Below the pieces are notes generated by a model. It saw only the letters and a program-made list of their open reading frames with translations, was not told the origin of the DNA and did not search any database. The position numbers and the translations under genes are program-made. Below are positions 1-64,000 of a stretch of DNA of 64,000 nt, in pieces. The stretch's first letter is position 1, and the number at the start of each line of letters is the position of its first letter. The stretch covers positions 248,001-312,000 of the forward strand of contig JAUHXU010000003.1 of assembly GCA_030426805.1 (NCBI GenBank), read 5' to 3'. The DNA comes from a bacterium (lineage in GTDB: Bacteria > Planctomycetota > JAFGQW01).

Positions 1-111
1 ACCCGGTGCGAATCGTGAGCCCGAGCACGCACGCGAGTCCGCCGGCGAGGCAAGTCGGGAGTCGCATCGGGAGACCTCGCACACGAACACCGGAGCGCGC
101 GTCGCGCTCGC

Positions 112-140
112 TTGACGCACATTCTCTGGTATCAAATAAT
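112..140 (+). promoter_or_regulatory. sigma70-type promoter for the SGNH hydrolase gene
   Basis: TTGACG at 112-117 and AATAAT at 135-140 are separated by exactly 17 bases. This is the best housekeeping-promoter match in the window. Transcription would begin near 147, just ahead of the GAGGAA ribosome-binding site at 148-153 and the TTG start at 161, giving a very short leader. The rest of the first 160 bases shows no convincing gene. Confidence 0.6.
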
Positions 141-160
141 CGCCGCTCGAGGAACCTTCA

Positions 161-1390
161 TTGCCTGACCCGACACCCGCCGCCCCGTCGACACGACCCG
201 CCCTCGCCCTCGCGGCGCTGTTCGGCATCGTCGCGCTGCTGCTCGCGCCGCCGGTGCTCTCGCGCGCGATCTCGCTCGACTGGCAACTCGGCGACATGCG
301 CGTTCCCGCGTGGATCGCCGCCGCTGCCTGCGCGACGATCGCGCTCGCGCTCGTCGCATTTCGCGGGCTGTTCGGACGTGTCTGGGCGCGCGTGTTCCCG
401 ACGCGGAAGCACCTCGCGTTCAAGCTCGGCGCGATCGCTTTCTCGCTCGCACTCGCCGTCGTGATGGCCGAGGTCGCGTTCCGGATGATCGGCTACCCGT
501 TCCACTCGTCCTGGACACCGTCGGAGTTCGCGATCGCACGCTTCGACGAGGAGATCGGCTGGTCCTACAAGCCGAACACGCGGGCCGTGCAGCCGTTCGG
601 CAAGGACGAACGGGACGTCGCGATGCGGTTCGACGCGATCGGCGCGCGCGTCCCGGACGAACCGCCCCCGGCCGCGGAGCCGCCGCGAAAGCCGACGGTC
701 GTCTTCGTCGGCGGGTCGTTCACGATGGGACACGGCGTGACCTACGAGGAGTCGTTCGTCGGTCGCGTCGCCGCCGCGCTCGCGCCGCGCTACGCCGTCG
801 TCAACCTCGGCGTGCAAGGCTTCGGCACGGATCAGTCGTGGCTGCTCTTCGAGCGCCACGCCGACGCGTTCGACGTGAAGGCGGTCGTCTACACGTTCAT
901 CAGCGACCACGTCGCCCGCAACGACAACCACGACCGCCGCCTGCTCTTCCGGCAGGGCCGATTCCTCGGAACGAAACCGCGCTTTCGCCTCACCGACGAC
1001 GGCGGGCTCGAGCAGATCCACCGGCCGATTCGCTACGAGGACTACCCCTACTCGCGCGTCCTCGCCGCGATGCAGCTGTCGTTCATCCACCGCGGCCCCG
1101 CCCCATCGATCCCGCTCACCCGGGCGCTGATCCGGGCGATCGACGACGCGGCCTCGCGGCGCGGCGCTCGCTTCCTCGCCGTGCACTTCCATCAGGCCCG
1201 GCCGAGTTCGGCCCGCGGCGACCTCGTCTTCGACGGACTCGACGGCTTCCCGATCGTCGATACGCGCACCGACGCGCCGGCGGACTGGCCGAAGTGGATC
1301 ATCCCCGGCGACGACCACCCGACGCCGCGAGCACACGCGCGCGTCGCGACGATGATCACCGCCGCGCTGTCCCGGCTCGGCATTCGCTGA
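161..1390 (+). CDS. membrane-anchored SGNH/GDSL-type hydrolase
   Basis: The 409-aa protein starts at TTG 161, chosen because GAGGAA lies 8 bases upstream and the reading frame becomes protein-like there. Three hydrophobic segments (about residues 13-34, 47-67 and 84-110) precede an SGNH-like domain. Block I is GGSFTMG with the probable nucleophile Ser186. An NLGVQGFGTDQS stretch follows, and the C-terminal block contains DDHPTP (His386). Such proteins are usually acyl or acetyl esterases acting at the envelope, for example on polysaccharides. The substrate cannot be told. It sits just upstream of a glycosyltransferase operon, which would fit polysaccharide O-acyl modification (inference). The typical GDS is GGS here, as in many divergent members. 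Confidence 0.75.
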   Translation: MPDPTPAAPSTRPALALAALFGIVALLLAPPVLSRAISLDWQLGDMRVPAWIAAAACATIALALVAFRGLFGRVWARVFPTRKHLAFKLGAIAFSLALAVVMAEVAFRMIGYPFHSSWTPSEFAIARFDEEIGWSYKPNTRAVQPFGKDERDVAMRFDAIGARVPDEPPPAAEPPRKPTVVFVGGSFTMGHGVTYEESFVGRVAAALAPRYAVVNLGVQGFGTDQSWLLFERHADAFDVKAVVYTFISDHVARNDNHDRRLLFRQGRFLGTKPRFRLTDDGGLEQIHRPIRYEDYPYSRVLAAMQLSFIHRGPAPSIPLTRALIRAIDDAASRRGARFLAVHFHQARPSSARGDLVFDGLDGFPIVDTRTDAPADWPKWIIPGDDHPTPRAHARVATMITAALSRLGIR

Positions 1391-1418
1391 CCCGTTTCGA
1401 GCCGGAGCGCCGCGCCGA

Positions 1419-1447
1419 TTGACGGTCGCTCGCGAAGGTCGTAAGCT
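1419..1447 (+). promoter_or_regulatory. putative promoter of the thioesterase/glycosyltransferase operon
   Basis: TTGACG at 1419-1424 is followed after 17 bases by TAAGCT at 1442-1447. The -35 box is strong and the -10 box weak. It lies about 45 bases ahead of the ATG at 1491 and in the only non-coding gap before the operon, which supports the assignment. Confidence 0.4.
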
Positions 1448-1490
1448 CGGGATTGGCAATGTGTTCAGGTCGTCATGAGAGCGCGACTGC

Positions 1491-2231
1491 ATGGGTATCG
1501 ATTCGAGCCGCTGGTTCGCGCCGCCCTCCCCCGATCCGGGCGGTCCGCGACTGATCTGCCTTCCCTACGCGGGCGGCGGCACCGCGATCTTCCGCGACTG
1601 GCCGGCGGCGCTGGCCGGCGTGGTCGTCTGCCCGGCGCGACTGCCGGGTCGCGAAGCGCGTTTCGGCGAGCCGGCGGTATCGCACATCGACCCGCTCGTC
1701 GACGCGTTGGCCGATGCACTCGCGCCGTGGACCGATCGCCCCTACGCGCTCTTCGGCCACAGCATGGGGGCGATCGTCGCGTACGAACTCGCGCGACGCA
1801 TGCGTGATCGCGGGCAGCCCGCACCCAGCCACCTGTTCGCCGCCGGCCGACAAGCGCCGCACATCCCCGAGCCGGAGCCGATGTGCCACGAGCTGCCGGA
1901 CGACGAGCTGGCGGCGGAACTCCAGTCGCGCTACGGCGCGACGACCGCATTCGAACACCCGGAGCTGGTCGAGCTGATGCTGCCGACGCTCCGCGCCGAC
2001 TGCGCGATCTGCGAGACGTATCGCCACGAACCCGCCGCACCGCTCGACTGCCCGATCCACGCGTTCGGCGGCACCGACGACGCGACGGTCTCGACCGACG
2101 ACCTCGAGGCGTGGCGCACACACACCGCCGGTGGCTTCACGAGCACCCGGGTCGACGGCGACCACTTCTTCATCGACGCGAACCCGGCTCCGGTCCTCGC
2201 TGCGATCCGCACCGCATTGGGCGCCGCGTGA
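1491..2231 (+). CDS. type II thioesterase-like alpha/beta hydrolase
   Basis: The 246-aa protein matches the thioesterase family that edits non-ribosomal peptide and polyketide assembly lines (GrsT/SrfAD type). The N-terminal CLPYAGGG and CPARLPGRE are characteristic of it. The nucleophile elbow is GHSMG with Ser90, and Asp196 (GGTDD) and His225 (GDHFF) complete a plausible catalytic triad. No signal peptide is present, so it should act in the cytoplasm on acyl thioesters. The stop overlaps the next GTG by four bases (GTGA), so it is translationally coupled to two glycosyltransferase-like genes rather than to an NRPS or PKS. That context suggests hydrolysis of an acyl carrier intermediate in lipid or glycolipid synthesis (inference). 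Confidence 0.85.
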   Translation: MGIDSSRWFAPPSPDPGGPRLICLPYAGGGTAIFRDWPAALAGVVVCPARLPGREARFGEPAVSHIDPLVDALADALAPWTDRPYALFGHSMGAIVAYELARRMRDRGQPAPSHLFAAGRQAPHIPEPEPMCHELPDDELAAELQSRYGATTAFEHPELVELMLPTLRADCAICETYRHEPAAPLDCPIHAFGGTDDATVSTDDLEAWRTHTAGGFTSTRVDGDHFFIDANPAPVLAAIRTALGAA

Positions 2232-3220
2232 AACCCACCGTGACGATCGTGATGCCGGCCTACAACGCGGCCGCGCTGCTGCCGCGTACGGTGCCGGCCG
2301 CCTGCGAGGCCGCCGGCGCCGAACACGTGCTCGTCGTCGACCCCGGCTCGACCGACGACACCGCAGCGGTCGCGGAATCCCTCGGTGTCCGCGTGCTGCG
2401 CCTCGGCCGGCGCGCCGGCCCCGCCGAAGCGCGCAACGAGGGCGTCGCGACGATCGACACCGACGTCGCGCTTTTCGTCGACTCCGACTGCATCGCGCAC
2501 CCCGACGTCGTCGCCCGGGTGCAAGACGCGTTCGCGGACCCGACGCTCGTGACGCTCACCGGCTCCTACGACGACGACCCGGCCGGCCCGGGCTTCTTCT
2601 CGGACTACATGAATCTGCGCCACCACCACACGCACCAGCACGCACAGCGCGACCCCGCGACGTTCTGGGCCGGCTGCGGCGCGGTGCGCGTGTCGACCTA
2701 CCGCGCGGTCGGCGGCTTCGACACCGAGCGCTACCCGCGGCCGATGATCGAGGACATCGAACTCGGTCTGCGAATGGGCGAGCACGGTGCGACACGACTC
2801 GACCCGGCGCTGCAGGTCAAGCACCTCAAGGCGTGGACGATGCGATCGGTGATCGTGACCGACATCGTGCACCGCGCGATCCCGTGGACGCGACTGATCC
2901 TCGAGCGCGGCATGCCGAACGACCTGAACCTCCGCACGTCGCAGCGAATCGCCGCGATGATCGCACCGCTCGCGCTCCTCTCGGTGCCGATGCTGCCGCT
3001 GCTGCTGTGGTGGAAGCCGATCACGGCGATCGTTCCGGCCGCGTTCCTCGATGCGTCGCTGATGCTCAACTGGTCGCTCGTGCGCTTCTTCGGCAAGCGC
3101 CGCGGGTTCGGCTTCGCCCTCGGCGGATGGCTCTTCCATCAGGTGCACCTCACCTACAGCGCGGTGACGTTTGCGCTCGTGAGCCTCCGCCATCGCCTCG
3201 CGGGAGCTGACGCGTCGTGA
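2228..3220 (+). CDS. family 2 glycosyltransferase with C-terminal membrane segments
   Basis: The GTG at 2228 overlaps the upstream stop and begins a 330-aa protein. The GT-A fold starts at residue 4 with VTIVMPAYN. The metal-binding motif is DSD at 85-87, and the acceptor-side acidic pair is PMIEDIELG (Glu175-Asp176). Two hydrophobic segments follow at about 235-275, then an amphipathic tail, so the catalytic domain probably faces the cytoplasm at the membrane. The family transfers a sugar from a nucleotide donor to a lipid or polymer acceptor. Acceptor and donor are not predictable. Its stop is again coupled (GTGA) to the next gene. An in-frame extension upstream of 2228 exists but lies wholly inside the thioesterase gene. 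Confidence 0.9.
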   Translation: MKPTVTIVMPAYNAAALLPRTVPAACEAAGAEHVLVVDPGSTDDTAAVAESLGVRVLRLGRRAGPAEARNEGVATIDTDVALFVDSDCIAHPDVVARVQDAFADPTLVTLTGSYDDDPAGPGFFSDYMNLRHHHTHQHAQRDPATFWAGCGAVRVSTYRAVGGFDTERYPRPMIEDIELGLRMGEHGATRLDPALQVKHLKAWTMRSVIVTDIVHRAIPWTRLILERGMPNDLNLRTSQRIAAMIAPLALLSVPMLPLLLWWKPITAIVPAAFLDASLMLNWSLVRFFGKRRGFGFALGGWLFHQVHLTYSAVTFALVSLRHRLAGADAS

Positions 3221-5403
3221 TCGCGACGATGCTACTCGTCGCGGTGCTGTTCCTCTACGTGCCGGGCCACTTCGCGCTGCTCCTCGCGACGCGCGGCCGA
3301 GGCCGGGACGGGCGGCGGATCCCCGCGGAGCAATTCGTCCTCGCGGCCGTGACCTTCAGCCTGCTGTTCACGACGTCGGTCGCGCACGGCCTCGGTGGCG
3401 TCGGCTCATTCACGCCCGACCTCCTGATGATCGTCGTCGCGGCGACGAGCGCGCTCTTCGCGATCGCTGCGTTCGGGCGCCGCGCGCGCCTCATTCCGTT
3501 CCGCATCGGGGCCCCGGCGCTCGTCGCGGTCGTGATCGTCGGCTTTCTCGGGTGGATGTACTCCCCGCCGTCGGAGTTCGTCGGCGGCAGCGCGGACGAG
3601 GGGATCTACTTCAACGCCGGCGTTCTCCTCGCGAAGTCCGGCGCGCTGTGGTTCGAGGAGCCGTTTCTTCGCTCACTCTACTCCGACCTCGCCGGATTCC
3701 AGTCACCGACCTACCTGAACGGCTTCTACTTCGAGAACGTCGAAGCGCGCACCCCGATCGTCTCACACGGGTTTCACTACCTGTCTTCGTTCGTCGCCGT
3801 CATGCACACGATCGGCGGCGTGCCGTTGGCGCTCGCAGCGCCGATCGTTCTCACGTTGCTCGGGGCGCTGGGCCTGTTCGTGATGGTCACGCGTAGCGGC
3901 GGGCCCTGGGTCGCCGGCCTCGTCACGCTGCTCGTGGGCCTCAACCCGGCGAGCTTCTTCTTCGCACGGATCACGTTTGCCGAGACGATGTCGGCCGGAC
4001 TGTTGCTCGCCGCAACCGGACTGCTCGTCGCCGGATGGCCGCGGACCGAGGCGAGTCGCGCGTGGTCGCGCGTCGTGCTGCTGCTCGCCGGCGCGGCACT
4101 CGGCTCGCTGCACCTGATCAAGATCGACTTCTTCCCGCTGCCGGCCGTGATGCTCTTCGCGCTGTTCGCCCTGTGGATGAAGGGCGTGCCCAACGCGACG
4201 AGCCTGCCCCTCGTGATCGGATACGGGGCGAGCCTCGTCGTCAGCGCGGGGCACTGGCTCACGACACACCGCGTCTACTTCTACGGCCAGTTCCGCGACA
4301 TCGCGGCGCGGATCCAGCAGGTGGACGCGCGAGAGGTCACCCAGATCGACAACGCACCGTGGTGGGTGCTCGGGCTGTTCGTCGCGTTCGGGTTGTGCGT
4401 GGTCCTCGGCGCGTTGGTCCGGGGGAAAATCGCCCGGCTCGGTCGCATCCGACCGGCGGTGCGCCGCGTCGTCCTCGTGCTCGGCGGCGCGGCGACGGTC
4501 GCGCTCCTCGTGCTGTGGGTGGTGCCGGCGAAGGACCCGGCGGGCTACCTCGCGTTCGACATGTGGACGCGTGCGTCGCAGACGGTCAAGAACCTCGCGC
4601 TCTACGTGACCCTGCCGGGGCTCCTCGCCGGCGTCGTCGGCGTGACGGTGTGGGCGCGGCGTGACGACGCGACCCCGCTCGTGCCGGTGTTCCTGCTGTT
4701 CGCGGCACTCACGACGGTCGCGTTCGCGATGGCGGTCACCGTCGATTGGGGTGCGCAGCATGTCAACTGGGCGCGCCGGTTCTTCAACATCACGATCCCG
4801 CTGCTCATCGCGGGGGCGCTCGTGCCTTGCCTGCGCCCGGGTGCGCACACGTGGTGGCGCGCCGCGGCGGGCCTCGCCCTCGCGGTCTGGATCGGATTGC
4901 ACACGATCGACGCATCGAGACCGTTCGCCAAGCGCCCGCCCTACACCGGCATGCTCGCGGCACTCGAAGAGCTCCGCGACGCGGCGCCGGACAACGCGCT
5001 GTGGATGTGCTCGTATCGCGACCAGATGGCTCGCGACTACCTCGTCCCGCTGCGGTGTCTGTACGGGCAACGCACGTTCGTCGTGCTCGAGCACGGCCAC
5101 ATCGAGTCGTTCACGAAACTGCTGACGTTGATGGAGGACGAGGGCTACGACCCGACGCTCCTGATGGGGCCGTGGTTCGATTGGCAAGGTGAGAAGTTCC
5201 ACACCACGGGTCGCTCGTTCTTCCCGCACGACGACGTCTCCGCCGCCCCCTTCCCCTACACACCACGCCGTGCGATCCTCTATCAGAGCGGGTCGAAGGT
5301 CCGCGTCGTGGAGCGCCCGCTCGCGCGGCATCACACGCGGCTGCCCGACGCGAAGGACTTCACGACGTGGCGCTATCCGATGGTCGTCTTGCGGACGTGG
5401 TAG
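3217..5403 (+). CDS. polytopic membrane protein, probable GT-C glycosyltransferase
   Basis: The 728-aa protein starts at GTG 3217, overlapping the previous stop. It has around a dozen hydrophobic segments through about residue 560, then a soluble C-terminal part rich in aromatic residues. After the third or fourth segment comes an acidic pair in GGSADEGIYF (Asp127-Glu128), in the place where GT-C enzymes (PMT/ArnT type) carry the catalytic Asp of the first extracytoplasmic loop. I infer a transferase that uses a polyprenyl-phosphate sugar on the outer face, fed by the GT2 encoded just upstream. No specific family is recognisable, so a non-enzymatic membrane role remains possible. Confidence 0.65.
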   Translation: MIATMLLVAVLFLYVPGHFALLLATRGRGRDGRRIPAEQFVLAAVTFSLLFTTSVAHGLGGVGSFTPDLLMIVVAATSALFAIAAFGRRARLIPFRIGAPALVAVVIVGFLGWMYSPPSEFVGGSADEGIYFNAGVLLAKSGALWFEEPFLRSLYSDLAGFQSPTYLNGFYFENVEARTPIVSHGFHYLSSFVAVMHTIGGVPLALAAPIVLTLLGALGLFVMVTRSGGPWVAGLVTLLVGLNPASFFFARITFAETMSAGLLLAATGLLVAGWPRTEASRAWSRVVLLLAGAALGSLHLIKIDFFPLPAVMLFALFALWMKGVPNATSLPLVIGYGASLVVSAGHWLTTHRVYFYGQFRDIAARIQQVDAREVTQIDNAPWWVLGLFVAFGLCVVLGALVRGKIARLGRIRPAVRRVVLVLGGAATVALLVLWVVPAKDPAGYLAFDMWTRASQTVKNLALYVTLPGLLAGVVGVTVWARRDDATPLVPVFLLFAALTTVAFAMAVTVDWGAQHVNWARRFFNITIPLLIAGALVPCLRPGAHTWWRAAAGLALAVWIGLHTIDASRPFAKRPPYTGMLAALEELRDAAPDNALWMCSYRDQMARDYLVPLRCLYGQRTFVVLEHGHIESFTKLLTLMEDEGYDPTLLMGPWFDWQGEKFHTTGRSFFPHDDVSAAPFPYTPRRAILYQSGSKVRVVERPLARHHTRLPDAKDFTTWRYPMVVLRTW

Positions 5404-5422
5404 CCGGCCCGGTGAGTGCGGA

Positions 5423-5451
5423 TTGACTTCGAGCCATGCGAGCGATTTACT
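5423..5451 (+). promoter_or_regulatory. putative promoter of the small membrane protein pair
   Basis: TTGACT at 5423-5428 and TTTACT at 5446-5451 are spaced by 17 bases, in the gap after the GT-C gene. The start at 5532 would leave a leader of about 75 bases. Confidence 0.45.
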
Positions 5452-5531
5452 TTGAGTCGATCGGAGCGGCCCGCCGACGGCGTCGGCCGCACCACGCGCA
5501 CCACCGGAGGGATTCCGCGAGGAAGGCATCG

Positions 5532-5879
5532 ATGAGTCGAGGACGCATGACGGCCGCCGATATCCGGCGCATCTTCGCCCGCTACGACCCGATCGCGCTC
5601 GGCGTCGCGATCGGCGCGGTCGCCGCGATCGCGATCTTCGGCGCGACGGCGCTGCTGCTGCTCAAGGGCGGCGAGGTCGTCGGTCCGCGGCTCGCGCTGC
5701 TGAGCAATTACCTGATCAGCTTCGACGTCTCCTGGACCGGCGGACTGATCGGCGCGGTCGAAGCCGGCATTCTCGGATTCGTGTTCGGCTGGATCCTCGC
5801 GGCGATGATCAACCTCGTCGTCGCGTTGCACGAGTCGGCCTTCTGGTTCAACGCCGACGTGACGCGCACGCACGACTGA
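5532..5879 (+). CDS. small two-helix membrane protein, paralogue A
   Basis: I start this 115-aa protein at ATG 5532, which has GAGGAAGG about 8 bases upstream. A longer in-frame reading from 5436 begins inside the promoter region and adds only an Arg/His-rich stretch. Two transmembrane segments (about residues 20-43 and 63-92) are separated by a short loop containing LLKGGEVVGPRLALLSNYL. The same pattern recurs in the next gene (LIQGGTDVGKHLGLLGQYL), so the two arose by duplication. No known family is recognised and the function is unknown. The pair is probably co-transcribed. Confidence 0.75.
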   Translation: MSRGRMTAADIRRIFARYDPIALGVAIGAVAAIAIFGATALLLLKGGEVVGPRLALLSNYLISFDVSWTGGLIGAVEAGILGFVFGWILAAMINLVVALHESAFWFNADVTRTHD

Positions 5880-5909
5880 CCCGAACGAGCCCGAACGGAG
5901 AGACGACAA

Positions 5910-6248
5910 GTGCCCACCCCACCCCCCACCGGCCCGGGAACGCCCGGCGACGAGTCATTCGACGCGGCGGATCTCCAGGTCGCGATCGCGAAAATGCGCG
6001 CGTCGGTGATGGCGGTCGTGTTCGCGATGGTCGGCGGGATCGGCCTGTTCCTCGCGACCGTGTGGCTACTGATCCAGGGCGGTACCGACGTCGGCAAGCA
6101 CTTGGGGCTGCTCGGCCAGTATTTGCCGGGCTACCGCGTGACGTGGGGCGGGGCGTTCCTCGGCCTCGTCTACGGCGCCGTCATCGGCGCCGTGATCGGA
6201 TGGCTCGTCTCGACGATCTACAACCGCATCGCCGCCCGCCACGATTGA
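5910..6248 (+). CDS. small two-helix membrane protein, paralogue B
   Basis: This 112-aa protein starts at GTG 5910 with GGAG about 10 bases upstream. After a Pro/Thr-rich soluble start it has two hydrophobic segments (about 32-54 and 78-102) flanking a loop that aligns with the preceding gene: a GG pair, a central hydrophobic LGLLGQYL, an aromatic-Val-(Ser/Thr)-Trp and then Gly-rich second-helix residues. Thirty bases separate it from paralogue A. It ends 15 bases before the convergent gene on the other strand. Function unknown. Confidence 0.75.
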   Translation: MPTPPPTGPGTPGDESFDAADLQVAIAKMRASVMAVVFAMVGGIGLFLATVWLLIQGGTDVGKHLGLLGQYLPGYRVTWGGAFLGLVYGAVIGAVIGWLVSTIYNRIAARHD

Positions 6249-6263
6249 CCCGCGCGGGCGCGG

Positions 6264-7331
6264 CTACTCGATCACGCCCCGCTCGCGGAGGAAGTGCTCG
6301 AGCGCGAACAGCTTCGTCTTGAACGTGTTCGCGGAGCGAAACGCGTGCTCGAACACCGGCGGATAGTGCGCCATCAGCCCGCCGAAGAACGCCTGCATCC
6401 GCGCCGACCGCGCCTTCGCCGCGGCGTAGTAGGCACGCGCGGTGTCGAGATCCCCGGCCCGGACCGCGCCGTAGACGAGGACCTCGCAATAGAGGAACGA
6501 CGACGTCCCGCCGGGCGGGATCCGGATCCCGTCCTTCCACATCGCGTAGATCTTGGCCATCCGCTGCTCGGTGACCTGCGCCGGGGGCAACGGGCTGCGC
6601 GCGAACTCGCGGAGCACATCGTTGATCGCGTGGACGTGCCCGGCCTGCACGAGTTCGCCCCGACGGCGGGCGTAGAGCGCCTTCACGGCGGGGTCGAGCC
6701 CCGGCGTCGCCGCGAGCGCGTCGTAGACGTCGAGATCGTGGTCGGTGCGCTTGAAGAACGCGCGGCACAGCGTGAGCCCGGCCTTGGCCGCCGCGCCGCC
6801 GCTGGTGCGCGCGACGCGCTGCATCTGCGCGGCGGTGAGCGTCGCGAGCGCGAGGCTCTCGTCGAACGCGGCCTCGGAGCGCACGTCGACGGCCGCGACC
6901 CCCTGCCCCCACTCGTCGATGAAGAAGAACCACGGGAAGCTGTAGTAGCCGTCCTGGGTCGACAGGAACCGCTGATCCGGCAGGTCCGGCAGGCGCGCCT
7001 CGATGTTCAGGTACAACGGGAAGTCGCGCGCGCGGCGCAGCCACCACTCCGAGACGAGGGGGCCGTCCTCGAGCGCCTCGCTGACCGGGCACGCGCAGTA
7101 GCAGGGCGTCACGTAGGCGATCCCGAACCGCTTCGCCCGACGGATCGCGACGGTGGCCTCGTCGATCGTCCGAAGCCATGGGAGCTTCGTCGCGAACGGC
7201 TTGGCCAGCTTGCGCGCGTAGGCGGCCCGTCGCTGCTCGGGGGACGGTGGGGCCCAGCGCTGCGCCGGGACCAGCGGCGCATGACTCCACGCGACGAGGG
7301 CGACGATCAGCAGCTTCGCGAAACGATACAC
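6264..7331 (-). CDS. exported protein of unknown function with a CYCAC cysteine cluster
   Basis: The 355-aa reading starts at GTG 7331, which has a perfect AGGAGG about 10 bases upstream. Longer in-frame readings run into the divergent promoter region. The N-terminus looks like a signal peptide (FAKLLIVALVAWSHAP, ending near an Ala-Gln). The mature part begins with a helical Arg/Lys-rich region and then TPCYCACPVS, where three cysteines in five residues could bind metal or take part in redox chemistry. A segment with YYSFPWFFFIDEWG follows, then a mostly alpha-helical C-terminal half. I do not recognise the family. The adjacent strand carries a GT-C-like gene. Confidence 0.65.
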   Translation of the reverse strand: MYRFAKLLIVALVAWSHAPLVPAQRWAPPSPEQRRAAYARKLAKPFATKLPWLRTIDEATVAIRRAKRFGIAYVTPCYCACPVSEALEDGPLVSEWWLRRARDFPLYLNIEARLPDLPDQRFLSTQDGYYSFPWFFFIDEWGQGVAAVDVRSEAAFDESLALATLTAAQMQRVARTSGGAAAKAGLTLCRAFFKRTDHDLDVYDALAATPGLDPAVKALYARRRGELVQAGHVHAINDVLREFARSPLPPAQVTEQRMAKIYAMWKDGIRIPPGGTSSFLYCEVLVYGAVRAGDLDTARAYYAAAKARSARMQAFFGGLMAHYPPVFEHAFRSANTFKTKLFALEHFLRERGVIE

Positions 7332-7384
7332 GGCCGGGATACCTCCTGCCCCGATGATACCAGCGCGGCCGCCGGTCACTCGGC

Positions 7385-7413
7385 TTGACTTTCGGCCGGC
7401 ACTCGGATGGGAT
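7385..7413 (+). promoter_or_regulatory. weak putative promoter upstream of the second GT-C-like gene
   Basis: TTGACT at 7385-7390 is followed after 17 bases by TGGGAT at 7408-7413. If this is a promoter, the start point would be close to the GTG at 7420, giving a nearly leaderless message. The -10 match is poor, so this is tentative. Confidence 0.25.
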
Positions 7414-7419
7414 GAATAC

Positions 7420-9501
7420 GTGCATGCGGGAACCTCGACCACGTCCACGACCAGCCGACTCGACGCCTCGCTGCTTCTGACGCTCGCAGCCGGCGCGATC
7501 GCACTGCTGTGGATCGCCGGCCTGCCCGACCGGCCGGTGTCCGTGCTGTTCCCCGAGGAGCTCTACCAGGCGCAGGCCGCCCGCGACATCGCCGCCGGCT
7601 CGATCCCGCGCTACAACCGCGACGCCGCCGCCCGCGTCGAACCGCTCTACGCGGCCCTGCTCGCACCGGCACGCTGGATCGGCGGCGCCGACGGATTCCG
7701 GTGGTGGGCGCGGATCATCAACGTCGTGCTTCTGCTCGCGACGGTGTTCCCGGCGTATCGGCTCGCACGCTACGCGATCTCGCGCGGCCCGGCGATCGTG
7801 GTCGCGACCGCGGCGGTGCTCTGCCCGGGTGCGATCCTGCACCGCATCCTCGTCGCCGAAAACCTGCTGCTGCCGTTGCTGACCGCGACGACGCTCGCTG
7901 CGGTCGCGGTCGTCCGGCGGCCGCACGTCGGCCGTGCCCTCGTCGCCGGTGCGCTGCTCGGCGCGGTCGCGCTGACCGACGCGCACCTGATCCCGCTCGT
8001 GCCGGCCGTGCTCGGCGCACTTCTCGTGCTCGGCGGCGGCCGACGACCGGTCGCGACCGCGGCCGGCGCTGCCATCGTCGTCGCGCTCCCGTGGTACGGC
8101 GGCCGAGCGATCCTCGGCGACGCGACGGTCGGCACGGCGTCGCAAACACTCTTCGACGAGTTCGCGCGCACGGGGCTCAAGCCGATCGGCACCTATGGGT
8201 CATGGCTGCTCGACACCGGTGCGACCGCGATCGCCTCGGTGGGCGCCGTCGTCGCGGCGCTCGCGATCGGGCACTGGCTCGGCGCATTCTCGCGTTCGAC
8301 ATCGACGCGCCGCGCGACGGCAGGCCTGTCCGCGACGATCGTCGTGGGCGTCGTCGCGATCGCCGCGTTCTGGTCGGCGCAGTACGCCGAGCATCGCGGG
8401 GTTCTCGACGGTCGATCGCTCGCCGCGGTCGCACCGCTGTGGATCGTCGCGTTCGGCTCGGCGCTCGGAGCGCCGACGCGCCGCCCCGTCGCGACGGTCG
8501 TCGCCGCCCTCGGCGTCGCCGCGATCGTCTACGCGTTCGCGGACTCGCACACGCCGAACGCACTCGGCGACGTGACCGACTTCCCGGCCGCCACGCTGCT
8601 CGGGTGGTTGTGGTCGAGCGACCTGATTCCGGGCAACCCGACGCCGATCCGCTTCGTCGTGCTGACACTGCTACCACTCGCGCTGCTGCCGCTCGCGTTC
8701 CTCCGACGCCGCCTGCCCCGCCTCGTGCTGTTCGTCGCGCTCGCATGGCCGTGCGCCGGACTCGCCGCGGCCGCGTTCACGATGAACGACCTCCGTGCCC
8801 GCGACGACGCTCGGATCACGCCGCTGATGGCGTGGCTCGAGGAGCACGTCGAACCCGGCGACGCGATCGTCCATCACGCCCTCGACACCGACATCCCGTT
8901 TCAGACCGCGCTGCACTTCGACAACGAACTGTGCGCCGTCGCCCGCGACTTCGTGCCCACGGCGGACTCCGCGGTGCGGTTCGACGGTGCGACGGGCCGT
9001 TTCGTCGTGCCGACGTGCACCGGTCGCACACTGCTGCTGACCCAGTCGCTCCCGGGCTGGAGCCGCGCCCATTTCGCGAAGTTCTTCGACTTCCGACTCG
9101 TCGACGTGTCCGACGGCCTCGCCGGTCGCGGGTCGTGGTTCGGGCTCGCCCCGCCGCCGCTCCACGAGCCACGCTCGGATCAGGTCACCGCCGACCGGAT
9201 GTGCGAGCCGGACACGACGATTCGGTGGTCGGTCGAGTATCCGCACACGTACGCGATCGGCATCGCACTCGAGCACCCGGCCGACTCGCCGATCGACGGC
9301 CCGGTGACGGTGACGATCCGGAGCCCCAACGGCGGCGTGATCGAGCGTCGGATCGAGAAGGGTGCGACCGCCCGCCTCGACGCCGAGGTCCGGCTCTGGG
9401 CACCGGTCGTCCACGTGCGACTGCGATGCGACCGCTGGTTCGAGCGCGACGGCCGACGCCTGTCGCTGCGGATCACGGGCCTCTACCTCGAACGACGATA
9501 G
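7420..9501 (+). CDS. polytopic membrane protein, GT-C glycosyltransferase-like
   Basis: A 693-aa reading from GTG 7420 is preferred. An upstream ATG at 7354 is in frame, but it would place 22 extra residues across the putative promoter. About eleven to twelve hydrophobic segments occupy the first 480 residues, and a soluble domain of about 200 residues follows. The first loop holds LFPEELYQAQAARD, an acidic pair placed like the catalytic acids of PMT/ArnT-type GT-C enzymes. The gene at 38118-39662 has the same layout (LVDEELAQTSLARS), so the two are likely related. Probable role: transfer of sugar from a lipid carrier at the outer face of the membrane (inference). Its TAG stop overlaps the AGGAGG of the next gene, which suggests coupling. 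Confidence 0.65.
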   Translation: MHAGTSTTSTTSRLDASLLLTLAAGAIALLWIAGLPDRPVSVLFPEELYQAQAARDIAAGSIPRYNRDAAARVEPLYAALLAPARWIGGADGFRWWARIINVVLLLATVFPAYRLARYAISRGPAIVVATAAVLCPGAILHRILVAENLLLPLLTATTLAAVAVVRRPHVGRALVAGALLGAVALTDAHLIPLVPAVLGALLVLGGGRRPVATAAGAAIVVALPWYGGRAILGDATVGTASQTLFDEFARTGLKPIGTYGSWLLDTGATAIASVGAVVAALAIGHWLGAFSRSTSTRRATAGLSATIVVGVVAIAAFWSAQYAEHRGVLDGRSLAAVAPLWIVAFGSALGAPTRRPVATVVAALGVAAIVYAFADSHTPNALGDVTDFPAATLLGWLWSSDLIPGNPTPIRFVVLTLLPLALLPLAFLRRRLPRLVLFVALAWPCAGLAAAAFTMNDLRARDDARITPLMAWLEEHVEPGDAIVHHALDTDIPFQTALHFDNELCAVARDFVPTADSAVRFDGATGRFVVPTCTGRTLLLTQSLPGWSRAHFAKFFDFRLVDVSDGLAGRGSWFGLAPPPLHEPRSDQVTADRMCEPDTTIRWSVEYPHTYAIGIALEHPADSPIDGPVTVTIRSPNGGVIERRIEKGATARLDAEVRLWAPVVHVRLRCDRWFERDGRRLSLRITGLYLERR

Positions 9502-9511
9502 GAGGAAGCCG

Positions 9512-10852
9512 ATGGGACGCGTGCTCCTGCGGATCGTGTGTGGACTCGTGCTGCTCGGCGCTCCCGTTTCGGCCGACGAGATTCCGGTCGGTCGCGGCGT
9601 GGGCGAGCGCTTCCCGGCGGTGCGACTCCCCGCGCTCGCGAACGCTCGGATGACGTCACTCGCGTCGTTTCGCGGGCGCAAGGTCCTCCTGTTCGAGTTC
9701 GCGTCGTGGTGAGTGGGCTGCCGGCGCAAGGTGCCCGTGTGGTACCGCCTCGCGAAGCCGTTCGTCGAACGCGGTGAGCTCGCGCTCGTCGGGATCGTGC
9801 AAGATCAACACCCCGACCGCGCGGCGCTGCTCCGTCAGTGGAAGGGCCTCGATTTCCCGCTCCTCGTCGACGCGCTGAACACGACCGGGATGAAGGTCGT
9901 CCCGTTGCACTACCTGATCGACGAGCACGGGGTCGTCCGAGGCACGCGCATCGACATCGACGCGCTGACCACCTTCGTCGACACCGCACCGCTCGGAACG
10001 CGCCCGCCGGAGGACGCCGCGCCGCTGGCGGCCGATCCGACGCGCGATCCGATCGCGTTCGGCGACGCCCGCTTTCACCGCGCCGGCCCGGGCGATCTCG
10101 ACGCGGCGATCGACGCGTTTCGTGCCGCGGTCGCGCGCGATCCCGCCGACGGCGCGGCGCAGTTCCGGCTCGGCGTCGCGCTTCGGAGACGCTTCGAGTC
10201 CGCGGATCGTCGGCCGGGCGACTTCGCCGATGCCGCGCGGGCGTGGACCGCGTCGCGCGTGTCCGACCCGGGACACTACATCCGACTGCGACGGCTCCAG
10301 CAATACGGTCCGCGGATGACGAAGCCATACGACTTCTTCGGGTGGGTCGCGACCGCACGCGAGGCGATCATCGCCCGCGGCGACACGCCGGTGCACGTCG
10401 CGGTCGAACCGATCGGCGCCGAGTTGGGGCTGCCCGCGAAGTCGCTCGACGTGCGCGACACCCCACCACCGACCGATCTCGACCGTCACGCGCGCCGACC
10501 GGACGCGCTCGAGGTCGAGGCCGCGGTGATCGCACCGACCTTCGCGTCGCCCGGACGCGCGTTGCAACTGCACGTGCACGTCTGGCGGCGCGACGACAGC
10601 TCCCGCACGCCGCCGCGTGTGTGCATCACGCTCCCCGCGGGCTGGCGTGCCGACCGGACGGTTCGCGACACCGGCCCGTCGGGCATCGGCGGCGGCTGGG
10701 TCGCCGAGTTCGCGGTCGGCATTCCGGCGAGCGAGCGGCCCGGCGAGCGCGACGCAACCGTCACGGTCCTCGCGGGAGGCGACGGCGCCGCGCGCATTCG
10801 CGCCGACCGGACGGTCACGATCGAGGTGCGTGAGCGCCCCCGTCGGCGCTGA
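9512..10852 (+). CDS. exported redoxin-domain protein with in-frame UGA in the active site (probable selenoprotein)
   Basis: Reading from ATG 9512 (AGGAGG at 9500-9505) gives a signal peptide and then a thioredoxin-fold domain. The codons after LLFEFASW are TGA, GTG, GGC, TGC, and the frame stays open for 380 more codons. Decoded as selenocysteine, residue 67 makes W-U-V-G-C-R, with the resolving Cys70 exactly where a CxxC thioredoxin-like motif (usually WCxxCR) has its second cysteine. The fold continues as expected with HYLIDEHGVVRG (about 134-145). The protein is then 446 aa, with a helical TPR-like region (about 185-270) and a C-terminal beta-rich domain. The alternatives are a recent nonsense mutation or a sequencing error. 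No selA, selB, selD or tRNA-Sec lies in the window. Confidence 0.75.
9710..9712 (+). other. candidate UGA selenocysteine recoding site
   Basis: This in-frame TGA replaces the first cysteine of a W-C-x-x-C motif. Downstream a short hairpin can be drawn, GGCGC (9723-9727) with GTGCC (9731-9735) around an AAG loop, or GGGC (9715-9718) with GCCC (9733-9736) around a loop that ends in GGT. Neither is a convincing bacterial SECIS by eye, but such elements vary widely outside enterobacteria. Confidence 0.6.
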
Positions 10853-10946
10853 TTCGCCGATTCCGAGCAGCCGCCCGTTTTGACTCCACTTCGCCGGCCT
10901 CGACGGTCGATCGGAATACCGGTTCCGATTCGCCAGGAGGCCCGCG

Positions 10947-12485
10947 ATGCCGTCCCGTATCTTGCTGTTCGCCCTCGCCCTCGCCGGGTGCGCCGCGACC
11001 GCGGCCGCGCAACCGGCGCTACCGAAAGACTTCGTGCACGACGTCCTGGTGACAAACCTCGCGCGACCGACGGGGTTTACGACGTTGCCGGATGGTCGAC
11101 ACCTGATCATCGAACAACGCACGGCGCACGTGAAGGTGCTCGCGGCCGGTGTCGTCGCGACGATCGCGACGATCCCGAACGTGCGCGCCGACACGTCGGA
11201 ACGCGGGCTGCTCGGCGTCGAGGTCGATCCGAAGTGGCCGACGCGGCCGTACGTCTATCTCTATTACACGTCGAGCAAGTCCCCGACGGCGCATCTGATT
11301 CGAATGACCGCGACGGGCGACGTCGCGAATCCCACGAGCACAAACCTGATGCTCGTCAGTCCCTACTGCATCATCGACGACATCCCGTCGGCGACGCAGA
11401 ACCACAAAGGGGGCACCGTGCGCTTCGGCCCGGGCGGGATGCTCTTCCTCAGCCTCGGCGACGACGGCACGCCCTGCACCGCGCAATCGATCGACGATCT
11501 GCGCGGCTGCATCCTGCGACTCGACGTGTCGAAACTCCCGACGACCGGCACCGGACCGGCGCCGAAATCGTTGCTCGTGCCGCCGGAAAACCCGTTCCGC
11601 GGCCCGTCCGTCAACGCACGGCTCACGTTCGCCTACGGCTTGCGAAACCCGTTCCGCTTCAACGTCGACCCGAAGACCGGGCGGCTCTACATCGCCGATG
11701 TCGGCGAAGCGCTGATGGAGGAGTTCGACGAAGCCGAAGGCGGTGAGAACTTCGGATGGCCGTGGCTCGAAGGCACGGTCGCCGGGCCGGGATGTGGGCC
11801 GAACCCACCGAAGACGACGCCCCCGCTCGCGACGCTGTTGCGCACCGAGGGGCAGTCCGTGATCGCGTTCGGGCTCTATCGAAACCGCACCGGTGCGCCG
11901 CACAACTTCGGCCTGGCCTACGAGGGTTGCGCGTTCTACGGCGACTTCTACACCGGCTTGGTTCGCCGACTCCGCCACGACGGCAACGGCTGGATCGCCG
12001 CGCCCCAGGTGCCCGGTCAGCCGACCGCCGCCGACTGGTGCACCGGCAGCCCGTTCGTCTCGCAGGCCGACATCGGCGCCGACGGCGCACTCTACCTGAC
12101 GAACCTCGTCGGCGGATCGATGCACCGCATCCGCTACGTGCCGCGTCTGCCTCGTTTCACGTCGCCGACGATCGCGACGAGCGGAACGCGGCATGCGCTG
12201 ACGCTCGAGCGCGACCCCGGGGACCTCGCGATCTTCTACGTCGCGCTCGGCGCCGACGCCCCACGCCCGGTCGAACGGCACTTCGGCATGCTGGAGCTGG
12301 GGGAACGCGGCTTCTCGTTCGCGGGCATGCGCCTCGACACGCACGGCCGGGGGACGATCACGCTGCCACCGGTGCCGCACGAACTCGTCGGCCACACGGT
12401 GCACTTCCAGGCCGTCGTCGTGTCGGGACCGGACGCGTTCATCTCGCCGCGACACGCGGTGACGATCGAATACCCGCGACGCTGA
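10947..12485 (+). CDS. exported PQQ-type glucose/sorbosone dehydrogenase family protein
   Basis: ATG 10947 follows AGGAGG by about 7 bases and opens a 512-aa protein. The N-terminus is a signal peptide that could be lipoprotein-type (LALAGC, Cys15). The six-bladed propeller of the soluble aldose sugar dehydrogenase family is evident from RPTGFTTLPDG, the strongly conserved SERGLLGVEVDP, HKGGTVRFGPGGMLFLSLGD, YGLRNPFRFNVDP and GGENFGWPWLEG. In the family these loops bind PQQ and calcium and the enzyme oxidises sugars in the periplasm. Many members are uncharacterised and lack proven PQQ binding. The last 110 residues form an extra beta domain. It lies just downstream of the redoxin gene on the same strand. 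Confidence 0.85.
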   Translation: MPSRILLFALALAGCAATAAAQPALPKDFVHDVLVTNLARPTGFTTLPDGRHLIIEQRTAHVKVLAAGVVATIATIPNVRADTSERGLLGVEVDPKWPTRPYVYLYYTSSKSPTAHLIRMTATGDVANPTSTNLMLVSPYCIIDDIPSATQNHKGGTVRFGPGGMLFLSLGDDGTPCTAQSIDDLRGCILRLDVSKLPTTGTGPAPKSLLVPPENPFRGPSVNARLTFAYGLRNPFRFNVDPKTGRLYIADVGEALMEEFDEAEGGENFGWPWLEGTVAGPGCGPNPPKTTPPLATLLRTEGQSVIAFGLYRNRTGAPHNFGLAYEGCAFYGDFYTGLVRRLRHDGNGWIAAPQVPGQPTAADWCTGSPFVSQADIGADGALYLTNLVGGSMHRIRYVPRLPRFTSPTIATSGTRHALTLERDPGDLAIFYVALGADAPRPVERHFGMLELGERGFSFAGMRLDTHGRGTITLPPVPHELVGHTVHFQAVVVSGPDAFISPRHAVTIEYPRR

Positions 12486-12501
12486 CGCGCCGGCGCCCCG
12501 G

Positions 12502-13038
12502 TCAGACGAGCAACGACGGCGCGTCGATGTTCTCGGGCACGCCGGGGAAGTGGTCGCCGACGAAGCGGCCGAACGTGTCCCGCGTCGCGCGGCTGAGTCG
12601 CTGCTGCACGGCGTCGTGGCACGGCTCGCAGACCGCGATCTGCCGCAACAGCACGCGGCCGGTGAGGAAGTAGCCGGCGATCACGAAGCCACCGTCGTGG
12701 TCGCGCGGTCGGTGGCAATTCGCGCACGCCTCGCCGTCGGGGTCGCCCGACTCCGCCCACTCCTCCTGCACGGAGCGCAGCACGTCGGTCGACTCGCGCG
12801 ACAACTGCTCGGCGACGTCGCCGCAGCACGCGGCACACATCGCCATCTCGATCACCGTCTCGCTGTTGCGCACGATCTTCTCGACGACGTGCACCTCCGC
12901 CTCTTCGAGCCCCGTTTCGCACACGAGACACTTCGCGAACGGCAACCCGCTGTAGTCCGACCGCAGGATCACGGGAACGTCATCGGGCTCCGGCGGAGAC
13001 CAAAACGCCTCGAACGGATTGTCGTGCTCGTCGCTCAT
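12502..13038 (-). CDS. cysteine-rich probable zinc-binding protein of unknown function
   Basis: A 178-aa reading from ATG 13038 is used. A longer in-frame frame runs back over the start of the divergent gene and has no protein-like content there. The protein starts acidic and carries four Cys pairs: CLVC, a CAACC motif, CANCHRPRDH and CEPCHD. These could form two zinc sites. The C-terminal helix after CEPCHD is basic. No signal peptide or membrane segment is seen. It is divergent from another zinc-ribbon gene and convergent with the sugar dehydrogenase (16-base gap). I do not recognise a named family. Confidence 0.65.
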   Translation of the reverse strand: MSDEHDNPFEAFWSPPEPDDVPVILRSDYSGLPFAKCLVCETGLEEAEVHVVEKIVRNSETVIEMAMCAACCGDVAEQLSRESTDVLRSVQEEWAESGDPDGEACANCHRPRDHDGGFVIAGYFLTGRVLLRQIAVCEPCHDAVQQRLSRATRDTFGRFVGDHFPGVPENIDAPSLLV

Positions 13039-13122
13039 GATGCGTAACGCTACACGCACCGCGACCGGAGGACCAGCGGGAACCGGGGATCGGCAGTGCG
13101 TCGATTCGGATAGGATGCGAGG

Positions 13123-13707
13123 ATGAGCGTCACCGCGGTGCTGGCCGACGAGCGATTCGACGTGACGACGCTGCGGGAAACCCCGGCGCCGGGCGAGAAG
13201 CCGGCCGTCACGACCTACACGTGCCCGAGGTGTAGGAAGCGAACGCGCTTTCGCGTCAGGCACTTCGTGGGCGGCCGTCGCCTGCAGTTCGTGCCGGCGG
13301 TCAACGAGGCGTTCGACGATTGGGCGGCGGGCGCGGGCTTTCTCGACACATCGTTCGTCAGCTGGCGCTGCCGTAGCTGCGGCCTCTACGTACGTGCCTA
13401 CGTACTGCGCGGCCGTGACGCGCAAGGTGCTCCCGCGACCGCGATCGCCGCGGTCGTCGAGGGTTCGTTCTCCGAAGAAGAGCGCCTTTACAGCCGGTGG
13501 CGGGCGCTCCTTATCGGCGCCGTCGCCGGAGGGCTCTTGGCCTTCCTGTTCGGGGGGACGCTGTTGACCTGGCTCGGGCTCTTGCCCAGCGCTCGGATCG
13601 GCCCCGGAGTCATCGTGCCGAGCGGCGTCGTGATCGGCGCGCTACTCGCTTGGCGCTTCCCGAAACCCGTCTACTGGATCGGCGGCACCCTGCTCCGCGG
13701 CCCGTAG
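13123..13707 (+). CDS. zinc-ribbon membrane protein of unknown function
   Basis: This 194-aa protein begins at ATG 13123, 7 bases after GAGG. A zinc ribbon is split between YTCPRCRKRTRF (about residues 32-43) and WRCRSCGLYV (about 84-93). A linker and two transmembrane segments follow (about 126-148 and 153-172). The ribbon would face the cytoplasm. Family and function are not recognised. The -10-like TAGGAT at 13111-13116 has no matching -35. Its end is 14 bases from the convergent queC. Confidence 0.7.
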   Translation: MSVTAVLADERFDVTTLRETPAPGEKPAVTTYTCPRCRKRTRFRVRHFVGGRRLQFVPAVNEAFDDWAAGAGFLDTSFVSWRCRSCGLYVRAYVLRGRDAQGAPATAIAAVVEGSFSEEERLYSRWRALLIGAVAGGLLAFLFGGTLLTWLGLLPSARIGPGVIVPSGVVIGALLAWRFPKPVYWIGGTLLRGP

Positions 13708-13721
13708 CGTCATCGCCCGTT

Positions 13722-14399
13722 CTACGCGATCGACGGATCGGGCACGCCGGCTTCCGCAAACCCCGCGGCGCGCAACCGGCAGCTCTCGCACGCACCGCAC
13801 GGGCGCGCGTCGTCGGTCGGGTCGTAGCACGACCACGTGTCGGCGTAGTCGACGCCGAGGGCGATGCCGCGCGCGATCGTGTCGGCCTTGGAGAGCGCGA
13901 TCAGCGGTGCGTGGATGCGGAAACGCGCGCCCTCGACGCCCGCCTTCGTCGCGACGTTCGCGAGCGACTCGAACGCTTCGATGAACGCGGGCCGGCAGTC
14001 GGGATAGCCCGAGTAGTCGATCGCGCTCGCGCCGATGAAGACGTCGCGCGCACCGAGCGCCTCGGCCCACGCGAGCGCCATCGAGAGCAACACGGTGTTG
14101 CGCGCCGGGACGTAGGTCGACGGGATCTCGTCGGCCACGGGGTCGCGCTTCGGGACCGCGACGTCGGCGGTGAGCGCCGACGGAGCGAGGTCTCCGAGAT
14201 CGACCCGCGCGACCCGGTGCTCGACCGCGCCGAGTCGTTCGGCCACACGACGCGCGGCATCGAGCTCGCACGCGTGGCGCTGGCCGTAGGCGACCGTCAG
14301 CGCGTACGGCGCGAACCCCTCGTCGCGCGCGACCGCGAGGCACGTCGCGGAGTCGAGGCCGCCGCTCAACAGGACGACCGCCGGCCGCGCGTCGCTCAT
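13722..14399 (-). CDS. queC: 7-cyano-7-deazaguanine synthase QueC
   Basis: QueC makes preQ0 from 7-carboxy-7-deazaguanine, ammonia and ATP in queuosine biosynthesis. The 225-aa length is typical. The PP-loop ATP site is SGGLDS at residues 12-17, followed by [18 protein letters not shown], and [12 protein letters not shown] is conserved in the family. The C-terminal zinc site is built from Cys residues in SCYDP and [10 protein letters not shown]. queA, a later step of the same pathway, lies about 19 kb away in this window, so the pathway genes are dispersed. Seven bases separate queC from the upstream ftcD stop, so the two may be co-transcribed. Confidence 0.96.
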
Positions 14400-14406
14400 C
14401 GCCGGG

Positions 14407-16116
14407 CTACGATCCGCTGCGCGCGAGGTCCGCGGCGAGTTTGTCGTTCACGCGGTCGATGATCGTCCGCGCATCGGTGCGCACCGCCGCGAGCGTCTCG
14501 TTCGCTTTCGCGGCCGTCGCGTCGCGCCACGCGGCGTCGCGGATGCCGGCCAGGTTGATCATCACGTTCATCGCCGCGCCCTCGGCCGCGGCGAGAAGCA
14601 TCGCCGCCGCGACGCCGGCGTCGGACACGGCGTTCGGGTTGCCGTGGTCGCCCGCGAGCGCCGCGAGCCCGAGCGATGCCCGACAACGCTCGAGCGTGTC
14701 GAGCGGGACCTGCGTCGCATCGCGCGTCGCCCGCTCGCTCGCCTCGGCCTTCGCGGCCTTCTCCGCGTCGGTCGTCGCCTTGATCCGCATCGCGGCCATC
14801 AAGCCGTTGAACGCGTCGGTGTCGCGGTCGACCGCATCGAGGAACCACGCCTTCGCGGCCTGCGCATCGACGCCGACCCGCTCCATCACGTCCCAGTCGT
14901 CCTCCTGGCCGTAGCGCCCGTGGGTGAGCGCACCGACCATCGACGCGAGCCCGCAGCCGAGCGCACCGGCGAGCGCCGCGACCGAACCGCCGCCCGGCGC
15001 CGGCGAGTCACTCGCGAGTTCGTCGACGAACCCGCGGCAGCTCTTCTCGACGAGTGAATCACCGCGATCGCGGATCGCGTATTCGATGATGCGCTCGTTC
15101 GGATCGAACGGCGCGAGGTCGTCGAGCCCGAGCGAGCGCACCGCCGTGTGCACGAGTTCCGCCTCCGACACGCCGGTCGACTTGCCGGCGCGCCGCAGGT
15201 AGTGGCGACCGGCTTCGAGGATCGCGTCGAGCGGCACGAGCCCGACGAGCTCGGAGCCGGTCACGCGAACGCCGCGCTTCGCGGCCTCGTCACACACTTC
15301 GTCGAACGCGACGTGGATCGGTGTGACCGCGTAGTTCGTCAGGTTGAACGACACCTGCGCGGCGCCGTATTCCTCGACGTACCACCCGATCCCGGCGACT
15401 TCCTGCAGCTTGCCGGCCACCTTGACCGGGCTGCCGTCGGGGTTGCGGATGATCGGGCCGTCGGGGTACGACTCGCGCTTGGACCGGCCGGACTCGCGCA
15501 GGTCGAACGCGATGTCGAGCGCCTTCTTGCGGTCCCGCGACGCGAGCGTGATGTTGTAGGCGATCAGGAACGGACGCGCGCCGACCTGCGTCGCGCCCGA
15601 ACGCGCGACCGACTCCGTGAACGCGGTCGGACCGAAATCCGGGGGCAGCTTGCCGCCGAGCTTCGACTCGAGCGCTTCGTACTCGCCCTGGCGCACCGCC
15701 GCGAGCGGACGGCGCTCGGGCGACGAGGCGGCCTCGCCGTAGAGGTAGACCGGAATGCCGAGTTCTTCGCCGATGCGGCGGCCGGTCTCGCGCGCCCAGC
15801 CGGCGCAATCCTCGAGCGTGCAGTTCGCGACCGGCACGAACGGGCACACGTCGGTCGCGCCCTGGCGCGGGTGCTCGCCCGAGTGCTTGCGCATGTCGAC
15901 GAGCGACTGCGTCGTCTTGACGAGCTGGAACGCCGCCTCCTGCACCGCCGCCGGCGCACCGACGAACGTGAACACCGTGCGGTGCGTCGCCTTGCCGGGA
16001 TCGACGTCGAGCAGACGCACGCCCTCGACCGCGCGGACCGCAGCCGCGACCTTGTCGAGCACCGCCTTGTCGCGGCCCTCGCTGATGTTCGGAACACACT
16101 CGACGATCGGGGTCAT
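14407..16116 (-). CDS. ftcD: bifunctional glutamate formiminotransferase / formimidoyl-tetrahydrofolate cyclodeaminase
   Basis: The true start is ATG 16116, behind GGAGGAGAG. The frame stays open another 1.1 kb upstream, but that part is an antisense shadow of the acylase gene. The 569-aa protein opens with the formiminotransferase signature [26 protein letters not shown] and [14 protein letters not shown] belong to the same domain (about residues 1-310). The cyclodeaminase domain starts near residue 360 with [18 protein letters not shown]. Together they move the formimino group from formiminoglutamate to tetrahydrofolate and release ammonia, forming 5,10-methenyl-THF in histidine degradation. 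Both halves are complete. No other hut genes are nearby. Confidence 0.95.
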
Positions 16117-16187
16117 CGGCCTCTCCTCCGGACGGGCGAGCCTCGGCTCGCGGACGTCGGTAAATGAAGCCGCTTTCCCGCGGCCGA

Positions 16188-18158
16188 TCAACCATCGACG
16201 AGCGTCAGTTCGACCGTGCGATCGCGCGCCCAGCGCGAGGCCGCCGCGAGCACCTCGGGCGCGTCGGGATCCTCGGTCGGGCCGTTCGCGAACAACGCCC
16301 GGGCGGACGGTGCGCCGCCGGCGAAGCGGACGACGATCAACGCCGGCCCCCCCGCCTCGACCGGGAAGGCGAGCGTCTCCGGGTCGAGGTCCGGTGCACC
16401 GAGCCCGGTCGTGCAGCGATTCGCGTGCCCGTAGCCGGCGACCGGCAGTCGATGCGCGCCGACCGTGAGCGTGTGCACGTCGCCCCACCGCGGTCGGCGC
16501 GCGGCGCACCAGACCGACCACGCGGCTCCGAGGGTGCGCATCGCGACGTCGGCCGCCCGTGCGTGGATTCGGTCCGGCACGAAGTCCGGGCGCTGCCACG
16601 CGGCGCTCGGCCAGCTCGTGTGCCGCAGCGTGCGCTCGAACCAGATCGCCGCGAGCGTCGCCTCGCGGCTGCCGCGCGTGAATCGCCCGCGCCACCGGCC
16701 GAGACGATCGAGCGCCTCGCCGTGGCGGGGCGCGCCGGGTCGAGACGCGACCGCTCGACCGACGGTCCGCACGAAGCATGCGACGCGACCGTCGTGCGGG
16801 TCGATCGCGAGTCGGAGCAGCGCGGGTGCATCGACCGGACCGGCCCGGAGGCGTCCGATGCATCGCTCCTGCCGGAACGACGTCACCGAGTCGACGCCGT
16901 CGGCGACGCGTACCGGGTAGTCGCCCACCGAAGTGCCGATCGACGGTCGGACGCGATCGAAGTGCGCGTTGTTCTGCACGACGTAGCCGTCGGCGCCGCC
17001 GTCGTCCCACGGGAGATCGCGCACCGAGTCGAGGTAGCCGCCGCCGATCTTGGGCACGCGCCCGTACCATGCGCACCCGATGCGGCCGTCGCGGTCGGCG
17101 ACGACGAAGTTCGTGCACGCGGCGCCCCGCGTCGCGAGCACGCGACGACGAAACGCGCGAGCGGTGCGCACGGTGGCCGCGCGGTAGAGCTGTGTCGACA
17201 CGTCGCCGGCGGTCGCGACCGACGGCGAGACCGCGAGGCGTCGACCACCCGACAGCCCGCACCACACCGGCCGCGCGAGAGACCCGGCGAACTCGATCGT
17301 CGCGCGGTGCGGCCGACGACCGACGATGTCGATCGCGACGTCGCGTGCGATCCGCCGGCGCGGCGCGCGATCGACCTTGACCTCGTCATACGCATCGCCG
17401 CGCCGGCGCAGCACGAACCAGCGGAGCGTGTCGGGCCAGTTCGTCGTGATCGCCCAGCCGACGTGGCGTGAGAAGCCGAGGAAGACGAGGGGGTTGCCGA
17501 GGCGTGCGACCCCCGACGCGCAGTAGCCGCGCGTGCGGAGGCGCACGGGGAGCAAACGCAGCTCCGGCGTCGCGGAAAGCGGAATGTGCGGGTCGATCAG
17601 CAGCAGCGCGTCCGCATCGCGGGCCCGTTCCCGCGCGACGGCAATCGCATTGGACGCTCGTGGCGCATCCTGCGCGACACCGCGGCGCATCGCGTCGAGT
17701 CGGCCCAGTTCGTGATGGCTCGCGACGCGGTAGTCGAGCGCGGCGATCGTCGCCGGCGTGACCGGGCGTGCGGTGAGTCGATCGAGCACCGGGTCGGGAT
17801 CGGTCGCGCGCAGCGCCCTGCGCGCGCGCTCGACCCCGGCCGCGAATCCGTCGACCCACGCGCGCACCTCGTCGGGCATCCCGCGCAACACGCGGCGTCC
17901 GTGCTCGGCGAAGCGGAGCCGCCGCACGTCGAGATCCCATTGCACGCGCGGATCGTCGGGCGGCAAACAGCCGGCCGTCGGGCCCAGCGTCGCGGCGAGG
18001 TGCCCGGTCGCCGACGCGAGGGCGGTGAACAATGCCCGGGGGTAGGCGGTCGCCTGGTGGTGGCCGAAGCACTCGGCGACGTCGCGCGGCTCGCGACCGA
18101 CGATCGTCACGATGCCGTCGTCGCACACGTCCAGTCGCGGGGTTCGGGGAAGCGCCAT
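16188..18158 (-). CDS. penicillin acylase family Ntn-hydrolase
   Basis: The 656-aa protein belongs to the penicillin amidase family of N-terminal nucleophile hydrolases. In these, the precursor cleaves itself ahead of a Ser that becomes the catalytic N-terminus. That site is ASNAIAVARE with Ser169, followed by the usual LLIDPHIPL. FSRHVGWAITTNWPD matches the region holding the oxyanion-hole Asn. NFVVADRDGRIG and YVVQNNAHFD further support the family. Members cleave amide bonds of beta-lactams, acyl-homoserine lactones or other amides. This one is shorter than classic enzymes and shows no signal peptide, which is unusual because most are periplasmic. The substrate is unknown. Confidence 0.85.
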   Translation of the reverse strand: MALPRTPRLDVCDDGIVTIVGREPRDVAECFGHHQATAYPRALFTALASATGHLAATLGPTAGCLPPDDPRVQWDLDVRRLRFAEHGRRVLRGMPDEVRAWVDGFAAGVERARRALRATDPDPVLDRLTARPVTPATIAALDYRVASHHELGRLDAMRRGVAQDAPRASNAIAVARERARDADALLLIDPHIPLSATPELRLLPVRLRTRGYCASGVARLGNPLVFLGFSRHVGWAITTNWPDTLRWFVLRRRGDAYDEVKVDRAPRRRIARDVAIDIVGRRPHRATIEFAGSLARPVWCGLSGGRRLAVSPSVATAGDVSTQLYRAATVRTARAFRRRVLATRGAACTNFVVADRDGRIGCAWYGRVPKIGGGYLDSVRDLPWDDGGADGYVVQNNAHFDRVRPSIGTSVGDYPVRVADGVDSVTSFRQERCIGRLRAGPVDAPALLRLAIDPHDGRVACFVRTVGRAVASRPGAPRHGEALDRLGRWRGRFTRGSREATLAAIWFERTLRHTSWPSAAWQRPDFVPDRIHARAADVAMRTLGAAWSVWCAARRPRWGDVHTLTVGAHRLPVAGYGHANRCTTGLGAPDLDPETLAFPVEAGGPALIVVRFAGGAPSARALFANGPTEDPDAPEVLAAASRWARDRTVELTLVDG

Positions 18159-18209
18159 CGGACGCTCGTATCGCGTCCGACACCGCGAATCAAGACCGAT
18201 CGCCGTCGA

Positions 18210-18467
18210 TCAGTCCGAAGCGAACCGCCGCTCGAGATCGCCCCAGTCGATCGACGCGATGTCGTTCGCTTGAATCGGTGGCAAGCCGTCGAACCGCATC
18301 AGCTCGTCCGCGGTCATGAACTCGACGTAGCGCGCGTACCGCGAGCGCGGAATCCCCGCCGCCGGATCCACGCGCGTCGGCTTGCGCGACACCGCACGTG
18401 CTCGCTCGCGCTGCTCATCGTTCGCCAGCCGCGGCGCGCGCGACTCGAACTCGGGCCGTTCGTTCAT
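18210..18467 (-). CDS. small soluble protein of unknown function
   Basis: An 85-aa reading from ATG 18467 has TGAGGAG about 8 bases upstream. A longer frame to 18551 lacks a ribosome-binding site. The N-terminal half is charged, Arg/Glu-rich and probably disordered. The C-terminal half (RYARYVEFMTADELMRFDGL and after) looks helical. It lies 51 bases upstream of the acylase gene on the same strand. No family is recognised. Confidence 0.55.
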   Translation of the reverse strand: MNERPEFESRAPRLANDEQRERARAVSRKPTRVDPAAGIPRSRYARYVEFMTADELMRFDGLPPIQANDIASIDWGDLERRFASD

Positions 18468-18647
18468 CCTCGTCTCCTCATACCTCCACGATGCGAATCT
18501 CCATCGTAACAGACGAAGAACCACCCGACCGACGTCTCCATTCGAGCACACGCGCGCCGCAGCCTCGGGCCACGAGCTCTCTCTGGGCCTCCCCCGCCGA
18601 CGCCGGCACTAGCCGGGTGCGGCCGACGGTGACGGGTGCGCGCCGGC

Positions 18648-18745
18648 TCGCTAACGCGAATCTGACGCGAAGCGGGACAAGATCGCCGCAGCGAGGGGTC
18701 GCTCCAGCGATTCTGGCGCGAAACGGGACAGATCCGCCGCAGCGA
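18648..18745 (-). repeat. pair of 47-nt hairpin repeats (family locus 1)
   Basis: Units at 18648-18694 and 18699-18745 are separated by GGGG. Each begins TCGCT and ends AGCGA and can fold back on itself. The loop holds a GACGCGAA-type sequence, the complement of the TTTCGCGTC loop seen at the other loci, so this pair is in the opposite orientation. Related units lie at 27901-27998, 52320-52366 and 57017-57113. Confidence 0.8.
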
Positions 18746-18840
18746 CCGGGCCGTCCGCGCATTGTGTCGGTCCGGCGCTTTCGCTACTGACGGTGACGGT
18801 CAATCGGCGCGTGATGCGCGGGTTGACGTTGCCGACGGTT

Positions 18841-19003
18841 CGGAGGGTGTGGGGGGCCTCGCGCCCGACATGGGCGCGAGCACGTTCGTCCGCCCCGGCG
18901 CACCGACTCTCGACCCCGCGGCCCGGCGCCGCTGCACCGAACGCCACACCCCTGCTCGCGACGGGACGCCTCTTGAAGGAAGCGAGGCCCCCCACATCCT
19001 CCG
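18841..19003. repeat. 163-nt element bounded by 22-nt inverted arms
   Basis: The arms CGGAGGGTGTGGGGGGCCTC (running 18841-18862) and its complement at 18982-19003 pair over 22 bases with a single G-T position. Inside, CGCGAGCA and TGCTCGCG form a second nested arm. The architecture, a long outer arm with a nested GCGAGC arm, resembles the elements at 52.1 and 57.3 kb, though the sequence itself is not obviously related. Confidence 0.65.
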
Positions 19004-19063
19004 AACTGCCCCGCCCGCCCCCCGCGCGCAACCACACGCCGACCCGGCCGCCACCGCCGGTAC

Positions 19064-19100
19064 ACAAAAAAACCGGGCCGACGCAAGCGCCGGCCCGGCT
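19064..19100 (-). terminator. rho-independent terminator after the actin-like gene
   Basis: Read on the minus strand, CGGCCCGG-type and CCGGGCCG arms (19091-19098 with 19073-19080) close a short loop and are followed directly by a run of seven T residues. It begins about 50 bases after the stop at 19152. Confidence 0.85.
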
Positions 19101-19151
19101 CTACCCCTTTTCGCCCCTCGAATCTATGTCGCAGCGGCGGCGATGCGGGCC

Positions 19152-20231
19152 CTACTCCGCGATCGCGGCCGCGACGAGGCAACCCTTCGCGACCGAAGTC
19201 AACGGGTCGTCCGCGCGGCGGATCTCGTTGATCTTGATCGGGAAGTCGAGCTTCTTGAACTCGTCGCGGAACAGCTCGATGAAGCCGTTCGGCGACGACG
19301 TGCCGCCCGAGGTCACGATGTCGATCGGCGCCGGGAACTCCGGCATGCCGGACGAGCCGAGGAACTGGCTCTTGATGTTCGTCAGCGTGTAGTTGATCAG
19401 GTTGCGGTAGTAGATGCTGACCGCTTCCTCTTCCCGGTTCGTCGGGTTCATCAGGTCCATCGACTGTTCCTTGATGAACGTCGCCTTGGACACCGGCACG
19501 CCGAGCACCTGCGAGACGTTCTTGTCGATCCAGTCGCCACCGCGGCTGGTCGAGAACGTGAGCGCCGGGATCGACTTGAACGCGACGCAGACGTTGAACA
19601 TGCCGCCGCCGCAGCTGATGCCGATGCCCGTGAAGTCCTGGTCGGCCAGCTCGGCGAACACGACGGCATGCGCCTCGTTCATCGAGCGCGGCTCGTAGCC
19701 GAGCTTGGTGAGCAGACCCGAGAAGACGCCCTCGTGGTAGACGACGTTCGCCTCGGAGTCGATCGGCTCACCGGGCACCGAGAAGTAGACCACCTCGCCG
19801 GGCGCCTGCGGCTCGCCGAGCACCTTCTGGATGATCAGGCGGACCATCGTCATCGCGTCGGCCTCGGACGGGCTGATCAGGCCGTCCTTCATCGGGCGAC
19901 GGGTCGTGCGGTTGAAGATGTTCGCGAGCTGGAACGACTCGTCGCCCAGCACGACCATCGTGTTGTTGTGCACGACGTAGGGAACCTTCAGCTTCGTGAG
20001 CAGGTTCTTCGAGTGCACATCGTGCTCGATGTCGATGAACGCGTTGCGCTCCATCTTCACCGTGATACCACCGTCGTCGTTCTGGACGGCGGCGACGAGG
20101 TTCGCGGTGCCGACGTCGAGGCCCTTGCCGAGCGCGACGGCCTGCGAGCTGGAAGCGGTCTCCGTCGACGCGGCGGAAACGCCCGCCGAATCGCTCGGGT
20201 TCATGGCTTCGTGGTCACCGGAGTTGCTCAT
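19152..20231 (-). CDS. divergent actin/MreB/Hsp70-fold protein
   Basis: The 359-aa protein starts at ATG 20231 behind AGAGAGGT. After a Ser-rich lead of about 30 residues it shows the actin-superfamily phosphate-1 loop GLDVGTANLVAAV. The phosphate-2 region GISCGGGMFNVCV follows, and the adenosine motif is IDIVTSGGTSSPNGF (about 310-325). MreB, FtsA, ParM and Hsp70 all have an Asp two residues before the GGG of phosphate 2, but here it is Ser, so ATP hydrolysis may be altered. It has no membrane segment. The neighbour 62 bases upstream encodes a coiled-coil protein, and the two probably form one operon ending in the terminator at 19064-19100. The likely role is a cytoskeletal or scaffold filament (inference). 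I cannot assign it to MreB proper. Confidence 0.75.
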   Translation of the reverse strand: MSNSGDHEAMNPSDSAGVSAASTETASSSQAVALGKGLDVGTANLVAAVQNDDGGITVKMERNAFIDIEHDVHSKNLLTKLKVPYVVHNNTMVVLGDESFQLANIFNRTTRRPMKDGLISPSEADAMTMVRLIIQKVLGEPQAPGEVVYFSVPGEPIDSEANVVYHEGVFSGLLTKLGYEPRSMNEAHAVVFAELADQDFTGIGISCGGGMFNVCVAFKSIPALTFSTSRGGDWIDKNVSQVLGVPVSKATFIKEQSMDLMNPTNREEEAVSIYYRNLINYTLTNIKSQFLGSSGMPEFPAPIDIVTSGGTSSPNGFIELFRDEFKKLDFPIKINEIRRADDPLTSVAKGCLVAAAIAE

Positions 20232-20293
20232 TCGTCTACCTCTCTTTTGAACGCAGTCGGGCTACGCCCGCGACCTTGCGGTCGGTCCTATCC

Positions 20294-21430
20294 TTATTTC
20301 TTTCCCAGATTCTTGAGTCGCGCCAAGTTGCCGGCGATGCCGCCGGACTGCTTCTCCTTGACGGTCACGTCGTCGAGGTTGCTGTCGATCTCGCCATCGA
20401 GATCGTGGCTGAAGATCGCCGCGATCGTGTTCTTGATGTCCTCGGGGCTCGTGCCGCCGACGGCACCGCCGCCGCCGCCCGCGACGCGCATATTCGAGAG
20501 CTTCGCCGACAGCTCGGTCGAGATCTGCGACATCTTCGCCTCGAGCAGTTCCTCGAGCCTCGACGTGTCGGCCTGCGGTGCGCTCTGCGCCTGCGCGGCC
20601 TGCATTTCCAACTCGCGGTTGCGCAGCTGCAGTTCGGTCATGCCCTCGCGCATCTGGCGGAGCTCCGCGACCAACGACTCGGTCGCCGGCTGGCTCTCGC
20701 GCATCGTGCGGATCTCGGCGTTGAGCTTCGCGATCTCGGACTGGTAGGCATCGGCCTTCGCGACCGCTTCCTTCGCCGCCTCGACATCCCGCTCCTGGCG
20801 GAGCAGGTGCTCGTTCATCCGGTTGACCTTCTCCGACGTCTCCGCGTCGTGCTGCGCGCGCTCGGACTCGAGCTTCTGCGCACGGGCGCTCGCCTCTTCG
20901 CTGCGGGCCCGCCACGTCGCGAGTTCGGACTCGAGCGCGGCGGCGCGCGACGCCTTCGCGCTGAGCTCGGAGAGCTGCGCGGTCTTCTCGGCGACCTCCT
21001 GCTCGAGCGCGTTCGAGCGCTTGCGTTCGCTGGCCAGCTCGGCCTCGTCGACGACCGGGGTGCTCGCAGCCGCCGTCGCCTGGGCGCGCAGCGACGCGAT
21101 CTCGTTCTCCTGGTGCTCGATACGGGAGTTCAGGTCGGTGATCAGCGCCTTGTAGTGCGCGATCTGGGTCTGGGTCTCTTCGAGGGCGCTCTGCTGCGAC
21201 TGCTTCTCCTTGAGCAGCCGCTGGAACTCCTGGCCGGTCTCCGCGACCATTTCGTCCTTCGGCATCGGCCCGTCCGCGTTGCGCTGGACGTTCTCGACGG
21301 CCTGGTCGATCAGCTCACGGATCGTGGACGTCTTGATCACCCGAACGTGGCGCTGCCCCCGCTTTTCGAGGTCTGCCACGGAGGTGACGTAGGCGTTCTT
21401 CTCGATCGCCCGCCGAACGTCGATACTCAT
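20294..21430 (-). CDS. coiled-coil protein, neighbour of the actin-like protein
   Basis: I start at ATG 21430 (AAGGAG about 8 bases upstream), giving 378 aa. A globular N-terminal segment of about 85 residues, opening with MSIDVRRAIEKNAYVTSVAD, is followed by about 200 residues of continuous heptad-rich helix (Glu/Gln/Ala/Leu pattern). A Gly-rich linker then leads to a C-terminal region ending in basic residues. No transmembrane segment is seen. The gene order, coiled-coil gene then actin-like gene on one strand, suggests that the protein organises or anchors the filament (inference). No named family is recognised. Confidence 0.75.
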   Translation of the reverse strand: MSIDVRRAIEKNAYVTSVADLEKRGQRHVRVIKTSTIRELIDQAVENVQRNADGPMPKDEMVAETGQEFQRLLKEKQSQQSALEETQTQIAHYKALITDLNSRIEHQENEIASLRAQATAAASTPVVDEAELASERKRSNALEQEVAEKTAQLSELSAKASRAAALESELATWRARSEEASARAQKLESERAQHDAETSEKVNRMNEHLLRQERDVEAAKEAVAKADAYQSEIAKLNAEIRTMRESQPATESLVAELRQMREGMTELQLRNRELEMQAAQAQSAPQADTSRLEELLEAKMSQISTELSAKLSNMRVAGGGGGAVGGTSPEDIKNTIAAIFSHDLDGEIDSNLDDVTVKEKQSGGIAGNLARLKNLGKK

Positions 21431-21594
21431 CGCATCTCCTTGCGCACCCGGACACGCTCCCGGACCCAATCGAATTTTTCATCGTCTTCGGCGGATCGAG
21501 ACTTTAAGTCATTCGAGACGGGGTCCGTGGACCTCGAAACGGCGGCAGTTTCCGGCTGTGGCCGCGACGCCGATTCGGAGGCGGATGACCAGGC

Positions 21595-22122
21595 GTGGAA
21601 TGCTACGAGTGCGGCAATGACGCGGTCCGGCCCCGTCAGCAGGGCGACCGCACCGTGTACGAGTGCACGTTCTGCGGGGCGCTCGACGGCGACGCCTCGG
21701 CCGTCGGCGAGGCGTTCATCGACCGGGAGGCGGCCGAGCGGGCCGTCGATCGCGACGTCTTCCCGCTCGTGCGCGTGCTCGAGCGGATCCCCGGCTTCCA
21801 CGCCCGCGACGCGTCCGGCGGATCCCCGGCGGAGCTGATCCCGCCCTACGTCTCGGTCTACATCGAAGACGCCGACGGCGCCCTACGCCAGCTGGAGCAC
21901 CTGCTGCAGTCGCTCGAGATGAGCCATCGCAAGACGAACTGGGTCTGGGCGATCGAGGCGCACTACGACCACGCCGAGTTGCGCTTCACGATGCGTCCGC
22001 GCTTCATGAAGCCGGTGCGCGAGCTGACGGCCGACGAGATCACGCAGGCGCAATCGGACCTGCGGACGCTCGCGTCGCGGATCGACCGCGACCTCGCGCT
22101 GTCGTGGTGGACGGCTCGCTGA
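21595..22122 (+). CDS. zinc-ribbon protein of unknown function
   Basis: The 175-aa protein starts at GTG 21595. GGAGG lies about 12 bases upstream, a slightly long spacing. It opens immediately with a zinc ribbon, CYECGND and CTFCGALDGD (Cys3/Cys6 and Cys23/Cys26), followed by an acidic alpha/beta region with no membrane segment. It is divergent from the coiled-coil gene and ends 4 bases before the convergent parA stop. Family not recognised. Confidence 0.7.
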   Translation: MECYECGNDAVRPRQQGDRTVYECTFCGALDGDASAVGEAFIDREAAERAVDRDVFPLVRVLERIPGFHARDASGGSPAELIPPYVSVYIEDADGALRQLEHLLQSLEMSHRKTNWVWAIEAHYDHAELRFTMRPRFMKPVRELTADEITQAQSDLRTLASRIDRDLALSWWTAR

Positions 22123-22126
22123 GCAG

Positions 22127-23056
22127 CTACGGCTTGCGGGCGTCCGCGGGCGTATCGGCCGGCGCTGCGGGCGCCGCCGCGTCGGGTCGCGGGGCTTCGG
22201 GCGCGCGCTTCTCGCCGTCGTCGAAGCCGGCCGCGGGCGTCCGGACGGCCGGCTCGAGCCGCTCGACGGCCGGCGTCGGCATCGCGACACCGGTCAGCTC
22301 GGTCGCGAGACAGAGGTAGTCCGCCGCGCCCTTGGACTCGGGGTCGTAGTCGAGCACGGTCTCGCCGTGACTCGGTGCTTCCGCGAGTCGGACGTTCGAG
22401 CGGATCCGCGTCTTCGTGACCTTGTCGCCGAAGTAGCGCAGGATCTCGTCCAGCACCTCCTTCGCGAGGTTCGTCCGCGGGTCGTAGCGGCACGGCACGA
22501 TCGCCGAGATGTGCAGGTCGGGGTTCAGACGCGACCGCACGAGTTCGACGACGTCCATCAGCTTCGTCATCCCCTGCAGCGCGAAGTACTCGGTCTGCAT
22601 CGGGATGATGACCTCGCCCGCGAACGTCAGTGCGTTCAGGCTCAGCAAGCCGAGCGACGGCGGGCAGTCGATCAGGACGAAGTCGAACGGCGCCTCGCCG
22701 GCCTTCTCGCGATCGGCGAAGAGGGTCGCGAGCTTGTCGCGCAGGATCGTCTCGCGGCCCACCATGCTGACGAGCTCGACCTCGGCACCCGCGAGGTCGA
22801 TGTGCGACGGCACGACCGACAGGCCCGCGCATTCGAGCATCACGTCGGCGACCGCGCTCTTGCCGCAGAGCACGTCGTAGACCGACTTGTCGACCCCGGA
22901 CGGATCCACGTTCAGGTGGATCGTCATGTTCGCCTGCGGATCGAGGTCGATCAGCAGCACGCGGAAGCCGAGTCGGAGAAGGGCCGCACCGAGATTGACG
23001 GTGGTCGTCGTCTTCCCCACTCCGCCCTTTTGGTTGATGACGGCGATGGCGCGCAT
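22127..23056 (-). CDS. ParA/Soj-family ATPase
   Basis: The 309-aa protein carries the deviant Walker A motif KGGVGKTTTT at residues 10-19, with the signature first lysine of ParA/MinD ATPases. DLDPQANMT and the Walker B stretch FVLIDCPPSLGLLS are typical of chromosomal ParA (Soj), and so is the 250-residue core. These ATPases move partition complexes or other large cargo over the nucleoid. A Pro/Ala-rich tail of about 45 residues extends the C-terminus. No parB or parS-like cluster lies next to it, so cargo other than the origin is possible. The actin-like/coiled-coil operon 0.7 kb away is a candidate partner only by proximity. Confidence 0.9.
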   Translation of the reverse strand: MRAIAVINQKGGVGKTTTTVNLGAALLRLGFRVLLIDLDPQANMTIHLNVDPSGVDKSVYDVLCGKSAVADVMLECAGLSVVPSHIDLAGAEVELVSMVGRETILRDKLATLFADREKAGEAPFDFVLIDCPPSLGLLSLNALTFAGEVIIPMQTEYFALQGMTKLMDVVELVRSRLNPDLHISAIVPCRYDPRTNLAKEVLDEILRYFGDKVTKTRIRSNVRLAEAPSHGETVLDYDPESKGAADYLCLATELTGVAMPTPAVERLEPAVRTPAAGFDDGEKRAPEAPRPDAAAPAAPADTPADARKP

Positions 23057-23077
23057 GGCGGCGGAATTATAGCAGAC

Positions 23078-24322
23078 TCACCGCTCGGGCTCGACCAGCT
23101 CGAGGGGATCGTCGTTCTTCGTGATCTCGCGCAACACGAGCGTCGCGTACGAACCCTTCGGCAGCGTGAACGCGAGTTCCGCGACGCCGTCGGCGAACGC
23201 GAGCGTCGGCGTCTCGATCCGGAAGCGATAGGGTCGGCGCACGCCGCGCGAGCGCAAACCGCCCTTCAGGTCGAAAGCTCCGAGTTCCAGGCGTTCCGCG
23301 TCGAGGATCGCCGCCTCGGCCTCGCCCGGACGGTGCGTCGCGAGCATCAACTGCGTCCCGTAGACCGGGCCCGACGGGCTGATGTCGAATGCGGCCGCGC
23401 GCTCGGCGAGCGACCGGCCCTCGTCGTCGCGGTGATCGACGTCGTCCACGCGGAAGACCGCGCCGTTGCGGTGCAGCCACGCGATGTCGCCGAGTTCGAC
23501 CGCGTCGATCGTCTCGATCCGATCGATCAACAACCGATTGAACAACCAGCCCTGGTAGGCGGAGACGAAGAAGCGACGGCGCTTGCCCTGGATGCTCGCC
23601 ATCGCCTTGCGCGGGTTCTTCGTGCGGCCGAGCACCGAGAGGTAGCGTTTCTCGACCGTGAACAGTCCCGGCAACGCCTCGGCCGCCGCACCGTGGTCGC
23701 CGGCGCGGTAGTGCGCGAGCGCGGCGTCGAACCGCTCGTCGACGCCCTCGCCGTCGCCCAGGATGTTCGCGGCGAGCAGCTCCGGGTCGTCGTGGACGAT
23801 CGCCTTGCCGACGATGTGTGAGTTCTTGAGCAGCCCGAATCGCTGCCGATCGAAGAAGTTCGGCACGCCGCGCTCGACGAGGCGCGCGAGCGTTCGCTGC
23901 GCGTCCTCGACCGCCGACTCCTCGATGTCGCGGATCCGGAGTCGAAAGCGGTTGCCGGCGAGGTGTCCCACCTTGAGCTTGTTCTGGTGCCGCGTGACCT
24001 CCAGCACCTCGAGCCCCTCGATGTCGAGCGATTCGATCAGCGGCACGTCGCCGTATTCCAGGCTCAGCCACTGCGTCGTGACCGCCTGCTTGTCCTTCAT
24101 CCCGGCGTAGCTGAACGCGTCCTCGGGCAGGCGCATCGTGCGGGCGATCTTGCGCACGGCGTCGAACGTGCTCATGCCGCGCTTCTTCAGCTTGAAGAGC
24201 ACGTGATTGCCCTCGCCCGAGAACGGGTAGAGCGGGATTTCGTCCACGACGAAGTCCTCGGGCGTGGCCTTGATCGTGCCTCCGAGCCCCGGGATGTCGT
24301 GCGTCAGATACGGGAGTTCCAC
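23078..24322 (-). CDS. truD: tRNA pseudouridine synthase D
   Basis: TruD converts uridine 13 in the D-arm of tRNA to pseudouridine. The 414-aa reading from GTG 24322 shows the family catalytic motif AGMKDKQAVTTQW with Asp77. GNRFRLRIRDIE, the NFFDRQRFGL motif and VSAYQGWLFNRLL are also conserved in TruD. The insertion (TRUD) domain occupies about residues 155-310. Length fits the family. It lies 21 bases upstream of parA on the same strand, so the two may be co-transcribed. The C-terminus has an extra beta region. Confidence 0.95.
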   Translation of the reverse strand: MELPYLTHDIPGLGGTIKATPEDFVVDEIPLYPFSGEGNHVLFKLKKRGMSTFDAVRKIARTMRLPEDAFSYAGMKDKQAVTTQWLSLEYGDVPLIESLDIEGLEVLEVTRHQNKLKVGHLAGNRFRLRIRDIEESAVEDAQRTLARLVERGVPNFFDRQRFGLLKNSHIVGKAIVHDDPELLAANILGDGEGVDERFDAALAHYRAGDHGAAAEALPGLFTVEKRYLSVLGRTKNPRKAMASIQGKRRRFFVSAYQGWLFNRLLIDRIETIDAVELGDIAWLHRNGAVFRVDDVDHRDDEGRSLAERAAAFDISPSGPVYGTQLMLATHRPGEAEAAILDAERLELGAFDLKGGLRSRGVRRPYRFRIETPTLAFADGVAELAFTLPKGSYATLVLREITKNDDPLELVEPER

Positions 24323-24402
24323 GCCGACCGTATAGCACGGCCGTGCCGGCCGGGGCTAAGCGGGGCGTCCGAAACACGTTACCGCCGCGGGTTTCGCCGG
24401 CC

Positions 24403-24430
24403 TTGACCCCTCGCGGGGCGCGCTTAGAAT
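24403..24430 (+). promoter_or_regulatory. promoter of the lipoprotein/phosphodiesterase genes
   Basis: TTGACC at 24403-24408 and TAGAAT at 24425-24430 are spaced by 16 bases. The -10 matches five of six consensus bases. It lies about 90 bases upstream of the lipoprotein start, in the gap divergent from truD. Confidence 0.55.
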
Positions 24431-24521
24431 CAACGGGTCAGGGCCGGACCGGGCGGTTCGGCAACCGGAGATTCCGCCGCGACCGAACCGGCGCGGCGAA
24501 CGACTGCCGGGGAGGGCATCC

Positions 24522-25166
24522 ATGCAACCCGCATTCTGCACCATGATCGGCCGGACCATGATCGACCGCATTGGGCTGGGCCGAAGCTGCGCGCTCATCG
24601 TCGGCGCGCTCGTGTTCGCGAGCTGTTACTCGCCGCCGCCGCCGGCCCCGCCGGTCGAGGTCGTCCGCACCGACAAGGTCAACGACTTCGAGAAGCGCAG
24701 CGAGGACCTCGTCGACCTCGTCGTGCTCGCCGCGCGCCCCCCGCAGGGCGATCCGCGCGAGAACGGCCCGCACCTGCGACGCTTCCGTCGCCTCGTCTAC
24801 GAGCGCCTCGTCGACAAGGGCTACAGCCCCTATCGACTGAACTACGTCGACCAGACGTACGGCGATCAACCGCTCGGTGTGCGGGTCGACCCGGATCACA
24901 ACGCGAAGCGCTTCGACGAGGACGCGCTCGTCGCGTTGAGCATCAACGAGTTCGACCGGCGCTACAAGAACGAGAACGGCATCCTCGTCAGCGCGACGAT
25001 CTCCCTGATCGCATCCGACTCCAAGCGCAAGCTGTGGATGCACGAGATCCGTCACCGGCTCTACAAGATCCCGTTCGACGCCGACGAGCGAAACCTCACC
25101 CAGGAGGACGCGGTGATCGACCAGGTCGTCGAGGACCTCCTCGCGACGCTGCCGCCGCGAGCGTAG
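24522..25166 (+). CDS. probable lipoprotein of unknown function
   Basis: ATG 24522 is preferred over internal Met codons because GGGGAGGG lies 6 bases upstream. The 214-aa product has a lipoprotein signal peptide ending in VFASCYS (lipobox Cys about 36). The mature part is mixed alpha/beta, with a Pro-rich stretch after the Cys and a core containing LRRFRRLVYERLVDKGYSPY and IRHRLYKIP. The pattern (repeated short strands, 'alive to L/W' end of a TolB-N/LpoB-like fold) recalls DUF799/GNA1162-type lipoproteins, but I cannot confirm this. It is followed 19 bases later by a phosphodiesterase-like gene. Confidence 0.7.
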   Translation: MQPAFCTMIGRTMIDRIGLGRSCALIVGALVFASCYSPPPPAPPVEVVRTDKVNDFEKRSEDLVDLVVLAARPPQGDPRENGPHLRRFRRLVYERLVDKGYSPYRLNYVDQTYGDQPLGVRVDPDHNAKRFDEDALVALSINEFDRRYKNENGILVSATISLIASDSKRKLWMHEIRHRLYKIPFDADERNLTQEDAVIDQVVEDLLATLPPRA

Positions 25167-25185
25167 CCGTCGGGCGGGAGACCGG

Positions 25186-26526
25186 ATGCAGGCACCCGGC
25201 TCCCGCGCACCCGTCGTCTGGTTGATTCTCGACGGCGTGACCCACTGGGTCGCGTCGCGCTTGCTCGCCGAAGGGCGCCTGCCGAACCTCGCACGGCTCG
25301 CGGCGAGCGGTTCGTTTCGCGCGACGCGCCCGGTCGGCCCGAACTGCGAGACACCCGTGCAACTCGCGACGCTGTTCACCGGCGAGCCGAGCCGGGTCCA
25401 CGGCGTCCATGGCTACCACGTCCCGGTCGACGGCGAACCGCACCGAACGCGCAGCGGATTCGAGGCGGACGGGTTGCGCGCGACGCCGTTGTGGCGGGAC
25501 GCGTTGGACGCCGGGCGGTCGGTCGCGCTCGGGCACATCGCGTTCTCGACGCGCGGCGGCGACGCGCGCCATACCGGTTGTCGCCTCCTCGCCGACGGCT
25601 ACGGCAGCGCCGGCGACGAGACGTTCGTCGCGCCCCACGACGACAAGCCGGCGTGGCTCGACGCGGTCGGCACGTTTCGCGGCAACGGCGAACTCGGCGC
25701 GTATCTGAAGGGGCGCTTCGGCCCCCGCTTCGCCGATGGCCGCGCCGAGGACGACTACCTACGCACGCTGCTCGACACGTCGGACTACTTCGCCCGGGTC
25801 GCGCGCTTCGTGCTCGAACGCGAGCGCGCCGACCTGACGATGCTCTACTACCCGTGCACCGACGAGATCGCGCACGCGGTGATGCACTACCTGGGCGACG
25901 AGACGCACGCGCGCTCGCCGGACACGTCGGCGCGCGCGTGGGCGATGGTGACGACGGTCTACGAGGCCGCCGATACGCTCGTCGGCGAGGTCGTCGCGCG
26001 GCTCGGCGGCGGCGAGCGGCTCGTGGTCGGCTCCGATCACGGGGTCGCCGGCATCGCGCGGCGCCTGCACGTCAACCGCGTGCTCGCGGATGCCGGGCTC
26101 TGCCGCTTCGGCCCGCAGGGGCGACTCGTCCGCCGCGATGCGCGCGTCTTCTACTCGCCGGCGAACAACGGCTTCCTCCATCGCGGCGCGCGATTCGAGC
26201 ACGGCGATCTCGACCGCGCGTGCGAAGCACTTCGCGCATGCCGAACCGATGGCGGCATGGCGGCCGTCGACGGCATCGACCTGCCGGGCGACGCGTTCGA
26301 CGAGACGACGGGCATCGCGTTCGTCCGCGCGACACCGGGATACGAGGTGTCCGCCCTCGACGCGCCGCGGCCGATCACCGCGTCGGTGATGAAGGGACAC
26401 CATCAGTCCGGCGACCAACGCGCCGACCTGCGCGGCGTGCTCTTCACCGACACGCCATGCGACGATCCCGACGCGATCGTGCCGAACACCGCGGTGCGTG
26501 CGATCGTCGAGGCGACGCGCGCCTGA
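25186..26526 (+). CDS. alkaline phosphatase-superfamily phosphodiesterase-like protein
   Basis: This 446-aa protein has the fold signature of type I phosphodiesterase/nucleotide pyrophosphatases. VVWLILDGVTHWV opens it, with the first metal-binding Asp at LDG. The nucleophile region is NCETPVQLATLFTGEPSRVHGV, broken here into NCETPVQ, then LFTG and HGVHGY. The later metal ligands are TDEIAHAVMHY, VVGSDHGVAG and MKGHHQSGDQ. No signal peptide is seen, unlike most secreted members, so it may act in the cytoplasm like phosphoglycerate-mutase-type or nucleotide-cleaving members. The substrate cannot be assigned. It ends 5 bases from the convergent methyltransferase gene. Confidence 0.8.
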   Translation: MQAPGSRAPVVWLILDGVTHWVASRLLAEGRLPNLARLAASGSFRATRPVGPNCETPVQLATLFTGEPSRVHGVHGYHVPVDGEPHRTRSGFEADGLRATPLWRDALDAGRSVALGHIAFSTRGGDARHTGCRLLADGYGSAGDETFVAPHDDKPAWLDAVGTFRGNGELGAYLKGRFGPRFADGRAEDDYLRTLLDTSDYFARVARFVLERERADLTMLYYPCTDEIAHAVMHYLGDETHARSPDTSARAWAMVTTVYEAADTLVGEVVARLGGGERLVVGSDHGVAGIARRLHVNRVLADAGLCRFGPQGRLVRRDARVFYSPANNGFLHRGARFEHGDLDRACEALRACRTDGGMAAVDGIDLPGDAFDETTGIAFVRATPGYEVSALDAPRPITASVMKGHHQSGDQRADLRGVLFTDTPCDDPDAIVPNTAVRAIVEATRA

Positions 26527-26531
26527 CTCGG

Positions 26532-27536
26532 CTACTTCGGCTTGCGTGCGACCGTGACGGTCGCGAACAGCGTCTCCTTCAGGTCGCCCATCTTCGCCGG
26601 CCAGCCGAACGCCTCGCCCATCGCACGCGCCCGGTCGCCGTCGTCGGTGTCGGAGTGCACGATCTCGAGTCCGGCGCGTTCGAACGCGTCGCGGTCGAAC
26701 GGGCAGCGGCCGTCGGCCCACGGCAGGTAGCGCTCCTCGGGCGGGTTCTGCTTCGGGCTCAGGTTGTAGATCACGAACAGGCCGCCCGGGCGGAGGATGC
26801 GCGCGACCTCGGCGACGAAGCGGGCATCGTCGACGCCGAGCTGGACGAGCATCCGCGGGTCGACCTTCTTCGCCGGGTGGATGTAGCCGCGCTTGAGCGT
26901 GTTCTTCGACAGCACGAGGTCGTAGCCGCCGCCGACACGCTCGACCGTCTTCTCGTCCGCCGGCCAGCGGCCGTCGACGAGCGTGACGCGACCGTCGGTG
27001 CTGCCCGCGTTCGCGACGGTGCCCTGGTCGGTCGACGCCGAATAGAGCGCGGTCAGGAACGGATCGACGTCGACGCCGACCGCGTCGGCGCCGAGTTGCG
27101 CGATCAGGCGCAGGTGGCCGATCGTGCCGTAGCCGAAGTCGAGGACGCGCTTGCCGGCGAACGCGTCGAGGCCCGCCTCGGCGGCGTACTCGAACGCGCG
27201 AACGTAGGCGAGCGGCGTGCCGTACTTCGTCGTGTAGTAGCGGTCGGCGGGCATCGCCGTGCGCTTGTAGGCGCGCTGCTCGGCCGGCGCGAGCGCCGCC
27301 CACGCGTCGGGTGCGAGGTAGCGTCGCCGCGCGGGGTCGATGTGGAGCACGCGTGCGTCGGGCATCGGCAGCCGTTGGGTCGAGCGGAGGAACGCGCGCG
27401 TGAGGTCGCTCGACGCGAGCGGCGCGAGCGCCTCCGCCTGGGCGCGCATCCGCTCGACGATCGAATCGGACTGGGCGTGGGCCACCCCTGCAACGAACGC
27501 CGCGCTCGCGGCGATCACGGTCAAGACGGAGCGCAT
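26532..27536 (-). CDS. class I SAM-dependent methyltransferase-like protein with a signal peptide
   Basis: The 334-aa protein starts at ATG 27536 behind GAGAGGTG. Residues 1-22 look like a Sec signal peptide (TVIAASAAFVAGVAHAQS). The Rossmann methyltransferase core begins near residue 135 with VLDFGYGTIGHLRLIAQLG (motif I), then GVDVDPFL, YDLVLSKNTLKRG (motif IV region) and RILRPGGLFVIYN (motif VI). The SAM-binding features look intact. SAM is normally absent outside the cytoplasm, so export of such an enzyme would be odd. Either the leader is not cleaved or the fold has another use. Function unknown. Confidence 0.75.
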   Translation of the reverse strand: MRSVLTVIAASAAFVAGVAHAQSDSIVERMRAQAEALAPLASSDLTRAFLRSTQRLPMPDARVLHIDPARRRYLAPDAWAALAPAEQRAYKRTAMPADRYYTTKYGTPLAYVRAFEYAAEAGLDAFAGKRVLDFGYGTIGHLRLIAQLGADAVGVDVDPFLTALYSASTDQGTVANAGSTDGRVTLVDGRWPADEKTVERVGGGYDLVLSKNTLKRGYIHPAKKVDPRMLVQLGVDDARFVAEVARILRPGGLFVIYNLSPKQNPPEERYLPWADGRCPFDRDAFERAGLEIVHSDTDDGDRARAMGEAFGWPAKMGDLKETLFATVTVARKPK

Positions 27537-27674
27537 CGGTCACCTCTCTCGGCATCGACCCGACACGGTTCGTTACGCACGGCCCGCGGGTTCGTTGGGT
27601 CCGATCGCGATGCTACAGAATCGCGAAGACCAGGCCGAGGCTCCGTCAGGTCGCCGAAGCTCGCTCGATCGATG

Positions 27675-27723
27675 CGTTTGGCGCGTGTGTGGTGCATGAT
27701 TCGCGCGCGAAGCGCACCAAACG
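27675..27723. repeat. 49-nt hairpin with CGTTTGG/CCAAACG arms
   Basis: CGTTTGGCGCG at the left end pairs with CGCACCAAACG at the right end with one G-T position. The right half (GCGCGAAGCGCACCAAACGA) is repeated about 470 bases further on. There the left half also recurs as CGTTTGGCG at 28021, so two related copies bracket the island. Confidence 0.7.
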
Positions 27724-27900
27724 AACGGGTTCGGCCACCTCCCCCGCGGACAGCAACCTCTGCGCTCCGGCTCGGAGCTCTTTCGGGGCCTCCCCTCCGA
27801 ACCCCTCACCGCCGACGCCGGCACTTCTTGGGTGCGGCCGACGCCGACGGTGAGGGGCTCTCCGGGGAGGTGGCGGCGCTTGCGTTGTATCTGCAGAAGC

Positions 27901-27998
27901 TCGCTGCGCCGGATCTGTCCCACTTCGCGTCAGATCTGCGCCAGCGACCCCTCGCTGCGGCGATCTTGTCCCGTTTCGCGTCAGATTCGCGTTAGCGA
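27901..27998 (+). repeat. pair of 47-nt hairpin repeats (family locus 2)
   Basis: Units 27901-27947 and 27952-27998 are joined by CCCC. Each begins TCGCTG and ends with AGCGA. The internal arms (CGGATCTG with CAGATCTG in unit 1) pair around a loop that includes TTCGCGT. A short sequence GTATCTGCAGAAGC precedes the pair, matching GTATCGACAGAAGC at locus 3. Confidence 0.85.
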
Positions 27999-28025
27999 GC
28001 TGCCGCGCGTTCGATCGATGCGTTT

Positions 28026-28140
28026 GGCGGGCCGATTCTGCACCGATTCTCGCGATGCGTGCGCTTGGCGACGCGATGCTGCACCCGATCGGCGTGCCGG
28101 GCGGTGTTTCGCACGCGCGTTGGTGCAATACTGGCCCGCC
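28026..28140. repeat. 115-nt element with 19-nt imperfect inverted arms
   Basis: GGCGGGCCGATTCTGCACC at 28026-28044 faces GGTGCAATACTGGCCCGCC at 28122-28140, with about 16 of 19 positions complementary. The interior has further short inverted arms. It lies between the hairpin pair and the typA 3' end. Confidence 0.6.
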
Positions 28141-28341
28141 AAGCGCAACCATGCGGCTTGAGTGGTGCAGAATCCGCGCGCGAAGCGCACCAAACGAACG
28201 GGCTCGGCCCTCTCCCCCGAAGCCCTGTCACCGTCGACGTCGATCGCACCCTCGCGGCCTGGATCGATGTCGGCGGGGACAGGGCGAAGGGGGAGTCCCC
28301 CCGAAAGCTCTCGATCCGGAGACCGAGATTGCTCGTGTGGC

Positions 28342-30165
28342 TCAGACCGCGTCCAATGCGCGGGCGGCGCGGCGGCGTTCACCTTTGTCGAGGAGCTTCT
28401 TGCGCATGCGGAGGCTCTTGGGCGTGACCTCGACGAGTTCGTCGCGGTTGACGTAGGCGAGCATCTCTTCGAGCGACATGCGAACCGGTGGGTCGATGCG
28501 CAGTGCGCGTTCGGCGGTGGCGGAGCGCATGTTCGTCAGCTTGCGCGTGCGCTGGATGTTGACGTCGAGGTCTTTGTCCTTGCAGTGCTCGCCGACGATC
28601 TGGCCCTTGTAGACCGGCTCGGTCGGCTCGACGAAGAAGCGGCCGCGGTCGCGCAGGATGTCGAGCGCATAGGTGACGACGGGCCCCTGCTCCATCGACA
28701 CGAGCGCACCGGCGGAGCGCTGCGGGATGTCGCCCTTGTGCGGCTCCCAGCGATCGAAGCGGTGGTAGATCACCGCCTCGCCGTTGGTCGCGTTCAGGAG
28801 CCGCGTGCGCAGTCCGATCAAGCCGCGCGACGGGATCGAGAACTCGAGGTGCGACGTGACGCCCTTCGCCTCCATCTTGTCCATCACGCCCTTGCGCAGG
28901 CCGACGACCTCCATCACCTTGCCGGACGACGCCTCGGGCACCTCGACGACGAGCTGCTCGATCGGCTCGCACTGCTGGCCGTCGATCTCCTTCAGGATGA
29001 CCTGCGGCTGCGCGACCTGCAGTTCGTAGCCCTCGCGGCGCATGTATTCGATCAGCACGCTCAGGTGCAGAATCCCGCGGCCGCTCACCCGGAACGTCTC
29101 GGCCGATTCGGTCTCTTCGACCTTCAGCGCGACGTCCTTCTCCATCTGGCGCCACAGGCGTTCGCGGAGTTGGCGGCTCGTGACGAACTTGCCCTCCTTG
29201 CCGGCGAACGGCGAGTTGTTGACCGAGAAGAGCATCGTGATCGTCGGCTCGTCGACCGGGATGACGGGGAGCGCCTCGGGGGCCTCGAAGTCGGCGAGCG
29301 TGTCGCCGATGTCGATCGTCTCGATCCCGACGACCGCACACAGCTCGCCCGCCGGCACGACGTCGACTTCGCGCTTCTGGAAGCCGTCGAACACGAAGAG
29401 CTGCTTCGCGTCCGCGCGCACGCGCGTGCCGTCACGCTTGATCAGCGTCAGCGGACGCCGAGCGCGCAACTCGCCGCGGAACACGCGGCCCACACCGATG
29501 CGACCGACGTAGCTCGTGTAGTCGAGCTGCATCACCTGCATCTGCAGGTTGCCCTCGGGCGGCCGCGGCGCCGGCACCGACCGCAGGATCTCCTGCATCA
29601 GCGGGACGACGTTGCCGTCGCGTGCGGTCGGGTCGTCGCTCGCCCAGCCTTGCCGGCCGGATGCATACAGCGTCGGGAACTCGAGCTGCTCGTCGCTCGC
29701 CTCGAGCTCGACGAACAGATCGAACACCTCGTTGAGCACCGCGTCGTGGCGCTCGTCGGCGCGGTCCATCTTGTTGATCACGACGATCGGACGGAGCCCC
29801 AGGTCGAGCGCCTTCTTCAGCACGAAGCGCGTCTGCGGCATCGGCCCCTCGAACGCGTCGACGAGCAGCAGCACGCCGTCGGCGAGCTTGAGCACACGCT
29901 CGACCTCGCCGGAGAAGTCGGCGTGCCCGGGCGTGTCGATCAGGTTGATCTTCACGCCGTCGTACTCGAACGCGACGTTCTTCGCGAGAATCGTGATCCC
30001 GCGCTCGCGCTCGAGGTCTTCGGAGTCCATCACGCATTCCGGCACGTCCTGGCCGTCGCGGAAGAGGCGCCCCTGACGGAGCATGTGGTCGACCAGGGTC
30101 GTCTTGCCGTGGTCGACGTGCGCGATGATCGCGACGTTGCGGATCTCGGGTCTCGGGGCGGACAT
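28342..30165 (-). CDS. typA: translational GTPase TypA/BipA
   Basis: TypA is a ribosome-binding GTPase of the EF-G family involved in stress responses and large-subunit assembly. The 607-aa length fits. G1 is AHVDHGKTT at residues 15-23, [11 protein letters not shown] is the switch I region, G3 is DTPGH at 77-81 and G4 is NKMDR at 131-135. Domain V-type and TypA-specific C-terminal sequences are present (YEPHKGDIP-like [16 protein letters not shown], and [16 protein letters not shown]). ATG 30165 has AGGAG about 13 bases upstream. It is monocistronic, with the repeat island downstream and the DUF502 gene divergent. Confidence 0.97.
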
Positions 30166-30219
30166 GGTTCTCGGGGCTCCTGCGGGATCGGGGCGGTCCG
30201 GACCGCCCGCGGCGCTGTC

Positions 30220-30247
30220 CGTCTAATACATCTGACGCCCACGTCAA
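30220..30247 (-). promoter_or_regulatory. putative promoter of typA
   Basis: On the minus strand TTGACG (30247-30242) is followed after 16 bases by TAGACG (30225-30220), about 55 bases ahead of the typA ATG. The -35 is perfect for this window's pattern and the -10 is weak. Confidence 0.4.
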
Positions 30248-30289
30248 TTCGGGCGGGTATGATGCCCGGGACCATTTTCGGAGGGTCCG

Positions 30290-30910
30290 ATGCCTACATT
30301 CACGAAGTACTTCCTCCGCGGCGTCCTGGTGCTGCTCCCGATCGTCGTGACGATCTACCTCATCTACTTCGTGGGCAAGTCCCTCGAGCCGGCGTTCAGC
30401 TGGGTGGGCGGGATCGTCACGAAGGGTGCGGCCGAGTGGGCGCAGACCGTGCTCGGCCTCGCGGTCACGCTCGTCCTGATCATGTTCGTCGGGCTCGTGG
30501 CGACCAACTTCCTGGGCGCCCGGATCGTCGCCGCCGTCGAGCACCTGTTCGACCGGCTGCCGTTGATCCGGATGCTCCACGGCGCGGTCAAGGACGTCCT
30601 CGGCGCGTTCGTCGGCGACAAGAAGAGCTTCGACCGCCCGGTGATGGTGGCGCTGTCGGCCGACGGCCAGACCCGCGTGGTCGGGTTCCTGACCCGCGAC
30701 GACCTCTCGTTCCTGGGCAGCGCGGGCGACGTCGCGGTCTACCTCCCGCAGTCCTACAACTTCGCCGGCAACCTGATCGTCGTGCCGGCCGACCGCGTGA
30801 AACCGATCGACACGCCCAGCTCGGACGTGATGACGTTCCTCGTGTCCGGCGGCGTGTCGGCGCACGCCAAGGAGGCGAAGAAGGCGGCCCCGCCCGAAGC
30901 GTTGCCGTAG
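30290..30910 (+). CDS. DUF502 family inner-membrane protein
   Basis: The 206-aa protein begins at ATG 30290 with GGAGG 6 bases upstream. The family pattern is clear: FLRGVLVLLPIVVTIYLIYF forms the first membrane helix, followed by a second near residues 50-75 (VLGLAVTLVLIMFVGLVA). The conserved PLIRMLHGAVKDVLGAF and VVGFLTRDD come next, and then a soluble domain that includes YLPQSYNFAGNLIVVP. DUF502 proteins are widespread in bacteria and plants, and their biochemical role is not settled. It converges on ligA with a gap of 6 bases. Confidence 0.92.
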   Translation: MPTFTKYFLRGVLVLLPIVVTIYLIYFVGKSLEPAFSWVGGIVTKGAAEWAQTVLGLAVTLVLIMFVGLVATNFLGARIVAAVEHLFDRLPLIRMLHGAVKDVLGAFVGDKKSFDRPVMVALSADGQTRVVGFLTRDDLSFLGSAGDVAVYLPQSYNFAGNLIVVPADRVKPIDTPSSDVMTFLVSGGVSAHAKEAKKAAPPEALP

Positions 30911-30916
30911 GGCGCG

Positions 30917-34035
<3,119 letters not shown>

Positions 34036-34173
34036 CGTCTGAGCACGTAGAACAAAATCCGGTGCATTTCCGGGGAACGCCGCCGCAATGACACCGATCG
34101 TCGACCGAATGCGCCCGTGCAACGTCGACGGGCACCCCGCGAGGTGCCTCCGGGGAAGGAAACCGACCGCGAC

Positions 34174-35661
<1,488 letters not shown>

Positions 35662-35668
35662 CCGCGCG

Positions 35669-38146
35669 GTGGCCCCGTCGCGTTCCGCTCGCTGGCCGCT
35701 CCGCCGCGCGATCGCGATCCTCCTGCCGGTCTTCGCGTTCTACGCGCTGCCGCTCGGTTTCGCCCCGGCGCTGCCGCCCGGCTACGAGAGCAGCCACGTC
35801 TTCCTCGCGATGGCGATCGAAGAGCGCGGCTCGCTCGACGTGGACGTCGAAGCGGCCGAGTGGTTCATCGACCACGACCTGCTGAAGATCGACGGGCACT
35901 ACCGCTCGAACAAGCCGCCCGGCCCGGCGCTGTGGCTCGTGCCGGCGGTCGCCGCGGTCGACGCGCTGACGCCCGGCCGCCCCGATTTCTGGACGATCGC
36001 GTGGGTCGGGCGCGTCGCGATGCTGAGCCTCGCGTTCGTCGTGTTTCTCTTCGCGCTCGGCCGCGGGCTCGAACGGCTCGCGCCGCCGGCAGTCGCGTGG
36101 GGGCTCGTGCTCGCCTACGGCCTCGCGTCGAATGCCGCGGTCTACGCGACGCGTTACTACGGCCACGACCTGGCCGCGATCGCGCATGCGAGCGCGTGGC
36201 TCGTGTTGCTCCGCGCGAATCGGCGCCCCCTCGATGCGCTGTGGGTCGGCCTGCTCGCCGGTGTCGGCGTCGCGTGCGAGTATCGGACGATCGGCATCGC
36301 CGTCGTCGTGTTCGCGACCGCGGTCGTGATCGGTCCGCGCCGCGTGCTCGCCACGCTGCTCGGCGCGATCGGAGCGGCGCTTCCGGCGATCGCCCTCGTC
36401 GCCTACCGCGACGCCGCCTTCGCGACGAACGTGATCCACGCCCACCGGGAGACCGCCGAGATCGCACGCTTCGGCCTCGACGGCGCGCTCGGGTTCACGT
36501 GGCCGTCGCCGCGCAAGTTGGTCGCGCTGCTGGCGAGCCCGGCGATCGGGCTGTGGTTCCAGGCGCCGTGGCTGCTGCTCGCGATACCGGCGATCGTCGT
36601 GGCCGTGCGCCGCGGGGGGCGCGCGGGACGCGGCGTGGCGGTCGCCGCCGGGATCGCGTTCGCGGTGCACCTCGTGCTCGTCGCGTCGCACGCGTTCTGG
36701 ATCGGCGGGGCGACCGCCGGGCCGCGCTACCTGACCGCCGCGCTGCCGCTGCTCCTCTTTCCGATCGCGGGTTGGCTCGGCGATTCGCACACGCGTCCTG
36801 GGATGCGGGTCGCACTCGCGGCCGGCGCCGTCGCCGGGCTCGTGTTCCATGCCGCACTGCTCGTCACGTGGCCGGCGGTGCACACCGACGCCGACTTCCT
36901 GCTGCGCAATCCGTTCCGCGCCCACGCGATCCCGCTGCTCGCGTCGGGTCACGTCGCGCCGACGGCACTCGAAGTCCTCGGCATCGGCCCGGTCGTCGCG
37001 ACGATCGCCTGGCTCGGCTGCGCGTCGATTCCGATCGCGCTGTGGGTGCGGTTCGCGCGCGTCCCCGTCCGGGCGATCGGGATCAGTGGGGGCATCGGCG
37101 CGCTGCTCGTCCTCGCTCAAGCGACGATCGGCGTCGACGATCGCCCCGCCGACACCGAACGGCGCGATCGCATCGCGAGCGCCCTCGACCGCGAGCACTT
37201 CCCGCGGCGCGACGGCCGCATCGCGTTCGCCCCGCGACCGAGCGCGATCGAGCCCCGCCCGGCGGGTGCGACGATCGAGCGACTCGACCCGCGCGCATCG
37301 GCGGTGCTGCCGGGGAGCACGCGCATCGAAGTCGTCGCGGAGCCGTTCGGCTATCTGCGCGCGCCGCTGTGGCACGCCGGGGCGCTCCTCGTCGCCGACA
37401 CCGCGCGCAACACGCTGCTGCGCTACCGCCCCGGCGCCCTCGAAATCGTCGCGTTCCACTCCGGCCACGCCGGCGCCAACACCGCGTTCTACCCGCTGCC
37501 GGGAACCGCCGACCTCGCGGCCCTACCCGACGGACGCATCGTCGAAACCGAGCACGGCGACCGCTGCGTCGCGACGCTCGACGGCGAGACGCTCGTCGAC
37601 CGAATCGGTGACGCTCGGCTGAACAGCCCGAATCACGTCGCGGTGCGCGGCGACGGCACGATCTACTTCACCGACCCACCGTTCGGGCTGCGCTTCCTGC
37701 ACGGCGACCCCGCGCGCGAAATCGACGTGTGCGGCGTCTACCGGATCCGCGACGACCGCACCGACCTGATCGTGGACAAGATCGCGGCGCCGACCGGCAT
37801 CGCGCTCTCGCCCGACGAGCGCTACCTCTACGTCGGCGACTGGTCGGCGACACGACGCGTGATTCGGTTCACGCTCGACGCCGCCGGTGGCCTGGTCGAC
37901 GCGGCACCGTTCGCAGACCTGTCGAACACGCGCGGGGTCGACGGGATCGCGGTCGACGACGGCGGTCGCGTGTGGGTGTGCACGCCCGGCGCGCTGCTGC
38001 TCTTCGACGCCGACGGGACCGCACTCGCGCGGGTGGCGATGCCGGGCCCGGTCACCGACGTCGCGTTCGCCCCCGACGACGTCGTCTACGTCACGACGCG
38101 CGGTGCGCTCGTCCGGATCACTCGCTCGGCACGCCCGCACGACTGA
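35669..38146 (+). CDS. fusion of a polytopic GT-C-like membrane domain with an SMP-30/gluconolactonase-type propeller
   Basis: This 825-aa protein starts at GTG 35669, seven bases after the GT2 stop. Residues 1 to about 490 hold around eleven membrane helices, with YESSHVFLAMAIEERGSLDV and RSNKPPGPALWL near the N-terminus, as in ArnT/PMT-like GT-C proteins. From about residue 510 the sequence is soluble and shows the six-bladed SMP-30/gluconolactonase pattern: LWHAGALLVADTARNTLLRY, NSPNHVAVRGDGTIYFTDPP, APTGIALSPDERYLYVGD and GVDGIAVDDGGRVWVCTPG. In that family conserved Glu, Asn and Asp residues bind calcium and lactone substrates. This architecture is unusual. One reading is a sugar transferase whose product is bound or opened by the propeller outside the membrane (inference). 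The 3' end overlaps the convergent gene by 29 bases. Confidence 0.75.
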   Translation: MAPSRSARWPLRRAIAILLPVFAFYALPLGFAPALPPGYESSHVFLAMAIEERGSLDVDVEAAEWFIDHDLLKIDGHYRSNKPPGPALWLVPAVAAVDALTPGRPDFWTIAWVGRVAMLSLAFVVFLFALGRGLERLAPPAVAWGLVLAYGLASNAAVYATRYYGHDLAAIAHASAWLVLLRANRRPLDALWVGLLAGVGVACEYRTIGIAVVVFATAVVIGPRRVLATLLGAIGAALPAIALVAYRDAAFATNVIHAHRETAEIARFGLDGALGFTWPSPRKLVALLASPAIGLWFQAPWLLLAIPAIVVAVRRGGRAGRGVAVAAGIAFAVHLVLVASHAFWIGGATAGPRYLTAALPLLLFPIAGWLGDSHTRPGMRVALAAGAVAGLVFHAALLVTWPAVHTDADFLLRNPFRAHAIPLLASGHVAPTALEVLGIGPVVATIAWLGCASIPIALWVRFARVPVRAIGISGGIGALLVLAQATIGVDDRPADTERRDRIASALDREHFPRRDGRIAFAPRPSAIEPRPAGATIERLDPRASAVLPGSTRIEVVAEPFGYLRAPLWHAGALLVADTARNTLLRYRPGALEIVAFHSGHAGANTAFYPLPGTADLAALPDGRIVETEHGDRCVATLDGETLVDRIGDARLNSPNHVAVRGDGTIYFTDPPFGLRFLHGDPAREIDVCGVYRIRDDRTDLIVDKIAAPTGIALSPDERYLYVGDWSATRRVIRFTLDAAGGLVDAAPFADLSNTRGVDGIAVDDGGRVWVCTPGALLLFDADGTALARVAMPGPVTDVAFAPDDVVYVTTRGALVRITRSARPHD

Positions 38147-39662
38147 GCGCGATCCCGGCCGCGTCGTCACGCATCACGACCTCGCCGCCGATCGCGCTCC
38201 CGTCGGGCCCGACGATCCAAGCCGCCGCAGCGGGCGGTTGATCCACGACCTGCACGATGCGCCGATTGAAGAACGCGAGCATCTCCGCGGCCGGCGACCG
38301 GACCGCGACGACTTCCGTGCGCGGCGGGACGGTGCGGTCGACCCAGTCGCGCTCGCGGCGGAGCACCGGCCAGCGCACGCCGTACGCATGGGCGACGATC
38401 TGCCGCTCGACGCCGATGTGCACGACGACGAGCACGAGCGCGACCGCGGCGGGGAGCGAACGCGCGAGTCGCGGTAGCGCGAGCGCGGCCACACCGACGA
38501 GCGCCGCGACGACCGTCGCGATCCGGATCACGGGCGCCCACGTGTCGCGCAACGCGAACAGTCCCAATGCATCGGGCGTGCCGGCGAGCGAGTACGCCGG
38601 CAGCAACCACGGTGCGAGCGATACGCCGCCGGCGAACAGCGCGACCGGCACCCGCACGGCTGCCCGCACGCATCGCCCCTCCGCCGCCCACCAGGCGAGC
38701 GCGATCATCCCGAACGGCGCGAGGGCGAACACATCGCGCTCGAGGATCGAGAAGCCGTCGCGCGATGCCGCGGTGAGCGCGGCGGCGGTGACGAGCGCGA
38801 GCGCGAGCGACCCCATCGCGACCGCGACCGGGCGAGCCCCCACCGCGACGAAGCCGACGAACGCCGCGAGCGGGACGACGCCGTGCACGAGTGCGAGCGC
38901 GCCGACGTGGCGGCCGGCGAGCTTCGCGACGAGGGGCGCCGACGCGGACTCGATGTGGATCGCGCCGCACGCGACGAGCGCCGCGCCGAGGCCCACCGCG
39001 CCGAGCAGCGACGGGACGAGCGCCGCCGGTGCGACCCGTCGAGCCGCGACCCACGCGACGAGCGCGACGACGACGCCGACCCCGACGGCGGCGGCCTCAG
39101 GCCGCGTCGCACACGCGAGCGCGACGACGACCCACAGGAGCACCTGCCGACCGATGCTCGGGCGCTCGAGCACGCCGACGAGCGCGAGCGCGGCCCACGC
39201 GACGAGCGGAAAGAGCAGGTTGTCCGGCACCGCGGCACTCGTGTAGCCGAGCGACGGGATCCCGAGCGACAGGCCGGCCGCGACGAGCGCCCAGCGCGCG
39301 GCGACGACTCGGCGGGCGAGCGCGTAGATCGGAATCGCCGCGAGCGACACGAGCACCGCGTTGAGCAGTTTGACGAGCGCGTACGCCGTCGGGAGCGACG
39401 GGATGCCGAACAAGGGCGCGATCACGGTCGCGTAGAGCGGCGCAGATCGAACGGACGCCGGGACGGCCGGCACGGGTGTGTCGGGTGTCGCGATCGATCG
39501 CGCCAGCGACGTCTGCGCGAGTTCCTCGTCGACGAGCCACGGCGTCGGCAACTGCGCGGCGGTGACGGCGCGCAATACGACCGAGAACAGGAGAATGCCG
39601 CAGAGCCACCGACGCGACGCATCGGTCGCATCGCCGGGCAGGGAAGTGCTCGCCGAATCCAA
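38118..39662 (-). CDS. polytopic membrane protein, GT-C-like
   Basis: The 514-aa reading starts at TTG 39662 with GGAG about 8 bases upstream. Eleven to twelve hydrophobic segments fill residues 20-430. The first loop has LVDEELAQTSLARS with an acidic pair in the GT-C catalytic position, and a short periplasmic C-terminal part follows. The layout resembles the protein at 7420-9501, but the soluble domain is shorter. No exact family is recognised, and lipid-linked-sugar transferase is the best guess. Its 3' end overlaps that of the SMP-30 fusion gene on the other strand. Confidence 0.65.
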   Translation of the reverse strand: MDSASTSLPGDATDASRRWLCGILLFSVVLRAVTAAQLPTPWLVDEELAQTSLARSIATPDTPVPAVPASVRSAPLYATVIAPLFGIPSLPTAYALVKLLNAVLVSLAAIPIYALARRVVAARWALVAAGLSLGIPSLGYTSAAVPDNLLFPLVAWAALALVGVLERPSIGRQVLLWVVVALACATRPEAAAVGVGVVVALVAWVAARRVAPAALVPSLLGAVGLGAALVACGAIHIESASAPLVAKLAGRHVGALALVHGVVPLAAFVGFVAVGARPVAVAMGSLALALVTAAALTAASRDGFSILERDVFALAPFGMIALAWWAAEGRCVRAAVRVPVALFAGGVSLAPWLLPAYSLAGTPDALGLFALRDTWAPVIRIATVVAALVGVAALALPRLARSLPAAVALVLVVVHIGVERQIVAHAYGVRWPVLRRERDWVDRTVPPRTEVVAVRSPAAEMLAFFNRRIVQVVDQPPAAAAWIVGPDGSAIGGEVVMRDDAAGIALSRAGVPSE

Positions 39663-39802
39663 GGTCCACTCCGGGAGTAGACCTCTTCCTCCTTCACGAT
39701 CGCGCGGTACGCGAGAGACCCATCACCACGGCTCGTCCGAGGGCACGTCGGCCGAGCGCGCTCCGGTTCTACCCCAGCGCGCCCGGGATCGTCAATCGCC
39801 GG

Positions 39803-40669
39803 TCAATCGTCGGACGGGTAGCGGCGCAAGTCGTCGATCGTGGGCTGCAGCCCGAGTCGGTCGATCGTGCGCGGCACGTCGAGGCGCAGTCGCTCGGGCG
39901 CGAGGCCGAGTGCGTCTCGCATCGAGTCGACGAAGATCTCACTCAGGTAGACGACGCCGAGGCGCGTCGGGTGCAGGCGGTCCCACTGCAGCGCGCTCGT
40001 CGCATCGAGCGAGACCGGCGTCGTGCCGCCGGGCGGCGTCACGACCCACTCCCCCGCCCGCAGGCGGTCGACCGACGACGCCAACGGCAGCAGGTGCACA
40101 CGAGGCCGCTCTGCCGCCCACGCGCGGACACGCGCGTTCAGTTTCGCGAGCGTCGACGCCTCGGGAATCTGCGCGGGGCGGATCATCCACGGATGGGCGC
40201 CTGCCATGTTCGGAAAGTCACCGACGACGATCGGGCACGGCACGCGGTCGAGTTGCGCGAGGCCGATCTCGAGTTTCTCGAGCCGTAGCTTCGCCGACTC
40301 CTCGCCCGTGGGGCGTCGGAAGCGGATGTGGTTCGGCTCCGGCTCCTCGCGCACCCACTGGTAGCCGTAGCCGTACCAGAACAGGAAGTCCGCCGCGACG
40401 ACGAGCGTCGGTTTCGCGGCGAGCGCACGGTCGATCTGCCGCTGGCCGATCGTCGTCGGCCGCGAGAAGAACATCACGTCGTGGTGCGATCGAATCCGCG
40501 GCGCATCGTCGGGCAGCGCGGCTTGCAGCACGTCTCGCAGCGGCAGCCACGAGCCGAATCCCGCGGTCAGACTCGCACCGACCGTGACGACGCGCGCGAG
40601 GGGATCGGGCGCTTGAGCGGTCGCGGGCGCCGCGAACACCGCGACGAGCAGGCACAGGACGATTCGCAT
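39803..40669 (-). CDS. exported SGNH-like hydrolase
   Basis: The 288-aa protein begins at ATG 40669, which shares one base with the TGA of the upstream inositol-phosphate synthase gene (TGATG). A longer frame upstream is internal to that gene. The signal peptide is VLCLLVAVFAAPATAQA. Block I is VVTVGASLTAGFG with the probable catalytic Ser in GAS, and the C-terminal block is QWDRLHPTRLGVVY, giving the Asp/His pair. A helical C-terminal extension follows. It probably acts as an esterase or as a non-classical SGNH protein outside the cytoplasm. Coupling to an inositol-phosphate synthase gene suggests a link with inositol lipids or polymers (inference). Confidence 0.7.
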   Translation of the reverse strand: MRIVLCLLVAVFAAPATAQAPDPLARVVTVGASLTAGFGSWLPLRDVLQAALPDDAPRIRSHHDVMFFSRPTTIGQRQIDRALAAKPTLVVAADFLFWYGYGYQWVREEPEPNHIRFRRPTGEESAKLRLEKLEIGLAQLDRVPCPIVVGDFPNMAGAHPWMIRPAQIPEASTLAKLNARVRAWAAERPRVHLLPLASSVDRLRAGEWVVTPPGGTTPVSLDATSALQWDRLHPTRLGVVYLSEIFVDSMRDALGLAPERLRLDVPRTIDRLGLQPTIDDLRRYPSDD

Positions 40670-41868
40670 CACGCTCGTGCTTTCGCATGGGCTCGCGCGT
40701 AGTCCGCGAGCCGGTCGACCTGACGGTGAAACTCGGGTTCGTCGACGCCGAGGGGGTTCTTGAAGAAGCTCGCGAGGTGCGTGAGCGCGCCGGTCTCGCC
40801 CCGGCGAGCCGCGAAGTCGACGAACCGCACGAGGTCGAGCACCAGTGGCGCGGCCAGCGCACTGTCGCAGCCCTGCCACGTGAACTGCAGCGCCATCTTC
40901 GCGCCGAGGAACCCCTCGAAGTGGATGAAGTCCCAGGCCGTCTTCCAATCGTCGAGGCTCGGGACGTAGTCGATCGAGACCTTCGACTGCACGTCGCCTC
41001 CGACGATCCGTGCGAGCGACGCGTCCTTCGAGCGCAGCTTCGCCTCACGGCGTGCCGGGTCCGCGAGCGACGCGCCGTCGGCGTTGCCGAGCATGTTGTA
41101 GCCGTGCCACGTGAGAACGCGCAGGTTGCGCGCGACGAACATCGGCGCGAGGACCGTCTTCAGGAGCGTCTCGCCGGTCTTGCCGTCGTTGCCCGCGTAG
41201 CAGATGCCGGCCGCGTCGGCGCGGTCGGCCAGCGCGGGCACGTCGAACGCCGGCGACGGCGTGAAGTTCACGAACGGGACGCCGAGTTTCGCGGCGGCGG
41301 CCGCGTAGAGCATGCTGTCGGTCAGCCCGACCGGACGCTTGCGGTCGAACGCGCGGGTGAGTGCGCGACCGTCGAATGCGTAGGCGTCGTCGCTCGCGGG
41401 CGCCTCGGTCGACGCGAGGTGAACGACGACGACGCGATCGAGTCGCGCCTCGGATCGGAACGCGTCGATGTCGGCGACGATCCGCTCGATCGCGTGATTC
41501 GCCGTGCGAGCGACGCCGTTGCGGCGCGGTCGGTCGCTGAGCGAGACGCCCGGCCGGATGCGCGCGTCGTGGGCGCGCAGATCGCGCCGCACGCGCTTGA
41601 GGGTCTCGTCGCGCATCACGCCGGTGCGGTCGCGGAAGTCCGCGGCGGCGTCGACGAGCGGCTGGGTGCGCAGATCGTGACCGCCGAACACGAACGCGCC
41701 CGGATCGGCGAGATCGAGCGCGGCGAAGTCGCCGAGCGCCGAGACCATGCCGGTCGTCGATTCGCACCCGGCGCGGATCGCGGCGGCCCCGACCATCGAG
41801 CAGACCGCGACGGCGCCGCGTGCGCCGACGATCCACACGCCGACCCTGCCGTTGCCTCGTCTGCTCAT
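40669..41868 (-). CDS. myo-inositol-1-phosphate synthase
   Basis: The 399-aa protein is a prokaryotic-length member of the Ino1 family, which converts glucose-6-phosphate to 1L-myo-inositol-1-phosphate using bound NAD. The N-terminal nucleotide motif is VWIVGARGAVAVCSM. The family signatures are ICYAGNDGKTGETLLKT, LTWHGYNMLGNADG, SIDYVPSLDDWKTAWDFIHF and MALQFTWQGCDSALAAPLVL. Catalytic lysines fall in GNDGKTGETLLK and nearby. It starts at ATG 41868, overlapping the previous stop by four bases (ATGA), and its own stop overlaps the next ATG. Inositol phosphate made here could feed phospholipid or osmolyte synthesis. Confidence 0.93.
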   Translation of the reverse strand: MSRRGNGRVGVWIVGARGAVAVCSMVGAAAIRAGCESTTGMVSALGDFAALDLADPGAFVFGGHDLRTQPLVDAAADFRDRTGVMRDETLKRVRRDLRAHDARIRPGVSLSDRPRRNGVARTANHAIERIVADIDAFRSEARLDRVVVVHLASTEAPASDDAYAFDGRALTRAFDRKRPVGLTDSMLYAAAAAKLGVPFVNFTPSPAFDVPALADRADAAGICYAGNDGKTGETLLKTVLAPMFVARNLRVLTWHGYNMLGNADGASLADPARREAKLRSKDASLARIVGGDVQSKVSIDYVPSLDDWKTAWDFIHFEGFLGAKMALQFTWQGCDSALAAPLVLDLVRFVDFAARRGETGALTHLASFFKNPLGVDEPEFHRQVDRLADYARAHAKARA

Positions 41869-42929
41869 CTCGCGTCGATCGCCTCGAAGTAGCGCCGGAG
41901 CGCCTCGCGGAGCACCGGCCGTGCGTCGGCGGCCACGTCCATCGCGTGGGCGCCTGCAGTAGGTATAGGCGCTCGCGCTCGCGGAAGCGACGGAGCGAGA
42001 GCACGCGCCGCCGAGCGCGCGGCGTCGAGCGCCGGTGCCGATCCGCCGGTCGCACGTCGAACGTCGGCCGCCGCGCGTGCGAACGCCGCCGAGTCGTCGC
42101 GGCGCGTCGCGTCCGCGAGCGCGGCGAGTGCGGCGGTCACGTCGGGCGGTAGGTCATCCCGACGGGAAGCGGCGGCCAGTGCGGCTGCGGTCTCCGCCGC
42201 GCCATCGCCGCGGCCGGCGGCGATCGCACCCCGCGCGGCCGCCCCACCGGGCTCGCGGTCGAGCGCGTCGTCGAGCGTCCGCGCCACGGCCGCGCTTCGG
42301 TCGATCCGATCGAGCACGGTCTCGACGGCGGCGGCGCGCTCATCGGCTCCACCGGTCGCCGCACCACGGAGCGCTCGGGCGAGCGCCGGGTCGCCGGCGG
42401 CGACGAGTGCGTCGGCGGCCCGCGCCGCGAGCCGCTCGGCTGCGGACGGGTCGGCCTCCGCACGCGCCCGCGACGGCACGACGAACAGCAGGGCGCCCAG
42501 CAGCGCCGCACCACCGGCGATCGCGAACCGTCGCCGCGCCGACCGCCCGACGCACGAGCGCGGAGCCGCGGGCAGCAGCCGCTCGCACTCCTCTTCGACG
42601 ACCCGGGTCAACGGCGAGTCGGGCACCGTGGCCAACGTCGTGACGCGCCCCCCGCCGCCGACCACGCGATCGACGTAGGCGGCGATCGCCTCGCGCCCCG
42701 GGCGGGCGCGACGGGACGCGGCGGCGACGAGCAGCGCCACCGTCGCACCGACCGACGCGAGCGCGATCACCCACGGGTAGTCGGGCGCGACGAGTGCGCG
42801 GTAGGCGAGCAACGCCGCCATCGCCACCGCGATCGACGCGACGGCGACCGACGCGACGTCGCACCACCACGCACGCCGCACGGCGCGCGTCCATCGATCG
42901 AGGGCGCGGTCGACGACGCGGTCGCTCAA
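41865..42929 (-). CDS. alanine-rich membrane protein of unknown function
   Basis: I start this 354-aa protein at TTG 42929, which overlaps the upstream stop by four bases (TTGA). Upstream sequence in this frame is antisense or alternate-frame shadow of the YdjY gene. Three hydrophobic segments occur at about 26-48, 55-76 and 127-146. The rest is an Ala/Arg-rich helical domain with repeated RRDD-type motifs. The start resembles the N-terminal part of DUF4175-like planctomycete membrane proteins, but the match is only impressionistic. It is the second gene of a four-gene overlapping operon ending in the SGNH hydrolase. Confidence 0.6.
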   Translation of the reverse strand: MSDRVVDRALDRWTRAVRRAWWCDVASVAVASIAVAMAALLAYRALVAPDYPWVIALASVGATVALLVAAASRRARPGREAIAAYVDRVVGGGGRVTTLATVPDSPLTRVVEEECERLLPAAPRSCVGRSARRRFAIAGGAALLGALLFVVPSRARAEADPSAAERLAARAADALVAAGDPALARALRGAATGGADERAAAVETVLDRIDRSAAVARTLDDALDREPGGAAARGAIAAGRGDGAAETAAALAAASRRDDLPPDVTAALAALADATRRDDSAAFARAAADVRRATGGSAPALDAARSAARALAPSLPRARAPIPTAGAHAMDVAADARPVLREALRRYFEAIDAR

Positions 42930-43909
42930 CGCGCCTCGTCGCCGTCGGCCTTCGGCTTCGCCGAGGCCGGCACGCGGATCGTCACGGTCACCGGCGTTCC
43001 CTTCGGCGGCATCTTCTCGTTGTTCGCGACGAACGAATCGTCGAACGGCGCCTCGGGATGCGGGCAGTCGATGATCACGTTCGGGCTGTTCCACACGCCG
43101 ATCAAGTCGCGCGTGACGTCGGCCGCGTAGAAGCGCTTGCCGGTGGTGCTGTTCCGCTGGTGCCTCGAACCGTGGTAGACGAAGCCGGTGCGGGGAATCG
43201 GCGCCTGCGCGTTGAGCGAGATCACGAGATCCTCGACGCGGTGCTCGACCGTCGTGCCCTTGTCGGACCACGACGCCGACACCTCGACGACCGGCCCGGT
43301 CGGCAGGACCGGCTTGCCGCCGGCAAAGCGGCCTGCCTGCCCCGGCTTGAGCCCGAGCGCGAGGATCGCCGCGTTCAGCGCGCGCGGCTCGGCGCGCAGC
43401 ATGAAGAGCGACTCGTGCGCCTTGCCGCCCTCGGCGACCGCCGCGAACTCGAGCGGCCCCGTCGGCGTCGCGACGATCCCGTCCATCGTGATCGTGCGCT
43501 TGTCCGGGTCGACCTTCACGCCCATCTTCGCGAGCTTCTCGACGAGCGCCGCGAGGTCCTCGGCCGACAATTCCTCGCCGCCGTCGCCCTGCTGCATCGT
43601 CAGCGAGATGTGGTCGCGGAGGCCGGCGATCGCGTCGCCGTTGGCGCCGCACTGACGCCGGGTGAGCTTCACGAGGTCCTCGATCACGTCGAGGCTGTCG
43701 ACGAGGTCGGTCATCCCCTGCTTGAGCTGCGCCATCTCCTGGGCGACCGCCTGCAACTCCTTGCGAAGCGTCGCGATGTCGTCCTTGCCGGCCGCCTCCT
43801 GAGCGGGCGGCGCGTCCTGCGCCTCCTCGGGCGCGCGCATGCACCCGGCGACGACGAACAGCGTCGATATCACGAACGCGGCGAACAGGGTCTCGAAATG
43901 ACGCTTCAT
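42926..43909 (-). CDS. YdjY-domain lipoprotein
   Basis: The 327-aa protein starts at ATG 43909 behind GGAGGAG. A lipoprotein signal peptide ends in LFVVAGC, followed by a Pro/Glu/Ala-rich linker and a helical stretch (about 45-110). Then comes a YdjY-type domain: TITMDGIVATPTGPLEFAAV, KAHESLFMLRAEPRALNAAI and LALGLKPG match the conserved HES and LxALG-xxPG features. YdjY domains are common in planctomycete exported proteins and have no firmly known role. It is the first gene of the operon leading into inositol-1-phosphate synthase. Confidence 0.85.
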   Translation of the reverse strand: MKRHFETLFAAFVISTLFVVAGCMRAPEEAQDAPPAQEAAGKDDIATLRKELQAVAQEMAQLKQGMTDLVDSLDVIEDLVKLTRRQCGANGDAIAGLRDHISLTMQQGDGGEELSAEDLAALVEKLAKMGVKVDPDKRTITMDGIVATPTGPLEFAAVAEGGKAHESLFMLRAEPRALNAAILALGLKPGQAGRFAGGKPVLPTGPVVEVSASWSDKGTTVEHRVEDLVISLNAQAPIPRTGFVYHGSRHQRNSTTGKRFYAADVTRDLIGVWNSPNVIIDCPHPEAPFDDSFVANNEKMPPKGTPVTVTIRVPASAKPKADGDEAR

Positions 43910-44033
43910 CGGCTCCTCCAGGACTCTCGGGCCGGACCACGGCCTTCGGGGCAATACGAGCCGTGGTCGGCAGCGGTTGGCTCGATCCTGGGCCAGTCTA
44001 CCGCGGCAGGGGTGGATTTGCGCGCGGCGACCG

Positions 44034-44444
44034 CTACGCGTCGTCCTCGCGGAATCCGATCGCGACGAGCAGGCACGGGCCGCCGGCGATCACGTTCATC
44101 CCCGCCGCCTCGGCGCGCGCGACGGCGGTGTCGCTCTCGCTGCCCGGCTGCATCCAGACGTGCTCGATGCCGGCCGCCACCGCCTGCTCGACGATCCGCT
44201 CGGTCACGGCCGGCGGGGTGATCACCGAAATGCCGTGCACCGGCTCCGGCAGCGCGCCCAGGTCCGCAAACGCCGGCAATCCCTCGACGGTGTCTGCGGT
44301 CGGATTGATCGGGTGGGCGCGGCGGCCGTTCTGGAGATAGGCCCGCAGGACCTTGTTGCCGTACTTCGAGCGGTCCTTGGACGCGCCGACGACCGCGTGC
44401 GGGGTCCCGGCCAGGAAGGCCTCGATTCGTTCGTTCGGAGTCAT
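44034..44444 (-). CDS. CoA-binding domain protein (YccU type)
   Basis: The 136-aa protein is a stand-alone CoA-binding Rossmann domain. Typical elements are AVVGASKDRSKYGNKVLRAY near the start, AHPINPTADTVEGLPAFADL, then ISVITPPAVTERIVEQAVAA and HVWMQPGSESDTAVARAEAAG, where the last holds the usual xxQPG motif. NVIAGGPCLLV closes the fold. Such proteins resemble the CoA-binding part of succinyl-CoA synthetase. Their exact role is unknown. It lies downstream of doxX on the same strand with a gap of 27 bases. Confidence 0.9.
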   Translation of the reverse strand: MTPNERIEAFLAGTPHAVVGASKDRSKYGNKVLRAYLQNGRRAHPINPTADTVEGLPAFADLGALPEPVHGISVITPPAVTERIVEQAVAAGIEHVWMQPGSESDTAVARAEAAGMNVIAGGPCLLVAIGFREDDA

Positions 44445-44471
44445 CGTGGCCAGGATACCACCGGTTCGCGA

Positions 44472-44924
44472 TCACGTCCGCGACGTTGCGGCCGGCCCGA
44501 CCGCGCGCGTGCGGCAGCACGCCCGAGCCGCAGCGATCGTCAGGCGCCCCGGCCCGGTCAACGCGAGCCCGAGGCTCACGATCGCGAGCGTCAGCGGGTA
44601 TTCCATGCCGCCGCCGGCGGCGCCGAAGCCGCTGTGTGCCGTGAACGACGCGACGAGCATCGTGAACGCGAGGATCGCCGCCGCGCCGCGTGCACCGAGC
44701 CCGAGGAGGAGCGCGAGGCCCCCGAAGAACTCGGCGCCGCCGGCCGCGACGACGCTCAGGGTCGGGAACGGGATGCCGAGTTGCTCGAAGAAGCCGGCGG
44801 TACCCTCGATGCCGTGGCCACCGAACCAGCCGAACAGCTTCTGCGCGCCGTGGAACAGGAACACCACACCGAGCATCACGCGGATGAACAGGAGGCCGAG
44901 GCCTCGGTCGTCGAAACGGGTCAT
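44472..44924 (-). CDS. DoxX family membrane protein
   Basis: The 150-aa protein has four membrane helices and the family motifs LFIRVMLGVVFLFHGAQKLFG, then FFGGLALLLGLGARGAA. AAGGGMEYPLTLA follows near the last helix. DoxX-like proteins are linked to redox or thiol metabolism in the membrane, but the activity is mostly undefined. AAAGGACG provides the ribosome-binding site at 44940-44933. It lies 90 bases downstream of a marR gene on the same strand, and its own promoter carries a palindromic operator, so it is probably controlled by that regulator. Confidence 0.92.
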   Translation of the reverse strand: MTRFDDRGLGLLFIRVMLGVVFLFHGAQKLFGWFGGHGIEGTAGFFEQLGIPFPTLSVVAAGGAEFFGGLALLLGLGARGAAAILAFTMLVASFTAHSGFGAAGGGMEYPLTLAIVSLGLALTGPGRLTIAAARACCRTRAVGPAATSRT

Positions 44925-44941
44925 GACACTACGTCCTTTCG

Positions 44942-44970
44942 GGTCTACTTCGCGAGGATGTTCCTCGCAA
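44942..44970 (-). promoter_or_regulatory. doxX promoter with overlapping MarR-type operator
   Basis: On the minus strand TTGCGA (44970-44965) and TAGACC (44947-44942) are spaced by 17 bases. A perfect inverted repeat, GCGAGGATGTTCCTCGC at 44952-44968, covers the end of the -35 and most of the spacer. Repressor bound there would block RNA polymerase. Its half-site GCGAGGA is the same as in the marR promoter. Confidence 0.65.
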
Positions 44971-45014
44971 CGAATATTTGGGCGCGGGTGCGCCCATGGG
45001 TCCAGCGTTCGGGT

Positions 45015-45476
45015 CTAGTCTTCGCGTGCTGCCTCGAGCAACGCGCGCAAGTGCCGGAGATCGGCCTTCTTCAGGTGGCGCAGCGGGCGCCGGTTCGCAT
45101 CCCGCACCGGCTCGTCGAGCCGTTCGAGCAGCGCGAGCCCGGCCGCGTTGATTCGCGCGACGACGACCCGTCGGTCCTGCGAGGATCGATTGCGCTCGAC
45201 GAGGCTTCGCCGCTCGAGCGCATCGAGCAGCCGGGTCGTGTCGGAGTCGCGGGTGACCATGCGCTCGAGGATCTCGCCGCACGACAGGCCGTCCGGCGAG
45301 CCGCGCAGGATCCGCAACACGTTGTATTGCGACAGCGACAGCCCCTCCTCCCGGAGGACCTCTCGCACCGGCTGAACCAGCTGTTCGGCCGTCCGCAGGA
45401 GGTTCAAGATCACCTCCTCTTCGGCGCAGGCGAACGGCTTGGTCTGCTTGATCTGGTCTTTCAGCGAGCGACTCAT
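45015..45476 (-). CDS. MarR-family transcriptional regulator
   Basis: The 153-aa protein is a winged-helix repressor. LLRTAEQLVQPVREVLREEG is the dimerisation helix. LSLSQYNVLRILRGSPDGLS begins the DNA-binding domain, VTRDSDTTRLLDALERRSLV is the recognition helix, and RSSQDRRVVVARINAAGL is the wing. The MarR family often senses phenolic or oxidising ligands. Cys17 (PFACAEEE) and Cys66 are possible redox sensors. Palindromes in its own promoter and in the doxX promoter share half-sites, so autoregulation and control of doxX are likely. The ATG lies at or next to the predicted transcription start, with no ribosome-binding site. Confidence 0.93.
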   Translation of the reverse strand: MSRSLKDQIKQTKPFACAEEEVILNLLRTAEQLVQPVREVLREEGLSLSQYNVLRILRGSPDGLSCGEILERMVTRDSDTTRLLDALERRSLVERNRSSQDRRVVVARINAAGLALLERLDEPVRDANRRPLRHLKKADLRHLRALLEAARED

Positions 45477-45482
45477 GCCCGG

Positions 45483-45521
45483 AACTTACTCCTCGCGAGG
45501 ACTTTCGTCAAGAGGAAAGTC
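45483..45521 (-). promoter_or_regulatory. marR promoter with internal operator palindromes
   Basis: TTGACG (45511-45506) and TAAGTT (45488-45483) are spaced by exactly 17 bases on the minus strand. The perfect palindrome TCCTCGCGAGGA (45490-45501) sits in the spacer. A second inverted repeat, GACTTTC (45500-45506) with GAAAGTC (45515-45521), spans the -35 box. The expected start of transcription falls on the ATG at 45476. Confidence 0.7.
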
Positions 45522-45552
45522 GGGCCCGTGCGTCGCCGGCGATCCGTACGCA

Positions 45553-45585
45553 CCGCGGGCCGGCCTCGGGGAGGCCGGCCCGCGG
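45553..45585 (-). terminator. strong hairpin after clpC
   Basis: A perfect 15-bp stem (45553-45567 with 45571-45585, core GGGCCGGCCTC) has a 3-base loop and lies 24 bases past the clpC stop. No T-run follows, so termination may be rho-assisted, or the hairpin may protect the 3' end. Confidence 0.6.
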
Positions 45586-45608
45586 TCGAGCGAAGCGGTC
45601 TCGGCACC

Positions 45609-48128
45609 CTACGGCGCGAGCGCCTCCTCCGGCTCCTTCGGGCCGTTGCCGTCCTCGTCGTTCGCGACCTTGGCGACGCTGACGACGTTGAACGACAGCT
45701 CCTCGGCATCCGTGTCGACACCGACCGCGAGCGTCGAGCCCTCCTCGATCATGCCCCGCAGGATCTGATCGCTGAGCGCGTCCTCGATGTAGCGCTCGAT
45801 CGCGCGCCGCATCGGCCGTGCGCCGTAGTCCGGGTTGAAGCCCTTGTCGACGAGGAACGCCTTGGCCTCCTCGGTCATCTCCAGCTTGATGTGCTTCGAC
45901 GCGAGGCGGTCGAAGACGTCGACGAGTTGCACGTCGATGATCTTCGCCATCTCCTCCTTGCCGAGCGGCTGGAACGTGATGACCTCGTCGACGCGGTTGA
46001 GGAACTCCGGCCGGAAGTGCTTGTCCACCTCGGCCATCAGGTCCTGCTTCATCCGGTCGAACGACTTCGCCTCCGACGGCGCCTGGAAGCCGAGCGACTG
46101 CTGGTTCTTGATGATGTTGGCGCCGATGTTCGACGTCATGATCAAGATCACGTTCTTGAAGTCGACGTGGCGGCCGAAGCTGTCGGTCAGACGTCCCTCC
46201 TCCATGATCTGGAGGAGCATGTTGAACACGTCGGGGTGCGCCTTCTCGATCTCGTCGAGGAGCACGACCGCGTACGGCCGGCGGCGGATCTTCTCGGTGA
46301 GCTGGCCGCCCTCCTCGAAGCCGACGTAGCCCGGAGGCGCGCCGACGAGCCGGCTGACGTTGTGCTTCTCCATGTACTCCGACATGTCGACCTGGATCAG
46401 CGCGTCTTCCTCGCCGAACATGAACTTCGCGAGTGCCTTCGCGAGGTGCGTCTTACCGACACCGGTCGGGCCGAGGAAGATGAACGAGCCCATCGGGCGC
46501 TTCGGGTCCTTGAGCCCGGAGCGCGAACGCCGCACCGCGCGCGCGATCGCCTTGATCGCGTCGTGCTGGCTGACGACGGTCTCGTGCAGCTCGTCCTCCA
46601 TCTTGAGGAGCCGCTTCGCCTCGTCCTGGTCGAGGCTCTTGAGCGGGATGCCGGTCATCGAGGAGACGGTCTCGGCGATCATGTTCGCATCGACGGTGCC
46701 GTTGTCCTCCTTGGCCTGCTCGCGCCACTCCTTCTGGACCTCTTCCTTCTTCTTCTTGAGCTTGTAGGCCGTGTCGCGCAAGCGCGCGGCCCGCTCGAAG
46801 TCCTGGTTGGCGACGCTCTCGTCCTTCTCCTTCTCGAGCTGCCGGACCTCCTCTTCGAGGTCCTTGAGGCCCGGCGGCTGCGTCAGCGCCTTCAGGCGCA
46901 CGCGGGCCGCGGCCTCGTCCATCACGTCGATCGCCTTGTCCGGCAGGAACCGACCGGTGATGTAGCGCGAGCTGAGCTCGACGGACGCCTCGAGCGCTTC
47001 GTCCGGGATGTTCACCCGGTGGTGCGCCTCGTAGCGGTCGCGCAGTCCCTTCAGGATCTCGACCGCTTCCTCCTTCGAGGGCGGATCGACCAAGATCGTC
47101 TGGAAGCGACGCTCGAGCGCCCCGTCCTTCTCGATGTACTTGCGATACTCGTCGAGCGTCGTCGCGCCGATGCACTGCACCTCGCCGCGCGACAGCGCGG
47201 GCTTCAGCACGTTGGACGCATCGATCGCGCCTTCGGCACCACCGGCGCCGACGAGCGTGTGCAACTCGTCGATGAACAGGATGATGTTCTTCGCCTTGCG
47301 CACCTCGGTCATGACCGCCTTGATGCGCTCCTCGAACTGCCCGCGATACTTCGTGCCGGCGACCATCATCGCGAGGTCGAGCACGACGAGGCGCTTCGCG
47401 TGGAGGATCTCCGGGACGTCCTTCTTGACGATCCGCTGCGCGAGCCCCTCGACGATCGCGGTCTTGCCGACGCCGGCCTCACCGAGGAGGACCGGGTTGT
47501 TCTTCGTGCGGCGCGACAGGATCTGCACGACGCGCTCGATCTCGCGCTCGCGACCGATCACCGGGTCGAGCTTGCTCTCGACGGCGAGGTCGGTCAGGTC
47601 GCGACCGAACGTGTCGAGCGCCGGCGTCTTCGACTTCGACGGCGTACCGCCCGAGCCGCTCTTCTCGCCCTTTTCCTGCGCGGGCGGCGGCTCGGCGCCG
47701 AGGAACTCGAGCACCTCTTCGCGCACGTCCTCGAGCTTGATGCCGAGGTTCATCAGCACCTGCGCGGCGATCCCTTCGCTCTCGCGCAGGAGGCCGAGGA
47801 GCAGGTGCTCGGTGCCGAGGTAGTTGTGACCGAGGTTCGACGCTTCCTCGAGCGCGAGTTCGAGCACCTTCTTCGCCCGTGGCGTGAACGGGAGCTGGCC
47901 CATGGTCACCATGGTCGGCCCCGTCTTGACCATCTTTTCGATCTCGCCCCGGATCTTCTTCAGCTCGATGTCCATGTTCTTCAGGACGTTGGCAGCGACG
48001 CCGCTGCCCTCCTGAATGAGCCCCAACAGGATGTGCTCGGTCCCGATGTAGTCGTGGTTGAACCGCTGGGCTTCCTGCCGCGCCAATCCCATGACCTTGC
48101 GGGCTCGGTCCGTAAACCGGTCGAACAT
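45609..48128 (-). CDS. clpC: ATP-dependent Clp protease ATPase subunit ClpC
   Basis: ClpC unfolds substrates for ClpP. The start is ATG 48128 behind GAGGAGGAT; a 55-codon in-frame extension upstream lacks a site. The 839-aa protein has the double Clp-N repeat (residues 1-145), Walker A of D1 in GEAGVGKT at 216-223 and Walker B in [13 protein letters not shown]. The middle domain carries a UVR-like [10 protein letters not shown] stretch typical of ClpC, and D2 has GPTGVGKT and [15 protein letters not shown]. The C-terminus is acidic. It follows mcsB by 103 bases. In Firmicutes McsB tags proteins with phospho-arginine for ClpCP. Confidence 0.97.
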
Positions 48129-48231
48129 AGTCGAAGATCCTCCTCGGACGGCGCGGGCTCCCGGGGTGGCGCCCGCCGCCGCTCTCGCTCGTGTGCTGTC
48201 GCTGTCGATTCGTGTCGGGTCGGTGCCCGGT

Positions 48232-49275
48232 TCAGTTACGGCCCATCGCTCGCTGAATGTATCGCGCGCGTGCGACGTCCCTCTCTTCGGCATCGAGGCC
48301 CGTCCCGGCTTGCTTCATAATGTGGGCCGGCTGACAGTTGATGAAAATGCTGTTCACCGCTGCGACGCCTAAGTCGTTGATGACGCCCATGTTAACGCCC
48401 AGCCGAACCAGGCTGAGCAGGGCCATCGCCTCCTCCGACGAAACCGTCGCAGCCGTACGAAGTGTACCACAGGCTTCGGCCACCCGGTCTTCGAGGCGCT
48501 GGCGGTCCTCCTCGAAGAGCCGTTCTCTGACCTGCCGCTCATATTCGATGATCCGCGGCACGAAGTGCTGCAGCTCGTCGAGGATCTCCCGCTCCGAGCG
48601 CCCCAGCGTCACCTGGTTGGACACCTGGTAGAGATCGCCGCTCGGGTCGGTCCCCTCACCGTAGAGCCCGCGCACCGCGAGGTTGATCTTCGTGACGCTC
48701 GTGACCATCCGGTCGCGGTGCTTCGCGAGTCTCAACCCAGGAAGATGTAGCATCACCGAGGCTCGGATACCGGTCCCGACGTTGGTCGGGCACGCGGTGA
48801 GGTAGCCCAGGTCCGGGTCGAACGCGTAGTCGACGTGCTCCTCGATCGCGTCGTCGAGCCGGTCGACCGCCTCCCAGCACGCGTCGAGATCGAGCCCGGA
48901 GCGAAGGACCTGAAGCCGGAGGTGGTCCTCCTCCATCGTCATCACGCTGACGTTGCCCGTCGACGTGACCGCGACCCCGCGTCGTCCTTCTCCGGTCGCG
49001 TGCTCGCGGCTGATCAGGTGGCGCTCCATCAGCAGGTCCCGCTCGACGGACGGGTAGTCGTCGAGGTTGGAGTAGTGCAGCCCCTCGTCGAGTTCGGTGC
49101 GCCGGATCGCGTCGGCGAGGTGATCCGCCAGCTCGCCATGACGGGTCTCGTCGAGCTTCGCGCGGAACGAGTAGCCCTGGACGTTGCGCGCGAGCCGAAT
49201 CCGGCTCGACATCACGACGTCGGACTCCGGCCCCGACCCGCGGAGCCACTCTCCGGTGTTGCGCTCGCTGCCCAT
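48232..49275 (-). CDS. mcsB: protein-arginine kinase McsB
   Basis: McsB phosphorylates arginine residues to mark proteins for ClpCP degradation. The 347-aa protein from ATG 49275 shows the phosphagen-kinase fold: VVMSSRIRLARNVQGYSF near the start, SVMTMEEDHLRLQVL (the active-site EEDH) and LTACPTNVGTGIRASVM, containing the conserved catalytic Cys. The C-terminal domain ends with a helical segment. A TTG two codons earlier is an alternative start. It begins 11 bases after mcsA. Confidence 0.95.
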   Translation of the reverse strand: MGSERNTGEWLRGSGPESDVVMSSRIRLARNVQGYSFRAKLDETRHGELADHLADAIRRTELDEGLHYSNLDDYPSVERDLLMERHLISREHATGEGRRGVAVTSTGNVSVMTMEEDHLRLQVLRSGLDLDACWEAVDRLDDAIEEHVDYAFDPDLGYLTACPTNVGTGIRASVMLHLPGLRLAKHRDRMVTSVTKINLAVRGLYGEGTDPSGDLYQVSNQVTLGRSEREILDELQHFVPRIIEYERQVRERLFEEDRQRLEDRVAEACGTLRTAATVSSEEAMALLSLVRLGVNMGVINDLGVAAVNSIFINCQPAHIMKQAGTGLDAEERDVARARYIQRAMGRN

Positions 49276-49286
49276 GCTCAAGCGAC

Positions 49287-49829
49287 CTACTCGGGCGCGT
49301 CGACGTCGGCGCCGCGCCGCGCGAGGTCCGTGTCGACCTGATTGATCTCGTCGCGCAGCTGCGCGGCCCGCTCGTAGTTCTCGACCGCGATCGCCTCGGC
49401 GAGTTCGCCCTCGAGCGATGCGCGCAGGCGCCGCAACTCGATCAGCGCGCCGCCCCGACGCGGCACCTTGCCGGTGTGCTTCGTCGCGCCGCCCTGGACC
49501 TGGTCCAACACGACACGAATCCCGTCGGCGAAGACCGCGTAGTCGTCCGGACAACCGAGGCGGCCGCCGGCGCGAAACTCCGCGTAGGTCATGCCGCACG
49601 TGTCGCACCGGGCGGTCAGCACCGTGCGCAGTTCATCCGGCAGACTCGACTGCTTCAGAATCGTCTGCACGATCTCGAGCGGCTGGACCGTCTTCGCCGC
49701 CGGCCCGGTCAGCTCGAGCGCCTGCGCGCACGCCTCACACACGTGCGTCTCCTGCTTGACCGCGTAGTCGGCGATCTCGGTGAAGTGCACGGTGGCGATG
49801 TTCTTCTTGCAGCGTTGGCAGTACATCAT
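49287..49829 (-). CDS. mcsA: McsA, zinc-binding activator of McsB
   Basis: The 180-aa protein has four CxxC pairs: YCQRCKK, HVCEACAQ, ARCDTCGM and a last single Cys in LGCPDDY. The C-terminal UvrB/UvrC-type motif is LAEAIAVENYERAAQLRDEI. In Firmicutes McsA stimulates the McsB arginine kinase and binds the CtsR repressor. No ctsR gene is present upstream here, so the regulatory part is missing or elsewhere. It starts at ATG 49829, 62 bases after the murD end on the same strand. Confidence 0.93.
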   Translation of the reverse strand: MMYCQRCKKNIATVHFTEIADYAVKQETHVCEACAQALELTGPAAKTVQPLEIVQTILKQSSLPDELRTVLTARCDTCGMTYAEFRAGGRLGCPDDYAVFADGIRVVLDQVQGGATKHTGKVPRRGGALIELRRLRASLEGELAEAIAVENYERAAQLRDEINQVDTDLARRGADVDAPE

Positions 49830-49893
49830 CGGTCGATCTCTCGACGCGTCCGCGGCGTCCCGTAGTGGAGCCTAAACCCATTCGCGAAGCCCG

Positions 49894-51333
49894 TCACCTC
49901 GTTTCTGGACGCTCCCCGCGGCGGCCCCACGCCTCGACCGTCGTGCGGAACGCGTCGCCGCGCTCCTCGAACGAACCGAACTGGTCGAAGCTCGCGAACG
50001 CCGGGCTAAGCAGCACGGTGTCACCCGGAGACGCCATCGACAGCGCGCGCTCGACCGACTCCTCGAACGGCTTCTTCCACAACAGCAGCGGTTGCGACGC
50101 GGTCCCGCGCGTCTCGGCCATCGCGCGGAACGCTCGGTTGCCGCCCTCGCCGTAGCAGACGACCGCCTTCGCGCAGCGACACAGTTCGCCGGCGAACTCC
50201 TCGAGGCCCAGGTCCTTGTCGCTGCCGCCGATCACGACGATCACCGGGCCGGAGACCGCGTCGATCGCACGCAACGTCGACGTCGGGTTGGTCGACTTCG
50301 AGTCGTTGTAGACGCTCACGTCCCGCCACTTCCCGACGAACTCGAGGCGGTGCGGCAAGCCGCGGAAGTTCTGCACGGCGGTCTGGATCGCCTTCGGCGA
50401 GCAGCCCTCGAGGAGCGCCGCGCCCGCGGCGGCCATCGCGTTCTCGAGGTTGAACTCGCCGGTGAGGGTCACGTCGGAGACCGGGAACAGTCGACCGGAG
50501 AGGCCCTTGTAGTCGTACTGCACCCACCCCTTGTCGATCGTCAGGCCGGTCGGTCGATCGCGGTAGGCGTCGTAGAGGAGGCAGTCGCCGCCGAACGACC
50601 GCACCCACTTCGCGATCGTCGGATCGTTCGCGTTGACGACGAGGCGCTTGGCCGGGTGTGCGCCGCCGAAGATCCGCGCCTTGGAGCGGTAGTAGTCGTC
50701 GAGCGTGATGTGTCGGTCGAGGTGGTTCGGCGCGAAGTTCGTGAGCACCGCAGTCTTCGGCGACGGCGCGTCATCGTCGAGTGCCTTGAGCTGGAAGCTC
50801 GACATCTCGAGCACGACGAGGTCGTCCTTCTTCAGCTCGAACAGCCAGTTGAGCACGTCGCCGCCGAGGTTGCCGCCGACGCGCGCGTCGATCCCCGCAC
50901 AGCGGAGCATCTCGCCGAGCAACGTCGTCGTCGTGCTCTTGCCGTTGGTGCCGGTCACGCCGATGACCGGGCACGGGCAGTTCTTCATGAAGAAGTTCAG
51001 CGCCGTGTCGGTGTGCACGCCCGCCTTCTGGGCCGCGCGGATGTAGGGCGAATCGTCGGGGACCGCCGGGTTCACGAGCACGAGGTCGGCCGACTCGAAG
51101 TCGCGCTTGATGTGGCGACCGAGCACGTAGCGCACGTCGAGGCCGTCGAGGTCGCGGAGCGTCGACGCGAGCGCGCGCTTGCCGCGCAGGTCGGTCACGG
51201 TGACGTCGGCCCCCAGATCCGCGAAGAACTTCGTCGCGCCGGCACCGCCGCCGTGCGTCCCGAGCCCCATCACGGTCACTTTCGCGCCCTTGTAGCGCTC
51301 GAAGTCGGTCTGGGCCTGATCCATCTGCGTCAT
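49894..51333 (-). CDS. murD: UDP-N-acetylmuramoyl-L-alanine:D-glutamate ligase MurD
   Basis: MurD adds D-glutamate to UDP-MurNAc-L-Ala in peptidoglycan synthesis. The 479-aa protein has the N-terminal UDP-binding domain (VTVMGLGTHGGGAGATKF), the Mur ligase P-loop GVTGTNGKSTTTT at 125-137, then FAPNHLDRHITLDDY. The C-terminal domain shows YNDSKSTNPTSTLRAI and VIGGSDKDL, typical of MurD. The ATG at 51333 overlaps the stop of the preceding PEGA gene (ATGA), so they are translated together. Its presence supports a peptidoglycan-containing wall. Confidence 0.96.
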   Translation of the reverse strand: MTQMDQAQTDFERYKGAKVTVMGLGTHGGGAGATKFFADLGADVTVTDLRGKRALASTLRDLDGLDVRYVLGRHIKRDFESADLVLVNPAVPDDSPYIRAAQKAGVHTDTALNFFMKNCPCPVIGVTGTNGKSTTTTLLGEMLRCAGIDARVGGNLGGDVLNWLFELKKDDLVVLEMSSFQLKALDDDAPSPKTAVLTNFAPNHLDRHITLDDYYRSKARIFGGAHPAKRLVVNANDPTIAKWVRSFGGDCLLYDAYRDRPTGLTIDKGWVQYDYKGLSGRLFPVSDVTLTGEFNLENAMAAAGAALLEGCSPKAIQTAVQNFRGLPHRLEFVGKWRDVSVYNDSKSTNPTSTLRAIDAVSGPVIVVIGGSDKDLGLEEFAGELCRCAKAVVCYGEGGNRAFRAMAETRGTASQPLLLWKKPFEESVERALSMASPGDTVLLSPAFASFDQFGSFEERGDAFRTTVEAWGRRGERPETR

Positions 51334-51800
51334 CCCTCCCCGCGCAGCACGTCGCTGCGCATCCGCTCCGAGCGGCGAATCACCTGCTCGGTCGCGTTGT
51401 CGTCGGACGTGGAGCCGCCACTCCCCGCCCGCTTCAGGTCGAACTCGAAGAGCCGTTCATCGGTGATCGTGAACGGGTTGAGATACTCGAACACGAAGTC
51501 GAGTGGAAACCACTGGTAGACGGGCGGCGCGAGGAAGCGCTCCTCCCGTGCGGTCGCGAAGCGATCGTCCCAGTCCTGCTCGAACGGGTCCCAGCGCACC
51601 TCGACGACGCGGCCGCCGTAGTGCACGAAGGAGGTCTCGAACGGCGTCGTGCCGACGATGCGGTTGTCGAGCAGGACGACCGCGCCCGGAGGATCCGAGC
51701 GCACGATCAGCTTCCGCTCGACGCAGCCGGGCAGGACGGACAGCGCGACGCAAGTCGCGGCGAGCGCCGCGACGCACCACCGGCTGCTCCGCTGGAGCAT
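51330..51800 (-). CDS. PEGA-domain lipoprotein
   Basis: The 156-aa reading from ATG 51800 has GGGGAGGG upstream. Longer frames cross the tRNA gene. The signal peptide ends with LSVLPGC (lipobox), and the PEGA motif begins at once: VERKLIVRSDPPGAVVLLDN then TTPFETSFVHYGGRVVEV. PEGA domains are surface beta modules of unclear function. The rest is Trp/Phe-rich. The stop is coupled to murD, an odd pairing of an exported lipoprotein with a cytoplasmic ligase. Confidence 0.85.
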   Translation of the reverse strand: MLQRSSRWCVAALAATCVALSVLPGCVERKLIVRSDPPGAVVLLDNRIVGTTPFETSFVHYGGRVVEVRWDPFEQDWDDRFATAREERFLAPPVYQWFPLDFVFEYLNPFTITDERLFEFDLKRAGSGGSTSDDNATEQVIRRSERMRSDVLRGEG

Positions 51801-51853
51801 GATGCGCCCTCCCCAGAGTCGATCACGCGGCGACGTCGGAGAACCGGGCGGAA

Positions 51854-51946
51854 TGGCGGAGAGGCCGGGATTCGAACCCGGGGAGCCGCTAATCACGACT
51901 CACCTGATTAGCAATCAGGCGCTTTAAGCCACTCAGCCACCTCTCC
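51854..51946 (-). tRNA. tRNA-Ser (anticodon GCT)
   Basis: The acceptor stem GGAGAGG pairs with CCTCTCC. The anticodon stem CCTGA/TCAGG encloses TTGCTAA, so the anticodon is GCT (codons AGC/AGT). A long variable arm typical of tRNA-Ser is present, the T-arm has GGTTCGAATCC, and the CCA end is encoded (51854-51856). It lies 54 bases upstream of the PEGA gene and shares its strand. Confidence 0.97.
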
Positions 51947-51967
51947 GGTCCGGCTCGAGTCCGACAG

Positions 51968-51997
51968 GGATAGCGCATCGGCGCCCCCCGCGTCAAA
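51968..51997 (-). promoter_or_regulatory. putative promoter of tRNA-Ser(GCT)
   Basis: TTGACG (51997-51992) and TATCCC (51973-51968) on the minus strand are spaced by 18 bases. The start point would fall about 15 bases ahead of the mature tRNA 5' end. Confidence 0.45.
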
Positions 51998-52069
51998 CCG
52001 CCGGGGAGGATCATACCAATCGGGACGCGGCGGGGGCACCTTCGTGCCGGGCGGGGTGGGGTGAGGTGG

Positions 52070-52208
52070 GGTGGAGGCGCAGGCGGGGTCGGGTATCGTG
52101 CGGGGCTCCGTCTCGGCTCGCGGGGGCGTCGTGCCGGTTGCCGGGGAGGGCGTGGGCGCGAGCCTCCAATGTCGCTCCCGCACGACACCCGACCCCGCCT
52201 GCTCCACC
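52070..52208 (-). repeat. nested palindromic element, copy 1
   Basis: The outer arms 52080-52104 (CAGGCGGGGTCGGGTATCGT...) and 52177-52201 pair at 24 of 25 positions. A further GGTGGAG/CTCCACC arm lies just outside (52070-52076, 52202-52208). Inside, GGCTCGCG and GCGCGAGCC form a second stem, enclosing a conserved GGCAACCGGCACGAC-type core (read on the minus strand). Copy 2 at 57236-57359 shares the inner sequence, with about nine of ten bases alike over 60 bases, but has different outer arms that are also paired. It lies between tRNA-Ser(GCT) and a 47-nt hairpin. Confidence 0.75.
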
Positions 52209-52319
52209 GTCCCACCGCCCCACGCCGACGGCGCGAATGGGCGCCTGCCGCGGGTCGATCGGGATGATCGTGTGCCGACGGAGGGGTGGGATGCGCGCGT
52301 GCGTTGTATCGACAGAAGC

Positions 52320-52366
52320 TCGCTGCGGCGGATCTGTCCCCTTTCGCGTCAGATCCGCGTCAGCGA
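52320..52366 (+). repeat. 47-nt hairpin repeat (family locus 3, single unit)
   Basis: TCGCTG and CAGCGA ends and CGGATCTG with CAGATCCG internal arms pair perfectly, with a two-base internal mismatch and a 13-base loop containing TTTCGCGT. It covers the stop codon of the exported regulatory-domain gene on the minus strand (52360-52362). Confidence 0.85.
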
Positions 52367-54420
52367 GTCTCGGCCTGCGCCTTGATGATCGTGTTGCGTC
52401 CGGCTCTCACATCGACCGTTCGCTCGAGAATCGCCGCCGACCCGTGCACGAGCCGGATGACGTATCGCCCTGACGGAAGCCCGACGGTGCGGACGAAGAT
52501 GCGCGGACCGTAGACGTCACGCGCGCCCGTGGGCGGCTCGATGACCGCTCCCGCCGCGGTGCGTAGATCCACCGTCATCGCCTTGTTGATCCGCTCGGCC
52601 TCGCCTTTCTTCGGAAACGTGAGCGAGACGTCGATGACTCCACGCCCGGCCAGCCGCGCGGTGAACTCGTTCTCTCCGGGGCCGATGTCGACGACGCGAT
52701 CGACTCGCTCGAAGAACGACAGCCCTTCGGGCCGCCCCCAGTTCTGCGGCACGGAGACGGCAACCTCGTAGCGACCCGGCGGAATGCCGTCGATTCGCTC
52801 GCCGGTCCCGAGTCGCGACGAGGCGAGCCCGTTCAGCAAGGCGAGTCCTCGGGTCGGACGAAGCCGCACCAAGACCTCCTCCAACGCCGAACCACTGTCT
52901 TTCCGCACGTCCAGGACGAGCGACCCGGACGCGGCTAACGGTCGGAGGTGCAGCGGGACGGACACGTGATTCTGACGCGGCGGGATGCGCACGACACGCC
53001 GCTCCGGCACGAGCCCCGCGGCGTGAACCTGCACGAGCCACAGGCTCCCCGCGGGCGCCCGCACGGCGAACGACGCGTGGGGCGGTTCCGCGGCATACTG
53101 GCCTTGGAACATCGCCTGCTTCTCGAGGGCCTCGGCCTCGTTGCGTCCCGGTGACGAGAGCTTCGCCTCGACTCGCTCGGCAATTGCCTCGGGCCACCCG
53201 ACGACGTTGACGAGGACGCCGGCGCGCGGCTCACCGGCAAAAAACGTCCGTACGACCAACCGAGGCTGGCGTAGCGTGAGAATGACGAGGCCACGCCCCG
53301 GCCAGGCCTTGATCTCGTTGTCGCTCCCGACCGGTGCGATCTCGTACGGCCGGTCGGAAAGCCCACTGACGCGGAAACGCCCGTTTCGATCGGTCGTGAC
53401 CTCGAAGTCCTCGCGCGCGGTCGGGAGCGGCTGCTCCGCTTCCAAGTCGACTTCCACGTCTTCGGCTTCCTCGTCGGCACACTCGTCACCGTAGATCGTG
53501 ACGAACGACGCCGGCGCGCCGTCCGCATGCCGCACGACCCCCTCGATCGTCCGGAGTGGTCGCAGCACCAGGTCGGGCACGGCGTAGTGCTTGAAGTCGT
53601 TCACGTCGACGCGCACCGGGCGCGAGAAACCGCGGTTCGAGCGCGCGACGAATCGCACTGCCCCCTTCTCGTGCCGATGAACCGTGAAGTAGCCCGTGGC
53701 GGTGTCCAGATCGTCGGCCTCCGGAATGTGCAGTTCCGCATCGGGGACGAGTTGGCCTGCGGCGTCACGAACGGCGACGGTGATCACGGCGCCGCGTTCC
53801 ATCTGCACGTGAAGCGCCGGCTGGTAGCCCACGTCGTCGCGAAACGGCGGTTGCAAGGGGCGGGGGTCGCGACCGGCAAAGAACGCCCACCCTGCCTTCA
53901 CGACATCGACGCGCCACCGCGCGCTCCTCCGAAACGCGGCGGGCATGTGCTGCTTCAATGGTTCGAGATCGACAGAGAACCGACCATCATCCCCCGTCGT
54001 GACGGCGGGAAACGTCAGCCAGTCCCGCCCACCGGGGCCGGCGCACGAGATCGTGATGCGCGCCCCGGCGATGGGCTTCGGCGGCTTGCCGTCGTCGTAC
54101 GTCGGCGTCGTGCAGCAACCGCGCAGGCGCCAGGCGGTCGGCGTCGGTTCGTCGTCTTCAGTCGATGGGACCGCCGCGACCTCGTCCCCTTTGGGTTCGC
54201 CCGCCAGCGGGGCTTCCTCGCCGTCCGCGACGGGCTCTGCGGCCGCGGACGGCAACTCGGGCGGTCGCTTCGCCTCGAAACCCGCCCCACCGACTTCCGC
54301 GACGTCCGGTGGCAACGCCACCCGTCCCCACGGCGACCACGCGAGAAGGGCGCCGAGCACGATCAACGGCACGGCGATCATTGCGACGAGCAGGCCGGGA
54401 TGCCGCTGTCGAGCAGTCAT
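52360..54420 (-). CDS. large envelope protein with carboxypeptidase-regulatory-like domains
   Basis: The 686-aa protein starts at ATG 54420 behind GGAGG. One N-terminal membrane helix (VAMIAVPLIVLGALLAW) is followed by a disordered acidic linker of about 60 residues. Several beta-sandwich modules of the carboxypeptidase regulatory-like type come next. Evidence is the repeated pattern of GARITISCAG, DDGRFSVDLEPL, RTIEGVVRHADGAPASFVTI, TTDRNGRFRVSGLSDRPYEI and IDGIPPGRYEVAVSV. The protein is probably anchored in the membrane and exposed to the periplasm or surface. Its role is unknown. The stop codon lies within a 47-nt hairpin repeat. Confidence 0.75.
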   Translation of the reverse strand: MTARQRHPGLLVAMIAVPLIVLGALLAWSPWGRVALPPDVAEVGGAGFEAKRPPELPSAAAEPVADGEEAPLAGEPKGDEVAAVPSTEDDEPTPTAWRLRGCCTTPTYDDGKPPKPIAGARITISCAGPGGRDWLTFPAVTTGDDGRFSVDLEPLKQHMPAAFRRSARWRVDVVKAGWAFFAGRDPRPLQPPFRDDVGYQPALHVQMERGAVITVAVRDAAGQLVPDAELHIPEADDLDTATGYFTVHRHEKGAVRFVARSNRGFSRPVRVDVNDFKHYAVPDLVLRPLRTIEGVVRHADGAPASFVTIYGDECADEEAEDVEVDLEAEQPLPTAREDFEVTTDRNGRFRVSGLSDRPYEIAPVGSDNEIKAWPGRGLVILTLRQPRLVVRTFFAGEPRAGVLVNVVGWPEAIAERVEAKLSSPGRNEAEALEKQAMFQGQYAAEPPHASFAVRAPAGSLWLVQVHAAGLVPERRVVRIPPRQNHVSVPLHLRPLAASGSLVLDVRKDSGSALEEVLVRLRPTRGLALLNGLASSRLGTGERIDGIPPGRYEVAVSVPQNWGRPEGLSFFERVDRVVDIGPGENEFTARLAGRGVIDVSLTFPKKGEAERINKAMTVDLRTAAGAVIEPPTGARDVYGPRIFVRTVGLPSGRYVIRLVHGSAAILERTVDVRAGRNTIIKAQAETR

Positions 54421-54708
54421 GGGCGTGCCTCCACACGGCAGGCCTCAACCTCAACCGCAGAATACGCGATCGGCGGCGAAGCCGCGACAGAGCGGAGCCA
54501 CGCGCCCGCCCGTCGGACGCCGGTGGTTCGAGTGTGGCGTTTCGCGCTCATCGCTACGGCGGGGTAACACCGGGCCCGGGCCGACGGCGGGTGGGCCGAG
54601 CGGGGATTGCCGGGTTCGGCCGTTTCGCGGGCGGGGATGCGATGGAACGGCTCGTGGAACGACCTTTGCGTCGGTTCGGGCGGTCATGGCTCTTGGATGA
54701 GGTTGCAG

Positions 54709-56991
54709 ATGATCGACCCTCGCACGTGGCGCGTCTCTCGCCTCGCGATGCTCGCTCGGATGACGGCTGCGGCCGCCTTCTTCGCGGTGCCGCTCACCGG
54801 CCTGGTCGCGGCCCAGCCGGACTGGCAACTCGCGTCGGCCCCCTACCCGCGGCCCCGCACCAGTCACGCGATGGCCGACGATCCCGGACGACAACGGGTC
54901 GTACTCTTCGGCGGCGAAAGCGGCGGCGTGTTGGGGGATACGTGGGAGTGGGACGGGGTGACGTGGACGCAGCAGAAGCCGCTGACGAGTCCGCCGGCCC
55001 GGTCGGGGCACGCGATGGCCTACGACGCGGCGCGACAGCGAGTCGTCCTGTTCGGCGGGTTCACCGGCTACTACGCGCCGGCGCTCGGCGACACCTGGGA
55101 GTGGGACGGGGTGGACTGGCGCCGACTCCAACCGCCCGTCGCGCCGACCGGGCGGGGCGATCATCGACTCGTGTATGATCCGGTCCGCCAGCGGATCGTC
55201 CTCTACGGCGGCTCGACCAGCGGAACCAGGCCGACGTGGTTCAACGACACCTGGGAGTGGGACGGCTCGACCTGGTCGAAACGAAACCCCGCGCGCACGC
55301 CGCCCGCGTGCGCCGACCACGCGATGACCTACGACGCGGCGCGAAATCGAATCGTCCTGTTCGGTTCGGGCGGGTTCTGGAACCCCTCGAACGACCTATG
55401 GGAGTGGGACGGCAACAACTGGCAGCCTCGCACGCCGCTCACGCAGCCGCCCGCGCGCTTCGCGCACGCGCTCGCGTACGACGCCGCGACGCAGCGTGTG
55501 CTGCTCTTTGGTGGATTCGGCGGCTCGGTGTCGAGCATGATCCTCCTGGGCGATACGTGGGCGTGGAACGGTCAGGACTGGAAGCGGGTCACCCCCGCGA
55601 TGACCCCGCCGCCGATGGCGGGGCACGCGATGGCGTTCGATGCGACGCGGCGTTCAGTCGTCTTGTGCGGGGGCTACGGTCAACGCGACACGTGGGTCTG
55701 GCAGAGCACGAACTGGGTGCATCGTCCGAGGCCGGGCGTCGCACTGCCGCGCCGCATCGGCCATGCGATCGCCTACGACGATTCGCGACGCCGCACGCTC
55801 GTGTTCGGGGGGAGGGGCGTGGTCACGACAACGCAGTTGTTCAGCGACATGTGGGCGTGGGACGGCGCGCGGTGGACGCCGGAGACCCCCGCGACGCGTC
55901 CGCCCGCCCGGCAATTCTCGGCGATGGCCTACGACGCATCGCGCGGGCGCGTCGTGATGTTCGGTGGTCTCGCGGCGACGCGGCTCGCCGACACGTGGGA
56001 GTGGGACGGCGCGAACTGGACGCAAATGAGCCCCACCGCGAGCCCGCCCGCGCGCGATGGGCACCGCATGGTGTACGACGTGGCCCGACGTCGCGTCGTC
56101 CTGTTCGGGGGCGGCACCGGCGTGCGGAGCTATCTCGGCGATACGTGGGAGTGGGACGGGGCGACGTGGCGGCAGCGCACGTCGGCCACGAGCCCGACGC
56201 CCCGCCGGGACTTCGGACTCGCGTACGACCGCACCCGTCGTCGCGTGGTGCTGTTCGGGGGAGACACGGGGTTCGGCACCGCCGACACGTGGGAGTGGGA
56301 CGGCACGAACTGGACGCAAATGAGCGCGAACGGCGCGTCGGCCCGCTGGAACCATGCACTCGCGTACGACGAGGCCACCCAGCGCGTTGTACTGGTCGGC
56401 GGTTTCTATTACGCGCGTCGGCCGAACGAGCGGCCAGTATTCCACCAGGACACTTGGGAATGGGACGGCCAGAGTTGGTGGCAGCGCACACCTGCGCATT
56501 CGCTTCCGACGTCGTTCGACGCGATCCCGACGACCTACGACCGGACCCGCGGGGAGCTCGTCTCGACCCAGCTTCACGAACAGGAGACGTGGACCTACGC
56601 GCCGCGCGATTCGGTCGCGTCGACGCACCGGGTCTCGGTGGCAACGGGCGGCCGTGTGACGCTCGTGCTCACGCCGGGCCTGGCGCACGCCGGAAAAGCC
56701 TACTGGGTGTGCGGGTGCGTCGATACCGGCGCGAAGCGCGGCATCGCGATCGGCCGCGTCACGGTGATGCTGACGCCGGACCCGTACTTCTGGCTGACGG
56801 CGCGCATCCCGAATCCGCTCCACGTGAATACGGTCGGCCGGCTCGACTCGAGGGGTCGGGCGACCGCGACCCTGCGCGTGCCCCGGCTCCCGTCGACGCT
56901 CGTCGGGATCCGGTTCTATCACGCCTATCTGCTGGCGGGCACGAGCATCGACTACGCGGGCTTGCCGGTGCCGCTGACGCTCACGCCGTAA
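54709..56991 (+). CDS. exported Kelch/galactose-oxidase-type repeat protein
   Basis: The 760-aa protein starts at ATG 54709 (GAGG about 8 bases upstream). A second ATG 12 bases earlier lacks a site. The signal peptide ends LTGLVAAQ. At least eleven repeats of about 50-60 residues follow from about 45 to 630, each with (G/D)HAMAYDxxRxRVVLFGG and GDTWEWDGxxW. That unit is a Kelch motif, and this many repeats could form more than one beta-propeller. The C-terminal 125 residues (from RVSVATGGRVTLVLTPGLA) form a beta domain common in planctomycete exported proteins. The high similarity between repeats at DNA level suggests recent tandem duplication. No partner is known. Confidence 0.85.
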   Translation: MIDPRTWRVSRLAMLARMTAAAAFFAVPLTGLVAAQPDWQLASAPYPRPRTSHAMADDPGRQRVVLFGGESGGVLGDTWEWDGVTWTQQKPLTSPPARSGHAMAYDAARQRVVLFGGFTGYYAPALGDTWEWDGVDWRRLQPPVAPTGRGDHRLVYDPVRQRIVLYGGSTSGTRPTWFNDTWEWDGSTWSKRNPARTPPACADHAMTYDAARNRIVLFGSGGFWNPSNDLWEWDGNNWQPRTPLTQPPARFAHALAYDAATQRVLLFGGFGGSVSSMILLGDTWAWNGQDWKRVTPAMTPPPMAGHAMAFDATRRSVVLCGGYGQRDTWVWQSTNWVHRPRPGVALPRRIGHAIAYDDSRRRTLVFGGRGVVTTTQLFSDMWAWDGARWTPETPATRPPARQFSAMAYDASRGRVVMFGGLAATRLADTWEWDGANWTQMSPTASPPARDGHRMVYDVARRRVVLFGGGTGVRSYLGDTWEWDGATWRQRTSATSPTPRRDFGLAYDRTRRRVVLFGGDTGFGTADTWEWDGTNWTQMSANGASARWNHALAYDEATQRVVLVGGFYYARRPNERPVFHQDTWEWDGQSWWQRTPAHSLPTSFDAIPTTYDRTRGELVSTQLHEQETWTYAPRDSVASTHRVSVATGGRVTLVLTPGLAHAGKAYWVCGCVDTGAKRGIAIGRVTVMLTPDPYFWLTARIPNPLHVNTVGRLDSRGRATATLRVPRLPSTLVGIRFYHAYLLAGTSIDYAGLPVPLTLTP

Positions 56992-57016
56992 ACGCGTGCG
57001 GCCTATCGACAGAAAC

Positions 57017-57113
57017 TCGCTGCGCCGGATCTGTCCCCTTCGCGTCAAGTTCGCGCCAGCGACCCCTCGCTACGTCGATCTTGTCCGGTTTCGGGTCGAA
57101 TCCGCGTCAGCGA
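57017..57113 (+). repeat. pair of hairpin repeats (family locus 4)
   Basis: Units 57017-57062 (46 nt) and 57067-57113 (47 nt) are separated by CCCC, as at locus 2. They start 25 bases after the Kelch gene stop and are preceded by CTATCGACAGAAAC, a near match to the sequence ahead of loci 2 and 3. Confidence 0.85.
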
Positions 57114-57235
57114 CACCGGAAGCCACACAACGCGCCCGCCCGCGTCCACCCCCGTTCGACATCATCCGGCCCCACCCCATTCGGAACCGCGCGTCGACAG
57201 GTCCCCCTGCGGCACGCGGAGCGGGCGGCCTGGGG

Positions 57236-57359
57236 GTCGGGCGGCGCGCCCGTCGCGCGGGAGCGAGGTTTGAGGCTCGCGCTCACGCCCCACCCGGCAA
57301 CCGGCACGACTACCCCGCGAGCCGACACGAGTCCCCGCGCGATGGGCGCGTTGCCCGAC
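57236..57359 (+). repeat. nested palindromic element, copy 2
   Basis: Outer arms 57236-57261 (GTCGGGCGGCGCGCCCGTCG...) and 57334-57359 pair over 26 bases. The only non-Watson-Crick positions are G-T pairs, so as RNA the stem is fully paired. The inner stem is GGCTCGCG with CGCGAGCC around CCGGCAACCGGCACGAC. The inner part matches copy 1 at 52.1 kb in reverse orientation. It lies between a 47-nt hairpin pair and tRNA-Ser(TGA), mirroring the arrangement of copy 1. Confidence 0.75.
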
Positions 57360-57419
57360 CCTCTGCACCCCCCGCCCTCCCCGCGCCACAGGGGCCCCCG
57401 TCGTCGCCCTCGATCCAAA

Positions 57420-57509
57420 TGGCGGTGGGGCTGGGATTCGAACCCAGGAGGGAGGAAAACCCCCTTCGGATTTCAAGTCCGATGCAATCGGCCGCTCTGC
57501 CACCCCACC
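57420..57509 (-). tRNA. tRNA-Ser (anticodon TGA)
   Basis: Acceptor stem GGTGGGG pairs with CCCCACC. The anticodon stem TCGGA/TCCGA encloses CTTGAAA, giving anticodon TGA (codon UCA). A long variable arm (AGGGGGTTTTCCTCCCT) and T-arm CTGGGTTCGAATCCCAG confirm tRNA-Ser, and CCA is encoded. It is not tRNA-Sec, which would carry TCA. Confidence 0.97.
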
Positions 57510-57591
57510 GCGGGTGTGCGCCGAGACGCGGCGCCAAGTATCGCACGCCGATCGCGGAGGGGCGAGGGCGGGCTACCGTGTCCTCGTCTGC

Positions 57592-58113
57592 TCATCGCTG
57601 CCCCCTTCGATGCCGCGCGACCGCGGCGAGGAAGCCGCGGACACCGAAGGCCGGCACGAACAGCTCTGCCTCGCGGACGCGTAGGCGAAACCCGGTGTCG
57701 CGGGCGGCCTCGAGCATCGCGCGCGGGACGATGATCCGGTGTCCACCGCGCGCACCGGCCTCGACGCGGAGGCGACGACCGGCTTCGTCGCGCACCGGGT
57801 CGAACGCGAGCCACTCGTCGAGCTTCGTCTGCTCCTGCGGCCAGCACTCGACCCCGAACGTGATCCCGTCGGGCGACGCGCACAAGGCGCCCCACACGTG
57901 GTCGTCACCGCCGAGGTTCATCGGCGCGGCTCGGCTCCACCCCTCCTCGTCGACGACGGTGGTCCGACGGACCTCCGCCTCGGTCGTCGGCGGTGGATCG
58001 AATGCCGGCGTCGTCATGCATCCGAACGACGCGGCGACCGCAGAGCCGATGCCGACCACGGCGACGACGAGCGTCGCGGCGACGCGTCGTGCGCCCGGAC
58101 GGCGGGCGGTCAC
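57592..58113 (-). CDS. probable exported protein or lipoprotein of unknown function
   Basis: The 173-aa reading starts at GTG 58113, overlapping the upstream stop by four bases (GTGA). The N-terminus is basic then hydrophobic, ending AASFGCMTT, which could be a weak lipobox. The mature part is mostly beta with Trp-rich stretches and a basic C-terminal end. No family is recognised. It is coupled to the bifunctional nuclease family gene. Confidence 0.65.
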   Translation of the reverse strand: MTARRPGARRVAATLVVAVVGIGSAVAASFGCMTTPAFDPPPTTEAEVRRTTVVDEEGWSRAAPMNLGGDDHVWGALCASPDGITFGVECWPQEQTKLDEWLAFDPVRDEAGRRLRVEAGARGGHRIIVPRAMLEAARDTGFRLRVREAELFVPAFGVRGFLAAVARHRRGQR

Positions 58114-58523
58114 TCGTCTTCCGGCTCCGGGTCGGTGGCGACTTCGTCGAGGACGGACTCGTCGACGAAGATCGGAACGTGGGTGTGGCTCGCGACGGCG
58201 ATCGCGTCGCTCGGTCGGCTGTCGATCTCGATCTCGCGGCCGTCGTGCTCGACGACGAGCTTCGCGAAGAACGTGTGCTCCTCGAGCTTGTGGACGACGA
58301 CGGCCTTGACCGTGCCGCCGAGCGCGGCGACGACGCTGACGAGCAGATCGTGCGTGAGCGGTCGCGGGGGCTTCACGTCGCGGACCTTGCGGTCGATCGC
58401 GGCGGCCTCCGGCAGGCCGATGACGATCGGGAACGTCCGGGTCCCCTCGCGCTCGCGCAGGTAGACGAACTGCTGCTCGCGATTCTCGAAGATCACGATC
58501 CGGTCGAGATCCATCGGCACCAT
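58110..58523 (-). CDS. bifunctional nuclease family protein (BFN, DUF151)
   Basis: The 137-aa protein begins at ATG 58523. An ATG three codons later is an alternative. It shows the family core: LDRIVIFENREQQFVYLRER, FPIVIGLPEAAAID, RPLTHDLLVSVVAALGG, and KLEEHTFFAKLVVEHDGREI followed by DSRPSDAIAVA. BFN-domain proteins are often annotated as nucleases, but activity is proven for few. The C-terminal tail is acidic. Coupled downstream gene: the small exported protein at 57592-58113. Confidence 0.92.
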   Translation of the reverse strand: MVPMDLDRIVIFENREQQFVYLREREGTRTFPIVIGLPEAAAIDRKVRDVKPPRPLTHDLLVSVVAALGGTVKAVVVHKLEEHTFFAKLVVEHDGREIEIDSRPSDAIAVASHTHVPIFVDESVLDEVATDPEPEDE

Positions 58524-58688
58524 CCGAATCGCCCTTCCGGCCGCCTTCCGCGCGCCTCATCAGTCCGAACGACGCGGCGATTGTAGCCCCTCCACGCCGG
58601 TTCGCAAACGGCGCCGCCGGCCCGATTCCAGCGAACGCCGAGCGCCCGCCCCTCGTTGGAGAGGGGATTCCGGTAGACTGACCCGACG

Positions 58689-61600
58689 ATGCCCGCTGCG
58701 ACACCACGCCCCCGCTCGACGCTCCCACGCGCGCTCGCACTGCTCGCGTGGCTCGCGACCGTCGTCGCCGCCCAGCCGACCGCCGACCCGTTCGCGGACG
58801 TCGCCAAGACCCTCACGGAGCGCGGCGCGACGACGATGCACATCGAGTGGGCCGGCCGAATGCTGTCTCGAGCGCCCGCGGAACGCGCCCTCGCGATCGC
58901 ACGCGACTCGATCGCCCGCGGCGATTGGGAAGCCCGTCGTCAGGTCGCTCGCGCCCTCGCCGCGATCCCCGGTCCGGCGGCCGCCGAACTCCTCGTCGGG
59001 CTGACGAACGACCCCGCTTGGTCCGTGCGCAACGACGCGGTGCGGTCCCTCGGACTGCGCGGCGATCCCGGCACGACCCCGGTCGCGATCGCACTGCTCG
59101 ACGACCCCGTGTGGAGCGTGCGGTGGCAAGCGACCCGCACGCTCGCGACCGTCGCACCGAGCCCCACTCGGGACACGGCACTGCTCCGCGCCGCCGACGA
59201 CGACGCGCCGGCCGTGCGTATCGAGGCCGAGCGCGCGCTGCTCGCGGTGCCGATCGCAGCCGCGCGCGACCGCTACCGCACGATCTTCACCGGTGGCGAC
59301 CGCGACGTCGCCCGACGCCTCGCGGCGGCCCGCGCCCTCGTCCGAACGGGCGACGCGTCGACCGACACGTGGCTGCGCGCGTTGGCCGACACGCGAGCAC
59401 CGACCGCCCCGATCCTCGCGATGCGCGCACTCCAGATGCGCGGCCACGACGCGCTCGACGGCGATGCCGGTGCGCGGGTGCGCACCCTGCTGATCGCGTG
59501 GACCCGCGAGACCGGCGCGCTACGCAGCGCGGCCGAAGCGACCGTCCGCAACCTGCCGCCGACCGCCGCCGACCGCATCGTCGCCGCGCTCCGGGCCGAA
59601 CCGGCACTCGGCGACGGCGCATGGCTCGAGATCGGCCACTGGGTCGTCGGTGCGATGCTCGCCCGCGAGCGGGATCCGTTCGCGATGCTCGCCGAGCCGC
59701 GCACGCCGCCCCCCCTCCGCACGGCGATCGTCGAGGCGATCGCCAACCGACGCCCCGCGCCGTTCGCGTCCAAGGCGGTCGACGAATACCGACGCATCCG
59801 ACGCGAACGCGCGCGCCCCGACACGACCGTCCTCCTGCGCGCCGCGCTGATCTCGGTGATCCACCGCGGGGCGAAGCCCGCTGCCGACCCCGGCGTGCTC
59901 GCGATCGCGGTCGACGACCCGGCACCGATCGTGCGCGCGCGCGCCGCGAACGCCTGGCTCGACCTCGTGACCGGCGACCGCCCGTACGATCCACTGGGCG
60001 AACGGCTCGCGAAACACCGGTCGAGCCACTTCGGCTCGACGTTTCCGAACCGCGTCGCGCGACGCCGAACACCGGTCGCGCTGGAGTTCCTGATCCGCGT
60101 CGCCGAGGGCCGCTTCACCGACCGCGCGAAGATCCGCCTCGCCGCACTCGCCGGGTTGACGTCGATCGAGTGGCCCGACGCGCAGGCGCAACGCGTCACC
60201 GACTGGCTGCGCGCCCGACTCGCGGTCGAGGCCGACCCCGACGGCCGCATCCGGACGCTGCGGCTGCTCTACAACCTCGAGCGCGACGACGCGGTCCCGG
60301 CGATCGCGTCGGTCGCCGCGTCGAGCGCGGAGCGCCTCGAGGTCCGACTCGCCGCGGTCAGCCGACTCGGCTACTCCGCACGCGCCGCGGCCGCACCGAC
60401 GCTCCGCGCACTGACCGACGACCCGTCCGCCCCACGGGAGTTGCGCGACGCGGCGCGCCTGAACCTGATCCGGCTCGCGCAACCGGAGGACACCGCGCGG
60501 GTGATCGCCGCCCTCGGGTCCGGCACCGCGCGCGAACGCCGCTTCGCGCTCGCCGCCCTCGAGCGACTGCGGGCGAGGGCTGCCCTCCCGACGCTGCGCA
60601 AGACCGCCGCCGACGGCCTCGTCGCGACCGAGAGCCGCGGGCGCGCGCTTCGCGTGATCGCCGCGACCGAAGGGGACGCCGCCGCGGAGCGCCTGCTGCG
60701 CCACCTCCGCGAGGAGCGCCTGCCCGAGATGCGCGTCGCGGCACTCGATGCGCTGGGGCAGCTCGAGCCGGAGAGCTACACGGCCCGACTGCTCCACTAT
60801 GTGAACGCACTGAAGGCCGGCCGGCAGCACGACGAGCGGTCGCGCGAGCTGTTCGCCGAGATCGTCAGCGAACTCGGCCGCGCGCCGTCGAACCGGATCA
60901 CCGACTTCTTGATCGCGTTCATGCTCGAGGACGAGATGATCCCCGATCAACCGCCGGCGCAGAACCGTCCCGAGCGGCCCCTCGCGATCGCGGCGCGCAC
61001 CGCGCTCTTCGGCCACGGCCCGCTGCTGGCGCGCCGTCGATTGAACGCGGTCCTGCGCGAACGGATCGAAGCCGGCGGGGGCGCCGGCATCCCCGAGCGA
61101 TTCTTCAGCGAGTTCTTCGAGCAGTGCCGGCGCCCGGCACGGCGCAAGAGCTGGTCGCCGCTCGCGATCGACCTCGCCGAGCACGTCGTCCACGCCGCGC
61201 CGCACGGCACCGGTCGCGACGCGCGCGCCCTCGCCCTGATCGCCGGCACCGCCTTCGACGGTGCGGCCTGGGCGCGGGCAGCCGACGCACTCGAAGCCCT
61301 CCGCCGGCTCGTGCTTCAGGAGGCGCACGTCGCACGCGACGACGAACCGGTGGCGCTCGAGATCGACCCGCTGCACCGCCTCGATGCACGCGCGACGATC
61401 GCGCGTGCGCTCGCCGGCGACGACGCGGTCGCCGGTGCGGCGGCGATCCGCGCGGTGATCGACGCGTGGCCCCACGACGCATACGCGGTGGTCCTCGGTG
61501 CGCACGCGATCGCGCGACTCGGTGCCGACCTCGACTGGGCGATCGACCGACTCGCGTCGCTGGGCGACCGTGGCCCCGACGCCGCGCATGCCCGCTACGC

Positions 61601-61772
61601 GCTCGCCGGCGCGCTGGCGGACGCGTCGCGCAACGACGACGCGGTCGTGCAGTTGCGAACGGCGCTGCGCGACCACCCACCGTTGGCCTACCGCCTCGCG
61701 TCCGACAAGGCGTTGCACACGGCACTCGGACCCGCGACAATCGAACGCCTCACGCGAGGGAGCCGCCGATGA
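58689..61772 (+). CDS. exported HEAT-repeat protein
   Basis: The 1027-aa protein starts at ATG 58689 with a signal peptide (ALALLAWLATVVAAQP). Two-helix HEAT-like repeats fill most of the rest: AELLVGLTNDPAWSVRNDAVRSLG, broken as AELLVGLTNDP then WSVRNDAVRSLG; VAIALLDDPVWSVRWQATRT; and LRALTDDPSAPRELRDAARLN. Repeats occur at least through residues 70-220 and 490-680. A helical C-terminal domain follows. It probably acts as a periplasmic scaffold (inference). Its TGA overlaps the rimP ATG (ATGA), which couples an exported protein to a ribosome factor, an unusual neighbour. Confidence 0.8.
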   Translation: MPAATPRPRSTLPRALALLAWLATVVAAQPTADPFADVAKTLTERGATTMHIEWAGRMLSRAPAERALAIARDSIARGDWEARRQVARALAAIPGPAAAELLVGLTNDPAWSVRNDAVRSLGLRGDPGTTPVAIALLDDPVWSVRWQATRTLATVAPSPTRDTALLRAADDDAPAVRIEAERALLAVPIAAARDRYRTIFTGGDRDVARRLAAARALVRTGDASTDTWLRALADTRAPTAPILAMRALQMRGHDALDGDAGARVRTLLIAWTRETGALRSAAEATVRNLPPTAADRIVAALRAEPALGDGAWLEIGHWVVGAMLARERDPFAMLAEPRTPPPLRTAIVEAIANRRPAPFASKAVDEYRRIRRERARPDTTVLLRAALISVIHRGAKPAADPGVLAIAVDDPAPIVRARAANAWLDLVTGDRPYDPLGERLAKHRSSHFGSTFPNRVARRRTPVALEFLIRVAEGRFTDRAKIRLAALAGLTSIEWPDAQAQRVTDWLRARLAVEADPDGRIRTLRLLYNLERDDAVPAIASVAASSAERLEVRLAAVSRLGYSARAAAAPTLRALTDDPSAPRELRDAARLNLIRLAQPEDTARVIAALGSGTARERRFALAALERLRARAALPTLRKTAADGLVATESRGRALRVIAATEGDAAAERLLRHLREERLPEMRVAALDALGQLEPESYTARLLHYVNALKAGRQHDERSRELFAEIVSELGRAPSNRITDFLIAFMLEDEMIPDQPPAQNRPERPLAIAARTALFGHGPLLARRRLNAVLRERIEAGGGAGIPERFFSEFFEQCRRPARRKSWSPLAIDLAEHVVHAAPHGTGRDARALALIAGTAFDGAAWARAADALEALRRLVLQEAHVARDDEPVALEIDPLHRLDARATIARALAGDDAVAGAAAIRAVIDAWPHDAYAVVLGAHAIARLGADLDWAIDRLASLGDRGPDAAHARYALAGALADASRNDDAVVQLRTALRDHPPLAYRLASDKALHTALGPATIERLTRGSRR

Positions 61773-62221
61773 ACGCCGATGCAGTCCGCCGGGTGCTGGA
61801 CGAGACCGCGCACGCCGAAGGTGTCGAAATCGTCGAGGCGTCGATCGACACCCGCAACCCGCGCATCCGCGCGACGATCGACCGCGACGACGACCCGGTG
61901 AACGTGGACGACTGCTCGCGCGTGACGCGTGCATTTCGGCGGGCGCTCGATGCGGCCGGCTACGATGTCGACGCCGCCCACGTCGAGGTGATGTCGCCGG
62001 GGGTCTACCGTCGCCTCGTGCGCGACAAGGACTTCACGCGCTTCGCCGGCGAGGCGGTGCGCGTCACGCTCGCGCAGAAGCGCGACGGTCGCCGACACCT
62101 CGACGGGACGCTGGTCGGCCGGACGGACGCGGCCGTCGTGATCCGCGACGAGGCCGACGGTGAGCGCAGCGTCCCCCGCGACGCGATCACCGAAGTTCGG
62201 CTCGATCCGTTCCGCGACTGA
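61769..62221 (+). CDS. rimP: ribosome maturation factor RimP
   Basis: RimP helps assemble the 30S subunit. The 150-aa protein starts at ATG 61769, overlapping the upstream stop. The family pattern is present: an N-terminal alpha/beta domain with VEIVEASIDTRNPRIRATID and VDDCSRVTRAFRRALD, then HVEVMSPGVYRRLVRDKDF (the conserved SSPG-like turn), followed by a C-terminal SH3-like domain with GEAVRVTL and ITEVRLDPF. The usual LDVSSPG is VEVMSPG here. nusA, infB and other common neighbours are absent: an ECF sigma gene follows instead. Confidence 0.88.
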   Translation: MNADAVRRVLDETAHAEGVEIVEASIDTRNPRIRATIDRDDDPVNVDDCSRVTRAFRRALDAAGYDVDAAHVEVMSPGVYRRLVRDKDFTRFAGEAVRVTLAQKRDGRRHLDGTLVGRTDAAVVIRDEADGERSVPRDAITEVRLDPFRD

Positions 62222-62322
62222 CGCCGGAGCCCCCGACGCTGGACATCGGGAGCCGGCGCGCCACAATTCACGGTCGCAGGGCCCGAGGACAGCCCCGACG
62301 ACAGCAGGGTCTCGAATTGCAA

Positions 62323-62952
62323 ATGCAGCCCCCGAACACAGAACCCGTTGCGGGTCGTTCCCCGCCCGACGTTGACGACCCGGCAACCGGGGCGCCCGAC
62401 GGCGCATTGGAATCGGAGATCGTGGCCGGCTGCCGACGGGGCGACGCACGCAGCCTGGAACGCCTGATGGCGCTCCACGGAGGCCCGGTCAGCGGGCTGC
62501 TGCGGGGCATCGTGATGGACGCGATGGCGGTGGACGGACTCGTGCAGGAGACGTTCCTGAAGGCGTTTCGCGGGATGGACAAGTTCCGCGACGGAACGAA
62601 CCTGCGCGTCTGGCTGCTGACGATCGCGCGCAACGCGGCCTACGACCAGCTCCGCCGAGAGAAGAAGGAAAAGCTGCAGCCCGTGGACATCGCCGAGGTG
62701 GCCGAACCGGCCGCACCAGCGGTGGATCCCGGCGAACAGCTCGACGCCGACGAAGCCCGTGCGCGGGTCCGCGCGGCGCTCGAGTCGCTGCCGGAGAGCG
62801 AACGGACGATCGTGCACCTGCGCGTCTACGAAGGGTGGACGTGGGACGCGATCGCGGCCGATCTCGCGATCCCGGAGGCGACGGTGCGCGCCCGGATGAA
62901 TCGGGCACTCCAACGGATGCGGGGACACCTGAAGAACGGTCCGACAGCATGA
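62323..62952 (+). CDS. ECF-type RNA polymerase sigma factor
   Basis: The product is 209 aa from ATG 62323 (a TTG two codons earlier is possible). No clear ribosome-binding site is seen. Region 2 includes LVQETFLKAFRGMDKFRDG and WLLTIARNAAYDQLRREKKE (about 65-115). Region 4 is LESLPESERTIVHLRVYEG followed by TWDAIAADLAIPEATVRARM with the helix-turn-helix. The stop overlaps the ATG of a FecR-like membrane protein (ATGA), so the two probably form a sigma/regulator pair. Confidence 0.93.
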   Translation: MQPPNTEPVAGRSPPDVDDPATGAPDGALESEIVAGCRRGDARSLERLMALHGGPVSGLLRGIVMDAMAVDGLVQETFLKAFRGMDKFRDGTNLRVWLLTIARNAAYDQLRREKKEKLQPVDIAEVAEPAAPAVDPGEQLDADEARARVRAALESLPESERTIVHLRVYEGWTWDAIAADLAIPEATVRARMNRALQRMRGHLKNGPTA

Positions 62953-64000
62953 GCCGATACGAAGACGTCGACCTCCTCGACATGATCCTCGACGGCCGCG
63001 ACGACGCGATCGCGGCCCTCGACGCGGCCGACCGTGCACGCGTGGACGAACTCCGCGCGATCCACGGCTGCGTCGTCGCGATCGGCTCGGAGAACGCGGC
63101 CCCGATTCCGGACGACGTCGTGCGCCGGACGATCGCACGGGCGACCGAGCCGGCAACGCGCGGTCCCGCGCCGATCCCGCTCGCGTCGCGCCGGTGGGGT
63201 GCGGTCGCGGCGCTGCTCTTGATCGCGGTGTCGGTGTGGGTGCTCTTCGTCGGCGGCTCGTCGCGCGTGGAGGCCGACCCGTTCTTCGGCCACCTCGACG
63301 TCTACGAGGGCGACCGACGCATCCTGAAGAACGTCCGCAACAGCTTCGCGCTCGGCGAAGGCATGACCGTCGACACGCAGCTCGGCTGCGTGCTGAACCT
63401 CGGGCGCGGTTTCCGGATCCGCATCGGCCCGAAGACGCGACTACGGTGCGGGCGGCTGGATTCGAACCGCATCGAACTCGGGCTCGAACGCGGGCTCGTC
63501 CGCGTGGGCGGTACCCCGCGCGACGTCGAGTTGGTGATACGCGTCGGCGGCGCTACGCTGCGCTCACGCAACGCGATCTACGCACTACAGCGGCTCGGCC
63601 AGCCGAGCGACTACCTGCAGGTCGACTTCGGCACGGTGGCACTCGGCTGCGCGAACAAGTCGGCGGAGGTCACGCCGAACGACGGCGCGTTCCTCTACGA
63701 GCAAGTCTGCCCATGCCCGTGCCCCGAGGGCGGAGAACCACCATCGGGGATCGCCCCGTGGATCGATGCCGACGAAGTCTGCGTGAGCTTCCCGATGCAG
63801 CGCGATCCGGAGACCGCGATGCGACTCGCTCGCGAGCACGACGTCCCGGTGCTCGTACTGCGGCGGGACGGCCCCGAGCACTGCTTCGACGGGGAGTTCA
63901 AGATGTTCGTCGATCAGGCGCGCGCGACGTGCGGCGTCGTCTGGCTCGTCGTCGACCCGGAGAGCGACGGTGCGTTTCTCGCGCAGTACGGCGTCGCGGA
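62949..64000 (+). CDS. FecR-type membrane protein, partial at window end
   Basis: The frame is open from ATG 62949 to the end of the window (350 residues visible). A short cytoplasmic N-terminus (about 80 residues, acidic, likely the sigma-binding part) precedes one membrane helix, WGAVAALLLIAVSVWVLFVG. A FecR-like beta domain follows with LGEGMTVDTQLGCVLNLGRG and IELGLERGLVRVGG. After about residue 250 comes a Cys-rich CPCPCPEGG and then an alpha/beta region (VCVSFPMQRD, VPVLVLRRDG, VVWLVVDPESDG) that may be thioredoxin-like. Coupling to the ECF gene suggests it controls that sigma factor across the membrane. Confidence 0.75.
   Translation, partial: MSRYEDVDLLDMILDGRDDAIAALDAADRARVDELRAIHGCVVAIGSENAAPIPDDVVRRTIARATEPATRGPAPIPLASRRWGAVAALLLIAVSVWVLFVGGSSRVEADPFFGHLDVYEGDRRILKNVRNSFALGEGMTVDTQLGCVLNLGRGFRIRIGPKTRLRCGRLDSNRIELGLERGLVRVGGTPRDVELVIRVGGATLRSRNAIYALQRLGQPSDYLQVDFGTVALGCANKSAEVTPNDGAFLYEQVCPCPCPEGGEPPSGIAPWIDADEVCVSFPMQRDPETAMRLAREHDVPVLVLRRDGPEHCFDGEFKMFVDQARATCGVVWLVVDPESDGAFLAQYGVA

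Follow-up and report, generated by a model that had tools for sequence, protein, structure and literature searches.

A probable selenoprotein combining a U-x-x-C thioredoxin fold and a DsbD alpha-related domain in a likely member of the Planctomycetota

Results

Gene and flanking open reading frames

The window analysed here is a stretch of 64,000 nucleotides, C6:248001-312000 of a 5.58-Mb, 6-contig assembly that is 91% complete. A search for 16S in this genome gave no match, and PLA46, a 16S signature known as specific to planctomycetes, was present in 3 of 13 relatives, so that Planctomycetota is the likely phylum. The gene of interest lies on the forward strand at 9512..10852, as do all of its features given below, and consists of 66 codons from ATG 9512, a TGA at 9710-9712, 379 sense codons and a TGA stop at 10850-10852. 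From direct reading of the frame and from the alignment of orthologues it is predicted to be a selenoprotein gene, encoding 446 residues with selenocysteine (Sec, U) at position 67. The internal TGA is found in the context FEFASW-U-VGCRRKVPVW, and an earlier note on this DNA, which placed it in frame within W-TGA-V-G-C-R-R, is borne out by direct reading, as is its count of 66 open codons before the TGA, but the 380 codons it gave thereafter include the final stop and should read 379. The TGC at 9719..9721 encodes Cys70, the partner in the putative U67-V-G-C70 redox motif, and is invariant in 17 of 17 aligned orthologues. GC3 is similar on either side of the TGA (0.83 before, 0.88 after). A gene caller taking the TGA as a stop would yield an ORF of 379 aa from GTG 9713, which is present in the ORF list, and would split the gene, as had been foreseen.

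A Shine-Dalgarno-like element, GGAGGAAG, was read directly from the sequence at 9501..9508 and includes GGAGG at 9501-9505. It starts on the last base of the stop codon of the upstream ORF 7354-9501, which suggests that the gene is translationally coupled to this ORF. The start of the latter, which has a weak PMT_2 match, is overlapped by a 394-aa ORF on the minus strand (6264-7448) that contains a CYCACP motif and is hydrophobic over a stretch close to its start; no match to this ORF was found in Pfam or NCBIfam. Directly downstream lies 10947-12485, which is predicted to encode a glucose/sorbosone dehydrogenase (PF07995) and whose start looks like a signal sequence.

Domain structure

Judged by eye from its basic start and hydrophobic core, the N-terminus (9512..9580) is probably a signal peptide, MGRVLLRIVCGLVLLGAPVSADE, and a secreted product is predicted. 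The AlphaFold2 model, with a pLDDT of 84 overall and of about 90 in the thioredoxin domain, places an N-terminal helix (residues 2-15, of low confidence) before a thioredoxin fold, a TPR-like helical middle and a C-terminal β-sandwich. The thioredoxin-fold domain is ResA/TlpA-like and comprises approximately residues 31-160 (9602..9991). Its residues 30-143 are matched by both Pfam AhpC-TSA (PF00578; 37.2 bits against a cut-off of 26, E 3e-9) and Redoxin (PF08534; 34.2 bits against 26.6), and both matches span the TGA above their gathering scores. Foldseek furthermore relates the domain to ResA with a probability of 1.00 and also to DsbE-type structures, and its profile matches are likewise ResA/TlpA. 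The middle region, approximately residues 178-293 (10043..10390), is considered TPR-like from TPR matches below cut-off and from the helices of the model, and it contains the conserved motifs Y-I-x-x-R-R-x-x-Q-x-G and KPY.

The C-terminal β-sandwich, approximately residues 334-440 (10511..10831), is by profile comparison homologous to the alpha (N-terminal) domain of DsbD. The family profile of this domain matches same-phylum DsbD_N in hhalign at 97.1% (E 6e-11, score 63.6), whereas none of 60 column-shuffled controls scored above 15.8 and the other two regions of the protein reached at most 14.4. Single sequences of the domain fall below the Pfam cut-off for PF11412, and a direct Foldseek search mostly retrieves generic β-sandwiches, with DsbD alpha at ranks 44 and 46; the domain of an orthologue folded alone gave a pLDDT of 95.8. 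Both cysteines of the DsbD alpha-like pair can be aligned; 14 of 17 orthologues retain them, and the window protein has neither.

Homologues and conservation of the TGA

Among 148 other genomes of the same phylum we found 18 orthologues (E<1e-30) besides the window protein, and each has one TGA, situated in the active-site column. Their active-site motif is FASWU(A/V)GCR, most having U-A-G-C as opposed to U-V-G-C in the present protein. A profile search of 392 same-phylum genomes gave matches at E<=1e-25 in 42, including a relative with a shorter, UGC motif (in genome G057), and every match that covers the active site has the TGA. The column was read directly in 30 fetched loci, which together with the first set amount to 33 distinct sequences, and codon 67 (9710..9712) is TGA in 33 of 33; in about 8 of the approximately 40 members the sole evidence for the TGA is the number of in-match stops given by the search tool. 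A Cys form at the Sec column was found in none of the approximately 40 close members from the 392 genomes, and as the query profile had Cys at this column, Cys forms were as findable as TGA forms. The homologue alignment at residue 67, which the note had proposed as a check, thus has TGA and no close homologue with TGC or TGT. More distant ResA-like proteins with Cys at the Sec column do exist; a single-protein scan of genome contigs retrieved only a distant Cys-type match from Phycisphaerales, and a search of a plasmid collection only distant TlpA-type matches.

Conservation across 17 orthologues extends to both sides of U67, with F63-W66, G69-R71, P75, W77, Q97 and H100 all invariant, and far beyond the TGA, where R260, R261, K271-Y273 (the KPY motif), W278 and G425 are invariant as well. 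The orthologues accordingly do not end before the motif, an outcome that the note had named as contrary to its reading, but are conserved downstream of it. From the GC3 values, the Pfam match across the codon and the conservation of the orthologue column we can conclude that the open frame around the TGA at 9710-9712 is more than chance.

SECIS-type hairpin

Downstream of the TGA the alignment of the orthologues is free of gaps, and when all column pairs were ranked in the set of 19 sequences, the top three covarying pairs fell in one helix. RNAalifold gives the same helix, in which columns 21-26 are paired to 32-37 and a loop of 5 nt lies between them. In the window this corresponds to a SECIS-type hairpin at 9730..9746, with a 6-bp stem (9730-9735/9741-9746) and the apical loop CGUGU (9736-9740), which starts 17 nt after the UGA and has its loop from 23 nt. 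In the 19 sequences the helix is 98.2% paired and has 12 compensatory cells, and in the 33 sequences 97.5% of cells are paired with 15 double-sided changes; the covariation score of the latter set is 0.332, against 0.119 in shuffles (0 of 500 as high) and at most 0.149 in slid controls. The paired codons include GTG (Val)/CAC (His), CTG (Leu)/CAG (Gln) and ATA (Ile)/TAT (Tyr), and also GTT (Val)/AAC (Asn), GTC (Val)/GAC (Asp) and GTA (Val)/TAC or TAT (Tyr). Since the compensatory changes thus cut across codons, the third base of the Val codon tracks the first base of a later one, and this is not explained by selection on the protein alone.

Single-sequence folding of the SECIS region in the window gave a z of about 0, no stabler than shuffles, and some folding windows favour a structure other than the hairpin, which is therefore shown by comparative analysis only. 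The bSECIS model, as described in PMC13188914, has a stem of 4-16 bp, a loop of 3-9 nt located 16-37 nt from the UGA and a G within the first two positions of the small loop. The hairpin agrees with this description, its second loop base being G in 33 of 33 sequences, and a bacterial SECIS downstream of the UGA, where the note had suggested searching, is in this sense present.

Selenocysteine machinery

A search for selA, selB, selD and tRNA-Sec(TCA), likewise proposed in the note, retrieved all of them from the same assembly. selA is found at C6:659215-660558 (482 bits against a cut-off of 268) and lies 68 nt from a tRNA-Sec with anticodon TCA (C6:660627-660719; 77 bits against 47), while selB (C5:854784-856661; 394 bits against 242) lies 35 nt from selD (C5:853822-854748; 368 bits against 125). 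selD itself has one in-frame TGA, reading SCAG-U-AGK, and would hence be truncated by a gene caller taking TGA as stop. In addition, a second thioredoxin-like gene on the minus strand at C3:575009-575218 has an in-frame TGA within FAHW-U-TPCR and is probably another selenoprotein of this genome. With the three genes, the tRNA-Sec and the TGA codons in selD and in this second gene, Sec decoding in this genome is well founded.

Within the phylum, selA exceeds the curated cut-off in 106 of 149 genomes, the present one included (about 70%), and selenocysteine use looks common. It is present in 17 of the 18 orthologue-bearing genomes and in 88 of 130 others (Fisher p=0.013), and the exception, G081, in which no selA was found, has a fragmented assembly. 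This co-occurrence lends weak support to the Sec reading, selA being widespread in the phylum in any case.

Discussion

A TGA is just one base away from TGC and TGT and the gene is a single copy in one assembly, which might invite the explanation that a nonsense mutation or sequencing error has struck the attacking cysteine and that we are dealing with a pseudogene or with two genes. However, 33 distinct sequences, drawn from many families of the phylum, have the same TGA, so that an identical error would be required in every assembly, and the conservation of the protein past the TGA as well as the covarying hairpin are in poor agreement with either a pseudogene or an error. Pseudogene and sequencing error are in fact ruled out by the TGA-bearing homologues and the downstream conservation, and we consider the probability of this explanation as a whole to be negligible. 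That the UGA is decoded otherwise, by recoding to tryptophan or cysteine or by plain read-through, is made very improbable by the facts that tRNA-Sec(TCA), selA, selB and selD are all in the genome, that this gene, like many of its orthologues, also has TGA as its normal terminator, that the hairpin matches the bacterial SECIS model and that the TGA sits at the column of the redox-active cysteine. An alternative code can be rejected. The UGA at 9710-9712 thus almost certainly encodes selenocysteine, judging from sequence comparison, and the gene is almost certainly a selenoprotein gene. The note had put this forward as an inference, which now gains support from the machinery, the TGA in 33 relatives and the covarying hairpin; a genome devoid of selenocysteine machinery, which it had held to be incompatible with this reading, is not what was seen, the full set being present in the assembly.

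The selenoprotein might instead be a peroxidase of the peroxiredoxin type, as could be suspected from AhpC-TSA being its top Pfam family (E 3e-9) with Redoxin second. The motif W-U-x-x-C-R is however that of thioredoxin-like reductases and not the peroxiredoxin T-x-x-C/U, the Sec peroxiredoxin motif being TxxU as given in PMC13188914, and furthermore the best matches among solved structures are ResA, DsbE and similar proteins, and the fusion to a DsbD alpha-like domain is likewise at odds with such a function. A peroxidase therefore seems unlikely, and a role as periplasmic thiol-disulfide reductase appears probable from the sequence; it is in the same manner that we infer secretion, the direction of electron flow and the substrates.

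For the reductase, we envisage that the SelB/tRNA-Sec system reads the UGA at 9710-9712 as Sec, directed by the hairpin 17 nt downstream, and that in the ResA/TlpA-like thioredoxin domain Sec67 would attack and Cys70 resolve. Electrons would then pass between the Sec-x-x-Cys pair and protein disulfides or comparable oxidised substrates in the periplasm, the enzyme probably acting as a reductase. By way of its own Cys pair, the DsbD alpha-like domain fused in most members may donate or accept electrons for the Sec centre. The present copy has lost these cysteines and would depend on a separate partner, for instance the DsbD of the same genome. A single DsbD-type transporter is encoded there, at C3:479875-481464; it has two DsbD_N domains ahead of its membrane domain and is a possible electron source. 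Gene context does not point to a substrate, since in the 1.5-kb flanks no neighbour proved to be conserved; the flanking-ORF clusters stemmed mostly from frames overlapping the gene itself or from close relatives.

Thioredoxin-fold selenoproteins with a UxxC motif are well known. ResA, TlpA and DsbE (CcmG), whose fold is shared by residues 30-160, have Cys-x-x-Cys and are not known to have the two other domains. The C-terminal domain resembles DsbD alpha (PF11412) in its homology and in both cysteines being aligned in most members, but there is no fused membrane domain and the Cys pair is missing in this copy. A 2026 inventory lists a 'Redoxin family protein' (PF08534, UxxC), with accessions HEU0032618.1 and MBA3499694.1, and a 'Prx-like thiol:disulfide oxidoreductase' (PF00578, UxxC) (PMC13188914), and by Pfam the present protein would be filed with these two entries, since it matches both families and has U-x-x-C; compared by description only, it differs from them as described there in its TPR-like middle and DsbD alpha-like C-terminus. 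No description of the combined UxxC, TPR-like and DsbD alpha-like architecture, apparently Sec-only, was found in the literature. A text search for the FASWU motif was uninformative, its top-ranked matches lacking the motif.

Tentatively, and with somewhat less than even confidence, we suggest that the orthologues constitute a secreted, Sec-only family in which fusion of a Sec thioredoxin and a DsbD alpha-like domain makes a self-contained relay, in which Cys apparently cannot replace Sec, and which tends to escape searches for Cys/TGA pairs; 'Sec-only' here holds within the one phylum sampled. Cys homologues exist for nearly all selenoproteins according to PMC13188914, and the deep-Sep method may miss families without them (PMC12013277), so that a family in which no Cys forms were found is easily missed by methods relying on Cys homologues. 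Annotation that takes TGA as stop breaks this gene and probably also its relatives in the phylum, and as about 70% of the sampled genomes have selA, the number of selenoproteins in this group may be underestimated. That approximately 40 members include no Cys version bears on why some enzymes keep selenocysteine, and the DsbD alpha-like fusion suggests a periplasmic seleno-reductase relay.

None of the NCBIfam models reaches its cut-off with this protein; the closest for all 17 members is NF041054, 'ResA-like WAxxUGC motif-containing protein' (WAxxUGC_long; 47.6 bits against 300), which has a homologous thioredoxin domain and also Sec, but U-G-C in place of U-x-x-C. In a tree of the thioredoxin domain the U-G-C and U-x-x-C groups fall on one side with the Cys types apart (98/92), although the joining of the two groups is uncertain owing to long branches. 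Three related selenoproteins (L041, L042 and L043) read WASW-U-G-C-R, in which Sec and Cys are one residue closer together, and group with the UxxC family and not with the Cys types. Finally, a ResA-like gene with WASW-TGA-GPCR in another genome of the phylum (G004, locus L051) is probably a classic ResA/TlpA protein in its Sec form.
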